Origin: Campylobacterales bacterium
Lineage (GTDB): Bacteria > Campylobacterota > Campylobacteria > Campylobacterales > Sulfurimonadaceae
NCBI GenBank assembly: GCA_026390165.1
Contig: JAPLGM010000018.1
Span: 1 to 64,000 of the forward strand
Reading direction: 5' to 3'
DNA: 64,000 nt
The notes beneath the pieces were generated by a model. The model worked only from the letters and a program-made list of their open reading frames with translations, did no database searches and was not told the DNA's origin. Position numbers and translations under genes: made by a program. How positions within the stretch are numbered: position 1 is the first letter of the stretch; each line of letters starts with the position of its first letter. Below are positions 1-64,000 of this stretch, piece by piece.

Positions 1-12
1 GCGAAAATCCAA

Positions 13-139
13 AGCGCTGACTAATGATTTCGTATAAATATTCGGAAGGCTGTGCTATACTCACTCAGACGGTTTCACACCGCTTCAACCTTCCGGATAA
101 TTTCCGACTCACCCTTCCGAATGTTCCGACGTCAGCACT
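13..139. repeat. Nested imperfect inverted repeats (AGCGCTGAC 13-21 / GTCAGCACT 131-139; ATTCGGAAGG 40-49 / CCTTCCGAAT 113-122)
   Basis: Read directly: inner 10-bp arms perfectly complementary, outer 9-bp arms 8/9 complementary; no ORF spans the region. Confidence 0.6.
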
Positions 140-174
140 ATTAAATCATATTCATAGAAAAAAAGTCAAAATTT

Positions 175-192
175 TTGGCTTAAAAAAGCCAA
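175..192. terminator. Short hairpin TTGGCTT-AAAA-AAGCCAA, terminator-like
   Basis: 7-bp perfect stem in AT-rich sequence with T-run upstream. Confidence 0.4.
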
Positions 193-317
193 TTATTTAA
201 GATAAATTTAATATTTATAAAAAATTATGTGAAGAAACAAGGATTAAATGGATGATGAAAAATAGAGTTATTGGATTGAGAAAACGATCCTTTTTTCAAT
301 GATAAAAAAATGAGAGC

Positions 318-581
318 CTATTTAAGACTCTCAAATTTATTTTGAACTACATCTGAGTCAAACCGAAGATGGCTATCCATGTAGTTTGTAAAGATTTGAA
401 ATTCATCGCTGTTTTCTTCGAATAAATCTTCGTTACTAGCGATAAAATCAGTAGCTATTTTGTAGAAAACTTCATATACGATTGTATTGAATTCAACAAC
501 ATAGTCTTTTCCATAGTTGCATTCTACAGACTCCATAATTTCATCAAAGTCGATTTTGTACTCTTCTAGTAAATCAACCAA
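318..581 (-). CDS. Hypothetical acidic protein, possibly truncated
   Basis: ORF track; opens with TTG, no ATG upstream before an in-frame TGA. Confidence 0.35.
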   Translation of the reverse strand: MVDLLEEYKIDFDEIMESVECNYGKDYVVEFNTIVYEVFYKIATDFIASNEDLFEENSDEFQIFTNYMDSHLRFDSDVVQNKFESLK

Positions 582-689
582 AAATTCAAGATCAAGATAT
601 CAAGCCCCCAATAGGTTTCTTGAAATGTTACACAATATATTTGTATTCATAATCACAATATATTAAAAAATAAAGTGATTATTCGCTTG

Positions 690-757
690 AAAAAATAACA
701 ATAAAAAAATCAAGGTGGAGACTTTGTACTACCTTGATTTTTTTATTGTTATTTTTT
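690..757. terminator. Perfect 27-bp inverted repeat, 14-nt spacer; likely bidirectional terminator hairpin
   Basis: AAAAAATAACAATAAAAAAATCAAGGT (690-716) is the exact reverse complement of ACCTTGATTTTTTTATTGTTATTTTTT (731-757). Confidence 0.7.
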
Positions 758-830
758 AGAATTAATCAGTTTATTTTGAAAGTTGTAAACCTTGATTTTG
801 TTGAGAGAAGATGATAAAGTGCGAAAAGAT

Positions 831-1028
831 TTAGATTATATGCATTTGATCTATTTTACTATTCATATAGATTTCTTTTGCTTCATTATTACTCAATTTG
901 ACTTTTTCAGGATCAATCAACTTATATACTTCATCCATCACGTTTTCTAATTTTTGAGCATTAGCTGTATTAGTGGACTTAGCACTTCTAATCTGTTGAT
1001 CTAATACACTTGATATTATTATTGTCAT
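831..1028 (-). CDS. Small hypothetical protein
   Basis: ORF track only (65 aa), downstream of the PIN gene on the same strand. Confidence 0.35.
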   Translation of the reverse strand: MTIIISSVLDQQIRSAKSTNTANAQKLENVMDEVYKLIDPEKVKLSNNEAKEIYMNSKIDQMHII

Positions 1029-1056
1029 GTCTTTTTACTATTAGAATCTAAACAAA

Positions 1057-1470
1057 TTAAGCCATATAGTTTTGAGTAAATTCTTTTGCGGTCATAACTC
1101 TGATATCTGAATTTTTGAAGTCCGCTGTATTATCCGTAATAATTAACTCTGCACCCGCTCTTTTAGCACAAAAATATTGCACTCCATCCTCAAAATCTTT
1201 GAAATCGCTATTAAGAGCATCTTCAATAATGAACCTGTCAATTGAAACTAGATTTTGTTCTTCTAAAATCGTTTTGAGTATCTTTTTGATTTCATCTTTA
1301 TGGGTTGATTTTCTCGTTAAATAATGGGTGTTAATGATAGTTAAATCATTCAAATACAGCTCCACATCCGTCTTTTTTAAAAACAATAGAACAGATTTTG
1401 AAATTCCATTGTCTCTGTTCTCAATGGAATTCATATAGATATTTGTATCAATAAAAATCTTTATACTCAT
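1057..1470 (-). CDS. PIN-domain protein, probable toxin of a type II TA module
   Basis: N-terminal IFIDTNIYMN, DFKDFEDGVQ and ITDNTADF acidic PIN motifs; 4-bp overlap with upstream small ORF. Confidence 0.8.
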   Translation of the reverse strand: MSIKIFIDTNIYMNSIENRDNGISKSVLLFLKKTDVELYLNDLTIINTHYLTRKSTHKDEIKKILKTILEEQNLVSIDRFIIEDALNSDFKDFEDGVQYFCAKRAGAELIITDNTADFKNSDIRVMTAKEFTQNYMA

Positions 1471-1748
1471 ACAGCATACTTGTTAGTCAAATATTCGTCT
1501 CTTGCTTGCTTATAATCAACAGAGCCTAGTTCTTGAAATTCTTTATTTAAAAAATCAAATGCTTCTTCAAGCTTTTTCCCACCATCAGGATTCACTACTT
1601 TCAATGCCTTTAATCTTAAATCTAAATCATCTACCTGCTTTACTCTGATTCTTGGTTTAAATGTTTTGATGTAATCAATAATCATTTCTTTTCCATATTG
1701 AGTAATAATTGATTCGGCTTCTTTGTCATTAACTAATAATGTAGTCAT
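1467..1748 (-). CDS. Probable cognate antitoxin
   Basis: 93-aa ORF immediately upstream, overlapping the PIN-domain gene by 4 bp. Confidence 0.65.
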   Translation of the reverse strand: MTTLLVNDKEAESIITQYGKEMIIDYIKTFKPRIRVKQVDDLDLRLKALKVVNPDGGKKLEEAFDFLNKEFQELGSVDYKQARDEYLTNKYAV

Positions 1749-2062
1749 AATTACTCCAACCTATTAATTGATAAATTATACGTTTAGTATATCAAAAGTT
1801 TAAATAAAAGCAAACATTTTAATATCATATAAACAACATTCTTTATAGCAAGTAAAACGTTTGCAAAAGGCTTTATTATAATGAATAATAGTCGGACTCT
1901 CATCGGACTAGATAATAATTCATAGCTTTAAAAGCCCTAAATTACGAAAAATGTTACAGAAATTCACATTCCATAATACTCTCCTACTGGATTTTAAATA
2001 GTGAGTGATTATACCAAGTTTTTCTAGGAAGATGTAGACAAGTGTACTTTATAGAAGAGCGG

Positions 2063-2614
2063 TTACCATGATCTAACCCTTCCTACATCAACATGAATGA
2101 AATTTGACTCAGGATAGTAGCCAACACCACCTTGCTTGAGGTTCATTGCAAGGGCATGAAGATCCGAAAGATTCCGTCCGGGTAAATTAATATCAATCGC
2201 CTTTCCTTCCATATGGAGACTTTTTGTGGCAACCCCTGAAGAATGACTATGCAGTGCTGCGTTCGTTTTCGGCGAACGGTAGCCAGAGATGACATTAAAA
2301 GGTTTACTGCTATCAAGATTCGTACGAATGGAGTAAAGGAGATCAAAAAGCTCGATATTCATCTCTGTTGATGTCCCTGTTCTGTAATCCCTGAGAACAT
2401 GATTCATCTCCGCTAATGCCTCGGGAATATAAGAACCATCCGCCCAAAACGTCGTATTAATATTTTCACCGGTATGAATATTGTAAAGAGAGAGTGATTT
2501 TTTATAAGGAAGATCCGTCTTTCCTAGTACAATACTAGGAAAAAGCGAGGCTACTGAGACTATTCCGGTCATTTTCAAGAAACTCCTACGATTCATCAAG
2601 TCCTCTCTCTCCAT
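2063..2614 (-). CDS. mepK: YcbK/MepK-like M15 murein endopeptidase (DUF882) with Tat-type signal
   Basis: NRRSFLKMTG Tat-like signal; SGYRSPKTNAALHSHSSGVATKSLHMEGKAIDINLPG and FIHVDVGRVRSW motifs. Confidence 0.82.
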   Translation of the reverse strand: MEREDLMNRRSFLKMTGIVSVASLFPSIVLGKTDLPYKKSLSLYNIHTGENINTTFWADGSYIPEALAEMNHVLRDYRTGTSTEMNIELFDLLYSIRTNLDSSKPFNVISGYRSPKTNAALHSHSSGVATKSLHMEGKAIDINLPGRNLSDLHALAMNLKQGGVGYYPESNFIHVDVGRVRSW

Positions 2615-2717
2615 TCATCCCCCTCTTTCTTTATATATTTTATAAGATTTTCATAATTTTACCATAGTTTATTAAACATGAAACAACTTCCCTCTTCTCA
2701 TCCATTCCGATAGTCGT

Positions 2718-4247
2718 TTACCAGCCCAGAATTTTTGCCAAATCTCTGTCATAGCCATATACATCATCACGAAAATTAGCCACCCCGTCATCATCCACCC
2801 AAACTGTCCAGTAATGGATCCGTACTTTTACGGGCTTAGAAAGAAAAATGTACTTATTACTCCCGTTGTTAATAAGAGCAGTAATATCCTTGTCACCCCA
2901 CACGTTATTATCATTTTTAAGCAGATATTGGGCAAATTCAACTGGCTCCTGAATACGAATACATCCGGAACTGAAGGTTCTGACCTCTTTATCAAAAAGA
3001 TACTTGCTCGGGGTATCATGAATATAAATATCACTTGAATTCGGGAAAATAAATTTGAGTCGTCCCAATGCATTTTTCACCCCAGAATCTTGCCTAAGAC
3101 GATAAGAAAATGAATCTGCATTAGCCTTTTTCCAGTTGATGGAATAAGGACTAATCTCTCTTTTATTGGCAGAATCATTTTGTTTAAAGATTCTAATTTT
3201 CTCTTTTTTTAGATAGCGAATATCTTTGCGAACTTTTGGAAAAATATCTTCCCTTAGGATCGTAGTCGGTACATTCCAGTACGGATTAACAACGATATAT
3301 TTCATATTTGCGTTAAGAATCGGCGTATGTCTCTTCTCCTTGCCAACGACGGCTTTCATCCTCAATACCGTTTTGTCATCTTTAATTGCACTGAGCGAAA
3401 AATCGGGGATATTGACCAAAACATAAAAACTATCATTCTCGTCAGGCATCCATCGCCATCGCTCCATATTTAAACGAATAGTGCTAATCTTCTCTTCAAC
3501 TTCACTCTTTAATTTTACAGCTTCATCAGAACTTGGAGTGGAAGAATTAATCTCTTTCAATCCTATTTCACTTTCTATTTTACGATACTCTATCATCAAT
3601 TTTTTCAATGCTTTATAAGCTGGATGCGAAGGGGAAAGCTGTTCGAGAGAGGCTTGAATATTTTTCTCCCGTAAGGCATTTTCGAGGCGAAGTCCAAGAT
3701 TGATCGGTTTTTTTTTGGGAATAAACCATTTTTTGATAACTGTTTCACGCGGTAACAAACCATAATAAAAATGTTTTCCCAGCATAAAATACGCATCCGT
3801 AAGCAAAATATCCAGCTGCGCCCATACAACAGGATTCCTCTTGGCAGAAGAGTTTGATTTAATTATCTCCATCCCAGCTAGAATATTTTTGAGATTATAA
3901 ACCGGATCATCACGATTCAACCCATCTTCGTTGGAGTGATTAATAGCATATATTAAAGAAATTGCCTGAACATTAACACCATTCTCATCACTCCAAGCTG
4001 GGTGACACTCTCTATTTTTATAAAACTTAAAAAGTTCATCTCTTGATGCCATCTTTTCTATCGATAAACCAATCTGAAAAGATGCTAATCCTTTATCCAG
4101 AGAGTTACAAATCTCTGCGCCAACAGAATCCAAAAGGATACTTGGCGGGTTTACATTCTGCATCTCAGACTTATCCGCCCCTAAATATGAACTCGATAAA
4201 AACATCAAAAAAACAAGCAGACTTCCTAGCAATTTATCCTTATTCAT
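2718..4247 (-). CDS. L,D-transpeptidase, YcbB/LdtD-like
   Basis: YIHDTPSKYLF...SSGCIRIQEP YkuD catalytic motif; signal-like N-terminus. Confidence 0.85.
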   Translation of the reverse strand: MNKDKLLGSLLVFLMFLSSSYLGADKSEMQNVNPPSILLDSVGAEICNSLDKGLASFQIGLSIEKMASRDELFKFYKNRECHPAWSDENGVNVQAISLIYAINHSNEDGLNRDDPVYNLKNILAGMEIIKSNSSAKRNPVVWAQLDILLTDAYFMLGKHFYYGLLPRETVIKKWFIPKKKPINLGLRLENALREKNIQASLEQLSPSHPAYKALKKLMIEYRKIESEIGLKEINSSTPSSDEAVKLKSEVEEKISTIRLNMERWRWMPDENDSFYVLVNIPDFSLSAIKDDKTVLRMKAVVGKEKRHTPILNANMKYIVVNPYWNVPTTILREDIFPKVRKDIRYLKKEKIRIFKQNDSANKREISPYSINWKKANADSFSYRLRQDSGVKNALGRLKFIFPNSSDIYIHDTPSKYLFDKEVRTFSSGCIRIQEPVEFAQYLLKNDNNVWGDKDITALINNGSNKYIFLSKPVKVRIHYWTVWVDDDGVANFRDDVYGYDRDLAKILGW

Positions 4248-4261
4248 CCAGACCTCATTCT

Positions 4262-5530
4262 TTATAAATTTCTACTTTTTTCGCCTATATATCGCTGTCT
4301 AGGGCGGGAAATTTTTATTTCCTTATCATTTTTAAGCTCTATCCATTGTGCAATCCATCCTACGCAGCGACCAATGACAAAAATAATGGTAAACATTGAT
4401 TTAGGAATTTTAAGGGCCGTTAAAATAAGTCCCGTATAAAAATCGATATTGGGGTAAAGGCGACGTTGGATGAAATAGTCGTCATTGAGGGCAATTTGTT
4501 CAATACGATGAGCAATTGCGAGGAGATTGTTGTTAACCCCCAAATCATCTTTAAGTTCATCAAGGAGTTTTTTAAGAATTTTTGCACGAGGATCGAAATT
4601 TTTATAAACTCGGTGACCAAATCCCATGAGCTTAAAATCATCATTAGGATCTTTTACTCGGGCAATAAAAGCATCAACATTCTCGACACTTCCAATCAGC
4701 TCCAGTTGGGCAATAACTGATTCATTAGCCCCACCATGAGCCCTTCCCCACAGAGCATTGATCCCTGCTGAGAGTGCCGCATAAGGGTGTGCCCCTGTGG
4801 AAGCTACACAACGGACAGTAGAGGTAGAAGCATTTTGCTCATGGTCCGCGTGGAGGGTGAAAATCGTATCAAGCGCACGTATCTCAACATCCCGAACTTC
4901 AAGATTTTCCCCCGGATACGCACGCATCATATACAAAAAGTTCTCCGTAAACGAGCGTTCAATATCGGGATAAATATAGGGGATCCCCAAAGATCGTCGA
5001 TGGGTAAAAGCTGCCAATGTCGGTATTTTGGCGATAATACGACGCGCCATTATTTGCGTTTCATCGTCGGTTTTAACGCTGAGATGTTCGTAATAAAAGG
5101 TAGAGAGTGCCGATACCGCGGATGACATCATCGCCATTGGATGAGCTCTGTCGGGAAATGCGTTGAACAGCCCCTTAAGCCCCTCATGGACAAAAGCACG
5201 CTTCCGTAATTCCTGATCAAATGCCGCCCTCTCACATTCTGAAGGGAGTTTCTCATTCAAAAGGAGATAACAGACATCAAGATAGCTTTTCTTGGTTGCC
5301 AAATCGGATATATCGTACCCACGATAACGAAGCTCACCCAAATCTCCATCAATATAGGTAATAGCAGAACTGCAACTCGCTGTCGAAGTAAATCCTGGAT
5401 CGTAGGTAAACATCCCTGTCTCTTTATAGAGCGAACGTACATCGATAACATCGGGACCTATCGTCGGCTCAAGAATAGGAAATTCATAGGTTTTTCCAGT
5501 GCGATTATCCGTTAGAGTTACCGTATTCAT
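4262..5530 (-). CDS. gltA: Citrate synthase
   Basis: LHADHEQNASTSTVR, GAHGGANE-like (GRAHGGANES) and MGFGHRVYKNFDPRA motifs. Confidence 0.95.
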   Translation of the reverse strand: MNTVTLTDNRTGKTYEFPILEPTIGPDVIDVRSLYKETGMFTYDPGFTSTASCSSAITYIDGDLGELRYRGYDISDLATKKSYLDVCYLLLNEKLPSECERAAFDQELRKRAFVHEGLKGLFNAFPDRAHPMAMMSSAVSALSTFYYEHLSVKTDDETQIMARRIIAKIPTLAAFTHRRSLGIPYIYPDIERSFTENFLYMMRAYPGENLEVRDVEIRALDTIFTLHADHEQNASTSTVRCVASTGAHPYAALSAGINALWGRAHGGANESVIAQLELIGSVENVDAFIARVKDPNDDFKLMGFGHRVYKNFDPRAKILKKLLDELKDDLGVNNNLLAIAHRIEQIALNDDYFIQRRLYPNIDFYTGLILTALKIPKSMFTIIFVIGRCVGWIAQWIELKNDKEIKISRPRQRYIGEKSRNL

Positions 5531-5574
5531 TATGTATCCTTTTTATTGCCATTTCAAAGAGATTAAGAGCTAAA

Positions 5575-5775
5575 TCAACCACCACCCACAAAATCGAGTA
5601 ACTCTATTGTATCACCATCCTTTAAGATGGCGTACTCCCACGCATCTTGCTTGACGATTTGCATATTAAGGGCAGCTGCCATTACACGCTCTTCCAACCC
5701 CAACATACTAATCAAATTATGTAGCGTCGATCCTTCATCCATTTCACGAATCTCACCGTTTACTTTTACTTTCAA
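5575..5775 (-). CDS. thiS: ThiS-family sulfur carrier protein
   Basis: 66-aa ubiquitin-like fold sequence ending in ...DFVGGG. Confidence 0.85.
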   Translation of the reverse strand: MKVKVNGEIREMDEGSTLHNLISMLGLEERVMAAALNMQIVKQDAWEYAILKDGDTIELLDFVGGG

Positions 5776-5815
5776 CTTTCACCTCTATATATTTGATTTA
5801 ATAAATTCAGCGATC

Positions 5816-6295
5816 TCATCGTAATAATTCACACTTGTGGCTCATATCCGCAATAAAAACCAAAAAATCATACGGTGTGACAATATGGGTCGCGATACGT
5901 GGTGCACCATCTTCTTGGATATGTAAATGATAATAGGGATGACACGACTGTTCACCCTCATCTGTCCCCTCAAATCTAAAATAGTGTCGGTCGCTTTTCA
6001 TCACATACTGATATTTGTGCAACTCAAATTCATTGGCATATCCCTCTTTTTGTTTAAAATCAATACCAAATGTTATTTCCCACTCATCAAGTCGTAAAGG
6101 GGTATTCTCTTTGGTCAGAACTTTCAATTCAGTACGATTATCATTAATCGAAAATGCCGAATAATCAAACAACTTGTGGTACATCAATTTAATCTCACCC
6201 ACTAACGAGTTAAAATCTTTTTTGGTCTTGACACTCCGATTTTGGACACTGGCTTTATAGCTTTCGTAGTTAGCTTTTAGAGGAGTACATACCAT
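5816..6295 (-). CDS. Uncharacterised protein; third gene of ATPase cassette
   Basis: ORF track; Tyr/His-rich centre (HYFRFEGTDEGEQSCHPYYHLHI). Confidence 0.75.
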   Translation of the reverse strand: MVCTPLKANYESYKASVQNRSVKTKKDFNSLVGEIKLMYHKLFDYSAFSINDNRTELKVLTKENTPLRLDEWEITFGIDFKQKEGYANEFELHKYQYVMKSDRHYFRFEGTDEGEQSCHPYYHLHIQEDGAPRIATHIVTPYDFLVFIADMSHKCELLR

Positions 6296-6801
6296 CGATT
6301 AAACTCCTCTGTATCGTCTAATTGTCCCGCTTGCCATTGCGCTAAAAAATCATCGCTTGGCATCCCATATTTTTCTTCAAAAGCGTGGATGATTTTGGCG
6401 CGTTCATCCTCTTGGGGGATGAGGGTAAATACTTCTAATCCATACCCTTTAAGTTGATTAAACTCTTCTTCAATCATTTTGTTAATAGCGTGATTTGCCA
6501 ACAAAATCAATCGATGATCATCATCGAGTTTATCGCGTAACTGCACTAAAACATCCAAAAATGATTTGGGTTGTTCGATAGCAGTCAAATCAACTAAAAG
6601 TGACCCATTTCTCTCTCGAAGTAGTGCTTCAAATTTAGCTTTTTCTCCATACTGAACCACTTCATATTGTATTTCTGGATCAAAAAGTTGGATTTGTTCA
6701 ACAATCTCCTCACGATTCGTCTCAGCTAAGACCAAGGACAACGCCCCAGCCATTTGAGTAAGATTAAATGCTAATTCACTGCTGTTAGATATGTTAGTCA
6801 T
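6277..6801 (-). CDS. Uncharacterised 174-aa protein; second gene of ATPase cassette
   Basis: ORF track; predicted alternating alpha/beta pattern, no P-loop. Confidence 0.75.
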   Translation of the reverse strand: MTNISNSSELAFNLTQMAGALSLVLAETNREEIVEQIQLFDPEIQYEVVQYGEKAKFEALLRERNGSLLVDLTAIEQPKSFLDVLVQLRDKLDDDHRLILLANHAINKMIEEEFNQLKGYGLEVFTLIPQEDERAKIIHAFEEKYGMPSDDFLAQWQAGQLDDTEEFNRWYVLL

Positions 6802-6804
6802 GAC

Positions 6805-7926
6805 TTAGCTAATTACGCGAGGTGGCGGTGGAATTAAACATTGTACTAACAAAGGATGCATGCGCCACCACCATTGGGTTCCTGAAGCGTCTAGTGTTAA
6901 TATGACCATAGGTGGGCTACTCAAACATAATGAAAAATCACTCAATGGAGGAGAATTTCTATCCACTTCATCTAATGCTTGTTTCCGCAAACTATTAAAT
7001 TGTAGACTTTGTCCAAATTCTTTAAAAGGTTTTAGAATCTCTAATTCCAATTGAAAAATATAGCTATCATCTACCATAGAAGTGCCATTTCGATACATTA
7101 AATTAAGTAAACGGTGTATATTGATCAACATTGATCGCATCACGCCACCTGATATTCGAAGCAATTGATCTCTTTGCCAAGGAGTTAATCGTAGCTCAGC
7201 AATTTTCGCCCGTTTATCTAAAAAATAATCCCAAAAACTAACATTGTCAGGAGAAGGGGAAGGGAGAAGGATATGCGGTCGAGCAGGTTTAATTGGTAAA
7301 TAAATTTCTTCATATCGATTGAATGCAACTGGATATACAACCCAATGTAATGGGGTTACAAAAATAAGTTTTTGTTCTAACATCTTCCATATAAATGAAT
7401 AATCAAATAAAATTTGATCAATCGTTGAAACACTGCTCAATTCTAATAATCGGTCTAACCCATCAATAATAACTGTTAAATCTTTACTGCATTTATATTC
7501 TCTCAAAAGTGTTTTCATATCTATTTCATTAAAAACAAAATCATATTTTCTTCTAGCACTAGAAATAACTGTATCAATAATTGTTGTATCCACAGCTGAA
7601 TCAGATAAATGAAGAATTTGTTTTAAAATAACTAAACTCACTTCTAACGCATTGGATGGAGCTTCCACTTCAAGCTCTGAAAGATCAAAATAATCTACAG
7701 ATAAATTCTTATCGAGTAGTAAACTTTTTAAAAAGGTTGTTTTCCCACTTCCGATTTGACCTGAAATAAAAAGTGGGGGAGATTTTTGAGGGTTTGCATG
7801 AATAAAAAATTCAATATCACGCTTAATAGTAGGATAAATTTCAATATAACGTGTTTCTAACTCTTCCTCGGATAATGTGTGGGTAGGGTGAATATTCTTC
7901 GCCATCTCCAAAATATTAGCCATCAT
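6805..7926 (-). CDS. P-loop (AAA/STAND-like) ATPase; first gene of cassette
   Basis: Walker A GQIGSGKTTF, Walker B-like LTVIIDGLDRL. Confidence 0.8.
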   Translation of the reverse strand: MMANILEMAKNIHPTHTLSEEELETRYIEIYPTIKRDIEFFIHANPQKSPPLFISGQIGSGKTTFLKSLLLDKNLSVDYFDLSELEVEAPSNALEVSLVILKQILHLSDSAVDTTIIDTVISSARRKYDFVFNEIDMKTLLREYKCSKDLTVIIDGLDRLLELSSVSTIDQILFDYSFIWKMLEQKLIFVTPLHWVVYPVAFNRYEEIYLPIKPARPHILLPSPSPDNVSFWDYFLDKRAKIAELRLTPWQRDQLLRISGGVMRSMLINIHRLLNLMYRNGTSMVDDSYIFQLELEILKPFKEFGQSLQFNSLRKQALDEVDRNSPPLSDFSLCLSSPPMVILTLDASGTQWWWRMHPLLVQCLIPPPPRVIS

Positions 7927-7970
7927 TTTCCTCCAAAATCATCAAAAATAGCACAGTCATTGTACATAAT

Positions 7971-8960
7971 TTATCCTTGTATAAACCGTATCATCTTAAA
8001 TCGCTCTCCCATTAATGAGGGAGTAATTAAAATTTTCACTTTTTCAAGCTCTTGGAGATAAATCTCTTCACTCACCTTTTCTTTGAGTAATGAGAGCAGA
8101 TCCAAAATTCCCATTTCAATCAGGGCAACAAGCTGGGTTGAATATTGAGTACATACTAATCCCTCACCTTCGAACGCATCTTTTACATGGGAAAAGTTTA
8201 CATCGTAGGTAATATCCGTTGTGCCGTAAACTTTCTCTAACTCTAACGCCTCATCAAAGAGCGGAATCACCTTATGCTCTTGATAAATACGAATTGAAAA
8301 ATCACTCCGTGCGGATAATTCACCATAGTCAAAACTCATAAACTCAAATTTTGGAACACTCTGAGCCATGGTCTTGGCAAATGATTCCAATCCTACCGAA
8401 ATTTCACCACGATCTTTTTTATATTTCTGAGCATGAGCAACAGCTTCGGGAGAATCCACATCAAAAAGGACTTTTCCCTCTTCAACGCGACCAATTTTCC
8501 CCTTATAAAAGAGCTCACACGCAAATGCGTCAAAAATTTCGTTAGCGATAAAAAAAGCACATGACGCATCTATCTCACTTACGTCATGATAATGTTCCAA
8601 CACAACCGCATCCCCAAACGATTCAGCAAAATAGTTTTTCTGCTGAGTTTGCAATGCATCAAAACGCTCGATTATTCCAAAACGAAAAGTTTTAAGTAAC
8701 GAAGGTCGAAGAGTATAGATAAATTCGATAATATCGGCAAGAAGATACCCATGATGGGCACCAATCTCACAAATTAACGAATCAGGAGCCAAAAATCCCT
8801 CATCAATACGTTTGATAATGTGGTTAGCAATCGTCCCCCCGAAGAATTTCGAGGTGCTGACTGCCGTATAAAAATCCCCTTTTTTACCGATGGGACGATA
8901 GGTTCCATAGTACCCATCCTCCCCATAGAGCCACTCATTTATATAGTGACTAAAAAGCAC
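7971..8960 (-). CDS. MidA/NDUFAF7-family SAM-dependent methyltransferase
   Basis: FGGTIANHI, ICEIGAHHGYLLADI, FIANEIFDAFACELF, FMSFDYG motifs. Confidence 0.85.
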   Translation of the reverse strand: MLFSHYINEWLYGEDGYYGTYRPIGKKGDFYTAVSTSKFFGGTIANHIIKRIDEGFLAPDSLICEIGAHHGYLLADIIEFIYTLRPSLLKTFRFGIIERFDALQTQQKNYFAESFGDAVVLEHYHDVSEIDASCAFFIANEIFDAFACELFYKGKIGRVEEGKVLFDVDSPEAVAHAQKYKKDRGEISVGLESFAKTMAQSVPKFEFMSFDYGELSARSDFSIRIYQEHKVIPLFDEALELEKVYGTTDITYDVNFSHVKDAFEGEGLVCTQYSTQLVALIEMGILDLLSLLKEKVSEEIYLQELEKVKILITPSLMGERFKMIRFIQG

Positions 8961-10135
8961 TAAAGATTCCCCATTGCTTTTTCAAGTCGATTAAATCCCT
9001 CGTCAATGTCCCCTTTAGTAATCGTAAGAGGTGGGAGAAAACGCAATGTATTACGCCCTGCTTTAAGGACAATCACCCCCTCTTCCCGTGCTGAATTAAT
9101 AATTTTTCCTAATGTATCTGCATTGTTCACACGAAGCCCGCGCATCAAACCAAGCCCGACATGATCTAAAAAGATCGCAGGATGTTTTTGAGCAAACGTT
9201 TCCACCGCTTTTTCAAAATAAAGGAGCATCTCATCAAGTTCCCCACTAAGCTTGATCTCTTCAAGAATATCCAGTACCTCATTAGCAGCAGCGCATGAGA
9301 GATAATTCCCACCAAACGTCGAACCATGATCACCGGGGGCGAAAATATCGAGACGATTAGTCATAACAACACCAATGGGGACACCCCCCCCCAGACCTTT
9401 TGCGAGGGTAATAACATCAGGTTCGATACCATAAAGATTGGAAGCCAAAAATTCACCCGTTCGATAAATCCCCGTTTGGACTTCATCAACCATCAGCAAA
9501 ACATTACGTAATTTGAGCATTGCAGCCAATGCTTGTACTTTTGAACGATCCAGCGGTTGAACTCCACCCTCCCCTTGCACCAATTCGATCATTACTGCAA
9601 CGGTATGCTCATCGATTAAGGATTCAATTTCATCAATATGTTTCGCATAGACGAATCCATCTGGAAAAGGGCCAAAATAGTTGTGCATCGATTCTTGCCC
9701 CGTTGCCTTAAGCGCTGTGATCGTACGTCCGTGAAACGAATTTTCCAATGTAATGATTTTATATCGCTTTGGTTCTCCGTTTACTTCCCCAAATTTACGA
9801 GCAATTTTAATCGCCCCCTCATTTGCTTCAGCTCCACTGTTGCCGAAAAAACATTTCATCGTGTAACCACTGAGTTCAACGATTTTTTTGGCGCACTCTC
9901 CTTGGGGTTGGATGTAATACAAATTCGAAACGTGAGTGAGCTTAGAAACTTGATCGCAAATAGCCTTGCTAAGACGCTCATTCGCATGCCCTACACTACA
10001 CACCGCAATACCCGCTGCAAAATCAATATACTCTTTTCCCTCACTATCAATTAAAAGGGCGTTTTTACCCTCTACAAAAGAGATCGGTTGACGACTGTAG
10101 GTCGGAAGTACATAATTCTCAAAATTTATGGTCAT
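8960..10135 (-). CDS. argD: Acetylornithine aminotransferase
   Basis: Class III PLP aminotransferase: FGNSGAEANEGAIKIAR, LMVDEVQTGIYRTG, LAKGLGGGVPIG. Confidence 0.92.
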   Translation of the reverse strand: MTINFENYVLPTYSRQPISFVEGKNALLIDSEGKEYIDFAAGIAVCSVGHANERLSKAICDQVSKLTHVSNLYYIQPQGECAKKIVELSGYTMKCFFGNSGAEANEGAIKIARKFGEVNGEPKRYKIITLENSFHGRTITALKATGQESMHNYFGPFPDGFVYAKHIDEIESLIDEHTVAVMIELVQGEGGVQPLDRSKVQALAAMLKLRNVLLMVDEVQTGIYRTGEFLASNLYGIEPDVITLAKGLGGGVPIGVVMTNRLDIFAPGDHGSTFGGNYLSCAAANEVLDILEEIKLSGELDEMLLYFEKAVETFAQKHPAIFLDHVGLGLMRGLRVNNADTLGKIINSAREEGVIVLKAGRNTLRFLPPLTITKGDIDEGFNRLEKAMGNL

Positions 10136-10189
10136 ATTTTTTTACCTTTAAGTTGATTTATTGCTTTTATAATATTATCTTTATTCTCA

Positions 10190-10849
10190 TTAGGATGCGA
10201 TTTCCAAGCTCAAATCCACCTCCTCCATAAATTCAAAATGGCCCCGAAATGGTGTTTTGCTCCCCTCCATAGTTTGACCTAAAAAGTGCATACCACATCC
10301 CGCTTTCTCAAACAATCCTAAAATCATCCCAAATGCGTCAATAGCTTCTAATGTTTCCTGTGCACTTTGAGACTTTTGAACCCCTGATCCTACCAAAATA
10401 ATCGTTTTTTTCTCACGAATAAGCTCCAATAAAGCTCCAATTTGACCCAAGGTCACATTAATAAATTCCAGTGTCGATTTGATCCGAACACTCTGTGTTA
10501 ATTCATAAAAATCTTCATAATTGTTGGCATATTTTTGCAAAAACTCTTCATCGTGTGACCCCTCAATAATAGTAAAACGGCTCAAAAGAAGAGCCAAATG
10601 TAAATCACAATGGGGGTTGATCTTAATATGTAAATCTGCCCCCTCACTTAAAGAGGGGTAAAATGGGTCAATAATGACAATGCGTTTATCCTCTAAACAT
10701 GGGAGCCAATTTGAATGGATCGTATCAAAATCTACCCCCCACACCACAACAACCTCTGCCTCTTGCAGGGTATCAAAAGAGAGGAGATCATTACTATCAC
10801 GCCCTGCAATAATCCCCTCTCCATGTCGACAAGCAGTTGTTTGCCCCAT
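10190..10849 (-). pseudogene. Truncated molybdopterin oxidoreductase-like fragment
   Basis: 220 aa resembling the central part of a molybdopterin oxidoreductase (VVVWGVDFDTIHSNWLP...IIDP...ADLHIKINPHCDLHLALLLSRF); no Fe-S N-terminus or C-terminal dinucleotide-binding domain alongside. Confidence 0.55.
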
Positions 10850-10976
10850 ACCACACTCCCTCTTAGAACCTTAATTTCATAATCACTCATATTTTACCCA
10901 CCGATGGCTTTACTTTTTAGTAAAAAAAAGCCCTGATTTGGATATGATTGACATATTAAAATAATAAAGGTTTTGA

Positions 10977-11939
10977 ATGTCTATTTTAGCCCATGTAGAT
11001 GCAGCCACCAACCTAGCCAAAAACAATGAAGTACAACTTCTGATTTTCAAAATTGATAGTGCTCCAACCTCCCCTTATTATGCTATTAATGTTTTTAAAA
11101 CACGTGAAGTTGTTGAAGCCAAACATCATCATCTAACTCTTCTCCCCTCAGTTCATCCACTCTTAGAGGGGACGATTGTATTGCGCGGTCTCCAAATTCC
11201 AATCCTCAACCTCCCAAAATGGCTTGGAGCAGAGCTTGATAATGAGCATAAAAAAAACTCCAATCTCCTTATTTGTGATTTCAATGGAATTATCATTGGA
11301 ATTCGTATTATGTTTGCATACCGTGTTATAAAGAAGAACTGGACTGAGATGCATGCGCCGGATAGTTATCGACTAGGGGAAGAGGGATTAGTCATTAACG
11401 ACACACGTCTTGATGATGGAAGCTTATGTTTAGTCTTGGATTATGAAAAACTGCTTTCGGATGTCATTCCACAAGCTATGGTCAATATTTATGAATCTAA
11501 AAATGCTCTTGAAAATCTTGTTATCCCAGATAAGCTTAAACATGGTACAGTGCTGATTGCTGAAGATTCCAAAACAGCACAACGCCATTTACGTCAAATT
11601 TTCGCCCAAGCTAACCTCGCCTATCAAATCTTTAATAATGGCAAGGATCTCATAGATTACATTAATTCACATCCCAATCCCTCTAGTATCCCCGCGATTA
11701 TCACGGATATAGAGATGCCCGAAATGTCAGGTTTTACCGTTGTTCGCCTTCTCAAAGCCAATGCATTAACCAAATCAATCCCTATTATTGTCAACAGTTC
11801 TATGACAGGGGATAACAACAAGCGAGAAGCAACAGGATTGGGAGCAGATGGATTTATTGATAAAACAAAGAGTGAACATATTATTCCACTTATTATTAGT
11901 AAAATGGAAGATGCACGCCAATTACAATTAGCGCAATAA
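10977..11939 (+). CDS. cheV: CheV chemotaxis coupling protein (CheW + receiver)
   Basis: CheW-like N-terminus and C-terminal REC domain (VLIAEDSKTAQRHLR...ITDIEMPEMSGF). Confidence 0.9.
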   Translation: MSILAHVDAATNLAKNNEVQLLIFKIDSAPTSPYYAINVFKTREVVEAKHHHLTLLPSVHPLLEGTIVLRGLQIPILNLPKWLGAELDNEHKKNSNLLICDFNGIIIGIRIMFAYRVIKKNWTEMHAPDSYRLGEEGLVINDTRLDDGSLCLVLDYEKLLSDVIPQAMVNIYESKNALENLVIPDKLKHGTVLIAEDSKTAQRHLRQIFAQANLAYQIFNNGKDLIDYINSHPNPSSIPAIITDIEMPEMSGFTVVRLLKANALTKSIPIIVNSSMTGDNNKREATGLGADGFIDKTKSEHIIPLIISKMEDARQLQLAQ

Positions 11940-11963
11940 AAAAAGCTCTGCCTCAAAGAGGCA
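11938..11963 (-). terminator. Rho-independent terminator of pycB
   Basis: Minus strand TGCCTC-TTT-GAGGCA stem followed by AGAGCTTTTTT. Confidence 0.65.
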
Positions 11964-11981
11964 AAGTGTTGAAGGTGTAAC

Positions 11982-13805
11982 TTACTCTACAACCGCAAGT
12001 ACTTGACCCGCTTCGATCTTATCATTCACTTGAACCATTACCGCAGTAAGAGTACCTGAACGGGGTGCCAAAACGTCGATCTCCATTTTCATTGCTTCAA
12101 GAATCATAATTTTATCCCCCTGATTAACATAGGAACCTGCTGAGGCGATAAGCTTGAAAACAGACCCTGGAAGTTCGGAGCGGATAGCATTTTCATTTAC
12201 TACTGGAGCTGCTACTGCTACAGGTGCTGCTACTTGAGCTACGGGTGCTGCTGATACGGATTGAACATTTGCATTTCCGTTTACGATTTGTACATTGTAT
12301 TGTTGTCCGTCTACGATTACGGTGTAAGTTCCATTTGCCATTGTAAAATTCTCCTGTAGTGTTGATTGAATTGATTGAGCTACTTCGTCCGTTTTTGGAC
12401 TGTTTTTTCGAACGTTTACGGTTGCTTCCCCTTTGAGGAAAGTAATTCCTTTGATATCACATGAGGCAGCAATAAAAATATTTTCATCGCTGGTTTCAAG
12501 CCCCTCTTTTTCCAAAATCTCTGACCAATAGGCAATCGATTTTTTCTCATCTCGATCGGCAATGTCGATCGCATTATCGGTTGTAGGGTCAAGTTTCAGT
12601 TGCTCGGAAGCGATACGAACAATATCCGCATCAGGAGCCGTTGGGGTTTTACCAAAATAGCCTAATACCATCTTGCCGTATCCTGGAGCAATTTTCTTCC
12701 ATGGTCCCATAAGAGCATTGTTGAGTGCTTGTTGGAAGTAAAATTGTGAAACAGGGGTAACAGAGGTACCGTATCCCCCTTTTTCGACCACTTCACGCAT
12801 TGCACGAATAACTTCAGGATAACGATCCAACATATTGTTATCACGCATCATCTGAGTATTTGCCGTCAATGCCCCACCCGGCATCGGGGAAAATGGAATC
12901 AAAGGTGAAACTTGTGTTGCTTCAGGCGGGATGAAATAATCTTTCAAACAATCGCCCAATACATCTTCATATTGAAGAATTTTTTCAAGTTCTAGCCCAC
13001 CAAGATCAAAGTTTTTACCCTTAACCGCATGTAACATGGTCAAAATATCAGGCTGTGATGTACCGCCACTCACAGGAGAGGCTGCCATATCAATACCATC
13101 TATCCCTGCATCAAGCGCCGCAAGATAACACGCTACACTCACCCCTGCTGTCTCATGGGTATGAAGACGTAAATGGGTCCCCTCAGGAACAAGGCGACGC
13201 GCCATTTGAATTGTCTCATACACTTTTTGAGGGCTTGAGGTTCCACTTGCGTCTTTGAAACAGATTGAACTGTAGGGAATACCTGAATCTAAAATTTCAC
13301 GCAATGTTTTTTCATAGAAATAGACATCATGCGCCCCTACACACCCTGGAGGTAAATCCATCATTGTAACAACGACTTCATGATTGAGTCCATGATACGC
13401 AATTCGTTCACCCGAATATTTTAAGTTTTCAACATCATTGAGTGCATCGAAATTTCGGATGGTCGTAGTGCCGTGCTTTTTAAACATTTTGGCATGCAAA
13501 TCGACCATCTCACGACTACCTGTATCCAACATAACCGTGTTAACACCACGAGAAAGCGTTTGGAGATTGGCATACGGTCCTACGATAGAACGAAATTTAT
13601 CCATCATATCAAACGCATTTTCATTAAGATAGAAAAAAAGACTTTGAAAGCGTGCTCCCCCTCCAAATTCAAAGTGGGTAATTCCCGCATGCGCTGCTGC
13701 TTCAACTGCTGGGAAAAAATCATTCATCAACACGCGTCCACCAAAAACGGACTGAAATCCGTCACGGAACGTCGTGTCCATTATGTCGATGTATTTTTTT
13801 GCCAT
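11982..13805 (-). CDS. Pyruvate/oxaloacetate carboxylase, subunit B (biotinylated)
   Basis: MDTTFRDGFQS, ICFKDASGTSSP, LHTHETAGV; C-terminal biotinyl site EAMKMEI. Confidence 0.92.
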   Translation of the reverse strand: MAKKYIDIMDTTFRDGFQSVFGGRVLMNDFFPAVEAAAHAGITHFEFGGGARFQSLFFYLNENAFDMMDKFRSIVGPYANLQTLSRGVNTVMLDTGSREMVDLHAKMFKKHGTTTIRNFDALNDVENLKYSGERIAYHGLNHEVVVTMMDLPPGCVGAHDVYFYEKTLREILDSGIPYSSICFKDASGTSSPQKVYETIQMARRLVPEGTHLRLHTHETAGVSVACYLAALDAGIDGIDMAASPVSGGTSQPDILTMLHAVKGKNFDLGGLELEKILQYEDVLGDCLKDYFIPPEATQVSPLIPFSPMPGGALTANTQMMRDNNMLDRYPEVIRAMREVVEKGGYGTSVTPVSQFYFQQALNNALMGPWKKIAPGYGKMVLGYFGKTPTAPDADIVRIASEQLKLDPTTDNAIDIADRDEKKSIAYWSEILEKEGLETSDENIFIAASCDIKGITFLKGEATVNVRKNSPKTDEVAQSIQSTLQENFTMANGTYTVIVDGQQYNVQIVNGNANVQSVSAAPVAQVAAPVAVAAPVVNENAIRSELPGSVFKLIASAGSYVNQGDKIMILEAMKMEIDVLAPRSGTLTAVMVQVNDKIEAGQVLAVVE

Positions 13806-13816
13806 AAACCTAATCC

Positions 13817-14032
13817 CTATTTTTTTCTATTATGGTGATGGATCGCTGCCACAAGTGAAGCGAGTCCAGCTAAACCATTGTTTTGTACTGAATTTTCTAA
13901 TTCATGATGGTGAAGAGCAACAGCGATGGCCGCTACTCTAGCTCGTACATCATCAGACTCCAAAGAGTGATGATGAAGTGCCGCCGCAATTGCCGCTACT
14001 TTTGCGCCATCAGGTTTATTCAGTAATTCCAC
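13817..14032 (-). CDS. Small Ala/His repeat protein adjacent to pycB (possible OadG-tail relative)
   Basis: Three VAAI(A)xALHHH-type repeats; GTG start with AGAGG upstream; 11-bp gap to pycB. Confidence 0.65.
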   Translation of the reverse strand: MELLNKPDGAKVAAIAAALHHHSLESDDVRARVAAIAVALHHHELENSVQNNGLAGLASLVAAIHHHNRKK

Positions 14033-14197
14033 GTTATTAACCTCTTCTTTTAGTTACACGCGTTTTTATTGACGTAACACGTTAGTGTGATTTTAGTATA
14101 AACTTCATTAAAAAACTTTTACTGCACCGTTTCAATATAGCTCAAAGATTATTTTGTTACAATCCGAGGCAATAAATAATAATAAAGAGGTAGGCAA

Positions 14198-14719
14198 ATG
14201 GATCTTAACAAAATCGGATATGGCGAAAATCCAGATAAAGTAAAAGCAATTATTGAAATTGCATGCGGTTCGAACATCAAATATGAAGTCGAAAAAGAGA
14301 GTGGTGCTTTAGTACTTGACCGTGTCATGCACTCTGCCATGTATTATCCAGCGAACTACGGCTTTGTCAATAAAACACTTTCTCAAGACGGTGATCCAGC
14401 GGACATCTTGATCCTTACCGAATATCCTATGGTAGAAGGGTGTGTTACAAACTGCCGTTTAGTGGGTGTGTTAATTATGGAAGACGAAAGCGGTATTGAT
14501 GAGAAACTGCTTGCGGTTCCGACATCAAAAATTGATCCTACATTCGAAGAGATCCAAGATCTTGGGGATATTCCAAAACATACCTTGGCAAAAATCAAAA
14601 ATTTCTTCGAAACCTATAAAATGTTAGAACCGAATAAATGGGTAAAAGTTCAAGGGTTTGAAGACAAAGCTCACGCGACTAAAATTCTCGAAGATGCTAT
14701 TAATAATTATAAAGAGTAA
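14198..14719 (+). CDS. ppa: Inorganic pyrophosphatase
   Basis: EVIIEIACGSNIKYEVEKESGALVLDR-type, YPANYGFV, DGDPADILILTEYP motifs. Confidence 0.95.
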   Translation: MDLNKIGYGENPDKVKAIIEIACGSNIKYEVEKESGALVLDRVMHSAMYYPANYGFVNKTLSQDGDPADILILTEYPMVEGCVTNCRLVGVLIMEDESGIDEKLLAVPTSKIDPTFEEIQDLGDIPKHTLAKIKNFFETYKMLEPNKWVKVQGFEDKAHATKILEDAINNYKE

Positions 14720-14725
14720 ATCGCT

Positions 14726-15016
14726 ATGATCGATTTTTCTTCACCTGAATTTTTCTCGTATGCCATTTTCGGTGTGATCTTGAATTTCATTTTTTCAATG
14801 GCATTTGGGGTCTATTTGACAAATAATATCGGGATGGAAGAGATGATCCTCTCGAAGGGGGCGAAAGAGCAACCGTGGTGGCTCTCATTTGCCCTCGTCA
14901 TCCCTTTTGCCAAGATGATCATTACCTTATACCGTGTTGCTATCTTGCAGCTTTACTTTCTCGATCAAGGGAAGTCACATAAAGAGTTTTGGGTTTATCT
15001 TACTACAGAAGAATAA
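14726..15016 (+). CDS. Hypothetical membrane protein
   Basis: ORF track; two hydrophobic segments; 6 bp after ppa. Confidence 0.7.
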   Translation: MIDFSSPEFFSYAIFGVILNFIFSMAFGVYLTNNIGMEEMILSKGAKEQPWWLSFALVIPFAKMIITLYRVAILQLYFLDQGKSHKEFWVYLTTEE

Positions 15017-15035
15017 TTTTAGATGGGAGACAGAT

Positions 15036-15239
15036 ATGAATGATGAAAAACTTAAACTAATTCTTGCAGGTCTTGCGGGGTTAATTTTCAGTCTCATATT
15101 TGTTTTGCTCGCATTCGTTTTACCTCTTGAAAATCACTCTATTAATACAAAGGATCAGGCCAAGGATACATTGGAAAAAATTTCCAAGGGGATACGAGAG
15201 GGTCAACAACATAATCCTCCCCTATCAGAGCGTCATTAA
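15036..15239 (+). CDS. Small single-pass membrane protein
   Basis: ATG at 15036 preceded by GGGAGACAG; hydrophobic LILAGLAGLIFSLIFVLLAFVL. The longer ORF-track start (14934) overlaps the upstream gene. Confidence 0.6.
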   Translation: MNDEKLKLILAGLAGLIFSLIFVLLAFVLPLENHSINTKDQAKDTLEKISKGIREGQQHNPPLSERH

Positions 15240-15263
15240 ACTGCGTCAAAATCAGTACAGACG

Positions 15264-16205
15264 ATGATAGCCCACTCCACTAGTGCAAACAATGCGAAAC
15301 TCTCTATTCTCCTCCCTAATAGCAATAAAGCACTCTCTGATGCACTGAAACAGGCATCACCCGAGCAATTAGTGCAACTCAAAGAGGGGAAAGATCTCAA
15401 GTCGGTTCTCGTCTCTTTGTTTCATGCCAAAATAGAGAACACTAAATCCGATGCACTACTCCTTGATCTTCTCAAAAATAGTGCTGTTTTTAAAAATATG
15501 GGTAATTTTACCGAGGATTTAAAATCCCTTCTTGCAACACTCAAATCCGATTCTGCACTCGCGCCAAAGAGTGAAAAAATCGAACAATTTTTGCAGCCTC
15601 TCTCCACCATCGATAGCACTAATCTAAAAGAAAAGATTGCCAACTCTGGCATTTTCATGGAGTCTAAACTAGTGGCTCTTCTCGAAAAAATCGATTTTGA
15701 TGAGAGTTTGCATCACGATCTCAAAGCACAGCTTCTATCCTTAAGGGAAGAGGTTAAAGAATCCCCAAAAATCCAAGAGCAAATCGATCAGCTCACCACC
15801 CAAATCGATTATCAACAGCTTCTCTCCCACCTCTCCAGTTCCACCTCCCTTTATCTGCCGTTTGAATGGGATCAACTCCAACAAGGATCGCTTTCGATCA
15901 AAAAAGCAAAAGGGGATAAATTTTATTGCGAAATAAATCTAACCCTTAAAGAGTATGGAGAGATGACCCTTATAATGGGTTTATACGATGAAAATCAACT
16001 GGAGATACAAGTACAGACAGAGAAAAAAGAACTCAAAACACTCATCCAAGAACATTTAGGGGAACTTCGCGCCGTATTGGTTGAAGCAGGAATCACCCCT
16101 CGATCTATCCGTATCTATGATACAAACGAAATCATTATTCCCAAAACAAATGCCTATATATCGGATGATGCAAACTACTCATCAAGTTTTCAGGAGAGGG
16201 TATGA
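15264..16205 (+). CDS. FliK-like flagellar hook-length control protein (C-terminal domain)
   Basis: C-terminal FliK-like beta-rich region (LTLKEYGEMTLIMGLYDENQLEIQV) and 4-bp overlap with an FlhB-like gene. Confidence 0.6.
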   Translation: MIAHSTSANNAKLSILLPNSNKALSDALKQASPEQLVQLKEGKDLKSVLVSLFHAKIENTKSDALLLDLLKNSAVFKNMGNFTEDLKSLLATLKSDSALAPKSEKIEQFLQPLSTIDSTNLKEKIANSGIFMESKLVALLEKIDFDESLHHDLKAQLLSLREEVKESPKIQEQIDQLTTQIDYQQLLSHLSSSTSLYLPFEWDQLQQGSLSIKKAKGDKFYCEINLTLKEYGEMTLIMGLYDENQLEIQVQTEKKELKTLIQEHLGELRAVLVEAGITPRSIRIYDTNEIIIPKTNAYISDDANYSSSFQERV

Positions 16206-16483
16206 AAAAAGCGGTTGCCCTACGGTATGACACGCAAAAAGAGGATGCTCCCCGCGTTGTTGCAACAGGAAAGGGGGAAACTGCCGAGAATATTATCAAA
16301 CTAGCGCAACTGCATAATATACCGATCAAAAAAGATGAAGACCTTGTCGAACTCCTCAGTAAAGTAGAAATTGATCACAAAATTCCAGAAAAACTTTATG
16401 CCGCCGTTGTGGAAGTGTTTAAATTTCTCTATACGGTTACCCGCTCAGATTCCAAAAACAACCCTAAGGATACTCCCCATTAA
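16202..16483 (+). CDS. FlhB-like cytoplasmic domain protein (FlhX)
   Basis: AVALRYDTQKEDAPRVVATGKGETAENIIKLAQLHNIPI: FlhB C-terminal-domain-like without TM region. Confidence 0.85.
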   Translation: MKKAVALRYDTQKEDAPRVVATGKGETAENIIKLAQLHNIPIKKDEDLVELLSKVEIDHKIPEKLYAAVVEVFKFLYTVTRSDSKNNPKDTPH

Positions 16484-16529
16484 AACTATTTATTTTTCTT
16501 TCACTGATACCCAGCGCGGTATCTTCCTC

Positions 16530-17375
16530 ATGTTGGTGGCCTCTTTTTTATTTGCCCTTACGATGCTCTTTGCCAAACTTTTATCCTCATCCATGGGATC
16601 CGTTGAAGTGACCTTTTGGCGCAATCTAATCGGACTTATTTTTCTCTTGGGATTGGTGTGGCATAGACCGATCTGCAATATTGGCGGTCGCCCTATCACT
16701 CTCATTTTTCGCGGTGTTATCGGAACCGTAGCACTGCTGGCATTTTTCTACACCATTAGTGCTACCTCCCTCTCAAACGCCATCGTTTATGGTAAAACCG
16801 AACCAATTTTTACCGCACTCCTCGCTTTTATCTTGCTTGGGGAAAAACTCTCACTCCGTTCCATAACAGCCGTTATAATAGGATTCTTAGGAGTTGGGGT
16901 ATTAAGTGGGTTAGAATTTTCATATCTCAATATTATGGGGATTTTGGTAGGCTTTTTGTCCGCTCTTGCGTACACCAGCGTCCGAAGTCTCAAAGCCTAT
17001 TACGATGAACGCACCGTTGTCCTCTCCTTTATGTTTTTTGGAACCCTTATCCCTGCTCTTTTGATGATCTGTGCCGAATTTTATTCCTCACCGCACCTCG
17101 CTTTTGCCCTTAACGTGTTTGCGATGCCTCACGATTTGAACTGGCTTTGGATACTTCTCATGGGGATAGCCGCCGCATACGGGCAGATTTACATGACCCG
17201 TGCTTATTTTTATGCAGAGGCGGGACTAGTGAGTACGATCAGTTATTCGGTGGTACTTTTTGCCTCCCTTTTTGGGATACTCCTTGGAGATGTACTTCCT
17301 ACACCTATCATGATCGTGGGGGCGGTATTGATTGTGGCAAGTGGCGTAATCTTATCGCGAGGGAAAAAAGGGTAA
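16530..17375 (+). CDS. EamA/DMT-family transporter
   Basis: Ten hydrophobic segments, EamA repeats; start set inside the ORF-track ORF because the 16371 start lies within the FlhB-like gene. Confidence 0.8.
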   Translation: MLVASFLFALTMLFAKLLSSSMGSVEVTFWRNLIGLIFLLGLVWHRPICNIGGRPITLIFRGVIGTVALLAFFYTISATSLSNAIVYGKTEPIFTALLAFILLGEKLSLRSITAVIIGFLGVGVLSGLEFSYLNIMGILVGFLSALAYTSVRSLKAYYDERTVVLSFMFFGTLIPALLMICAEFYSSPHLAFALNVFAMPHDLNWLWILLMGIAAAYGQIYMTRAYFYAEAGLVSTISYSVVLFASLFGILLGDVLPTPIMIVGAVLIVASGVILSRGKKG

Positions 17376-17384
17376 ACTTTCATC

Positions 17385-17825
17385 ATGAATAAACATCAAA
17401 ATAATTTTTGGGAAACCAAACAACTTAACGAACTGACTCATGATGAGTGGGAAGCACTGTGTGATGGATGTGGGCTATGTTGTTTGCATCGCTTACAAGA
17501 TGAAGAGGATGAGAATGCCCCTGTCCTCACAACACGTGTTGTATGCCACTGCTATGATTTAGAGGCAGGGCAATGCAGTGACTATGCCAATAGAGCCAAA
17601 AAGGTTGAGGGGTGTACAAAACTCACCCCCCAACGAGCTTCGGAATTTGACTGGCTTCCTGATACCTGCGCCTATCGATTGCGCCACCACAATTTCCCTC
17701 TCCCTGCATGGCATCCACTCATCAGCGGATCAAAAGAAAGTGCCAAGCACTATGGTGTCTTTGCAATCAACCCTGTCTTAGAGAGAGAGGATATTGATTT
17801 GGAAGATTACATTATCGAAGAGTGA
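17385..17825 (+). CDS. YcgN-family (UPF0260) cysteine-cluster protein
   Basis: WEALCDGCGLCCLHRL, VVCHCYDLEAGQCSDY motifs. Confidence 0.88.
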   Translation: MNKHQNNFWETKQLNELTHDEWEALCDGCGLCCLHRLQDEEDENAPVLTTRVVCHCYDLEAGQCSDYANRAKKVEGCTKLTPQRASEFDWLPDTCAYRLRHHNFPLPAWHPLISGSKESAKHYGVFAINPVLEREDIDLEDYIIEE

Positions 17826-17847
17826 GCCACACCTCCCTTGGTGTTGC

Positions 17848-18117
17848 TTAGAATATTGCCCCAAGCTTTTTAGCAATGCTATCTCCTAGCTCGTTAATAG
17901 GCATCCCCTTATCCATTGTATTTTCTTTTTGAACCGTCCCATTATTTTCGGGCTGTACAACGCCTGACTGAGCCTCTACCAATTCACTGTTGCTTTGATT
18001 GGCTTCAATAGCGCCCTTACTATCCAAAGCCCTCTTCTCTAACATATCATCGAAATAAAAAGCTTTCATTATGATAAAAAGAAGACCAAAAATAATTAAA
18101 TAGAGAAAGGCTTTCAT
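17848..18117 (-). CDS. Small membrane-anchored hypothetical protein
   Basis: ORF track; N-terminal TM; 4-bp overlap with cytochrome gene. Confidence 0.6.
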   Translation of the reverse strand: MKAFLYLIIFGLLFIIMKAFYFDDMLEKRALDSKGAIEANQSNSELVEAQSGVVQPENNGTVQKENTMDKGMPINELGDSIAKKLGAIF

Positions 18118-18521
18118 TTGAACGTCACCCCGCTGTAGCGATCATGTACCCATTCGGCTACTGCTTGACGCTCCTCTTCGGTTAGTTTTCCTTTGAGGGA
18201 GGGCATAACACCAAATCGATCCAATGCCCCTAAACGACACATGCTGTAATCAATATTCGGATTTTCAATATAATCTTTGATAAAGGCAATAATCACACGA
18301 CGCTTCACGGCATCATCTTCTTCTTTTATCATAATGTTTTCTTTGAGTCGATTCGATACTTCCACCATAGGGGGAGCTTTGAGGGTTTTAAACTTTTTGA
18401 GCACCTCTTGCTTCTCCATCATCTCCACATGACACTGCATACACTGTTTTTTATAGACACTGTACCCATCACTTGCAAAAAGGGTAAAACCAACCATTGC
18501 TAAACTCAAAAATATTTTCAT
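18114..18521 (-). CDS. c-type cytochrome
   Basis: Signal peptide, CMQCH haem motif. Confidence 0.75.
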   Translation of the reverse strand: MKIFLSLAMVGFTLFASDGYSVYKKQCMQCHVEMMEKQEVLKKFKTLKAPPMVEVSNRLKENIMIKEEDDAVKRRVIIAFIKDYIENPNIDYSMCRLGALDRFGVMPSLKGKLTEEERQAVAEWVHDRYSGVTFK

Positions 18522-18550
18522 TGTTCTTCCTTACTTCTCTAATATTGTTA

Positions 18551-19162
18551 TTATTGTAACACGCACTTTACTAATTGAGGGTTATCTTTGTGGTCAATTA
18601 GAATCCGTTTAACCCGATCTTGCCACAGCGTTGCGAAAAGTATCGCACTATTTTCATCTCCACGACCTGTTACAACCAGAGGTAAAATCTCCTTCATTCG
18701 AGGATCAGGAAAAGCACATGAGGGATCATAACGAAGAATCACACGTGCACCTGTATCAATGCGTTCCAGTGCCATTTCCCCTTCCATCTCCACTCCATAA
18801 AAAAGCAACTGCCGACGATCAAATTTTCCACCCAATCCATGAAATCCGCCTATATCCGTTGCTCCCGTAATCATCGAAGCGACATTAGCAATAACCCCAA
18901 CAACACCATCGCCTAGTTTCCCATTCATCAAAACTTTTATCTCACCGCGAACGGGAGTCTCATTGCCGTAGAGTTCCTTAAGTCCCTTTTGAACCATCAG
19001 ATATGCACCTGCTACCGTTGGACATGAATGTCCTGCAAGTTTTACAACATCGGTATAAGTGTAAGTCAGGATTCCACTATCAGCTGCTCCTAAAAGCGAT
19101 GAGAGAGGATCGTACATCACAAGCGGGGGTACATCATTAAAAAAATCGGGTGTTTTCATCAT
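18551..19162 (-). CDS. FmdE-like domain protein
   Basis: AGHSCPTVAGAYLM N-terminal motif typical of FmdE-like proteins. Confidence 0.65.
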   Translation of the reverse strand: MMKTPDFFNDVPPLVMYDPLSSLLGAADSGILTYTYTDVVKLAGHSCPTVAGAYLMVQKGLKELYGNETPVRGEIKVLMNGKLGDGVVGVIANVASMITGATDIGGFHGLGGKFDRRQLLFYGVEMEGEMALERIDTGARVILRYDPSCAFPDPRMKEILPLVVTGRGDENSAILFATLWQDRVKRILIDHKDNPQLVKCVLQ

Positions 19163-19292
19163 TGTTCTCCTAAAAAATGGGATTATAATCTTCTAATGTC
19201 TATTTTGTATTGATATGGGTCAAGAGTCTGTTAATGATTTTTTCATCCACATCCACTATTATTACGCTAAATCTAGTTTTATAAGGAGTTGA

Positions 19293-20480
19293 ATGCGTTT
19301 TTTCTGGCTTTTACTTATCGCCATTCCTGTTATCGCTACATCGTATAGCATACCAGAGCTTATGGATCATGCCATCGAGAATGATACTTCCCTCAAAGCA
19401 GATCGTGAGATTATTCAACAATTACTGACTCAAAAAGAGGTAACAAAACTGTGGGAAAATCCAGAACTTATGTTCTCATACGGGAGGACAAAGCCCGATG
19501 GTGCCAATACTCAAAATGAGTATGGAATTACCATCGTCCAACCCATAGAAAAATCTACCCTAAAGAGTGCAAAACAAAAAATATTGGACGCTAAAATTCT
19601 CCAGACGAAAGCGCTCATTTTCCAAAAAGAGAATGAGTTAAAAGGGGAGGTACGCCAAAGAGCTTACCTCTACACCATTGCATCCCAAATGAGTGACAAA
19701 GCAGAGGAAGCCCTTGTTCTTGCGAAAACATTCCGTCAAAAAGGGGAAAAACGATTTGCGCAAGGGGCACTTTCCAAAGCCGATCTTCTCAAACTCACCG
19801 TCGAAGAGGAAAAAATTGCCCAAGAAGTTCAATCGGCACAGATCAAACGCGATAGTGCCAAATATTTCCTAATAGCAAGTGCACGTTTAAACTCTTCAGC
19901 TGATATTACGCCGATAAAACTTCCGATCCTCACACCTGTCGATTTACCCTCAGGAATAGACACTCTTCCGATGATCGCCTATTACAAAGGAGTCAATGAG
20001 GAGTATCGTGCTCAAAAAGAGGTGGCAATCGAATCGGTCATCCCCGGATTTAAAGCAGGGATCGGGGTTTCGCAACTATACGATCAACACTCCATCACCG
20101 CTTCGCTTTCAATGCCTATTCCGATCTATCATCGCAATGAGTTGCTTCTTAAAAGTATTGAAAGCAAAATAAGTGAAAATAGTTTACGAGAACAGTCCTA
20201 CCGCTATGAAACAGATCAAAAACTCCTTCGTCAACAAAAAATGCTCTCGTCCCTTTCGAGCCTTATTGTCTCGCAGCAGCATATTATCGATCAAGCGTCA
20301 AAAATGGTCTCTCTCTCTCAGCGAAGCTATGAAGAGGGATATGGAACCTTGCTTGAGCTTATCGACGCCCGTCGCGTCCTTGTAGCGCATCAACACGAGA
20401 TTCTCAATAATCTTGAAATATACTACGATACCCTTGGAGAGATGCAAAAAACATTTCCCCCACTTAAGGAAAAACAATGA
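19293..20480 (+). CDS. TolC-family outer membrane efflux protein (CusC/CzcC-like)
   Basis: Signal peptide, OEP-type coiled-coil; first gene of RND operon. Confidence 0.85.
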   Translation: MRFFWLLLIAIPVIATSYSIPELMDHAIENDTSLKADREIIQQLLTQKEVTKLWENPELMFSYGRTKPDGANTQNEYGITIVQPIEKSTLKSAKQKILDAKILQTKALIFQKENELKGEVRQRAYLYTIASQMSDKAEEALVLAKTFRQKGEKRFAQGALSKADLLKLTVEEEKIAQEVQSAQIKRDSAKYFLIASARLNSSADITPIKLPILTPVDLPSGIDTLPMIAYYKGVNEEYRAQKEVAIESVIPGFKAGIGVSQLYDQHSITASLSMPIPIYHRNELLLKSIESKISENSLREQSYRYETDQKLLRQQKMLSSLSSLIVSQQHIIDQASKMVSLSQRSYEEGYGTLLELIDARRVLVAHQHEILNNLEIYYDTLGEMQKTFPPLKEKQ

Positions 20481-21541
20481 AGAAACTATTAATCATCCCC
20501 CTTGCCGGAGCAATCCTTACCTTATGTGCCAAAGAGATTATCCTCTCCCCTAAACAAATGGGTGAACTAGGGATCGTAACGGAGTCTCTCTCCACGACCA
20601 AAGCACTCTCCCAAGCCAATCTCCCAGCTACCGTTGTCATCCCCCCTAAACAACTCTCCATCGCCACTTCTATCCACGAAGGGGTCGTTCAAAAAGCATT
20701 TGTAGGGATTGGTGATAATGTCAAAAAAGGGCAAATAATTGCCACGGTCGCTTCAACGGAGGGGTTAACACTTCAACGTGAGTATCTCCAAGCACACTCA
20801 CGCTATGAGAGGCTACAAACCATCATAAAAAAAGATGAGGCTCTTTTTAAAGAGGGAATTATCTCGCAACGTGAGTACTTAAAAACGAAAGAAGAGAGTT
20901 CATTGCTAGCAATGGAAGTCGCGGAGAAGCGGGGGATGATGAAAATGATGGGGATCTCCCCCTCTAAAAAACTATCCCTTGCAATGACAGCTAATATAAC
21001 GGCTCCCACAAGCGGACTTATTCTCGAGCAATCAGCCCTTATCGGACAAAAAATCGATGCACTGAGTCCGATCTATAAAATTGCCGATCTCTCTACATTG
21101 TGGCTGGAGATACAAATACCTACGACAATTGCCAAAAAACTTCATATTGGTGATACGATTCAAACCAATTTGGGTGCCACCGCCAAAATCATTAAAATTT
21201 CCAGTGGTGTTGAAGTGCAAAATCAATCGGTCATTATCCGCGCTGCCATTATTTCAGGAAAAGAGCTTCTACGCCCTGGGCAATTTGTTCAAGCCTCTAT
21301 CCAAACCCCGACCGATCAAAGTATCGTCGTACCGAAATACGGGTTGATTCGCAATAAAGGGAAAGCCATTATTTTCGTCAAAACGGTTAAAGGATTTAAT
21401 CCTATTGAGGTTAATGTGATAAAAGAGGAGTGTACCACCTTTATCATCAGCGGAGCACTACGAGGGGATGAAAAAATTGCTATTCGAGGATTAATCCCCC
21501 TCAAAGGGATTTGGCTTGAAAATAAAGCAGTTACCCAATGA
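20477..21541 (+). CDS. RND efflux periplasmic adaptor (CusB/CzcB-like)
   Basis: Biotinyl-lipoyl-like hairpin arrangement; overlaps both neighbours by 4 bp. Confidence 0.88.
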   Translation: MKKLLIIPLAGAILTLCAKEIILSPKQMGELGIVTESLSTTKALSQANLPATVVIPPKQLSIATSIHEGVVQKAFVGIGDNVKKGQIIATVASTEGLTLQREYLQAHSRYERLQTIIKKDEALFKEGIISQREYLKTKEESSLLAMEVAEKRGMMKMMGISPSKKLSLAMTANITAPTSGLILEQSALIGQKIDALSPIYKIADLSTLWLEIQIPTTIAKKLHIGDTIQTNLGATAKIIKISSGVEVQNQSVIIRAAIISGKELLRPGQFVQASIQTPTDQSIVVPKYGLIRNKGKAIIFVKTVKGFNPIEVNVIKEECTTFIISGALRGDEKIAIRGLIPLKGIWLENKAVTQ

Positions 21542-24500
21542 ATAAATTAATCTCGTTTGCCCTGACGCAAAGAGTTCTCGTCTTTGTCGCCATGCTAATG
21601 CTTATCGGTGCAGGATATACCGCATTTACAAAGCTCCCTTTTGATGCGTTCCCTGAAGTCTCTTCACCACAAGTGAAGATTATCATGAAAGCACCCGGAA
21701 TGACCCCTGAAGAGGTGGAGACACGGATCATTGCCCCCATCGAAACAGAGATATTGGGAATCCCTAATAAAAAACTTCTCCGTGCAACGGCCAAATATGG
21801 AATTGCCGATATTACCATCGATTTTAACGAAGGGACGGATATTTATTGGGCGCGCGCCCAAGTGAGCGAAAAGCTCAATGCTATGATCAGCACCCTCCCC
21901 TCCACTGCCAGCGGTGGTCTAGCACCTATCACCACACCATTGGGGGAGATTTTTATGTTTACGGTCGAGGGAGACATCCCTCTTGCTGAAAAACGCGCTC
22001 TTCTTGATTGGACGATTCGTCCTGTATTACGTACGATTGCCGGTGTGGCTGACTTAAATAGCCTTGGGGGAGAAGTTAAAAGTTATCTCATCAAACCCAA
22101 TTATTCTATGTTAGGAACCCTTGGTATTTCTGTCAAGAGCGTCGAAGAAGCACTTGCATTTAATAATAAAAATGATGGTGCCGGACGGATACATGAGGGG
22201 GAAGAGGCATTTTTAGTTCGCTCAGAGGGGAGTATTAAAAGCCTCGCTGATATTCGTGCCATTGTCTTGCGTAATACGAATGGGCATATTGTCCGTATCA
22301 GCGATGTTGCTACGGTGGAAATAGATAAACTGACCCGAAATGGGTTGGTCACTAAGAATGGAACAGGAGAAGCCGTTGCCGGAATGGTTCTTTCTCTCAA
22401 AGGGGCGAATGCTCGTGATGTGACCGAACAAATCAAAGAGAAATTGGATGCGATTAAGCTACCAAAGGGGGTGACGATCACTCCCTATTATGATCGAAGT
22501 AACCTCGTTAATCAATCGATTTATACCGTATCCAAAGCGCTTGTGGAAGCAATAATCCTCGTCGTGATCCTCTTACTCCTTTTTCTAGGGGATGTTCGTG
22601 CAGCGATTACGGTAGCCATTATGGTTCCAATGGCAGTTCTCGTCACCTTTATCCTTATCCGGCAGTTTGGAATGTCCGCTAATCTTATGAGCTTAGGAGG
22701 ATTAACCATCGCTATTGGTATGTTGGTGGACTCAGGGGTCGTTGTCGTCGAAAATATTATCGCCCATTTGGGACAATCTCACAACAAAAATATCCCTAAA
22801 CTTAATATTATCTACCGTGCAACCAAAGAGGTAGCCACTCCCGTAGTTTCTGGTATTTTGATTATCGCCGTGGTCTTTTTACCCCTTATATCGCTAGAGG
22901 GGATTGCCGGTAAAATGTTCATGCCCGTAGCATTAACGATTATCTTCGCTTTGCTTGCCTCGTTAATCCTTTCAATGACCATGATTCCCGTCCTCTCCTC
23001 AATCATTTTGAAAGTGGAGCATGATCACGAATCGTGGATTGTACGCAAGCTCATGAACGTTTACTCCCCTGCTCTTGAATGGGCACTCATCAATAGTCGA
23101 AAAGTGACCATTAGCGCATTGGCAGCATTGGTATTAACCGCTGTACTCTATACCCAAATCGGTAAAACCTTTATGCCCATCCTCGATGAGGGGGATGTAG
23201 TGATCACCGTTGAAACGATCCCCTCCGTCAATCTTGATGCTTCCAAAGAGATCATGCTTCGTTTTGAAAAAGAGATGATGGCTAAAGTTCCTGAAATCAA
23301 AACGATTGTCGCCCGTACAGGTTCAGATGAACTGGGACTTGATCCTATGGGGTTGGGTCAGAGTGATGCATTTTTTGTCCTCAAACCAATGGAGGAGTGG
23401 CGCGTTCACGATAAAGAGTGGCTTTTAGGAGAGATGCGTCTTGTTGCTGAAAATTTTCCTGGGATTACCTTTAGCTTCGCACAGCCGATTGAAATGAAAA
23501 TTTCGGAAATGCTTACCGGGGTACGGGGGGATCTTGCAATTAAAATTTTCGGAACCAATCTCGATAAGCTCAACCAAATAGCAGCACAGATTCAAACGAT
23601 ACTGGAAAAAACCACGGGAAGCATTGACGCATTTACCCCCATCAACGAGGGGATGCAATACCTAAAAATTGATATTGACCGTCTTGCTGTTGGAAATTTC
23701 GGATTGAGTGTCGATGAGGTACAAGAGCTTCTAAAAACAGCACTAGAGGGGAGCCAAATCGGTATCGTCCTTGAAGAGGGGAAACGTAGCCCTATTATCG
23801 TTCGAGGAGAAACAAATTTTCGTGATTCAATAACCGCCTTTAGCCAAATGCTTATTGCCTTACCCAATGGAACCAGTGTCCCCTTAAGCGCACTGGCTAA
23901 AATCGAACGCATCGAGGGTCCCGTTCTCATCAACCGTGAAAATGGAATGAGGATGTCGGTCGTACGAAGCAACGTGGAGGGGCGCGATTTGGTCGGTTTT
24001 GTGGAAGAGGCAAAAGCCAAAGTAGAAAAAGAGGTGAATCTTCCTGAGGGGTATTATATGAAATGGGGGGGAGAGTTTGAGAATCAACAACGTGCGGCAG
24101 AACGTCTTTCGATTGTTGTTCCTATCGCCATAGCATTTATCTTTATCATCCTTTTTATCACCTTTGGTTCTATGCGTCAAGCGGGCTTAGTATTGACAAA
24201 TATTCCTTTTGCTATGATTGGAGGTGTTGTTGCGTTATGGATTTCAGGAGAGTATCTCTCCGTCCCTGCATCGGTTGGTTTTATTGCCTTGATGGGTATT
24301 TCTGTCCTCAACGGGGTAGTGATGCTCACCTATTTTAATCAGCTTCGCGCACTTGGGCATAGTATCGAAGTGGTCGTTGTCGAAGGGGCAAAGCGTCGAC
24401 TGCGCCCTGTTATGATGACAGCTAGTATCGCAGCATTTGGTCTTGTCCCTCTCTTGTTTGCCACAGGGCCAGGCTCAGAGATACAAAAACCTCTCGCCAT

Positions 24501-24609
24501 TGTTGTTATCGGAGGACTTATATCATCGACATTACTGACATTAATCCTTTTGCCGATATTTTACCGATGGTTGGAATTTGAACCAGCTGAAAAAGAGGAA
24601 TTAGCATGA
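21538..24609 (+). CDS. Heavy-metal efflux RND pump (CusA/CzcA family)
   Basis: 1023 aa; FDAFPEVSSPQVKI, AIGMLVDSGVVVVENI, 12-TM RND architecture. Confidence 0.92.
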   Translation: MNKLISFALTQRVLVFVAMLMLIGAGYTAFTKLPFDAFPEVSSPQVKIIMKAPGMTPEEVETRIIAPIETEILGIPNKKLLRATAKYGIADITIDFNEGTDIYWARAQVSEKLNAMISTLPSTASGGLAPITTPLGEIFMFTVEGDIPLAEKRALLDWTIRPVLRTIAGVADLNSLGGEVKSYLIKPNYSMLGTLGISVKSVEEALAFNNKNDGAGRIHEGEEAFLVRSEGSIKSLADIRAIVLRNTNGHIVRISDVATVEIDKLTRNGLVTKNGTGEAVAGMVLSLKGANARDVTEQIKEKLDAIKLPKGVTITPYYDRSNLVNQSIYTVSKALVEAIILVVILLLLFLGDVRAAITVAIMVPMAVLVTFILIRQFGMSANLMSLGGLTIAIGMLVDSGVVVVENIIAHLGQSHNKNIPKLNIIYRATKEVATPVVSGILIIAVVFLPLISLEGIAGKMFMPVALTIIFALLASLILSMTMIPVLSSIILKVEHDHESWIVRKLMNVYSPALEWALINSRKVTISALAALVLTAVLYTQIGKTFMPILDEGDVVITVETIPSVNLDASKEIMLRFEKEMMAKVPEIKTIVARTGSDELGLDPMGLGQSDAFFVLKPMEEWRVHDKEWLLGEMRLVAENFPGITFSFAQPIEMKISEMLTGVRGDLAIKIFGTNLDKLNQIAAQIQTILEKTTGSIDAFTPINEGMQYLKIDIDRLAVGNFGLSVDEVQELLKTALEGSQIGIVLEEGKRSPIIVRGETNFRDSITAFSQMLIALPNGTSVPLSALAKIERIEGPVLINRENGMRMSVVRSNVEGRDLVGFVEEAKAKVEKEVNLPEGYYMKWGGEFENQQRAAERLSIVVPIAIAFIFIILFITFGSMRQAGLVLTNIPFAMIGGVVALWISGEYLSVPASVGFIALMGISVLNGVVMLTYFNQLRALGHSIEVVVVEGAKRRLRPVMMTASIAAFGLVPLLFATGPGSEIQKPLAIVVIGGLISSTLLTLILLPIFYRWLEFEPAEKEELA

Positions 24610-24911
24610 AAAAAGAGCGTCAACTATTAACGATTGTCATGACCCCCGATATTGAAGATACCATTGTAGATTGGCTATTAGAACACCCTGATATTGAAGG
24701 GGTCAACTCGTATTCGATTAAATCGTACAACAAAAATCACTCCAATTATACCCCTTTAGAAAAGGTGACAGGATGGAAGCGAAAAACAACGTTACGGATC
24801 ATCCTCCCATCAGAGGTCATAACTGAAGTGATCACGCAGATGAAAACGAAATTTGCCAACTCAGGCATTTATTATCGCATTGCCTCTTTTTTAGATGAGG
24901 GACTCTTGTAA
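24606..24911 (+). CDS. DUF3240 family protein
   Basis: Small protein directly following the RND pump, resembling DUF3240. Confidence 0.7.
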   Translation: MKKERQLLTIVMTPDIEDTIVDWLLEHPDIEGVNSYSIKSYNKNHSNYTPLEKVTGWKRKTTLRIILPSEVITEVITQMKTKFANSGIYYRIASFLDEGLL

Positions 24912-24913
24912 TT

Positions 24914-25564
24914 ATGCGTATCCTTATTGTCGAAGATGATCCCGATTTACGCGAATTATTGGAGTCAATTCTCTCGGTTAAATACTCCGTTGATGCAGTT
25001 GGCGATGTTTCAACTGCTCTGGATTATCTTACTAGTTATCACTACACTATCCTTCTGCTGGATCGTAATCTTATGGGGGAGGATATAGGACTTAATCTCA
25101 TCACCCCCGCAAAAGCCAAAAATCCTCAATGCGGTATTTTAGTCATGAGTGCGTATGGCAATGTTATCGATAAAATAGAAGGGCTCAACAAGGGCGCGGA
25201 TGACTATATCGAAAAACCGTTTGATATTGATGAACTTCTTGCACGGATCAACGCCCTCTCACGCCGATTTACCCCAACAACTTTACTATTTGAAAATATA
25301 ACCGTTGATATGAGCTCCAAAACCATTATGAGTGACGGAAAACCGATTATTCTAACCAAAAAAGAGGATGCCATCTTTTTTACCCTCCTTGAACGGATGG
25401 GAACGATTGTTTCACGGGATGAAATCATCAATAGTATCTATGACCATCCTGAAAATATTGCCTCTAATACCATTGACGTAATGATCAACACCCTCAGAAA
25501 AAAATTAAATCCAAGTATTATTACAACGATAAAAACACGAGGATATATGATTGAACACCCTTAA
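24914..25564 (+). CDS. OmpR-family response regulator
   Basis: REC domain (ILIVEDDPDLREL, LLLDRNLMGEDIG, KPFDIDELLARI) and winged-helix effector. Confidence 0.92.
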   Translation: MRILIVEDDPDLRELLESILSVKYSVDAVGDVSTALDYLTSYHYTILLLDRNLMGEDIGLNLITPAKAKNPQCGILVMSAYGNVIDKIEGLNKGADDYIEKPFDIDELLARINALSRRFTPTTLLFENITVDMSSKTIMSDGKPIILTKKEDAIFFTLLERMGTIVSRDEIINSIYDHPENIASNTIDVMINTLRKKLNPSIITTIKTRGYMIEHP

Positions 25565-26798
25565 AGCAAAAATTATTATTTTTTTTCTCCTTACCACGTT
25601 GTTGATTTTTACGACGCTGGTTATTTTGATCCTAAAAATGGAGAAAGAGGATAAAATTAAAGATACCACTGCCCTTTTGCATCATATCTCATCCGAAATC
25701 ATTACCGACAATCTTGTGGACTTCACCCCTGATCCCAATTTAAAATACTTACAACAAATCGAACTCATCCGAACACTCTATGCCAATAAAGAGCTCAGCG
25801 CTCCCCACTTTAAAATTATTTCTAATCCTAAAATCTCCAAAATTCACCCCAATACTATCACCGTTATGACAAAACTTTCTAATGGTGCCTACTTCGTCGC
25901 AACCAGTGATACCAAGATCATCGAAAAAAGTCTTCATCGTTTGGCGATGACGCTGTATCTTTTGTTTTTTGGTGCACTCGCTTTATTGACCTTCATTTTT
26001 TATACCATACTCCAAAAACTACTTGATCCCATGGAACAACTCGCACGTGCGTGCATCACCATAGACTTAGAGGAAAATAGCACCCATTTGCCCCTCTCCT
26101 CCGCAAGCGTCGAAATACAGCGAGTAGGTCAAGCGTTACAAACGCTTGTGGATAAAATTACTTTTTTACGGGAAAAAGAGCGGCAACTTTTCAAAGAAAC
26201 GGCACACCAGTTCAAAACCCCTTTGGCGATTCTAAAAGCGAGACTCGACAGTTACGCCCTTAATCCTACGGCGAATAAAGAGCAGTTTCTTCGACAAGCC
26301 AATGGCGACATAGGCAAACTTCTAAAATATTTAAAAGAGCTCCTTATCGTCCAAGAGAGCCAAATATCTGACAAAGAGAACTCTATTCTCATCGATATGG
26401 AATCCCTCATTGCCAATGCTTCTACGTATGCCACTCCCTTATTGCAACGCAAACATCAATCGGTTGATCTCCAACGGGGAAACTCTTTTACCCTCACGAC
26501 CCATAGCCAATCCTTCACAAAGCTCATTTTGACCATTCTTGAAAATTGTATCAACCATGCTCCCGAAAATGCCACCATTACCATTAGCTTATACCCCAAA
26601 GAAGGAGAAATCGTTTTTGCTAATCCCATCACCTCCGACAAATCCCCTGCTCTTTTTAACTCCAATCTTGGATTAACGATTATTCGAAGACTCTCTAGCG
26701 CCCTCAATCTACAGCTTAGTGTAAAACAGCATGACAACATCTTTCTCCTTTCCATCAATTGCACCCCTCAAACCTCCCCTAAAGCCCAAATTCCCTAA
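25551..26798 (+). CDS. Sensor histidine kinase
   Basis: TM, HAMP-like region, ETAHQFKTPLAILKARL H-box, N-box ENCINHAPENA. Confidence 0.88.
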   Translation: MNTLKAKIIIFFLLTTLLIFTTLVILILKMEKEDKIKDTTALLHHISSEIITDNLVDFTPDPNLKYLQQIELIRTLYANKELSAPHFKIISNPKISKIHPNTITVMTKLSNGAYFVATSDTKIIEKSLHRLAMTLYLLFFGALALLTFIFYTILQKLLDPMEQLARACITIDLEENSTHLPLSSASVEIQRVGQALQTLVDKITFLREKERQLFKETAHQFKTPLAILKARLDSYALNPTANKEQFLRQANGDIGKLLKYLKELLIVQESQISDKENSILIDMESLIANASTYATPLLQRKHQSVDLQRGNSFTLTTHSQSFTKLILTILENCINHAPENATITISLYPKEGEIVFANPITSDKSPALFNSNLGLTIIRRLSSALNLQLSVKQHDNIFLLSINCTPQTSPKAQIP

Positions 26799-26831
26799 AA
26801 TACGTTCAAATATTACGAGGATACCCCGCCC

Positions 26832-28064
26832 ATGCCATTTTCCACACTCGGACTCTCACCAGATATACTTCCTGCACTTGAAAAAAGTGGCTACAGACTC
26901 CCCACCTCTATTCAAGAAAAAGTGATCCCTCTCGTCTTAGAGCGTCATGATGTGATGGCGCGTGCTCAGACGGGAAGTGGTAAAAGTGCCAGCTTTGTAT
27001 TGCCAATTTTACAGCTTTGGTCCAAAAGCAAAGGAGAGGGAAAAGCGAAAATCAAAGCACTCATCCTCACCCCTACACGAGAGCTGACCTTGCAGGTGGC
27101 AGAAGCGTTTGAGACCTTCGGTGAATTTTTGCCGAAAAAACCAAAAGTAGTCAGCGTCATCGGCGGGGAGAGTATCGGCGATCAGCTCTATGCGATTCAG
27201 CAGGGGTGTGATATTCTCGTAGCAACCTCAGGACGACTTCTCGATGTGGTGAAAAAAAAGCAAATGAATCTCTCCCATCTCGAATTTTTCGTCCTTGATG
27301 AAGCGGACAAGATGCTCGACCTTGGGTTTGCCGAAGAACTGGAACTCATCTTAAAAGAGATTCCAAAAGAACGTCAAAACCTCCTCTTTTCAGCGACCTA
27401 TCCACCGAAGATGGTCGCTATCGCCTCCAAAATCACCCAAAATCCTATCGAAGTGACGATAGAATCGGAAGAGCCCACGGTGGAGCGTATCTCCCAACGG
27501 GTCATCGAAGTGAATCCTGAAAATAGAGGTCCCCTATTACGCCATCTTCTTAATAGTGAAAAATGGGAACAGGTGCTCGTCTTTATGGCAAACAAACGCG
27601 CTGCTGACAATATCGCGGCGAAATTCAAAAAATACGGCTTTTTGGCAGAATCATTTCACGGCGACCTCATCCAAGAGGAGCGAACGTTCACACTGGGACA
27701 GTTCAAAAGCAAAAAAATCCGTATCCTCTTCGCAACCGATATTGCCGCACGGGGTCTGGATATTGAGGGGATCAGCTGTGTCGTCAATTTCGACCTTCCC
27801 CGCTCTCCTGCGGATTATATCCACCGCATCGGGCGCACAGGAAGAGCGGGTAAATCAGGCTTTGCCGTCTCCTTTATCGGATATGAGGAACAAGATCATT
27901 TTAAATTGATCGAAAAACGCTCCAATATTAAGCTCATACGGGAACAAATAGAGGGGTTTGAGCTACGTGGTAATGCTCCGATCAAAGCAAAAGGTCCCGA
28001 ACCGATCAAGGGAAAAGGGAAAAGTAAAAAAGATAAACTACGAGAGCAAGCTGCCAAAAAATGA
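26832..28064 (+). CDS. rhlE: DEAD-box RNA helicase, RhlE-like
   Basis: ARAQTGSGKSASF, PTRELTLQ, DEAD, SATYP, HRIGRTGRAG motifs. Confidence 0.93.
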   Translation: MPFSTLGLSPDILPALEKSGYRLPTSIQEKVIPLVLERHDVMARAQTGSGKSASFVLPILQLWSKSKGEGKAKIKALILTPTRELTLQVAEAFETFGEFLPKKPKVVSVIGGESIGDQLYAIQQGCDILVATSGRLLDVVKKKQMNLSHLEFFVLDEADKMLDLGFAEELELILKEIPKERQNLLFSATYPPKMVAIASKITQNPIEVTIESEEPTVERISQRVIEVNPENRGPLLRHLLNSEKWEQVLVFMANKRAADNIAAKFKKYGFLAESFHGDLIQEERTFTLGQFKSKKIRILFATDIAARGLDIEGISCVVNFDLPRSPADYIHRIGRTGRAGKSGFAVSFIGYEEQDHFKLIEKRSNIKLIREQIEGFELRGNAPIKAKGPEPIKGKGKSKKDKLREQAAKK

Positions 28065-28708
28065 GTGAGACAAGAACGACGTGTTACCACTGCTATCGAC
28101 CTATGGAGCTTTGTTTGTGTGCAACGATTCAACCGATCCAGACGAAGACGAAATTTGTCATCCTCATGCACCCCAAAGAGTTTAAAAAGACGAAAAACGG
28201 GACGGGGCATCTCACCCATCTCTCCCTTCCTAATTCGCAACTCTATGTTGGAGATGATTTTACCCACCATAACGCTGTCAACCTCCTCATAAATGACCAA
28301 AATAACCTTTGCTATGTCCTCTATCCCGGAAAAGAGAGTTTACCGTTCAATGCGCAAAAAATCGAAACACAGGGTAAACAGCTCGTTATCTTTATCATTG
28401 ATGGGACGTGGCCGTGCTCGGTGAAGATGCTTCGTTTGAGTCACAATCTTCAACGGTTGCCGAAACTCAGTTTTACCCATACCAAAATTTCCCAATTCCA
28501 AATCAAAGAGCAACCGAAAGATTTTTGTCTCTCAACCATCGAATCAACACTGACGATTTTAGAGTTACTCAATTTTCATGAGCTAGAGAGGATAGATGAA
28601 GAAGCTTTCCAGCGGTTTTTAGACCCCTTTTTGGCAATGGTAGACTATCAGATCAAGTGTATCTCCCGTACGGATCAAAATGCTCTTCGATTTAGAACTT
28701 ACAACTAA
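28061..28708 (+). CDS. DTW-domain protein (tRNA acp3U transferase-like)
   Basis: CYHCYRPMELCLC, VIFIIDGTWPCSVKML motifs. Confidence 0.85.
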   Translation: MSETRTTCYHCYRPMELCLCATIQPIQTKTKFVILMHPKEFKKTKNGTGHLTHLSLPNSQLYVGDDFTHHNAVNLLINDQNNLCYVLYPGKESLPFNAQKIETQGKQLVIFIIDGTWPCSVKMLRLSHNLQRLPKLSFTHTKISQFQIKEQPKDFCLSTIESTLTILELLNFHELERIDEEAFQRFLDPFLAMVDYQIKCISRTDQNALRFRTYN

Positions 28709-28719
28709 GGATTATTCAA

Positions 28720-29568
28720 ATGAAATTTTTCAACGTATTTATTGGCTCCATTATTCTATCTACCACCCTCTTCTCTTCTTCGACGCAGTGTCAAGGAATC
28801 TATTATGGCAACGAAGCCCCCGATATTCTCAATACCAAACTCGAAACAAAAACCAAGGAGCTTTGCTATACCTCTTTTGCCCTAATGCACTCAGGGGTCT
28901 CCCGTACGGCTTTGTGGAGTGCGGAACATCTGACCCGTGAAGGATTACAGTCCAAATCCAAACGGAGTAATGATTTTCATCCCGAAGAGCAGCTCTCTAG
29001 TAATGAGCGTTCTGAACTAAGTGATTATTCTCGTTCGGGCTATGATCGAGGGCATTTATCCCCCTCTGCCGATATGTCTACGAAAGCGGCGCAACATGAG
29101 TGCTTTACGTTAGCCAATATGGTTCCCCAAAACGGTGATAATAATCGCGGTATTTGGGCAGACATCGAGGGGACAACCCGTCAGCTAACCAAATCCAAAG
29201 GGGAACTCTATGTCATTACAGGACCGCTATTTATTGGTTCCTCTATTCAACGTTTAAAAGGGAGAGTATTCGTCCCTACAAAAATTTATAAAGCCATCTA
29301 TGACCCCTCGTCGGGGCAAGGGGCTGCTTATCTCGTGAACAATGCGGCGGGGCGTGATTATGAGGTAATCAGCATCAGTGAGCTTGAAAAAATGGCAGGG
29401 ATACGATTATTTCCGAAAATGTCTGCCTCAGCGAAACAAACAGCGATGGATTTACCGGTTCCACAAGAAGGAAACAGCCATTCAAGTCACTCAAACAGTT
29501 CCAATACAAACAAAGATGAAGATATTTTCCGTATAATTGAGAAACTCTTCAAATGGATGGTACATTGA
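28720..29568 (+). CDS. Secreted DNA/RNA non-specific endonuclease
   Basis: Signal peptide; GYDRGHLSPSADM catalytic motif (DRGH), MVPQNGDNNRGIW. Confidence 0.9.
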   Translation: MKFFNVFIGSIILSTTLFSSSTQCQGIYYGNEAPDILNTKLETKTKELCYTSFALMHSGVSRTALWSAEHLTREGLQSKSKRSNDFHPEEQLSSNERSELSDYSRSGYDRGHLSPSADMSTKAAQHECFTLANMVPQNGDNNRGIWADIEGTTRQLTKSKGELYVITGPLFIGSSIQRLKGRVFVPTKIYKAIYDPSSGQGAAYLVNNAAGRDYEVISISELEKMAGIRLFPKMSASAKQTAMDLPVPQEGNSHSSHSNSSNTNKDEDIFRIIEKLFKWMVH

Positions 29569-29825
29569 TGAAAACACAACCGTTTAGTGCGTATGAAAAT
29601 GAGAGTGACTCTTTACTCATTGGTGATCTTACCGTTGAAAATCGGTTGGATCGACTTTCCCTCTATGGCTCTTTGGATATTACCAAAGATACGGTAGGAC
29701 TTCAAGATGCTCTAAAACTCAAAGCACTCCTCGATGCAACGGTGAGAGCATTACAAAATGAGACCAATCTCCCTGAACGTATTGAGATTGAAGAGACGGA
29801 TAATGTGGCAAATCCGTTTTTATAA
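29568..29825 (+). CDS. Hypothetical protein
   Basis: ATG overlaps endonuclease stop (TGATG). Confidence 0.6.
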   Translation: MKTQPFSAYENESDSLLIGDLTVENRLDRLSLYGSLDITKDTVGLQDALKLKALLDATVRALQNETNLPERIEIEETDNVANPFL

Positions 29826-29895
29826 AAGCTGATTTAGTCTAAAATACAACCTAATATTGGTAGAATACATGACTATCAGTTTTAGGAGAATCTCC

Positions 29896-31974
29896 ATGAA
29901 TGCAAAAAGTCTCTATATCGCCTCATTAGAACCAAATTCAGGATCGCTCATTGTCTCTATGGGGATCATGGAACTGCTCAAAAGCCGTATTGCAAAAATT
30001 GCTTTTTTCCGACCCGTTGTCCCCGATGCTTCTATTTGTGATGGGGATATAGATTTTATGATACACCATTTTAATCTCGATCAGAGTCCCCAGAGCTGTA
30101 TGGGATTAGGATTGGATGAAGTTGAATCGCTCTTATCGCAAGGAAAAGAGTCAGTTATCCTCGAACATCTCCTTGAAAAGTATCATATTCTGGAGTCTCA
30201 CTACGATTTTGTCCTTATTCAAGGGTTGGATCAAGCCGCATTTGCCAAAACACTTCCCTATAACTTCAATCATATCATCGCTAAAAATCTTCAAGCCCCC
30301 TATATCAGTGTTATTAACGGAAAACATAAAACGTATGAACAGCTCTCTAATGAGATTGATCTCGAACGGGTATCGCTTAAAAATGAGCATGAGGAACATA
30401 TTGCTATTTTTGTCAATCGCTTGGATGAAAAAAATTATCACTATTTTACGGATGAAGCGTGTGACCAAACTCTCCCCACTTTTTTTATGGCGGAGATTGA
30501 TGAGCTGGATCGTGTAAGTGTAGCAGAGGTGAAAGATGCGTTGCAATGCCAACAAATTGCCGGTGAGACAAAAGATCTTGATCGACTTATTCTCCGTCCA
30601 AAAATTGCGGCGATGAATATTGAGCACTTGCTAGAACGACTCGAAGAGAACGATTTTATCATTGTCCCCGGCGATAGGCTCGATATTATTTTAACCGTCT
30701 TGTATTCCAACACTTCCAAAGATTTTCCCTCCATCGCAGGTATTTTACTCACGGGAGGGATTACACCTCCAAAAAGCTTTCTAAAACTGATTGGTGGTGT
30801 TGATTTTCTGAATATCCCTATTTTAACTACCCTGAATGATACGTACAAAAGCACTCAAAATGTTGATGCTATTTCGGCTCGTCTGCATCCGAATCAAAGT
30901 CGTAAAATTGCCCTTGCAATGGGGGAATTTATGAATGCAATCGATATAGAGTCGTTTCAAGAACGGTTGCGTACCGCCCACAGTGAGATCGTTACCCCTG
31001 CTATGTTTGAATACAGTCTCTATCAACGTGCCGCACAAAACCGTAAACGAATTGTCCTTCCTGAGAGTGAAGATGAACGTATTTTACGTGCTGCTGAAAT
31101 TTTGATACAGCGCAATGTTGTAGAGCTTATTTTATTAGGGGAGCCTGAGACTATTTTACATCGAGCCAGTACCCTTGGAATCGATATTTCCAAAGCGACC
31201 ATTATCGATCCGAACGATTCCCCTCTTATGCAACCGTATGTGGAAATTTTTTATGCTATACGTCAGCATAAAGGGCTTACTATGACTAATGCGATAGACG
31301 CAATGAGCCATCGTACCTATTTTGCTACGATGATGGTACATAACGGTGATGCGGATGGGATGGTCTCCGGGGCACTTCATACGACGCAAGATACGGTTCT
31401 CCCTGCCTTACAGATTATTAAAACTCTCCCAAATATCTCTTTGGTCTCCAGCTTGTTCTTCATGTGTATGGATACAAAAGTGCTCGTCTATGCCGACTGT
31501 GCGATCAATCAAGACCCTACCGCCCAACAGCTCGCCCAAATCGCCATTGCCTCTGCCCTCAGTGCTACCGCTTTCGCCATTGAGCCGCGCATTGCAATGC
31601 TCTCCTACTCTACGGGAAGTTCAGGGCATGGGGATGATGTGGATAAGGTGCGTGAAGCGACGCGTATCGTGAAAGAACGCCATCCTGAGCTTCTTATCGA
31701 AGGACCGATCCAGTATGACGCAGCAATCGATCCCGATGTAGCGCATCTAAAACTCCCCAACTCACCCGTAGCAGGACAAGCAACGATCTTTATCTTCCCC
31801 GATCTCAATACAGGAAACAACACCTACAAAGCCGTTCAACGCTCTTCGGGGGCGATTGCCATCGGTCCTATTTTGCAAGGGTTGAAAAAACCTGTTAATG
31901 ATTTAAGCCGTGGATGCGAGATCGCTGATATTGTCAATACTGTTTTGATTACGGCGATTCAAGCGCAAGGATAA
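29896..31974 (+). CDS. pta: Phosphate acetyltransferase with N-terminal DRTGG/AAA-like region
   Basis: IVLPESEDERILRAAEIL, YSTGSSGHGDDVDKV, ANIFIFPDLNTGN-like (ATIFIFPDLNTGNNTYKAVQR). Confidence 0.93.
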   Translation: MNAKSLYIASLEPNSGSLIVSMGIMELLKSRIAKIAFFRPVVPDASICDGDIDFMIHHFNLDQSPQSCMGLGLDEVESLLSQGKESVILEHLLEKYHILESHYDFVLIQGLDQAAFAKTLPYNFNHIIAKNLQAPYISVINGKHKTYEQLSNEIDLERVSLKNEHEEHIAIFVNRLDEKNYHYFTDEACDQTLPTFFMAEIDELDRVSVAEVKDALQCQQIAGETKDLDRLILRPKIAAMNIEHLLERLEENDFIIVPGDRLDIILTVLYSNTSKDFPSIAGILLTGGITPPKSFLKLIGGVDFLNIPILTTLNDTYKSTQNVDAISARLHPNQSRKIALAMGEFMNAIDIESFQERLRTAHSEIVTPAMFEYSLYQRAAQNRKRIVLPESEDERILRAAEILIQRNVVELILLGEPETILHRASTLGIDISKATIIDPNDSPLMQPYVEIFYAIRQHKGLTMTNAIDAMSHRTYFATMMVHNGDADGMVSGALHTTQDTVLPALQIIKTLPNISLVSSLFFMCMDTKVLVYADCAINQDPTAQQLAQIAIASALSATAFAIEPRIAMLSYSTGSSGHGDDVDKVREATRIVKERHPELLIEGPIQYDAAIDPDVAHLKLPNSPVAGQATIFIFPDLNTGNNTYKAVQRSSGAIAIGPILQGLKKPVNDLSRGCEIADIVNTVLITAIQAQG

Positions 31975-32024
31975 AGGATCTTTCTTTATCTCTTTTTAAC
32001 GCCCTATTTCGTATACTCCTACCT

Positions 32025-32690
32025 ATGAACTCCTACCAAAACCTTTCCCTCCTTGAAAACCTTTACCGCCTTAAAGCGTTGGGGTTTAGCTATGTTGATC
32101 CCATCAACCCTAACAGCACCAAAGCACAACCGCTCTCTCTCCCCAACTCATACAATGCCCTTATGGAAACCATCCAAGGGTGCCATTTATGTGATCTAAG
32201 CAAATCACGCTCTCAAAGTATGACGGGATACGGGAGCAAAAATCCTAAAATAGTCTTTGTCGATGCGTTTGTATCGAGTGCAGAGGATGAGTCCAACACC
32301 TATTACGTCGGGCGTTCAGGGGGGATGCTTCGTGATATGATCGAAAAAGTGCTGAACCTTAGCCTCCAAGATGTCTATATCACCCATGCAGTGAAGTGCA
32401 AGCCTTTTGGTTTTCAACAACCCTCCTCTAGCGAATGCAACAGCTGTTCCCCCTTTTTGCAAAAACAACTCGAGATGCTTAACCCACAAATTATTGTCAC
32501 CCTAGGGCATGACGCATACCGTCTTGTAAGTCATGATGAAAGCAGTTTTGAACAGGTTCGCGGACATATTATCCCTTTTGGAAAAACCTCCATTATCCCT
32601 ATCTTTCATCCCACCTATCTCGTCCGTAACCCCTCCTTCAAAAAAGAGGCAATGCGCGATCTTACTACCATAAAAGAGACATTAAAATGA
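32025..32690 (+). CDS. Family 4-type uracil-DNA glycosylase
   Basis: CHLC plus downstream Cys ligands, VFVDAFVSSAEDE...GRSGGMLRDMI, VYITHAVKCKP. Confidence 0.85.
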   Translation: MNSYQNLSLLENLYRLKALGFSYVDPINPNSTKAQPLSLPNSYNALMETIQGCHLCDLSKSRSQSMTGYGSKNPKIVFVDAFVSSAEDESNTYYVGRSGGMLRDMIEKVLNLSLQDVYITHAVKCKPFGFQQPSSSECNSCSPFLQKQLEMLNPQIIVTLGHDAYRLVSHDESSFEQVRGHIIPFGKTSIIPIFHPTYLVRNPSFKKEAMRDLTTIKETLK

Positions 32691-33703
32691 AAACTATTTC
32701 TCTACTTCTCATACTTTTTCTCTCTTTGTGGGGAGGATCAAATCAAGCTATTCAAACGCAAAAAATCAAAATTGCCCTCCTCTCATCTCCTACAGTTATT
32801 GGTCGTTATACCCAATCAACCTACGATGTTGCCCTCGCAACTCTTATGGCATCCCATCAACCCTTTGAACTAACCGCATATACACTCCCTAATGAATCTA
32901 AAGAGGCTATTGCCCAAGCGCTTGAAAAAATACATTCGGATCAAATGAGTGCAATTTTGGCACCACTCACCCTTGGCGGTGTGAAAAATCTACTCGCACT
33001 TCAAACAACCACACCTCCCATTTTTATCCCCACCGTTCACAAACGTGATAGTGGGACGGCTCCTGAAACGATTATTTTTGGAGCCATTGATTATCAAGCG
33101 CAGATCATTGCCCTTGCCCCCTATATGGGGAAATCATTGGCGGTATTTTATGGTGACTCTTTGGTGGGGAAAAATCTTGCTCTTATGACGCAAACAACCG
33201 CCTCAGAATCCAAAAAAGGCTCTATCCCCTCTGCTCTTTATTCCGTCAATACGGAAGGTTCTAATATTGTTTCCTATTTAGCCAAGCCATCTGCCTTTTC
33301 CAAAAAAAGCATTATTACCCATCTCCCCGTTGTCAAAACCTCCATGCTTATCGCCCACCTCACGTTCGTCGATGTCCATGAACACAACATCCTCTCTACC
33401 CAAATCAATTTTGACCCCAATCTCATCTCCCTAACCCAATACAAAGATCGCAAGAATATGATCGTCGCCAACTCCATCATAGAACAAGTCCCCGCTATCT
33501 ATGAGACCAATGAATTGATGAACAATGACCTCACTTTTGATTGGATCAACTATACGACAAGTGTTGGGATCGATTATTTAAATGCCACTCTTCGTGGAGT
33601 GGAGCGTGAATATTCGATGCAGATGGTCGATTCTCAAATCATTTACCCCGTGGAGCTTATGCGTCCAAAAGAGTTCGGTTTTGAGCCATTAGGTGGAAAA
33701 TAG
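32687..33703 (+). CDS. Periplasmic binding-protein-like protein
   Basis: Signal peptide; PBP1-like fold inferred from alternating pattern. Confidence 0.55.
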   Translation: MKTISLLLILFLSLWGGSNQAIQTQKIKIALLSSPTVIGRYTQSTYDVALATLMASHQPFELTAYTLPNESKEAIAQALEKIHSDQMSAILAPLTLGGVKNLLALQTTTPPIFIPTVHKRDSGTAPETIIFGAIDYQAQIIALAPYMGKSLAVFYGDSLVGKNLALMTQTTASESKKGSIPSALYSVNTEGSNIVSYLAKPSAFSKKSIITHLPVVKTSMLIAHLTFVDVHEHNILSTQINFDPNLISLTQYKDRKNMIVANSIIEQVPAIYETNELMNNDLTFDWINYTTSVGIDYLNATLRGVEREYSMQMVDSQIIYPVELMRPKEFGFEPLGGK

Positions 33704-33771
33704 TTAGTGATAATTAGAATTTAAGAATTTCACTGCTATAGTTTTTTAACTCTGTACGAAAAGGATACCAA

Positions 33772-34278
33772 ATGGCAAAACGTGGAATATCTATTCTCAA
33801 GAATATTGAGGCGCAAACGGTTATCGAACTTCTCAATAAAGCCTATTGCGATGAGTGGCTCGCCTACTATCAGTATTTTATCGAATCCAAAGTTGCCAAA
33901 GGGTTGATGAAAGATGCCGTTATAGCGGAGTTAACGCTCCATGCTGCCGATGAGCTTCGACACGCGACGATGATCGCGGGACGCATTATTCAGCTAGGCG
34001 GTACCCCTATCTTGCATCCAGAAGAGTGGCTGACACACTCCAATTGTGGCTATGATGCCCCTACCAATCCCGATGTTCGCGCTATTTTAGATCAATCGAT
34101 CAGGGGTGAGCAATGTGCAATCAGTATCTATTCCTATTTCTTAGACATTGTCAGAGAAAAAGATATCGTCACCTACGATCTTATTTCTCAAATTTTAGCG
34201 GATGAAGTGGAGCACGAAGAGGATTTGCAAGCATTATTTGATGATATTGAAGCGTTTACCTCACAGTTTAAACAATGA
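33772..34278 (+). CDS. Ferritin-like protein
   Basis: DEWLAYYQYF...AADELRHATMI and ADEVEHEEDL di-iron-type helices. Confidence 0.82.
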   Translation: MAKRGISILKNIEAQTVIELLNKAYCDEWLAYYQYFIESKVAKGLMKDAVIAELTLHAADELRHATMIAGRIIQLGGTPILHPEEWLTHSNCGYDAPTNPDVRAILDQSIRGEQCAISIYSYFLDIVREKDIVTYDLISQILADEVEHEEDLQALFDDIEAFTSQFKQ

Positions 34279-35375
34279 GTATTTTAGTTATTAATGCGGG
34301 GAGTTCCTCGATCAAATACAGCCTTTATGATGCTAAAACATTGAACGTGATTGATCATGGACTACTGGAAGAGATTAAAAATCATGATGAGGGATTTGAG
34401 CGAATGCGCTCTCAACTGCGACTCCATAATATCGACATTGCCGACATCAATGCTATTGGTCACCGTGTTGTTCATGGAGGAGAGCGTTTTCATGCCCCTG
34501 CGTTGATTGATGATGCACTGCTGGATGAGATAACCGCGTTGATCCCCCTTGCACCCTTACACAATCCTGCCAATATTAGTGGTATTAACGCCGCACGAAA
34601 AATTGCCCCTAACGTTCCCAATTTTGCTATATTCGACACCGCTTTTCACCAAAGCATCCCTGATTATGCCTACCGCTACCCCCTCCCCTACGATTTATAT
34701 GAATCGTATCATGTTCGCCGTTACGGTTTTCACGGCACATCGCACCATTATGTCAGTGACAAAGCGGCTGATCTACTCAACAAACCGCTCGAATCCCTCA
34801 ATCTCATCACCTTTCATATCGGCAACGGTGTCAGTGCCTGCGCTATCGAAAAAGGGAAAAGTATTGATACCTCCATGGGGATGACACCGCTGGAGGGGCT
34901 AATGATGGGGACACGGTGCGGCAGTATTGACCCCTCCATCATCGGCTATCTGATACACGAGAAAAAGATGACCATCGAAGAGGTGGAGACCCTGTTGAAC
35001 AAAAAAAGCGGTCTTCTTGCCATTGCAGGGACAAATGATCTGCGAACCATATTGAGTGCAAAAGAGAAGGGGGATGCAAATGCTACTCTCGCCATTGAGA
35101 TGTTCGTTTATCGACTTAAAAAACAGCTTGGTGCCTATATGACAACCATGAGAGGGGTAGATGCAATTGTATTTACGGGGGGGATTGGTGAGCATTCTGC
35201 AACCATTAGAGAAGCCGTATGTAGTGGATTGGAACATCTTGGGATTCATCTTGATACCGATAAAAATACGACTAATAGATCACGAATAGAAAATGATCAC
35301 AGTTCACTTGCACTTCTTGTAATCCCCACCGATGAAGAGCGTCAAATCGCCCTCTATGTTCAACAACTCTTGTAA
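34275..35375 (+). CDS. ackA: Acetate kinase
   Basis: ILVINAGSSSIKYSL, FHIGNGVSACAIEKGKSIDTSMGMTPLEGLMMGTRCGSIDP, FTGGIGEHS. Confidence 0.95.
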   Translation: MSILVINAGSSSIKYSLYDAKTLNVIDHGLLEEIKNHDEGFERMRSQLRLHNIDIADINAIGHRVVHGGERFHAPALIDDALLDEITALIPLAPLHNPANISGINAARKIAPNVPNFAIFDTAFHQSIPDYAYRYPLPYDLYESYHVRRYGFHGTSHHYVSDKAADLLNKPLESLNLITFHIGNGVSACAIEKGKSIDTSMGMTPLEGLMMGTRCGSIDPSIIGYLIHEKKMTIEEVETLLNKKSGLLAIAGTNDLRTILSAKEKGDANATLAIEMFVYRLKKQLGAYMTTMRGVDAIVFTGGIGEHSATIREAVCSGLEHLGIHLDTDKNTTNRSRIENDHSSLALLVIPTDEERQIALYVQQLL

Positions 35376-35420
35376 CATTGATAGTATATGATTATGCACA
35401 TATAACCAACAAAGGGGTAG

Positions 35421-36773
35421 ATGATGAGAAACGAACATACAGATATATTGGTTTTGGGTGGCGGTCCTGCAGCTCTTGTAACGGTGGGAACAGCATTGGA
35501 AAATTTTCCTGATAAAAAAATTACGGTCATCAAAGAAGATGATATTTCTCTTGTCCCGTGCGGTATCCCCTATATTTTCGGGAAAACCCTTGGTGACAGC
35601 AGCAAAGATGCGATGTCATGCGGTGGTCCGATGGCGGAGATGATCAATATCATTGTCGATACGGCACTATCGGTAGATATTGAGAACAAAACCGTCTTTG
35701 CAAAAACACATACCATTACCTTCGATAAACTCATCTTTGCAACAGGTTCACTCCCCTTTGTTCATAAAAGCTTTGAAGATGCCCTTCATCTGGAAAATGT
35801 CTTTACCATCGAAAAACACAAAGACAAAGTGGATCTTCTCAAAAACTATCTAGCCGACAAACAAAAAGTTATTATCGTTGGAACAGGTTTTATCGGTGTT
35901 GAGATGGCTATGGAACTGCGCTCAGTGGGTAAAGAGGTAACGATTATCGGGGGTAGACATATTCTAGCCGATGCGTTTGATGTGGATATGGCGCTTCAAG
36001 CGGAAGAGATTATGAAAGAGGCAGGTATCACCCTCTCACTGGGACAACATGTCTCCCAGATTCTCCAAAGCGATGGAAAAGCGTCGTGCGTTGAGCTGTG
36101 TGACGGGTCGTGCATTCATGGAGATGTAATTATTCTGGCGACAGGGTATCAACCCAATAGTGTTCTTGCAAAAGAGGCTGGATTGAAACTCGCACGCTAT
36201 GGGGGGATTTGGGTTGATGAGTATATGCGCACCAAAAATAAAGATATTTTTGCGGTAGGCGATTGTTGCGGACGACGTGATTTTATTACCCGTGACCCCT
36301 CAAAAGTAATGCTTGCCTCCACCTCTGCTTCAGAAGCACGTGTGGCTGGAAACTCCCTCTATGGTCTCAAATACCTCAAAGGGTTCAACGGCACCATCGC
36401 TATTTTCTCCACCATGATTGGCAATCGCGTTTTTGCCAGTGCAGGGGTCACCGAGAGTAGAGCGAAACATGAGAAGATCGAGTACACGGTTGGATTCTTC
36501 GAAGGACTCAATCGCCATCCATCAACGATACCGGATGCCTCAAAACAATCCGTCAAACTCATTGCCCTCAAAAGCAGCGGTCAAATCATCGGAGGGCAAG
36601 TGATCGGGGACAAAGAGGCAGGTGAGGTGATTAATATCATCGGTCTTGCGATCGAATCGGAACTCACCGCCCATAAGCTTGTTTCGCTTCAAGTAGCGAC
36701 GCAACCATTGCTCACCGCAGCGCCTACAACATACCCTATTATCAAAGCGGCGCAACAAATTATTAGAAACTAA
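35421..36773 (+). CDS. FAD-dependent pyridine nucleotide-disulfide oxidoreductase (CoA-disulfide reductase/NADH oxidase-like)
   Basis: VLGGGPAAL, VPCGIPYIFG redox Cys, IFAVGDCCG. Confidence 0.85.
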   Translation: MMRNEHTDILVLGGGPAALVTVGTALENFPDKKITVIKEDDISLVPCGIPYIFGKTLGDSSKDAMSCGGPMAEMINIIVDTALSVDIENKTVFAKTHTITFDKLIFATGSLPFVHKSFEDALHLENVFTIEKHKDKVDLLKNYLADKQKVIIVGTGFIGVEMAMELRSVGKEVTIIGGRHILADAFDVDMALQAEEIMKEAGITLSLGQHVSQILQSDGKASCVELCDGSCIHGDVIILATGYQPNSVLAKEAGLKLARYGGIWVDEYMRTKNKDIFAVGDCCGRRDFITRDPSKVMLASTSASEARVAGNSLYGLKYLKGFNGTIAIFSTMIGNRVFASAGVTESRAKHEKIEYTVGFFEGLNRHPSTIPDASKQSVKLIALKSSGQIIGGQVIGDKEAGEVINIIGLAIESELTAHKLVSLQVATQPLLTAAPTTYPIIKAAQQIIRN

Positions 36774-36783
36774 AGGAGAGTGA

Positions 36784-37746
36784 ATGAATATCGCTATTTT
36801 TACCTCAGGTGGGGATTGTTCTGGGATGAATCCCGCCATTAAAACGTTTGTAGAAGAGTGTTATATGAGGGGCATAACCCCCTATCTCATTTATGACGGC
36901 TTAGAGGGGCTTATCGACGATTCGATCAAAAAAGCGGAACATAGTGATGTTTCGAGGATTATTTATCGTGGAGGAACGGTCTTGCGCTCCTCCCGTTCCA
37001 AACGTTTTTTCGAAAAAGAGTATCGCGTTCAAGCGTATGAGAATCTTAAACGCAAAGATATTAAAAAGCTAATTGTCCTCGGTGGCGATGGAAGTTTTAG
37101 AGCTCTTGATGCGTTTCATGACGATTTCGGAATCGATTTTATCGGTATCCCATCCACCATTGATAACGATATTTACGGAACCGATTATTGTTTAGGAGTC
37201 GATACGGCACTGAATGTTATCCGTAGAGCCATCGATGAAATTCGTGACACTGCCGCCTCATTTAAGCGGGCATTTGTGATCGAAACGATGGGACGAGAGT
37301 GTGGCTATTTAGCTCTCGTTTCAGCACTTACGTGCGGGGCAGAGGTGTGCATCATTCCTGAGCTTGAATTTGATCTACAAACATTGGGAGAGAGACTCAA
37401 AAAAGAGGTCAACGAGGGTCGAAACTATGCCATCGCTATTACCGCTGAGGGATCAAACATGAGTGAAAAAGTCGAGGCATGGTTTGAAAATGAGATCGGG
37501 CTTGAATCGCGTATTAGTAAACTGGGTCACATTCAGCGCGGGGGAAATCCAACAGTATTTGATCGCCTTATTGCCAGTGAATTTGTTATCAATGCACTGG
37601 ATCGACTAATCCAAACCCCCAATACCCATCATGCTATCGTTTACAAAAACAGTACGTTTGATTTTATAGCTATTGACACCGTCAGCTCCGGAAAGTATAC
37701 GATTAAGCCTGAATTACTAAAAATGGGTCAAGCATTATGTCGATAA
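36784..37746 (+). CDS. pfkA: 6-phosphofructokinase (ATP-type signature)
   Basis: TSGGDCSGMNPAIK, GGDGSFRALDAF, IPSTIDNDI, GHIQRGGNPTVFDR. Confidence 0.93.
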   Translation: MNIAIFTSGGDCSGMNPAIKTFVEECYMRGITPYLIYDGLEGLIDDSIKKAEHSDVSRIIYRGGTVLRSSRSKRFFEKEYRVQAYENLKRKDIKKLIVLGGDGSFRALDAFHDDFGIDFIGIPSTIDNDIYGTDYCLGVDTALNVIRRAIDEIRDTAASFKRAFVIETMGRECGYLALVSALTCGAEVCIIPELEFDLQTLGERLKKEVNEGRNYAIAITAEGSNMSEKVEAWFENEIGLESRISKLGHIQRGGNPTVFDRLIASEFVINALDRLIQTPNTHHAIVYKNSTFDFIAIDTVSSGKYTIKPELLKMGQALCR

Positions 37747-37749
37747 TAA

Positions 37750-37776
37750 ATCCATACTTTTAAGTTAAGTATGGAT
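37750..37776. terminator. Hairpin between convergent pfkA and glgP
   Basis: ATCCATACTT / AAGTATGGAT 10-bp perfect arms, 7-nt loop; only weak T-tract. Confidence 0.5.
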
Positions 37777-37789
37777 GCGAATACACTAT

Positions 37790-39433
37790 TTAATGATTAT
37801 ACATCTTCACATAATATTCATGTACCATTCGTCCAGAATCGAATGCAGGAATAACATCTAACATTGCTGTTTTCATGATTTGTGTCCATTGTTCCGGTTT
37901 ATCGTAATACATTGGAATAATCTCATTTTCCAAAATATTCATCAAGTTTTTATTGTCTTCACTGTCTTGTACTTCAATAGGGGTACTATGATCGATGGGT
38001 GGTATGCTAAAGGAGTTGATGCCGTGTTTGGCAAACTCTGGGTGCCATCCGTCATTTGTTGAAAAATGGATCGAACCATTCATACTCGCCGTCATACCAC
38101 TTGTCCCGCTTGCTTCGCGCGAAATACGCGGCGTATTGAGCCATACATCCGATCCTTGCTTGAGGGTACGTGAGAGTTCCAACTCATATCCGACCAATAC
38201 TGCCATATTTTTAAATCCATGACTGATATGGATCAGTTCATTAAAAGCGTTGACCGCATTGGTATCAAACGGATACGGTTTACCTGCCCATATCATCTGA
38301 ATCGGTCTATCCGCATGTTCCAAGAGCCCTTTAAATCGGGCAAAATCATGTTTGATCAATCCGGGACGTTTATATTCGGCAAAACGGCGTGCCCAAACAA
38401 TGGTTAAAATATCAGGATTAAACATTTTTCCCGTTTGATCCGCAACCTCATTGAATAATGCCCGCTTAAGATGTTTTTTGCGTCCGATAAGGGCATAATC
38501 CTCATGGTCATCAAGAGCTGACAACATCCCGCTATCACTCCAAAAGCGGCGATTCTGGGCATTGGTGATATAAATTATCTCCGATTTTCCTTCACAATTT
38601 TGCCACATTCGATTGGCAACTTCCCCGTGCATCTTGGAAACAGCATTCGTAATCTTCGTAGAGCGCAATGCCCCTATGGTAAGATTGAAGGTATCCGTGT
38701 TTTCCATCTTCATAATAGAACGTACCGTATCCAGCTCCAGTCCACTGAAAAAGCCGAATTTATGGAGAAGATAGATACTGTGTTGTTCATTTCCTGCATC
38801 TTCAGGGGTATGAGTTGTAAACACCACCCTTTTTCTGACTTCGCCTATATCTTGAAATTTGGAAAAGAGCTCATACACCAGAGGAAGGGCATGCCCTTCA
38901 TTCATATGATAAATATCGATTTTTTGCTTCAACGCTTCGAGAACTTTTACTCCGCCAATCCCCAAAACCACCTCTTGTGAAATACGGGTCTCTTCATTAC
39001 CGTCATAGAGTTTGTGAGTGATAGTACGTGCTAAAAAATCATTCTCAGGAATATCGGTAGAGAGAAAAATCATCGGTGCAGAGCTAAAAATATGGGATGG
39101 CAAATAAAAGGCTTTAATATGAACATCTTGAGAGTGGATACGAATCGTTGCCTGTATTCCTAAATCTTCCAGAAAATAGTAATGTTTACGGATAAATTCC
39201 GCCTCTAAAGAGCGATCTTCATGTCGAGATTGATCGTAATAGCCATAACTCCACAAAATCCCCACACCCACAACATTTTGACGCAAATCGTAAGCACTTC
39301 GCATATGTGACCCTGCTAAAAAGCCTAAACCACCCGAATAGGTCTTTAACGCTTGATGGATAGCGAACTCCATCGAAAAATAGGCAACTTTTGTCGTATA
39401 TTTGGGGTCTATCTCATAATCATATAAAACCAT
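37790..39433 (-). CDS. glgP: Alpha-glucan (glycogen) phosphorylase
   Basis: YFSMEFAIHQALKTYSGGLGFLAGSH; EASGTSGMTASMNG. Confidence 0.9.
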   Translation of the reverse strand: MVLYDYEIDPKYTTKVAYFSMEFAIHQALKTYSGGLGFLAGSHMRSAYDLRQNVVGVGILWSYGYYDQSRHEDRSLEAEFIRKHYYFLEDLGIQATIRIHSQDVHIKAFYLPSHIFSSAPMIFLSTDIPENDFLARTITHKLYDGNEETRISQEVVLGIGGVKVLEALKQKIDIYHMNEGHALPLVYELFSKFQDIGEVRKRVVFTTHTPEDAGNEQHSIYLLHKFGFFSGLELDTVRSIMKMENTDTFNLTIGALRSTKITNAVSKMHGEVANRMWQNCEGKSEIIYITNAQNRRFWSDSGMLSALDDHEDYALIGRKKHLKRALFNEVADQTGKMFNPDILTIVWARRFAEYKRPGLIKHDFARFKGLLEHADRPIQMIWAGKPYPFDTNAVNAFNELIHISHGFKNMAVLVGYELELSRTLKQGSDVWLNTPRISREASGTSGMTASMNGSIHFSTNDGWHPEFAKHGINSFSIPPIDHSTPIEVQDSEDNKNLMNILENEIIPMYYDKPEQWTQIMKTAMLDVIPAFDSGRMVHEYYVKMYNH

Positions 39434-39472
39434 AGGCTCTCTCTTTTTATAGTAGATGATAATTGAAAATAA

Positions 39473-41425
39473 TTATAGCGCGTTATCCGTACTTTTTTGG
39501 TTACTAGCATGTTTTAAATAAAGGACCCCAAGAGGAGGGAGTGTTAGGGTAATCGAATAGTCTCTCCCTTGCATCGGTTCACGCTTTGCCATTAGTGGTC
39601 CCGTATTACCAATACCCCACCCCTCATAATAGTGAGATTGTGAGTTGAAAATTTCACTATACTCCCCCTCTCGTGGAACACCAAGGGGGTAAAATTCTCG
39701 TGTTTCGTCAGCAAAGTTACAAATAATGTAAACATTTTCATCAGGATTATCACTTTTACGGATAAACGCAAGGCAATTATGGCGATAATCTAGATCATCA
39801 ATCCACTCAAACCCCTCTCGTTTCTCATCGTAGAGATGCAAGGCTCGCTCATTTTTATAGAGGCGGTTAAGATCGGAAACCATTCTGTTTAGCCCCTTAT
39901 TCAACGGATTCTCTAATAGGTGCCAATCCAATGAGCGTTCAAAATTCCACTCCGCATACTGCGCAATCTCTCCCCCCATAAAGAGGAGTTTTTTTCCAGG
40001 ATGTGCCATCATATAGCTATACAGTGTACGCAGATGGGCAAATTTTTGGTTATTGTCTCCCGGCATTTTATTGATAAGGGAGCCTTTCATATGAACAACC
40101 TCATCGTGACTGAGAGGGAGCATAAAGTTTTCATCGTACGCATACCACATACTAAAGGTGAGCTGTTGGTGGTGGTGCTGTCTATGAATCGGATCATAGC
40201 TCATATATTTGAGTGAATCGTGCATCCACCCCATGTTCCATTTAAATCCAAATCCTAATCCCCCGACATCAACAGGACGTGTCACCATCGGATAAGCGGT
40301 CGATTCCTCCGCAATCATAACAATATCGGGAAATTCCCCATAAAGGCTGACGTTCAGTTTTTTTAAAAACTCCACCGCTTCAAGATTTTCATTCCCCCCA
40401 TAAACATTAGATATCCACTCCCCCTCTTTTCGGGCATAGTCCAAATGGAGCATCGATGCAACCCCATCCACACGTATCCCATCAATATGGTATTTCTCCG
40501 CCCAAAACATCGCCGATGAGATTAAAAACGACTGTACTTCAGCGCGTCCATAGTTAAAAATGATACTTCCCCATTCAGGATGAAACCCTTGACGGGGATC
40601 ATCATGCTCATATAACGCTGTTCCATCAAAGTTAATCAATCCGTGCATATCGACAGCAAAATGTGACGGTACCCAATCCATAATAACACCAATCCCCTCG
40701 GAGTGGAGAGTATCGATAAGAAACATTAAATCCTGCGGTGTCCCAAAACGCGACGTGGTGGAAAAGTACCCCACCACCTGATACCCCCATGAACCATCGT
40801 ACGGATACTCAGTGAGGGGCATAAACTCTACATGGGTGTAGTTCATCTCTTTAAGATAGGTTGTGAGTTCAGAGGCAAGTTCACGATAGGTGAGAGGACG
40901 ATCTTCATGAACATTATATCTCCACGAACCAAGGTGCATCTCATAGACACTAAGAGGGGCATTATGGGCGTTATGGAGATGACGCACCCTCATCCACTCC
41001 TCATCCTTCCAATCATACCTCTCTATGTTCCAAACTCTCGATGCTGATCTGGGGGGTTGTTCAGCATAAAAACCAATGGGGTCACTTTTGTCATGGACGA
41101 TATTGTGGTATTTAGAGACGATATGATATTTATAGGTCACTCCCTGCTCGACACCCGTGATAAACCCTTCCCATATCCCTGACTCATCTGTACGCAAGCG
41201 TAAAGGGTGCGTATCGGTAGCATAGTCATTAAAATCACCTCGCACACTAACGTATGCTGCGTTGGGTGCCCACACAGCAAAATAGACCCCCTCATTACCC
41301 TCATAACGCATACGATGAGAACCTAGTTTGTCATAGAGCTTAGTATGATTCCCTTGTTTGAAAAGATATATATCCAGTTCACTTAAACGAGATATTTCAT
41401 AGCTGATGAGGTGTTGGTGATTCAT
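39473..41425 (-). CDS. glgB: 1,4-alpha-glucan branching enzyme
   Basis: GH13 motifs DWVPSHF, DGIRVDGVASML, MIAEESTAYP, LPLSHDEVVH. Confidence 0.93.
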   Translation of the reverse strand: MNHQHLISYEISRLSELDIYLFKQGNHTKLYDKLGSHRMRYEGNEGVYFAVWAPNAAYVSVRGDFNDYATDTHPLRLRTDESGIWEGFITGVEQGVTYKYHIVSKYHNIVHDKSDPIGFYAEQPPRSASRVWNIERYDWKDEEWMRVRHLHNAHNAPLSVYEMHLGSWRYNVHEDRPLTYRELASELTTYLKEMNYTHVEFMPLTEYPYDGSWGYQVVGYFSTTSRFGTPQDLMFLIDTLHSEGIGVIMDWVPSHFAVDMHGLINFDGTALYEHDDPRQGFHPEWGSIIFNYGRAEVQSFLISSAMFWAEKYHIDGIRVDGVASMLHLDYARKEGEWISNVYGGNENLEAVEFLKKLNVSLYGEFPDIVMIAEESTAYPMVTRPVDVGGLGFGFKWNMGWMHDSLKYMSYDPIHRQHHHQQLTFSMWYAYDENFMLPLSHDEVVHMKGSLINKMPGDNNQKFAHLRTLYSYMMAHPGKKLLFMGGEIAQYAEWNFERSLDWHLLENPLNKGLNRMVSDLNRLYKNERALHLYDEKREGFEWIDDLDYRHNCLAFIRKSDNPDENVYIICNFADETREFYPLGVPREGEYSEIFNSQSHYYEGWGIGNTGPLMAKREPMQGRDYSITLTLPPLGVLYLKHASNQKSTDNAL

Positions 41426-42900
41426 TGCCCTTTTCTCCCTTCTTTGATTTGATAATAAAGGGTTTCGTATTCTTGGGCTGCACCCATCCAATCGTATCGT
41501 TTTGACATACCATTTGTACGCATCGCATCAAACCCTTTAGAATCATTGTACCACGTATGGACAGCCCAACCCACGGTATTGACAAGAGCATCGACCGTAC
41601 GGTCATAAAACTTGAATCCCGTACCATGGAGTGAGTCATTTTGATAATTCTCGATCGTATCATCCAATCCCCCCGTAGCACGAACAATAGGGAGAGTTCC
41701 ATAACGGAGACTGTAGATTTGGTTCAATCCGCACGGTTCGAAGAGGGAAGGCATTAAAAATAAATCTGATCCTGCCTCGATTTGGTGAGCAAGATCATTG
41801 CGATACCCGATAAAACAGCCGAATTTTTCGGTATGTTTGGCAGCAATATCACTAAAATAGTGTTCTGCCCACTTCTCCCCCGCGCCTAGCATGACGATTT
41901 GAATATCCATTTCCAGCAATCTCCAAATCGCATGCGAGAGGAGCTCAATCCCTTTTTGTTCTGCTAATCTTCCAACGAGACCAATCACCGGAACCTCATT
42001 TCGTTGTGGGAGATGAAACAGTCGTTGAAGAGCCGTTTTACAGATCCCTTTACCGCTCATATCCCCGACATCAAATTTTTGGGCAATAAATGGGTCAACA
42101 GCAGGGCTCCATTCATCGTAGTCCACTCCGTTAAGTATCCCATGCAGTTTCGCCGATTCAATATCGAGTAATGTATTAAGTCCACACCCAAACTCTGCCG
42201 TACGAATCTCTTGGGCGTATTTGCGACTAACGGTACTAATCACATCGGCGTGGACAATTCCCCCTTTGAGGAGATTAATCCCATCGTACTCTTCGAGTTC
42301 ATACGCATTGAAATGTTCCCACCCTACATCCAAAACCTCCATTGCACCCTTGGAAAATCTTCCTTGATGTTCCAGATTATGGATAGTAAGGAGGGAACCC
42401 GTATGGGCAAAATCACTATCATACGCATACTGGGTATTAAGCATAAGGGGCAGTGCTGCGGTGTGCCAGTCATTGGCGTGGATAACGTCGGGATGAAAAT
42501 GGAGTTTTTTCGCCAACTGCATTACGGCACGGGAAAAAAAGATAAAGCGCACATCATTATCGCTGTACCCAAAGCCCCCCTCTTCATACAGTCCAGCACG
42601 ACCGAAGAATTCCTCATGCTCAATAAAATAGATGGAAACATCACTATTGGGAAGTTTCCCCTCATACACACCGCACCACACTTCTCCCGTAGTTCCCATA
42701 GGGACACCTAGAGAACCCTCTAATGGAGTAAGAGCATATTTCTCACGATCTACACCATAATAGCGAGGCATTACAACCCGTACATCATGACCCAATGCAC
42801 GCAACGCTTTTGGTAATGCACCCACGACATCGGCAAGCCCCCCTGTTTTGGCGAAGGGGACAACCTCAGATGCGGCAATTAAAATATTGAGTTTGTTCAT
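41422..42900 (-). CDS. glgA: Glycogen synthase (copy 1)
   Basis: AASEVVPFAKTGGLADVVGALPKAL; GT5 signatures; LFEPCGLNQIYSLRYGTLPIVRATGGLDDT. Confidence 0.92.
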   Translation of the reverse strand: MNKLNILIAASEVVPFAKTGGLADVVGALPKALRALGHDVRVVMPRYYGVDREKYALTPLEGSLGVPMGTTGEVWCGVYEGKLPNSDVSIYFIEHEEFFGRAGLYEEGGFGYSDNDVRFIFFSRAVMQLAKKLHFHPDVIHANDWHTAALPLMLNTQYAYDSDFAHTGSLLTIHNLEHQGRFSKGAMEVLDVGWEHFNAYELEEYDGINLLKGGIVHADVISTVSRKYAQEIRTAEFGCGLNTLLDIESAKLHGILNGVDYDEWSPAVDPFIAQKFDVGDMSGKGICKTALQRLFHLPQRNEVPVIGLVGRLAEQKGIELLSHAIWRLLEMDIQIVMLGAGEKWAEHYFSDIAAKHTEKFGCFIGYRNDLAHQIEAGSDLFLMPSLFEPCGLNQIYSLRYGTLPIVRATGGLDDTIENYQNDSLHGTGFKFYDRTVDALVNTVGWAVHTWYNDSKGFDAMRTNGMSKRYDWMGAAQEYETLYYQIKEGRKGQ

Positions 42901-44330
42901 ACTATTTCTCCAATGGTGAGGCTATCGTACAGGGTGATATAGGATTTTGCACTCTGATCCCAAGAGAAATCGCACTGCATATTATGATTTGATATTTGGT
43001 CAAAAAGCTTTTTATCCTTGTAAAGATCACACGATTTTCGTACCGCCAAAAGTAATGAACGTGGTGTTGGAGTAAAAAATACAACCCCATACCCCTCACT
43101 GCTCTCGTGAGTGTAGGTCTCAAACCGTTCGACACTGTCGGCTAAACCGCCGACGCGGTGGACAATGGGAATGGCTCCGTAGGCGAACGCAATCATTTGG
43201 TTAAGCCCACACGGCTCAAATAAAGAGGGCATAAGGAGAAAATCTGCAGCAGCATACATTCGATGGGCAAAAGATTCTTCATACCCAAACGTCATACGGA
43301 TATTAGGTTGGCGTTCAATCACTCCACACAACTTCTCATAATACTGCTCTTCCCCCTCCCCTAAAAGGGCAATATTACACTCCATAGCCGCTATCTTCGG
43401 AAGTGTTTCGATCAACAAATCCACCCCTTTTTGAGAAACAAAACGCCCAATAAAAACAAAAAGCGGTTTCGTCACCCCTTTGAGCCCTAACTGCTTCAGA
43501 AGATCACTTTTGGAGGGCTTTTTCCCTTTGACATTAGTGTAAGGGGCAACAAGGGCTCTATCCGATGTAGGGGAGAAGTGTTCGGTATCAATACCGTTGA
43601 GAATTCCTGTCAGTTTATGGCGATGACACTGTAAAAAACCTTCCAGTCCACACCCTGCCTCAGGGGTCAAAATCTCTTTTGCATAGGTGGGACTGACTGT
43701 CGTGATCGTGTTAGCGTAGGCAATACCCGCTTTCATAAAATTAACTTTACCGTAAAATTCGAGGGTATCGTGGGTAAAATAGGAATCCGAAATTCCCAAC
43801 TCTTTTAAAACCGTAGCTTCAAAGAGGCCTTGATAGGCGAGATTATGAATCGTATACAAGGTTTTAGTCGTGACTTCAAGATCATCATGCACCAGCAAGG
43901 CAACCAATGCACACTGCCAATCGTTTAGATGGACGATCGCATACTGCTCTTCCTTAAGCAACGCCATAATCGCGTACGAAAAGAGTCCAAACCGAACGGC
44001 ATTATCCGCATACCCCTCTTGAGCAGTTCCGTACAAAAATTCTCGATCACACAGCAAAGGCGAATAGACAAAACGATAAACTATCCCCTCATACGTGCAT
44101 CCATACATCTCTACTGAGTAGTCAACATCTCCCATTCTCAGGATAAAAGGCTCCCCAATAGGGAGGATGCTATACTCTTCTCGCGCTATTGAACGATACA
44201 GTGGCAGTATCACCTCACTATCATAGCTATTTTTTAATGCCCTCGGCAAGCTATGCGCTACATCCGCAAGCCCCCCTGTTTTTGCAAATGGATACACTTC
44301 GCTTGCCGCAAATAAGATTCTTTTAGTCAT
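42897..44330 (-). CDS. glgA: Glycogen synthase (copy 2)
   Basis: AASEVYPFAKTGGLADVAHSLPRAL; LFEPCGLNQMIAFAYGAIPIVHRVGGLADSV. Confidence 0.9.
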   Translation of the reverse strand: MTKRILFAASEVYPFAKTGGLADVAHSLPRALKNSYDSEVILPLYRSIAREEYSILPIGEPFILRMGDVDYSVEMYGCTYEGIVYRFVYSPLLCDREFLYGTAQEGYADNAVRFGLFSYAIMALLKEEQYAIVHLNDWQCALVALLVHDDLEVTTKTLYTIHNLAYQGLFEATVLKELGISDSYFTHDTLEFYGKVNFMKAGIAYANTITTVSPTYAKEILTPEAGCGLEGFLQCHRHKLTGILNGIDTEHFSPTSDRALVAPYTNVKGKKPSKSDLLKQLGLKGVTKPLFVFIGRFVSQKGVDLLIETLPKIAAMECNIALLGEGEEQYYEKLCGVIERQPNIRMTFGYEESFAHRMYAAADFLLMPSLFEPCGLNQMIAFAYGAIPIVHRVGGLADSVERFETYTHESSEGYGVVFFTPTPRSLLLAVRKSCDLYKDKKLFDQISNHNMQCDFSWDQSAKSYITLYDSLTIGEIV

Positions 44331-45327
44331 TAATTTCTCCTCGTAAACGTTTCGCAGCTACTTCTGGAGCTACAGGATTGATCATCATGTGCGTACTCAC
44401 TTCAAATCCGCCATAGCGATAGATGCGAGGAATGATCCGAATCATAAGGCGGTGTGCTTCACCTCCATAACTATCATCGCTTAAGGGGGGAGTAGATACC
44501 GATAGATTGAATGAAAATCTCCCCAACTCTTTTTGAAATTTTTCTATTACCCGATAAAGTAATAGTGCCAAATCATCAATATGATTATCCCTTAGTGTAT
44601 CGATTTGACCAACACACTGTTGGGAACTAATCATCACCTCGAAGGGATAACTGCTGGCATACGGACAAAAAGCACTAAATTCTCCGCTACGCTCTATCAT
44701 CCGTACCCCTGATTCCTCTTCAGCACGTACAATTGCTTCCATTAATGCGTGATGATTATCCTCAAAATATTGACGTTTTTGACGATACAAACTTCGTTCC
44801 GTTTTAGGAATCATAGGGAGCCCTATGAGTTGTGTATGGCAATGGCTCATCGTCGAACCTGCATCATAACCTTCATTTTTAAAGAGAGATATAAAAACGA
44901 TTCGGCGATCACGTCGTAAATCTCCAACTCGCGCACGCAGTGTTTTGAGCCATAGTACCATCTCTTCGTGGCTCCACTCACCCATTGAGACGCTATGACG
45001 AGGGGTATCAATAATCACCTCGTGCGCCCCAAACCCCTCCCAATACTCGAAATTTCCGTCATGATGTGCATGGGGGGTTTCAATGGCTACTGCTTTATAG
45101 AGATTAGGGACAACACGCGTCTGCCACCCTTTTTGATTGGCAATTGTATCGGGTTTACGCATCGCAAGAATCTCTTTTGGGGTCATAAACTCATTTCCCT
45201 CACAAAAAGGGCAAATAGCTTTCTCTATTATTGGAGTCTCTACTGTCATAAAATCGGGACGATGAAGCCGCTCAGGGGCAATAATAACGTGTGTGTCACT
45301 CAAACGGTCATAACGGATTTCAGACAT
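44323..45327 (-). CDS. galT: Galactose-1-phosphate uridylyltransferase-like
   Basis: CPFCEGNE, STMSHCHTQLIGLP (HxHxQ). Start taken at MSEIRYDRL. Confidence 0.88.
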   Translation of the reverse strand: MSEIRYDRLSDTHVIIAPERLHRPDFMTVETPIIEKAICPFCEGNEFMTPKEILAMRKPDTIANQKGWQTRVVPNLYKAVAIETPHAHHDGNFEYWEGFGAHEVIIDTPRHSVSMGEWSHEEMVLWLKTLRARVGDLRRDRRIVFISLFKNEGYDAGSTMSHCHTQLIGLPMIPKTERSLYRQKRQYFEDNHHALMEAIVRAEEESGVRMIERSGEFSAFCPYASSYPFEVMISSQQCVGQIDTLRDNHIDDLALLLYRVIEKFQKELGRFSFNLSVSTPPLSDDSYGGEAHRLMIRIIPRIYRYGGFEVSTHMMINPVAPEVAAKRLRGEIND

Positions 45328-47350
45328 TGGTGATCTCCAAGACACCATGAAGTTCAAGTGCCATCGTAAATTCAAAGGCAAAAGCGATACTGATCCCTTG
45401 GACACTTAGATCAAACCCTGATTCACTTTGAGAGAGGGTTTGGAGCTGAAAATAATGGACTGCACAAGGATGATCAAAACAAATAGTGATTTTTTTTCTC
45501 AAAACCGTATCAATTATCTCTAATGCCCCTACCGACTCTATACTCTGTAATTCTCCTAATAGCGTGCCATTAATACACAACGAATCATAATCAGAGAAGT
45601 GAAAGTTATGTTCCAAGACGTAGGTAAATACCCCATCTGCTTCACTTCTAATATGGATGGAAAACTCAACCCCATCGGAGTTAAAGGAAAAGCTTTTTTC
45701 CAAATGCGTGTTGATTTTTTCAGGGAGATAAATTCCTCCGTCGCGCATGAACGTGATACGTCCCTCCTCTTGCAATAATTCAAAAGGTTGATTGGCAAAA
45801 TCTCCATATTCACGGAACGTACAATGACGAAAATTTTCACTTGTAAAACTGCCGTCACTGATATGATCAATAAACGAGTTTTTTAAATACCAATCATAGA
45901 TAAGGGCATCCCGCAATGATTTGTCCACCTCTACCGATACGTGATGGATGGTATCAATCCCCTCCTCCATTGGAATACTTTTTTCCTCTTTGGGGGAAAA
46001 TAATTTTTGATGGTATGCCTCTTTGCGTCGTGTGAGAGTGTTTTGGTAGTTGAAACACTTCTCCCGCACATCCAGCTCCACTAACTGCCCCCCACAAGCG
46101 CAATCAAAACGCCATATCAATTCGGGGGTCACCGCTTTTATTTTCAGATATCCATCCAATTCATTCGTATCAGTTACGATAGCTGTTTTGGTACCATAAC
46201 GAATATTCTCGCACTCAATGAGGTACCGATACGCATTGTCACGCAAGTTGGGGAGGTAGAGCCCTCCGAACACCCCATGCCATAGGGGATCGTTGGTTTG
46301 AAGTTTGTAGAGAGGAGTTTGAAAATCTCCCTCAGTGGCGTGAAAAGTACGAGAGAGTTCAAGCATTCGCTTGTGCAACCGATTGCTCTCAGGGTATTTG
46401 ACGAAAAAGTTTTTCCAAATTCCCCCTTTGAGAAACTTCACCCCGTATGCTTCATACCGTTCTAACCCTATCTCATTTTTGAGGGTTTCCAGATGGAGGG
46501 CATCTTCTGCTCGCAGGCTCCACTCCCCCATCTCATAATAGGAAACATTAGGGAGATAAGCGATTCCACGAGGACGTGCGGATTTGAAATATTCACCATA
46601 ATGGCGCGTCTGAATCAATTCATCCGCCAAAACCTCTTGAACAAATCTTTCCAGCCACCCTTTCTCATAAACCCATGCATGCGTCCCTGGCCACATCCCA
46701 AATTTTTCCGCATCATCAAAAATAATTGCCGCTGAATCATTCTCACGGTTGTACAATTTGATAGCGTTAATGGCACTTTCAACATTTAGAAACGGCACGG
46801 CATAACGGAGGTTCTGACTTATAGGGAAAAGCCCCATTTCAACTCCCCCCTCCTCACTCATATAATAACCGTCTAACGTCTCGTGATCAAACCCTGCACA
46901 CTGAAAATGATAATCATCCATTACGGTATAGTGGATACCCGCTTTGTGTAAATCAGGGATAAGAGCCGATTCCCATACCCGCTCCGTAAGCCAGAGTCCT
47001 TGGGGGGTTTGGTCAAAATTTTTCTCGATAGAGGTGTTTAACCGCTGAATTTGTCCAACACGATCTTTTGAGGGGATGGCACTCAAAATAGGCTCATAAT
47101 ACCCTGCGCTGAAAAACTCAATCGTTCCATTCTTTGCCAATGCAACGATTTGTCCATACAACGACGGGCGTAACTTCTCGATTCGCTCCATCAACCAGCC
47201 ACTGCAATGGACAGAAAATCGAAATGACGGATAACGGCTCATCACCTCAAAAAAAGGTTCATAACAACTCGTAATAGCAAGCTCAATAACCCATTCGAAA
47301 TTATCAACGGGTTGATGCATATGGATACCAAATAACAGTGACGTTTTCAT
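45320..47350 (-). CDS. GH57 4-alpha-glucanotransferase/alpha-amylase-like
   Basis: GIHMHQPVDNF, GLWLTERVWES nucleophile region. Confidence 0.87.
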   Translation of the reverse strand: MKTSLLFGIHMHQPVDNFEWVIELAITSCYEPFFEVMSRYPSFRFSVHCSGWLMERIEKLRPSLYGQIVALAKNGTIEFFSAGYYEPILSAIPSKDRVGQIQRLNTSIEKNFDQTPQGLWLTERVWESALIPDLHKAGIHYTVMDDYHFQCAGFDHETLDGYYMSEEGGVEMGLFPISQNLRYAVPFLNVESAINAIKLYNRENDSAAIIFDDAEKFGMWPGTHAWVYEKGWLERFVQEVLADELIQTRHYGEYFKSARPRGIAYLPNVSYYEMGEWSLRAEDALHLETLKNEIGLERYEAYGVKFLKGGIWKNFFVKYPESNRLHKRMLELSRTFHATEGDFQTPLYKLQTNDPLWHGVFGGLYLPNLRDNAYRYLIECENIRYGTKTAIVTDTNELDGYLKIKAVTPELIWRFDCACGGQLVELDVREKCFNYQNTLTRRKEAYHQKLFSPKEEKSIPMEEGIDTIHHVSVEVDKSLRDALIYDWYLKNSFIDHISDGSFTSENFRHCTFREYGDFANQPFELLQEEGRITFMRDGGIYLPEKINTHLEKSFSFNSDGVEFSIHIRSEADGVFTYVLEHNFHFSDYDSLCINGTLLGELQSIESVGALEIIDTVLRKKITICFDHPCAVHYFQLQTLSQSESGFDLSVQGISIAFAFEFTMALELHGVLEITNV

Positions 47351-47358
47351 AAGTTCTC

Positions 47359-49362
47359 CTAAATAAACCAGTTAGTACCAAATGTTTCGTCAAACTCAAC
47401 CAAAAGATATCCGTTCCCCGGTAATGACTGGATAGTTTGATCATCTTGACGTAATTTAAATCGAAGATGGATGGTGGTATTCGTCTTAAAATATGCACGT
47501 GAAAAGGAAAATTCCAAACGATTTCCCAAAACTACAGGGGTTATAGAGAACTGCTCTCGCATCTCTTCAATCATCACAACAACCACTAAAGGATCTTCCA
47601 AAGAGGTAAAATCTCCTTCAAACGCGACATAAAATGACGTATCATCGAATCCATAATAAAGGATTTCAACCACGCCACCTCCTTTGTCCATCGTCGAGAA
47701 CATCAACCGCTCGTCGATCATACCCGCCCCAATCCAACTGAAAAACGCCCCTCTTTTCTCACCAATTTGTGGATATATTTTACTACGGGGCTTCGTCCAA
47801 AAAGGCTTGGATATTTCCAGTATTAGTATTGAGTCAAAAAGGGTAGAGGGGATATCCAAATTTAACAAACGATAAATTTCAATAAGATGTTCTCGAAACA
47901 ACAAATCAAACTCTGCCGCATAATCAGTTCTGTGATCTTCTCCATACCACCAAAACCAATCACTGCACTCTGAAGCTAAAAAATGGTAGGTTATCTTCTC
48001 TCTTACCTCTTTGGTTATTGCACCTTGATAGTTTTGGACATCCCTGCGCGTCTGAAAAATAAGTTCCCATGCACGATTCTTTTCAATGTCTCCTACCCAT
48101 GTATCGAATGTCCCGTGTATCCAACTTCCCGGGGAGAGATGTTCCAGCGGCGTATTATCGTGACGGTTAGCTACTTCATCCATCGTTACCGTGGTACACC
48201 ATGATGCATTACTCAATAATCCATACACACCATTAAAGAACTCTAACCCGTTATTGGGGTAAAACTCCCATGCGTTCTCTCCGTCAACAATGACAAAAAC
48301 CGTCGGATCCTTCTCATTGTTCACTATATGTTTAAGTTTCTTTATCAAATCTTCGCTCGCATCGGTACCGCTAAGACGGCCGTACTCAAATCCAATTAGG
48401 TCACTGAGATTATGATCCCGAAAACCAATCGTTACCCCATCAAATGTATAGGGCTTATAGCGTAACGAGGTGTCATCATTCTGGAGCGATTTGTATAAAA
48501 TAGCCTCATCGGTGGCAATCCATTGTATGGCGTGCTCTTTATAAATTTTGACACTCTTCTCATCTACTGCCCCCTCCGCTGGCCAAAAACCGTTTGGTTT
48601 ACGTCCAAAAGTCCTCTCATACAGCGCGATGGAACGCTCGACATGCTCCTGCGCATCTGCATAAAGAGAGTGTGCACCTATGGGTAAAGGGGTTGCTTCA
48701 TTGGCACGTTTACCGTTTTCCATATCAAGGAGCAATGGGAGTATTGGATGAAAATAGGGGGTGGTCGAAATAGAGATAACCCCTTTTTCTTGAAGTTCTT
48801 TGTAAAAAGGGAGAATCTCTTGAACGAAGCCACTTAATGTTTCTAATAAGAGGTGTTTCTCTTCTTGTATATACCCCTTTTCTTTTTGTAATAAAATGTT
48901 GACATAAGGGTTATGCACACGTAAATAATTTCCACACCAACCAAGAAGAAAGAGCACTTCCAAATCAATTAGCTCCTCATCGGTGAAGCTCGTTTGGTAA
49001 TACAGTTCACCATACCGCTTCAAAGGGCGTACCATCGTCTCATATTGCATACCCGTGAAAAGTTTGATCAACCACGCCCGCTGTGTACTCTGTAACGTAG
49101 AGGGGTGTTGCGCCCAAAGGGAGAGAAAATAGTCGTATTTCAACGGTTCTCGATAAAGTTGCAACTGTTCGATCAATGAGGCACTGAGATTAAAGGTCGC
49201 TTTGAGTCCTCTATGCTCACTCAAAAGCCATGGCATCTCGTAATAATCTTTGATCGCGTGCAAGAATACCCACGGCATACGCATCACCCCATCACTCCCT
49301 CGATAATCCGGTTGGTGCATATGCCAAAAAAAACAAAGATTAAGCGAGGGAGTATTGGTCAT
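47359..49362 (-). CDS. GH57 family glycoside hydrolase
   Basis: CFFWHMHQPDYRG, GFWPAEGAVDEKS, VIVDGENAWEFYP. Confidence 0.88.
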   Translation of the reverse strand: MTNTPSLNLCFFWHMHQPDYRGSDGVMRMPWVFLHAIKDYYEMPWLLSEHRGLKATFNLSASLIEQLQLYREPLKYDYFLSLWAQHPSTLQSTQRAWLIKLFTGMQYETMVRPLKRYGELYYQTSFTDEELIDLEVLFLLGWCGNYLRVHNPYVNILLQKEKGYIQEEKHLLLETLSGFVQEILPFYKELQEKGVISISTTPYFHPILPLLLDMENGKRANEATPLPIGAHSLYADAQEHVERSIALYERTFGRKPNGFWPAEGAVDEKSVKIYKEHAIQWIATDEAILYKSLQNDDTSLRYKPYTFDGVTIGFRDHNLSDLIGFEYGRLSGTDASEDLIKKLKHIVNNEKDPTVFVIVDGENAWEFYPNNGLEFFNGVYGLLSNASWCTTVTMDEVANRHDNTPLEHLSPGSWIHGTFDTWVGDIEKNRAWELIFQTRRDVQNYQGAITKEVREKITYHFLASECSDWFWWYGEDHRTDYAAEFDLLFREHLIEIYRLLNLDIPSTLFDSILILEISKPFWTKPRSKIYPQIGEKRGAFFSWIGAGMIDERLMFSTMDKGGGVVEILYYGFDDTSFYVAFEGDFTSLEDPLVVVVMIEEMREQFSITPVVLGNRLEFSFSRAYFKTNTTIHLRFKLRQDDQTIQSLPGNGYLLVEFDETFGTNWFI

Positions 49363-51866
49363 GATTTTGACCACTCCGTTATTTTATCGATGTAGTGTTG
49401 CGCGTATTTCTCTCCATTACTCTCTTGATTGGCTTGAATGGTAAGATTAAGATGGTCATTATATTGATCAGGAAGCATTAAGATCCAATCGGTATCGTTA
49501 AACCAAATTTTCACTCCATCGAGTGTTGACGATTTCTTTCCCTTTGAATCTTCGAGAAATTTGCGCATCATTTTCCCTTTGAGAGCTTGAGAACACGGGA
49601 TTTGATAGGTATGGTAGAAAAAGTGGGGTAAATCGGCAATGAGCTTGGAAAGCTTGGTATTATGATGGACAATCATCTCCAAAATTTTCAGCGCTGCATA
49701 CATTGAATCTCGGTGGGTTGCAAATTCGATAAATGCAAAGTTCCCCTCTCCTGTCGCCACCAAATCGTATTTCTTCATCTCTTCAGCTTTGAAGTTCGCG
49801 TATTGTCCCCGTTCTATTTCCAAATAGTCAAAAGAAACAATATCAGCAGCCCACGTCGGCAAGAAGACGCGTCGTATCTCCCCTTTTTCTTTTGCCTCCA
49901 TATTTAATAGAGTCATGACAACATGCAATGCAGTTTGTTTACTAAGAATCGTCCCCTCATCGCACATTATATCAAGCCGTTGACCGTGAGGATAGATCAT
50001 AAACCCAGCATCTAAACTGAGAGCTTTAATAACGGCACTCATATCCCCATGCGAACGTTTGACCAACGTATTAATGTTAGAGAGACGCTGTTCATCGGGA
50101 TAAGCGTTGAACATAATATTCTCCACTCCCAAATCATTTAATATCTCAGGAAAAATTTCGGATGCCATACCGTGCATCATATCCACCGCAACACGGCAAT
50201 CGAGGCATTTGAACCGATGCGATTCCAAAAGTGATTTTATCTCATTGGTGTAGCTTTTATACTCTTGCTTGTGATGAGAGGGATAAATCTGACCGATTCG
50301 TGAATAATCAACCCGTCTAAACGTCTCTTTAAAAAACGCTTTTTCGACCTTTTTCGCCATATCGGTATTGATCCGAATCCCTTCGTGATTGTAAAATGTG
50401 ATGACGGTACTGGTGGGATCATCAATTTTTTGGTGAAAGTGGACACCCGCCATATACTGTTCATGAAAAGAGAGGCTGCATCGCATCACCGCTGATGAAA
50501 TAGCATTGTAATCAAGAACATCTACCCCCGCTGAAAGCAATCCCCCCAAAAATGCCCGCTTGAGCATACGGGAACTTTTATCGTAGCTTCGTGATACCAC
50601 CACAGTAGAACCCACAGGAAGTTGTGCTCCGAACGCTTCGGCGAGTTTCGTTGCCATTTCACAAGAGAGCTCAACATTGGATTTTCCAATTACCATCCCA
50701 TCTTCAAAAATGGAGTTTTTATATCGGCTTCCTAAAATAACGCTGCGACTTACAATAGCCGCATCTTCGATCACTTTGTAGGGCCAAATAGTGACATCTT
50801 TTTCAACGGTTACCAACTGACCGATTTCACACCCCTCTGCCAAAATCATCCCTGATTTCGCGGTGACATTTTTTCCGATAGTGTTATTGCAACAGATAAC
50901 ACATCCATCCAATTTTGAATTGTTTCCAATGACCACATCATCCCAAATGACCGTGTTGCTTATTTTGGAGGAAGCGCCGATCACGACATTATCCCCGATG
51001 ACGACATTGTTGAGTTTTGCCCCTTTTTTAATCGTTACATTATTGCCGATCACGACAATACCCGTAATCTCAATGCGTTCATCGAAAAGATTGTCATCTT
51101 CACAAATCAGAACACCCTCAGGATATTTAATCGCTTCTCCCCCCATTTGAAATTTTATTTTTCCTGCGAGTATATCTTCGTAGACATCACGGTAGCTTTC
51201 AGGATTACCAACGTCACGCCAATAACCTGACGCGTATCCTGCCATCAACTTGATCCCCTGACGCATGAGGAGAGGAAAGAGATCTTTCGCAAAATCGAAA
51301 TTCTCATTTTTGGGGATATAGTCGAGGATTTCGGGTTCGATAATATAAATACCCGTATTGATCGTATCGCTAAACACTTCGCCCCAGCTTGGCTTTTCGA
51401 GAAATTTCTCGATCTCCCCCTCTTCGTTGGCAATAACAACCCCAAATTCAAGGGGATTTTCAACTGAGGTAAGGGTTATCGTGAGTTTGGAGTGTTTGCT
51501 AGCGTGATAATCAAAAATCTTTTGAAAATCAAAATCGGTCACCAAATCACCGCTGATAATGATGAAGTTTTCATCTCCAATAACCTCTTGGGCTTTTTTA
51601 ACGGCACCTGCTGTTCCGTAATCATCATCAGGGACAATATAGGTGATCGAAATACCCCAGTCGCTGCCGTCTTTAAAATACTCTTTAATCACATCAGGCT
51701 TGAAATAAAGCAAAATAATAAATTCTTTGATCCCCAAATCGCGTAAACTGACAATAGTATGCTCCATCATGGGACGATTCATAATAGGCAACATAGGCTT
51801 AGGAATAGAGTTAGTAAGTGGTTGTATTCGTGTCCCAAACCCTCCTGCCATAACGACTGCTTTCAT
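49359..51866 (-). CDS. NDP-sugar pyrophosphorylase / phosphoglucomutase-phosphomannomutase fusion
   Basis: KAVVMAGGFGTRIQPLT nucleotidyltransferase, left-handed beta-helix repeats, C-terminal PMM/PGM-like domain. Confidence 0.88.
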   Translation of the reverse strand: MKAVVMAGGFGTRIQPLTNSIPKPMLPIMNRPMMEHTIVSLRDLGIKEFIILLYFKPDVIKEYFKDGSDWGISITYIVPDDDYGTAGAVKKAQEVIGDENFIIISGDLVTDFDFQKIFDYHASKHSKLTITLTSVENPLEFGVVIANEEGEIEKFLEKPSWGEVFSDTINTGIYIIEPEILDYIPKNENFDFAKDLFPLLMRQGIKLMAGYASGYWRDVGNPESYRDVYEDILAGKIKFQMGGEAIKYPEGVLICEDDNLFDERIEITGIVVIGNNVTIKKGAKLNNVVIGDNVVIGASSKISNTVIWDDVVIGNNSKLDGCVICCNNTIGKNVTAKSGMILAEGCEIGQLVTVEKDVTIWPYKVIEDAAIVSRSVILGSRYKNSIFEDGMVIGKSNVELSCEMATKLAEAFGAQLPVGSTVVVSRSYDKSSRMLKRAFLGGLLSAGVDVLDYNAISSAVMRCSLSFHEQYMAGVHFHQKIDDPTSTVITFYNHEGIRINTDMAKKVEKAFFKETFRRVDYSRIGQIYPSHHKQEYKSYTNEIKSLLESHRFKCLDCRVAVDMMHGMASEIFPEILNDLGVENIMFNAYPDEQRLSNINTLVKRSHGDMSAVIKALSLDAGFMIYPHGQRLDIMCDEGTILSKQTALHVVMTLLNMEAKEKGEIRRVFLPTWAADIVSFDYLEIERGQYANFKAEEMKKYDLVATGEGNFAFIEFATHRDSMYAALKILEMIVHHNTKLSKLIADLPHFFYHTYQIPCSQALKGKMMRKFLEDSKGKKSSTLDGVKIWFNDTDWILMLPDQYNDHLNLTIQANQESNGEKYAQHYIDKITEWSKS

Positions 51867-51995
51867 TGTGCTCCTTCGTGAAAAAAGTTATTTTAGAATA
51901 ATATGATGATAACATACAATTTGTGTAATTCATGAAGTTATTATAAAATATCTATGATTATAATTAATGATTGATTCTATTTCGTTACATATTTA

Positions 51996-53390
51996 TTACA
52001 CCCTATCCATAAACTGCTCGTGTATCGCGTTAAACTGATCGATATTCTCAAATACAAGATCAACAAGATGGGGATCAAACTGTTTTCCCCGTTGCTCTTT
52101 CAAATATTTCAAAACCTCTTCCAGCGTCCATGCAGACTTGTACACCCTCTTTGTTCTAAGGGCATCAAATACATCGGCAATGGCAGTAATTCGTCCAAAA
52201 ATATGTATTTCTTCCCCACGAAGCCCTTTTGGATAGCCCATCCCATCCCAACGCTCATGATGTTCGTATGCTACAATAGCAGCGGATTGAAGAAGAGGTC
52301 GGGGGGAGTTTTTGAAAAAGGACCAGCCGATATGCGCATGACCTTTCATAACCTCATACTCGTCCATCTCCAATTTAGCCGGTTTATTTAAAATAGCGTC
52401 AGGGATACCTATCTTTCCTATATCGTGCATTGGAGCTACTGCCCATAATAATTCGACTTCTTTGTCACTTAACCCGTACTCCTTACCCAATATTTTAGCG
52501 TATTCGGCAACACGGCGGACGTGATACGCGGTCTCTTTTGAACGGCTCTCCCCCACATACCCAAGCATCATCAGCAACTCTTTTTGATCGGCTACAATCT
52601 CATTTTTGAGTTCTACTATTTCGGTAATATTATTGCGAAGACTGATGTATTCGATAATCTCACCCTTGCTATCGAGAATCGGACTGACAATCGTATCCAC
52701 ATAATAGCTACTCCCATCTTTTTTGCGATTTTTAAGGATTCCATTCCAAATTTTCTTGGATTGGATTGTATTCCACATCTCCTCATACAATGAAGCTTGG
52801 ACATCCTCATGACGAACAATCTTATGTCCTTTTCCCATGAGCTCCTCGCGGGTATAACCGCTTATTTCACAAAATTTATCATTCGCATACGTAATACGCC
52901 CAAGGAGATCCGTTTTGGTGACGAAGCTGTTAATATCAACGATGTCACGGTATTGTTTTAGAAGCTCTTTATTTTCAGAGAGCTCCTCGGCAAGATTTCT
53001 TTGCGCCGTACGAAGTTTGAGCTGTGTCGCCACCCGCGCTAACAGTTCACGTCGTAAGAAGGGTTTAGAGATATAATCAACGGCACCCGCTTCAAATGCC
53101 GCTACAAGAGACTCTTCGTCGTTCTTGGCAGTCAAAAAGATGATGGGGATATCGGCATAGTGAGGATCACTCTGCAACCGTTTGCACGTCTCTAATCCAT
53201 CCATAATGGGCATCATCATATCCAGAAGAATCAGATCAATGGCATTCTTCTGTACCCGTTCTATCGCTTGTTCCCCATTCATTGCATAGAGTATTCGGCA
53301 CTCCACCGACTCTTTTAGAACATTAGAGACCACTTGAATATTCCGTGGTTCATCATCCACTACTAATATAATAGGTATACTCAACATCAT
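51996..53390 (-). CDS. Response regulator with PAS and HD-GYP domains
   Basis: REC N-terminus, PAS, HDIGKIGIPD...HHERWDGMGYPKGL HD-GYP motif. Confidence 0.92.
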   Translation of the reverse strand: MMLSIPIILVVDDEPRNIQVVSNVLKESVECRILYAMNGEQAIERVQKNAIDLILLDMMMPIMDGLETCKRLQSDPHYADIPIIFLTAKNDEESLVAAFEAGAVDYISKPFLRRELLARVATQLKLRTAQRNLAEELSENKELLKQYRDIVDINSFVTKTDLLGRITYANDKFCEISGYTREELMGKGHKIVRHEDVQASLYEEMWNTIQSKKIWNGILKNRKKDGSSYYVDTIVSPILDSKGEIIEYISLRNNITEIVELKNEIVADQKELLMMLGYVGESRSKETAYHVRRVAEYAKILGKEYGLSDKEVELLWAVAPMHDIGKIGIPDAILNKPAKLEMDEYEVMKGHAHIGWSFFKNSPRPLLQSAAIVAYEHHERWDGMGYPKGLRGEEIHIFGRITAIADVFDALRTKRVYKSAWTLEEVLKYLKEQRGKQFDPHLVDLVFENIDQFNAIHEQFMDRV

Positions 53391-55564
53391 CTCTCAGCCC
53401 CCCATTTTTTTCGATACAGCACGTACCCTTTTAATAAATCTTCGACACTCATAATATCAAAACTTTCACATCCGTTTTTGAGTTTGCTCGCGTATTCGAT
53501 TATTGCATTCATCCCATAGCTGTTTCCGATCTTCTCCAACTCATCGGCAAAGGTGTATGCCGCATCGATGTCCCCTGACTTTAGGGCATTGAGGGCGTTG
53601 GAGTCCAATTCTTTCAATGTGCCACACAGCTCATCACGACGAGACGTATCAAGTACACCAGAGAGACTCTCAACACCCTCTTCTTCAACGACGGTGGCAA
53701 CAACGGTATAGGGGAGATACTGCTGTAAAACATTCAGCAGGTGGTGACGATTGACCGGTTTTTCCAAGAGACCGTCGAATGTCGTAAAAATACGCTCATG
53801 ATCATGCTTCATCACCGATGCCGTAACGGCAACAACGGCAAATGAACGGTCGAAAAATTCACGTTGTATCGTCGCCATCGCTTCCCATCCATCCATATTT
53901 GGCATCCGTATATCCATAAAAACGAGCTGATAGGGGTGTTCTCGAATCCGTTCCAAGGCAATCACCCCATCCGACGCTTCATCAACTTCCAATCCATACC
54001 CTCGTAAAATTTCACCAAGTAACAGCCGATTTTCCGCGATATCATCAACAATAAGAATACGGCTTCGATCAAACACCAACCCATCATCACTCAAAGAAGC
54101 CTCATCATGACTAAAAAGAGCTTCTGATCGTTCAATGTGCACGAGTTCGAGGACGAAAGTGCTCCCCTCCCCTAGGTGTGACTCCACTGTAATATCCCCT
54201 CCCATTAGATGGGCTAATCGTTGACAAATAGCGAGTCCCAATCCCGTACCACCGTATTGCCGGCTATCTTGCTCATCATTTTGAATAAATGCTTCGAAAA
54301 TCTTAGTTTGATTCTTCTCTGGAATCCCGATCCCTGTATCGTGAATACTAAACATCAATGTAACCTCATCGTCAGTTTTTGATGATGGAGTTGAAAGATG
54401 AAGATGTACCGACCCTTCATGGGTAAATTTGATCGCGTTGGAGATGAGATTAATGAGAATTTGGCGCAGGTGTATCTCATCGGCAATTATCCATTCGGGA
54501 ATATTTTCATCAATACCGTAGGAAATTTCAACCCCTTTTTTTCGTCCTGCTTCGCTAAAGAGCAACATAATATTTTGGACAAAAGCTTTCACCTCCATCG
54601 GGTGCATTTCGATTTTCATGTGCCCTGCTTCGATTTTTGAAAGATCCAAAATATCATTAATGAGGGTCAAAAGTGTCCGCCCCCCGTTTTTAACCGCCTG
54701 CAAATAGCCGATGTGTTTGGGATCGGTAAGCTCTTGTTCAAGCAAATCGGAGAACCCGATGACAGAGTTAAGAGGGGTACGGATCTCATGAGACATATTC
54801 GCCAAAAATTCTGATTTTAGACGATTCGCCGAATCGGCTTCCTCTTTAGCGATTTTCAGATCGTCAATCATCGAACTCTCTTTTTCCAAAGCCTCTTCCA
54901 ATTCATACGTACGGGATTTTACTTGCTTTTCAAGCCCCACGTTGAAGTGCTGAAGCTGCCGATTCAATTCATCCAACTCTTTTTGAATCCCTATATTCTG
55001 AAGATACTGATTCGTCACATAACGGATAATATACCCCAAAACAATCGCTTCAGCAATGACCATAACCCCATGCAAATAGACATACTCAATCCCGCATCCG
55101 TAACTAAAAACCATAATAGGGGCATCCCCTAAATAGAGATTTTGCGATTGGAGATAGTTGAAGAGAAAATGGTGGACGATAATCGCGGCACTCGCCATCC
55201 ACATTGGCAAAGTGTCTTTGTAAATCGTCAAAATAGCCAATCCAATGAAGACATGAAAGTGCATCTCGATCCGACCCAAATGCTGTTGAATATAGATGGC
55301 AGTAAAGAGCATAATAGCAACCGCAGTAATAAGGCGAAACCATAACGTTCCACGCAATAAAATATACGACAGCGCACTAATACTGAGTATCACCATACTC
55401 CCTACGATCCCTAGCATATAGGTACCATAATAGCTTGAGGTGACGAATATGGCAAAAAAAGCGTGACCGAGAAGTATCCACATCATATTTTTATCGGCTT
55501 CACGATAGTCTGCGTTTAGTAACTCCCGTTGGCTTTTCGTCAAAATATTACAAGGGAGTGTCAT
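53387..55564 (-). CDS. Hybrid sensor histidine kinase with His-rich membrane sensor
   Basis: Six-TM-like N-terminus with MHFHVF and HHFLFNYLQ; NMSHEIRTPLNSVIG H-box; C-terminal REC and HPt-like region. Confidence 0.9.
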   Translation of the reverse strand: MTLPCNILTKSQRELLNADYREADKNMMWILLGHAFFAIFVTSSYYGTYMLGIVGSMVILSISALSYILLRGTLWFRLITAVAIMLFTAIYIQQHLGRIEMHFHVFIGLAILTIYKDTLPMWMASAAIIVHHFLFNYLQSQNLYLGDAPIMVFSYGCGIEYVYLHGVMVIAEAIVLGYIIRYVTNQYLQNIGIQKELDELNRQLQHFNVGLEKQVKSRTYELEEALEKESSMIDDLKIAKEEADSANRLKSEFLANMSHEIRTPLNSVIGFSDLLEQELTDPKHIGYLQAVKNGGRTLLTLINDILDLSKIEAGHMKIEMHPMEVKAFVQNIMLLFSEAGRKKGVEISYGIDENIPEWIIADEIHLRQILINLISNAIKFTHEGSVHLHLSTPSSKTDDEVTLMFSIHDTGIGIPEKNQTKIFEAFIQNDEQDSRQYGGTGLGLAICQRLAHLMGGDITVESHLGEGSTFVLELVHIERSEALFSHDEASLSDDGLVFDRSRILIVDDIAENRLLLGEILRGYGLEVDEASDGVIALERIREHPYQLVFMDIRMPNMDGWEAMATIQREFFDRSFAVVAVTASVMKHDHERIFTTFDGLLEKPVNRHHLLNVLQQYLPYTVVATVVEEEGVESLSGVLDTSRRDELCGTLKELDSNALNALKSGDIDAAYTFADELEKIGNSYGMNAIIEYASKLKNGCESFDIMSVEDLLKGYVLYRKKWGAER

Positions 55565-56139
55565 TGCATCAGCCTCTGTATGTCATGTAAAATTTGTTTT
55601 TCGGGATAAGGGTGTGTCATGTAAATTCGCTCTAGCACATAGCGGTGATTTTTACGTACCATCAAATAGAGGTTTGAAGAGTGTCCCATCTCCCCGTTAT
55701 TCTCACTCACTGCCAAATTAAAATCACGTTCCAAGGTATTGACTTCATTAAGAGTAGCATAAATTCCATGGAAATCGGGATGGAAACTTTTGGCAAAGGC
55801 ATCGGGCCAATCGGCGCTCTGGGTAGGATTGAGATTAACGAAATAAAAAGAGACATCCCGATTCTTCGCCGTAATCTTCCGATAAAGGGGAGAGAGCTCA
55901 TTCAGCGCAGGGATACAAATAGCCGTACATCCGACATATCCAAAATACAAAAGTGCTACCTTCGAGGTTTCGTGATCCAAAAATGGAGGAGAGATAGTCC
56001 CATTTTCCATCACAACCGACTGCGTCTCTTTCCCCATAAATTGAGCACTCAGCGGAAAGAGCATCAGCAACCCTATCATAAGAAGCAATAAGAAGGCACC
56101 CGATATATTTTTAAAAAAATTCAATCGCTTCCGTTCCAC
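55561..56139 (-). CDS. SCO1/SenC/PrrC-like thioredoxin-fold protein
   Basis: ALLYFGYVGCTAICIPAL (CxxxC) and distal His; GTG start at 56139 preceded by AAGGGG. Confidence 0.75.
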   Translation of the reverse strand: MERKRLNFFKNISGAFLLLLMIGLLMLFPLSAQFMGKETQSVVMENGTISPPFLDHETSKVALLYFGYVGCTAICIPALNELSPLYRKITAKNRDVSFYFVNLNPTQSADWPDAFAKSFHPDFHGIYATLNEVNTLERDFNLAVSENNGEMGHSSNLYLMVRKNHRYVLERIYMTHPYPEKQILHDIQRLMQ

Positions 56140-57082
56140 TGTTATCCCCTTCCGAAAGGGTGATTTGTAACTGAGCAACAGAGCTAAAGAGTGTTTTATC
56201 CAAATAGTGAATATCTTCTGCAATCTGATCGACAAAAACACTTTTACGCCACATCGACAAATCTTCGATAATCGCTTTAAGATAAATAGCAACAACACCA
56301 CTATTATCAAAGCTGATACTCTCAAGTGGCGTTGTTTCCAAAAGCTCCACAAGTAACGTCAGCGTATATGCCAGTTCTTTGAACTCTGTAAGATAATTCA
56401 CAACATGGATATAATCATTGAGTAAAATAATAATCTCTCGATAGGCTTCATCATCCATAGCATTTGTCAAATCAATAGAATCAACTGCTTCTTTCTCAAT
56501 AGCACCCAACTCATCAATCATCTCAAGATCGATTTCTACCTCTTGAAGATAGTGTAAAGCAGTGGTAGTATCGGTTTTATCATTACCTTGATATGTATTG
56601 CAAACTTTTGGTTTCATGCTCTCTTCTGGGTTAATCGAGCAATAAAGATACTCATCTTTTTGAAAATAATATAACTGTATATAATCACGGATGACACCGA
56701 GAAAATTATGATCTATCAGTAAAGCTATTTCAGTCAGCGTTTCATACGTTAGAATTTTCTCTTTCAACATAAACTGGAGAAGAGTGTTTTTTAGATTAAC
56801 ACAAATCATAAAAACTTCATCCAATGCAATCTGCTTTTTCTCAAAAAAGACCAACATAACCCCAATGACGGGGCAATTTCCCAACGCATGACTGCCACGT
56901 ATGATACCAAGAGCATAGTTTATTATCTTCACTCCGAAATACTGCCCATAAAACTCTGTTGTTATGTTATGCTTTTGAAGTACCGCTACTACATCGGAAT
57001 TTGACATCCACTGTTCCACTAATTCATTTTTAGCAACTTCAAAATAATCGACGTACGGCGTTAAATGTGGAAATTCCGTCAC
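56111..57082 (-). CDS. Uncharacterised helical protein, possible sensor
   Basis: ORF track, 323 aa, predicted helical; head of translationally overlapping operon. Confidence 0.7.
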   Translation of the reverse strand: MTEFPHLTPYVDYFEVAKNELVEQWMSNSDVVAVLQKHNITTEFYGQYFGVKIINYALGIIRGSHALGNCPVIGVMLVFFEKKQIALDEVFMICVNLKNTLLQFMLKEKILTYETLTEIALLIDHNFLGVIRDYIQLYYFQKDEYLYCSINPEESMKPKVCNTYQGNDKTDTTTALHYLQEVEIDLEMIDELGAIEKEAVDSIDLTNAMDDEAYREIIILLNDYIHVVNYLTEFKELAYTLTLLVELLETTPLESISFDNSGVVAIYLKAIIEDLSMWRKSVFVDQIAEDIHYLDKTLFSSVAQLQITLSEGDNSGTEAIEFF

Positions 57083-57235
57083 TCTTTTTACCTTTTCAAT
57101 AGTGATTCTCTTTAGAAAAAGAGTAGCACAGATATGTCGAAATTATGCTATTTTTATTTATTTAATTTTTTGCGATAAGTTTGCAATGTAAATACGATAA
57201 AATAGTCGATTCAAATCTGTACAGCGGAGAGTGCT

Positions 57236-57913
57236 ATGCTCGAAAAGCTCAAGAATACAACCATCCTTTTTCTCGAAGACAATGCTGAATTTGCCGCAAA
57301 TACCTCTACCTTATTACAAGTTTTTGTCGAAAAAGTCTATCATGTCGCTACTATTGCCCACGCACAAGAGATTCTCACTCACCATACGATTGAGATCATT
57401 ATTTGTGATATAAAACTCAAAAATGAAAATGGTCTCGATTTTATAGATAACGTTAGAACAACCGATACCAAAACGCCGATTCTTGTTATCAGCGGTCATA
57501 AAGATGAAGAATTTTTATTTCGTGCCATTCCACTAGGACTCACTGCCTATTTGCTCAAACCGATCAAATACGAAGCGCTGATCGATGCGCTAAACCAATG
57601 TGCGGAAGTTATTCAAACCTATCGGATGAAAAAAATAGAGCTTAAAGAGGGATGGTTTTACGATACCGAAAATAAGATTTTGGAAAAAGAGAAACAAATC
57701 TACCCCCTCAATAAAAAAGAGGCTCTTTTTATGGAACTTCTCTCTCATAATCGTGATCGGCTTATTGAGAAAGAGATGATTCACGCTTGCGTTTGGCAAG
57801 GTGAAGAGATGAGCGATTCGGCATTGACCAATTTTATCCTCCGCATCCGCAGACGATTGGGTAAAAATTTTATCTACACTATCCCCGATATGGGGTATCG
57901 GCTCAAAGCGTAA
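57236..57913 (+). CDS. OmpR-family response regulator
   Basis: LFLEDNAEFAANTS, IIICDIKLKNENGL, KPIKYEALI; winged-helix C-terminus. Confidence 0.9.
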   Translation: MLEKLKNTTILFLEDNAEFAANTSTLLQVFVEKVYHVATIAHAQEILTHHTIEIIICDIKLKNENGLDFIDNVRTTDTKTPILVISGHKDEEFLFRAIPLGLTAYLLKPIKYEALIDALNQCAEVIQTYRMKKIELKEGWFYDTENKILEKEKQIYPLNKKEALFMELLSHNRDRLIEKEMIHACVWQGEEMSDSALTNFILRIRRRLGKNFIYTIPDMGYRLKA

Positions 57914-57915
57914 AA

Positions 57916-60345
57916 CTAGGATTTCAATAAAATTCTAGCGCACAAACCCCTCTCTTGATTGGTCAACGCCAGTGTTGCACCGTATTTCGCAACAATCTCG
58001 CGACACATTTGAAGCCCTAGTCCATTCGTAGGGGTCTCTAAATCCATCCCTCCCCCATTGTCACATACGATGACCGATTTATCCTTGACGGTGATGGTGA
58101 TCGAAGGGTTTGATATCTGGCGCGTTTTGAGAATATCTATCGCATTGTTGATGAGATTGAGCCACACTTGCATCCACTCATTTTTGATCCCAACAACCAT
58201 AATACTCTCATCCCCGTCAATCGTAACGGTGATATTATTATCGAGAAGTTTTGTTTCGATAATGAAGAGTGATCCCCGAATCGATTCAACAATCTCAAAG
58301 GGGGATGAATGATCACTTTTTTTATAAAATTCAAGAAAGTTTTGCATCGTCATCGACATAAAATCAATCGTCTCTTCGATGGTGTCACACTGTTTTAGAA
58401 GTGTTTCCTCATCAATTTGTTGACCCATTTTGAGTTTTACCATCGTCAAGAGATTAATCGAACTGAGTTTCGAAAGGGGTTCTCTCCATTGGTGAGAGAT
58501 GTTGGCAATCATCGTCCCCATTTCCGCCTCTTTCGTTTTTTGCAATACGATATTGGCTTGGAGGAGATTTTTCGCCACCTGCTCTTTGACCTTTCTTCGC
58601 AAAAGAAGATTCCACCCCATCATCAGTGCACTCATAGCCGCTACGCCTCCAAGAAGATAAAGGAGAATAACGCCGTATTCTTTACGTTCGCTTAGTACGG
58701 TGGCATAACGGTTGTAAATTTTTTGCATCATTTCGGGCTTGATCCCTACGACAAGTTTTTCAAAAATATCGTGTAAAATCGGTTCATCTTTACGGGTTCC
58801 CACCGATAAATCAACCCGCTCTTTAAGGCGAGATGAGACTTTTAGCGTCCCCGTGTGCTCTTTTTGGATATACGATGAAAGCACCATAAGATTATCGATA
58901 TATCCATAAAGTTCACCCGATTCGACACGATTAAGTCCATCGGTGATCGAGGTAACTTCCACGATATTGAGAGCAGGATAGAGGCTTTTTAACTGTTCCT
59001 CTATCGCATACCCTTTGACAACCCCCAATTTTGCATTACCCAATGAGGTGATCTCCTCCGTAAAAGGTTTCTCCATTGTGGTTGCCATGACGATAGGGAG
59101 GGTAACATAAGGGGTGGTAAAGTCCATATATTTGAGCCTCTCAGGGGTGCTGGAGGCGAGGGAGAATATATCGCACTTGCCCTTTTTCGCCGCCTCTATC
59201 GACGCATCCCATGTGGCTACAGGGAGAAACTCGATAGGAGTACCCAACTGTTTTTCAAACTCTCTCATCACATCGGAGGCAATCCCTATATGATGAGCCT
59301 TACGAATTGCTTCAAACGGGTACCATTCAGGATCGACACACATCACAACTCTTTTTTTATTAAGCAAATACTGTTTTTGCGCTGTTGTTAGCTTGACCCC
59401 TTCATTGGACGCGACAACATCGTTAAACATAAATTTTCCGAGTGTTTGATCGGACGATAACCGCCCCGATTGGATGAGCTGTTTGTATGCCCGAACCGTC
59501 AACTCTTCGTTCGCCTGCCCTATGGGATAAAAATCGCTCATCATCATTTTTTTGGTCACATGGTACTCGTGCATAAGGGCATCACGTGATTTGCCCGTGG
59601 GGTATTTTTTTACCAATAGATCGATGATTTCATTCGGGTGCTTTAGTGCATATTTCCACCCTTTATTCGTTGCATTAATAAACCGTTGTGTCCGCTCTGG
59701 ATTTTCAAGCGCTTCAGCGCGAGAGGTAAAGAGATTCACCGCACTCATCATAAAACCGTAATCCGAGGGGTCAAGAATATCGTAGGGGATATGATGTCGA
59801 TCGAGTTCGTAGAGCTGATTGGAGCGAAAGACCGCCATCGCATCGATTTTTCCATCAATAAAATCATTCATCTTAAAGGTGTGGAGTAAAAAAGTGGTAT
59901 TTTTGGGGGTGATTTCAAAATGGTTCAGCATCAACCCAAGCGACGAGGACCGAAACTCATCTTTTGTTGCCATAACCTTTTTTCCGATCAAATCAGCAGG
60001 GTTGTGTATCCCTTTTCGGACGACAAAAACGAGGGGGGAGCGTTGTAAATAGGTTCCCAAGAGAACAACAGGGGCAGGTTTGTCATCAGAGATGATAATA
60101 CTACTGTTGTAGGAGCCATACGTCGCTTTTCGGCTTATAATATCGGCGGCAGTGTCAACGCTGTTTTGATATTCGCGTAGCTGTACGTCCAACCCAGCCT
60201 CACGGTAGAACCCTTTCTCCTTCGCCGCAATAAATCCCGCAAATTCGAACTGATATTTCCAATCGAGCTGAAGAGAGACTTTTTCCAGTTTCTCTCCTGC
60301 GTAAAGAGCATTGAATACAAGAAAAAAAAGGAGTAATAATCGCAT
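57916..60345 (-). CDS. Sensor histidine kinase with NMT1/THI5-like and SBP_bac_3-like periplasmic domains
   Basis: VSLQLDWKYQFEFAGFIAAKEKGFY (NMT1-like), RVVMCVDPEWYPFEAI (SBP_bac_3-like), ANISHQWREPLSKLSSINLL H-box. Confidence 0.9.
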   Translation of the reverse strand: MRLLLLFFLVFNALYAGEKLEKVSLQLDWKYQFEFAGFIAAKEKGFYREAGLDVQLREYQNSVDTAADIISRKATYGSYNSSIIISDDKPAPVVLLGTYLQRSPLVFVVRKGIHNPADLIGKKVMATKDEFRSSSLGLMLNHFEITPKNTTFLLHTFKMNDFIDGKIDAMAVFRSNQLYELDRHHIPYDILDPSDYGFMMSAVNLFTSRAEALENPERTQRFINATNKGWKYALKHPNEIIDLLVKKYPTGKSRDALMHEYHVTKKMMMSDFYPIGQANEELTVRAYKQLIQSGRLSSDQTLGKFMFNDVVASNEGVKLTTAQKQYLLNKKRVVMCVDPEWYPFEAIRKAHHIGIASDVMREFEKQLGTPIEFLPVATWDASIEAAKKGKCDIFSLASSTPERLKYMDFTTPYVTLPIVMATTMEKPFTEEITSLGNAKLGVVKGYAIEEQLKSLYPALNIVEVTSITDGLNRVESGELYGYIDNLMVLSSYIQKEHTGTLKVSSRLKERVDLSVGTRKDEPILHDIFEKLVVGIKPEMMQKIYNRYATVLSERKEYGVILLYLLGGVAAMSALMMGWNLLLRRKVKEQVAKNLLQANIVLQKTKEAEMGTMIANISHQWREPLSKLSSINLLTMVKLKMGQQIDEETLLKQCDTIEETIDFMSMTMQNFLEFYKKSDHSSPFEIVESIRGSLFIIETKLLDNNITVTIDGDESIMVVGIKNEWMQVWLNLINNAIDILKTRQISNPSITITVKDKSVIVCDNGGGMDLETPTNGLGLQMCREIVAKYGATLALTNQERGLCARILLKS

Positions 60346-60346
60346 T

Positions 60347-61783
60347 TTAAGAGTGTTTAGCACTCTCATAAATAAGATTATTCATAAGGGTAAAAAGCTC
60401 ATCACTTGCCACTTCCATCTGAGTAAAGTTTTGAATGATTGCCTCTTTGTTCTCAACAACAAGGTCAGCACCCTCCACGAAAACGAGATTATCATGTACT
60501 CTGTTGTGAACGATGGAGTGGGGCTTATCTATACCACTGTACGAGGGGAGTGAACCAAAACGCTCTTTTCCTTTGCCACTCTCATACCATTGACCCAGAC
60601 GGCAGTTATGATGATTTGCAAACTCTCCCTTAACCTGCCCCTCGAAAATCGAACTGTAGGCGCGTGATTTGAAGACAATATGGTCGATTTTTGCCAACGT
60701 AATAAAAGTGGAGTTTTCAATATTTTCCGCTTGACAGGCGGTTTCAAGGGCATCACGATTGAAAACATGGAGGGTGTCTCGGAACATCATGATCGTCGAA
60801 CTCGATTCCCCCGCAATCGTCCTCATCGTTTCAGAGTTACCCTGAATATCAGAAGCATCTTGCTGCAAGGTTTGAATCGACATACTAATCTCACTCGTCG
60901 CCTTTTGGGTTCGTTCTGCGAGTTTTCGTACCTCATCAGCAACAACAGCAAATCCCCGTCCATGCTCACCCGCACGCGCCGCTTCGATAGCGGCATTAAG
61001 GGCAAGAAGATTCGTTTGATCGGCAATATCTTTGATAAGATTGACCACCGATGAGATCTCATTGGTTTTTTCATTTAGAGTATTGATTGCATCATTGGAT
61101 GTTTGAATAAGTTCGATAAGAGAGGAGAGTTTGCTAATAATCTCTTCAAGTTCACTCACCGTTTTACTTGAATTTTCCGCCGTTGATTGACTCTTTTGGA
61201 CAATATGGTCAAGATTATTAATATTCTCTGTCAAATCATTTTGAATGATACTTAATCCACCGGATATACCACTCCCAATACCGCTTAGTTGCGCATTCAC
61301 TTCCGTTCGTTGGAGATTATGGTAGCTTTGCTCCATCGCCTCGATCCCTTTGTTAACAAGAGAAGCATTATACTTAAATGCCCCATTCAACCCTTTCGCT
61401 ATCACTTTACGGTGGAACTGTTGATGACTAGCCTTAGTCACTCCCGCTTTAATCTCCCGCATAAACGTTTCGAGCTGATCGAGTAAATCATTCGCAGACC
61501 ATGACAAAGCGGCAAATTCTCCATGATCTTTGATGTGGATAATTCGCGATTCGAGTTCACCCCTGTTTGCATCGTCCAAAATTTTTGCAACACTGTGGAC
61601 GGTATACTGTGCATCTCGAATATAGATAAACATCAGCCATGCCAATCCAAAATTTATAATGGTAAGGAGCTGAAGCCATCCCAACCCGTGAAGAACCGTT
61701 TCCAATATAATAGTGAGGGTAAAAATACCCAATGCGGCAAAATTAATATATTGTGCCTTAGAGAGCGAGGATAAATTCTTCAT
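60347..61783 (-). CDS. Methyl-accepting chemotaxis protein with C-terminal CZB zinc-binding domain
   Basis: [47 protein letters not shown]...[10 protein letters not shown]. Confidence 0.92.
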
Positions 61784-62246
61784 ACGAAACCCCTTTTTGT
61801 TGGAGTAAAGTATCAAGATATTTTTGGGAAGCAGAGATTCCACCCGATTTTTCATCCCGTAACAGCTGCGTATAAAGAGGCTTAATGACGGCTAATGCCT
61901 GCTGTGTCGGTTTTCGGCGTACCGAATGGTATCCGATGATCTTGCCGCTGCTGTCCATTGAAGGGGTGACGTGGGCAAAAACCCAGTAATACCCCCCTTG
62001 TTTCGTCTTATTGACGACGTAGGCGAAAATTTCTTCTCCCTGCTTGATTGTCTCCCATAAGAGTTTAAAAATAAGAGAAGGCATGTCAGGGTTGCGAAGT
62101 ATCTTATGCGGTGCACCGATTAACTCATCCTCCTCGTACCCTGATATTTTAATAAATAAGGCATTCCCATAGGTAATACGCCCCCCCAAATCGGTCTTTG
62201 AGACAATGAATTCATTGTCGCCGAAATTTATTTCTTCTCCTGCCAT
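61758..62246 (-). CDS. PAS-domain Aer/CetB-like redox sensor
   Basis: [44 protein letters not shown] Aer-type PAS. Confidence 0.85.
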
Positions 62247-62377
62247 CTTACTTATTCTCCTAACTACCTCGTTATAATTCTCTAACGTTTAGAGATGTAT
62301 GTTACTATTTGAAAACTTTATAGTAGGTTATTTAAGTTGCTAATCCTTTCTTTATTGCAAAAGAAAAGAGGAAAACA

Positions 62378-62416
62378 ATGATAGAATTCTACTATGATAC
62401 AAACAATCCCTATTGA
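62378..62416 (+). other. Possible 12-codon leader ORF (MIEFYYDTNNPY) overlapping mnmH start
   Basis: ATG 62378 preceded by AGAGGA at good spacing; ends TGA 62414-62416; mnmH ATG (62394) lies inside it in another frame. Confidence 0.4.
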
Positions 62417-63398
62417 AACTTTTTTAGAATCCCTTGACGCTTATGACCTCATCATTGATGCAAGAAGCCCACACGAATATAGCGAATCTCGTATTCCCTT
62501 ATCCCGAAATTTTTATGCTCTTAATGATGATGAGCACTGTGAAGTGGGGACGATTTACAAACAAATATCCCCTTTTGAAGCGCGTGTTAAAGGGGCGTCT
62601 TTTGTCTGTCTTAACGCCGCACGTCATATTCACGACATTTATCCCACTTTTACCCCCAATTCCAGAATCGCTATCTACTGTGCCCGTGGAGGGATGCGAT
62701 CGTCGTCATTAGGGACTATCCTCTCTAATATTGGCTACCGAATCGACCGTGTTACGGGCGGCTATAAAGCGTATCGAACGTTTATCACCCGATATCTGGA
62801 CAATCTCCCCGCTATGAATTTTATAACCCTTGCGGGAAACACAGGTTGTGGTAAAAGCGATTTATTGCTCGAATTATCCAATATCATCGATTTAGAAGGG
62901 ATGGCAAACCACTATGGCTCCGTATTTGGTGATATCCATGGACGTCAACCCACCCAAAAAGAGTTTCAAAATCAGCTAACCCATGCCTTACGCGCTTTAA
63001 AGCCAGAAAAAAGTGCCTTTATTGAAGCGGAGAGTAAGCGTATCGGAAAGATTATGCTGCCAACGCCCCTCTACAAACAGATGGAGTCAGGATTTCGTAT
63101 TCAGATCACAGCACCTCTCGAACAACGCATTGAGCGAATTATGCGCATGTACGATCAGATGGATGAGCAATTTTTTAAGGCGCGAATGGAGCGAATCTCC
63201 CCCTACATCAGCCGTGAGGATAAAGCGTCCAGCATCATCGCGTTTGAAAATGGTGATTTAGCACGTGTTTCTGAAATCTTATTGACACAATATTACGATA
63301 AAGTCTACAAAATCACCATCAAACCCAGCATGACTATTTATAACGACAATCCTGCCAAAACGATTGAGACACTAAAGGGGATTCAAGATGAACAATGA
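62394..63398 (+). CDS. mnmH: tRNA 2-selenouridine synthase
   Basis: Rhodanese DARSPHEYSESRIP, CARGGMRSSSLG; P-loop AGNTGCGKSD. Confidence 0.92.
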   Translation: MIQTIPIETFLESLDAYDLIIDARSPHEYSESRIPLSRNFYALNDDEHCEVGTIYKQISPFEARVKGASFVCLNAARHIHDIYPTFTPNSRIAIYCARGGMRSSSLGTILSNIGYRIDRVTGGYKAYRTFITRYLDNLPAMNFITLAGNTGCGKSDLLLELSNIIDLEGMANHYGSVFGDIHGRQPTQKEFQNQLTHALRALKPEKSAFIEAESKRIGKIMLPTPLYKQMESGFRIQITAPLEQRIERIMRMYDQMDEQFFKARMERISPYISREDKASSIIAFENGDLARVSEILLTQYYDKVYKITIKPSMTIYNDNPAKTIETLKGIQDEQ

Positions 63399-64000
63399 GG
63401 CAAAACTTACAAAATTCGTCCGTGCCTCAGGTTGCGCCGCAAAACTCTCCCCCGGCTCGCTCGAAAATGTCACCTGTCATCTAAAATCATTTCATAAAGA
63501 TTTGCTTGTCGGATTTGAGGGGAATGAAGATGCCGGTGTTTACAAAATCACAAATGATCTAGCGATGGTTCAAACGGTTGATTTCATTACTCCCGTAGTC
63601 GATGATCCTTTTATCTACGGTCAAATTGCGGCTGCCAATTCTCTAAGTGACGTATTTGCGATGGGCGGCGATGCCAAAACCGCTCTCAACCTCGTCGGAT
63701 TTGACGGTAAAAACCACCCTACGGAAATTTTGACCGAGATTTTACGAGGGGGAATGGATAAAGTTCAAGAGTGCGGAGCGGTTATCGTCGGTGGGCATAC
63801 GATTGAAACCCCCGAAATGATCTACGGCCTCTCCTGCACGGGATTCGTCCATCCTGATAAAATTTTGCGCAATAACACGGTGCAAGAGGGAGATTTGATC
63901 GTTCTCACCAAACCTTTGGGATTGGGGATTTTGATCACTGCCATCAAAGCTGATCTTTTAGACGAAAATAGTGTCCTAAAAGTAGCCGATACGATGCGAA
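63388..64000 (+). CDS. selD: Selenide, water dikinase (runs off window end)
   Basis: Own translation from ATG 63388: ASGCAAKLSPGSLENVTCHL...TVDFITPVVDDPFIYGQIAAANSLSDVFAMGG. Confidence 0.92.
   Translation, partial: MNNEAKLTKFVRASGCAAKLSPGSLENVTCHLKSFHKDLLVGFEGNEDAGVYKITNDLAMVQTVDFITPVVDDPFIYGQIAAANSLSDVFAMGGDAKTALNLVGFDGKNHPTEILTEILRGGMDKVQECGAVIVGGHTIETPEMIYGLSCTGFVHPDKILRNNTVQEGDLIVLTKPLGLGILITAIKADLLDENSVLKVADTMR

What the first reader, a model, noticed from the sequence alone, without database searches (positions are those of the whole stretch)
5816..7926. Uncharacterised three-gene ATPase cassette inserted between housekeeping genes: candidate new defence/toxin-like system
Seen: three minus-strand, 3-bp-spaced or overlapping ORFs (373-aa P-loop ATPase with GQIGSGKTTF and IIDGLDRL; 174-aa protein lacking a P-loop; 159-aa protein) between midA/argD and thiS/gltA. 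The ATPase gene looks more AT-rich than its neighbours. Inference: the 159-aa C-terminal partner has a Tyr-rich strand followed by a His cluster (YQYVMKSDRHYFRF...HPYYHLHI), loosely reminiscent of small TumE/DUF6516-type toxin folds; the 174-aa protein may be a degenerate regulatory NTPase-like fold. ATPase plus small effectors in an operon is a common layout of defence systems, but nothing here proves that role.
Basis: partly seen in the sequence, partly recalled or inferred. Interest (0 to 1): 0.66.

Follow-up and report, generated by a model that had tools for sequence, protein, structure and literature searches.

The report
ATPase-controlled TumE-like toxin-antitoxin cassette
A rare, mobile three-gene cassette in a Sulfuricurvum-like bacterium appears to join a known translation-blocking toxin-antitoxin pair (TumE-TumA-like) to a switch-type ATPase, so the toxin is probably held or released by an ATP-driven sensor, most likely as a phage-defence or self-killing device; nobody has tested it.

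Summary
In detail: three tightly packed minus-strand genes (ATPase 373 aa, 174 aa, 159 aa) lie between midA and thiS. They are an insertion: relatives have midA and thiS about 25 bp apart, only 3 of 41 genus genomes carry the trio, and the third copy sits at another locus. The trio always travels together.

The 174-aa protein ends in a TumA-like toxin-binding tail (NCBIfam TumA 2.5e-5; PADLOC PDC-M44A 3.8e-6). That tail alone, searched in plasmids, finds small genes whose next gene is TumE (2 of the 4 neighbourhoods examined). The 159-aa protein resembles TumE (YxY and HxH columns; G025 copy 13 bits, 1 of 10,000 shuffles) but misses Pfam's TumE model.

The ATPase belongs to a STAND/AAA+-like family (hhalign 2.8e-14) found in other Campylobacterota and, by HMM, in cyanobacteria. 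There it pairs with a downstream P-loop-free domain fused to TPR or WD40 repeats, and sometimes carries Fic or TIR effectors. The 174-aa N-terminus is probably that docking domain (moderate support).

Best reading: a toxin-antitoxin pair whose antitoxin is docked to an ATPase switch; defence by toxin release is inferred. New variant of a known kind.

The parts
6805..7926 (-). Gene 1: STAND/AAA+-like switch ATPase (373 aa), Walker A GQIGSGKTT (res 56-64), IIDGLDRL (res 153-160), SGG..R sensor-2-like motif (res 259-264), C-terminal 'HPL' region
6277..6801 (-). Gene 2: 174-aa antitoxin-adaptor; residues 1-~130 P-loop-free alpha/beta domain (probable ATPase-docking domain), residues ~133-174 TumA-like toxin-binding tail
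6277..6405 (-). TumA-like tail of gene 2 (res 133-174), conserved in all three copies; AF2 predicts three helices, pLDDT about 70-87
5816..6295 (-). Gene 3: 159-aa TumE-like toxin; conserved YxY (res 95-97) and HPYYHLHI (res 119-126); start overlaps gene 2 by 19 nt
5776..7970 (.). Inserted segment between midA and thiS; the site is empty (about 25 bp between the two genes) in three relatives

Best explanation
The cassette is a TumE-TumA-like toxin-antitoxin pair placed under the control of a switch ATPase. Gene 3 is the toxin (TumE-like, predicted to stop translation, perhaps as an RNase). Gene 2 is an antitoxin that has two jobs: its C-terminal TumA-like tail wraps and silences the toxin, and its N-terminal P-loop-free domain docks on the ATPase, in the same way as the P-loop-free N-terminal domains of the TPR/WD40 partners are thought here to dock on the sibling ATPases of this family. 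Gene 1, the ATPase, is the sensor/switch: a trigger (probably a phage product or other infection cue) changes its nucleotide state or assembly, which is passed to gene 2 and frees or exposes the toxin, so the infected cell stops growing. Shown by sequence: trio integrity, mobility, TumA-like tail, ATPase family and its pairing with a downstream partner. Inferred: docking, toxin release, trigger, phage defence.
For: Tail = TumA: NCBIfam NF045776 E 2.5e-5 and PADLOC PDC-M44A 3.8e-6, in all three copies. Unbiased test: tblastn of the 42-aa tail against 72,556 plasmids gives 6 records; of the best four, two are followed directly by TumE (Pfam PF20126 4.6e-20 and 1.7e-23), two by an unknown 177/188-aa ORF overlapping by 14 nt. 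Toxin: shares YxY and HxH columns with those TumEs; the TumE HMM gives the G025 toxin 13.0 bits (1 of 10,000 own shuffles) and the G003 toxin 6.0 (62 of 10,000), ranks 1 and 3 of the non-TumE ORFs. ATPase: profile-profile E 2.8e-14 to six Campylobacterota ATPases; family HMM finds window ATPase 8.8e-11 and Nostoc 7.7e-33. The relatives examined are followed by a partner with a P-loop-free N-terminal domain plus TPR or WD40. Family members carry effectors: Fic fusion (3.2e-18) and TIR fusion (1.5e-33). Calothrix has two ATPases and a partner with two docking domains. Mobility: 3 of 41 genus genomes, two loci, empty sites. Between copies the toxin/antitoxin stay at 73-83% while ATPase segments outside residues 1-72 fall to 15-56%, as expected for a diversifying sensor.
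Against: The window's own toxin scores only 2.7 bits against the TumE HMM (597 of 10,000 shuffles reach it) and has no Pfam TumE hit; hhalign toxin vs TumE-MarR class is not significant; its AF2 model is poor (pLDDT 46). Docking-domain homology is moderate: one partner 11.9 bits (0 of 2400 shuffles) but others weak, hhalign not significant. Tail matches lie below the curated TumA cut-off. Only three copies exist in the data. No known defence system was recognised in the trio and no experiment exists.
Confidence: 0.6

Rival explanations
1. An ordinary TumE-TumA-like addiction module with an extra ATPase that acts as a helper (for example antitoxin folding/turnover or repression), stabilising the mobile segment and having no defence role.
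For: Small mobile cassette at two loci, toxin after antitoxin with overlapping genes, TumA-like tail. TA pairs next to housekeeping genes are common.
Against: The ATPase family elsewhere occurs without any TA pair, together with TPR/WD40 sensor-like partners and with Fic or TIR effectors, which points to a signalling switch rather than a TA helper.
Confidence: 0.22
2. A STAND-like two-component conflict system (active ATPase + inactive partner, as in iSTAND/nSTAND2 systems) whose third gene is a different effector, not TumE; the tail similarity is only to a general antitoxin-type helix.
For: Architecture close to the two-gene nSTAND2 systems with one eroded NTPase fused to variable effectors (PMC8195603); two of four tail hits are followed by proteins without a Pfam TumE match; window toxin misses Pfam TumE.
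Against: The tail is rare in the phylum outside the trio, so it is not a general motif there; where annotated, its neighbour is TumE; two of three toxin copies rank at the top of non-TumE ORFs for the TumE profile.
Confidence: 0.13
3. A metabolic or housekeeping ATPase operon unrelated to conflict (for example linked to thiS or midA).
For: Sits between housekeeping genes on the same strand.
Against: Absent from 38 of 41 genus genomes, most of which keep midA where searched, present at an unrelated locus in a third genome, empty site seen.
Confidence: 0.03

Closest known systems
TumE-TumA toxin-antitoxin superfamily (DUF6516; Durairaj et al. 2023, PMC10584680); PADLOC candidate PDC-M44
   Same: TumA-type tail in gene 2, toxin downstream and overlapping, YxY...HxH pattern in the toxin
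   Different: Antitoxin is fused to an extra ~130-aa P-loop-free domain and follows an ATPase gene; toxin is longer (159 aa) and below the Pfam TumE cut-off; the passages of the paper read here describe two-gene (or fused) modules with diverse antitoxins, no ATPase
Two-gene nSTAND2 and iSTAND/iSTAND2 conflict systems (Kaur et al. 2021, PMC8195603)
   Same: An active switch NTPase beside a P-loop-free partner that carries variable modules; mobile operon
   Different: Effectors there are GT4, HEPN and others fused to the inactive partner; here the partner carries an antitoxin tail and the toxin is a separate gene. Membership in nSTAND2 could not be tested (no model on hand)
Unnamed ATPase + docking-domain-TPR/WD40 modules of Campylobacterota and cyanobacteria (this work: L065, L066, L108-L111, L150-L153, L156, L157)
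   Same: Homologous ATPase over its full length; partner gene directly downstream
   Different: No toxin-antitoxin part; TPR or WD40 repeats in its place; some carry Fic or TIR effectors
PARIS and other ATPase-effector defence systems (from general knowledge, not tested)
   Same: ATPase that holds or activates a toxic effector
   Different: Different effectors; no sequence relation tested

Membership tests
TumE-TumA | Toxin recognised by the TumE model (PF20126) above cut-off | tested here: not met
   No hit for any of three copies even at E 10; only weak similarity in a home-made TumE HMM: 13.0, 6.0 and 2.7 bits
TumE-TumA | Antitoxin with TumA toxin-binding segment | tested here: inconclusive
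   Significant partial match (2.5e-5; 3.8e-6) in all three copies but under the curated 100-bit cut-off; tail finds genes preceding TumE in plasmids
TumE-TumA | Bicistronic antitoxin-toxin arrangement | tested here: met
   Gene 3 overlaps gene 2 by 19 nt, same in all copies
TumE-TumA | Alpha+beta fold, two helices on a seven-stranded antiparallel sheet | tested here: inconclusive
   AF2 model pLDDT 46; element order helix-helix-strands-helix is compatible but the model is poor, Foldseek found nothing
TumE-TumA | Toxin inhibits translation, neutralised by cognate antitoxin | not testable with these tools
   Needs expression experiment
ATPase + docking-domain partner family (STAND/AAA+-like) | ATPase homologous over full length with intact Walker A | tested here: met
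   hhalign E 2.8e-14 over 341 columns; HMM 8.8e-11; GxxGSGKT intact
ATPase + docking-domain partner family (STAND/AAA+-like) | Directly downstream partner with the P-loop-free N-terminal domain | tested here: inconclusive
   Gene position matches; p174 HMM scores L111 partner 11.9 bits (0 of 2400 shuffles) but other partners 0.3-5.5; hhalign P 0.31
nSTAND2 two-gene system | Both genes carry nSTAND2 modules, one eroded, with arginine finger | not tested
   No nSTAND2 profile on hand; Pfam hits of the ATPase are weak and mixed
Anti-phage defence system | Reduces phage infection | not testable with these tools
   Needs phage challenge; no PADLOC system besides the PDC-M44A-like tail was convincingly matched in the trio

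The most novel reading that the evidence does not exclude
A toxin-antitoxin pair in which the antitoxin has been turned into the effector arm of a STAND-like ATPase switch: the ATPase controls antitoxin-toxin binding directly, so that an NLR-like sensor triggers a TumE toxin by pulling its antitoxin away. This would show how TA pairs are captured as plug-in effectors by ATPase sensors (TPR/WD40, TIR, Fic and TumE variants of one platform).
Probability: 0.42. Interest if true: 0.76.

Novelty: new variant of a known kind. Interest (0 to 1): 0.62.

Why it matters
TumE-TumA was described in 2023 as a simple translation-blocking toxin-antitoxin pair; its trigger is not known to me. If an ATPase switch from a modular sensor family is wired to the antitoxin, the trigger question becomes testable in a three-gene cassette, and it gives a worked example of a TA pair captured as the effector of an NLR-like ATPase. 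It also points to an apparently undescribed ATPase/docking-domain platform with interchangeable TPR, WD40, TIR, Fic and TumE-like parts in Campylobacterota and cyanobacteria.

Tried and rejected
Pfam, NCBIfam, PHROGs and PADLOC scans of the 159-aa protein: nothing. PDB sequence searches with all three proteins: nothing significant; the broader ATPase profile touches TnsC over ~48 columns. AF2 models of the 159-aa (pLDDT 46) and 174-aa (58.7) proteins with only three sequences each; Foldseek gave no E below 0.001 for either. tblastn of the full 174- and 159-aa proteins in plasmids: no match; viral contigs: no relatives of any of the three. Phylum-wide profile match L008 for the 159-aa protein is a chance hit in a frame with a stop next to cytochrome genes. 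Housekeeping reading rejected by distribution and empty sites. TumE-MarR class (L013, L045-L055) has a different antitoxin and opposite gene order, so it was used only as a fold profile.

Full report
OBSERVATION. Flanks are midA (Pfam Methyltransf_28) and argD upstream, thiS and gltA downstream. The ATPase gene is AT-rich (33.4% GC; 28% in residues 73-200) against 39-43% in the flanking genes.

IT IS A MOBILE UNIT. Among 41 genomes of the genus (Sulfuricurvum by the titles of the matching contigs) only three hold the trio. Two have it between midA and thiS (window; G003/L011, there followed by a 180-aa ankyrin-repeat ORF before thiS). The third (G025/L012) has the intact trio between a YgiQ-like radical-SAM gene and an S4-domain gene (both named by eye). 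Three relatives have midA and thiS about 25 bp apart, i.e. an empty site; others have roughly 0.5 kb there that was not examined. No further trio genes turned up in the 397-genome phylum samples, in plasmids or in viral contigs, apart from one chance hit.

GENE 2 IS AN ANTITOXIN-LIKE ADAPTOR. Residues 135-170 match TumA, the antitoxin of the TumE-TumA family (NCBIfam NF045776, 2.5e-5; PADLOC PDC-M44A, 3.8e-6), in all three copies. The score is far below the curated whole-protein cut-off, as expected for a tail on another body. As an unbiased check the 42-aa tail alone was searched against 72,556 plasmids. Six records matched; the best four were opened. In two cyanobacterial records the next gene is TumE (annotated tumE or DUF6516; Pfam PF20126 4.6e-20 and 1.7e-23); in Salinibacter and Dermacoccus it is an unknown 177- or 188-aa ORF overlapping by 14 nt. 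The tail hits themselves are weak (E 0.03 to 8), so the neighbour identity is what carries the argument. Within this phylum the tail is confined to the trio, so it is not a generic motif there. AF2 (three sequences) gives the tail as three helices with pLDDT about 70-87; the N-terminal part is an alpha/beta arrangement of low confidence.

GENE 3 IS PROBABLY A TumE-LIKE TOXIN. No library recognises it. Aligned with the TumEs found through the tail it keeps YxY and HxH columns. A TumE HMM built here from 16 TumEs scores the three copies 13.0 (G025), 6.0 (G003) and 2.7 bits (window); 1, 62 and 597 of 10,000 shuffles of each reach that. The two better ones rank first and third among the ORFs that are not TumE, of 1,934 background ORFs. 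An HMM from only two class-1 TumEs did not separate the toxins from shuffles, and hhalign with the TumE-MarR class was not significant. The AF2 model is poor (pLDDT 46) although its order of elements is compatible with the published description of TumE (PMC10584680). By the membership rule it is not filed as a TumE member; it probably works like one. Published TumE blocks translation (PMC10584680).

GENE 1 IS A SWITCH ATPase OF A WIDER, APPARENTLY UNNAMED FAMILY. An order-wide profile search found six strong relatives in five genomes, with profile-profile E 2.8e-14 over the whole ATPase. Every one is directly followed by a protein with a ~165-aa P-loop-free N-terminal domain and TPR repeats; one ATPase is fused to a Fic domain with the full HPFxDGNGRxxR motif. 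The family HMM also finds Nostoc, Calothrix and Acaryochloris plasmid ATPases (7.7e-33 to 1e-21; window ATPase 8.8e-11); their downstream partners have an N-terminal domain that looks like the same kind, ahead of TPR, nSTAND1 or WD40 parts. Calothrix has two ATPases, one fused to TIR, and a WD40 partner with two copies of the N-terminal domain, which suggests one docking domain per ATPase (inference).

IS THE GENE 2 N-DOMAIN THAT DOCKING DOMAIN? Gene position is the same. The gene-2 HMM (residues 1-137) finds the L111 partner at 11.9 bits with 0 of 2400 shuffles reaching it, L108 at 5.5, others lower; the reverse test with Campylobacterota plus Nostoc partners gives the G025 copy 6.6 bits (22 of 4500 shuffles) and the other two no signal; hhalign is not significant. 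I call this moderately supported.

DIVERGENCE PATTERN. Between window and G025 the ATPase is 79% identical over residues 1-72 but 27, 56, 38 and 15% in the following segments, while gene 2 is 83% and gene 3 73% identical. The effector and adaptor are held constant while the ATPase body and C-terminus change, by replacement or fast evolution, which fits a sensor under pressure (inference).

MECHANISM. Most likely: gene 2's tail silences the gene 3 toxin; gene 2's N-domain sits on the ATPase; a cue sensed by the ATPase changes that contact and frees the toxin, which stops translation in the infected cell. Steps shown by sequence are the cassette, its mobility, the tail, the ATPase family and partner layout. 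Docking, release, trigger and defence are inferred.

PLACE AMONG KNOWN SYSTEMS. The nearest concepts are TumE-TumA (PMC10584680) and the STAND-type conflict systems with an active and an inactive NTPase, such as iSTAND and nSTAND2 (PMC8195603). The literature searches made with TumE, TumA or DUF6516 as terms returned no paper on an ATPase-linked TumE in the open-access library held here; subscription papers and preprints could not be searched. I rate it a new variant of a known kind.

Noticed in passing
L065:764-3037 (-): Relative of the window ATPase fused behind an apparently intact Fic domain (HPFDDGNGRVVR), followed by a docking-domain-TPR protein cut by the contig end.
   Followed up: partly
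L156:7001-14508: Calothrix plasmid: ATPase, ATPase-TIR fusion, then a WD40 protein with two copies of the docking domain; suggests one docking domain per ATPase.
   Followed up: partly
L066, L108, L109, L110, L111: Two-gene modules, ATPase (~430-450 aa) plus docking-domain-TPR protein, inserted singly between housekeeping genes in several Campylobacterota; apparently unnamed.
   Followed up: partly
L176:1087-1876 and L179:1183-1900: Salinibacter and Dermacoccus plasmids: small ORF with a TumA-like tail overlapping a 177- or 188-aa ORF without any Pfam match; candidate new toxin partners of TumA-type antitoxins.
   Followed up: partly
window 1057-1748 (-): Overlapping pair that looks like a PIN-domain VapC toxin with its antitoxin (by eye, not scanned), about 4 kb from the trio.
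   Followed up: no
window 13817-14032 (-): 71-aa ORF with three repeats of a V-A-A-I-x-x-A-L-H-H-H type motif just upstream of a carboxylase-like gene (11982-13805); not identified.
   Followed up: no
L113-L147: TumE genes occur in at least 35 IMG/VR viral contigs; the two opened (L146, L147) have a small HTH-like ORF directly downstream.
   Followed up: no
L011:6462-7004: Ankyrin-repeat ORF between the trio and thiS in G003; several other relatives have about 0.5 kb at this site, so midA|thiS may be a recurrent insertion site.
   Followed up: no
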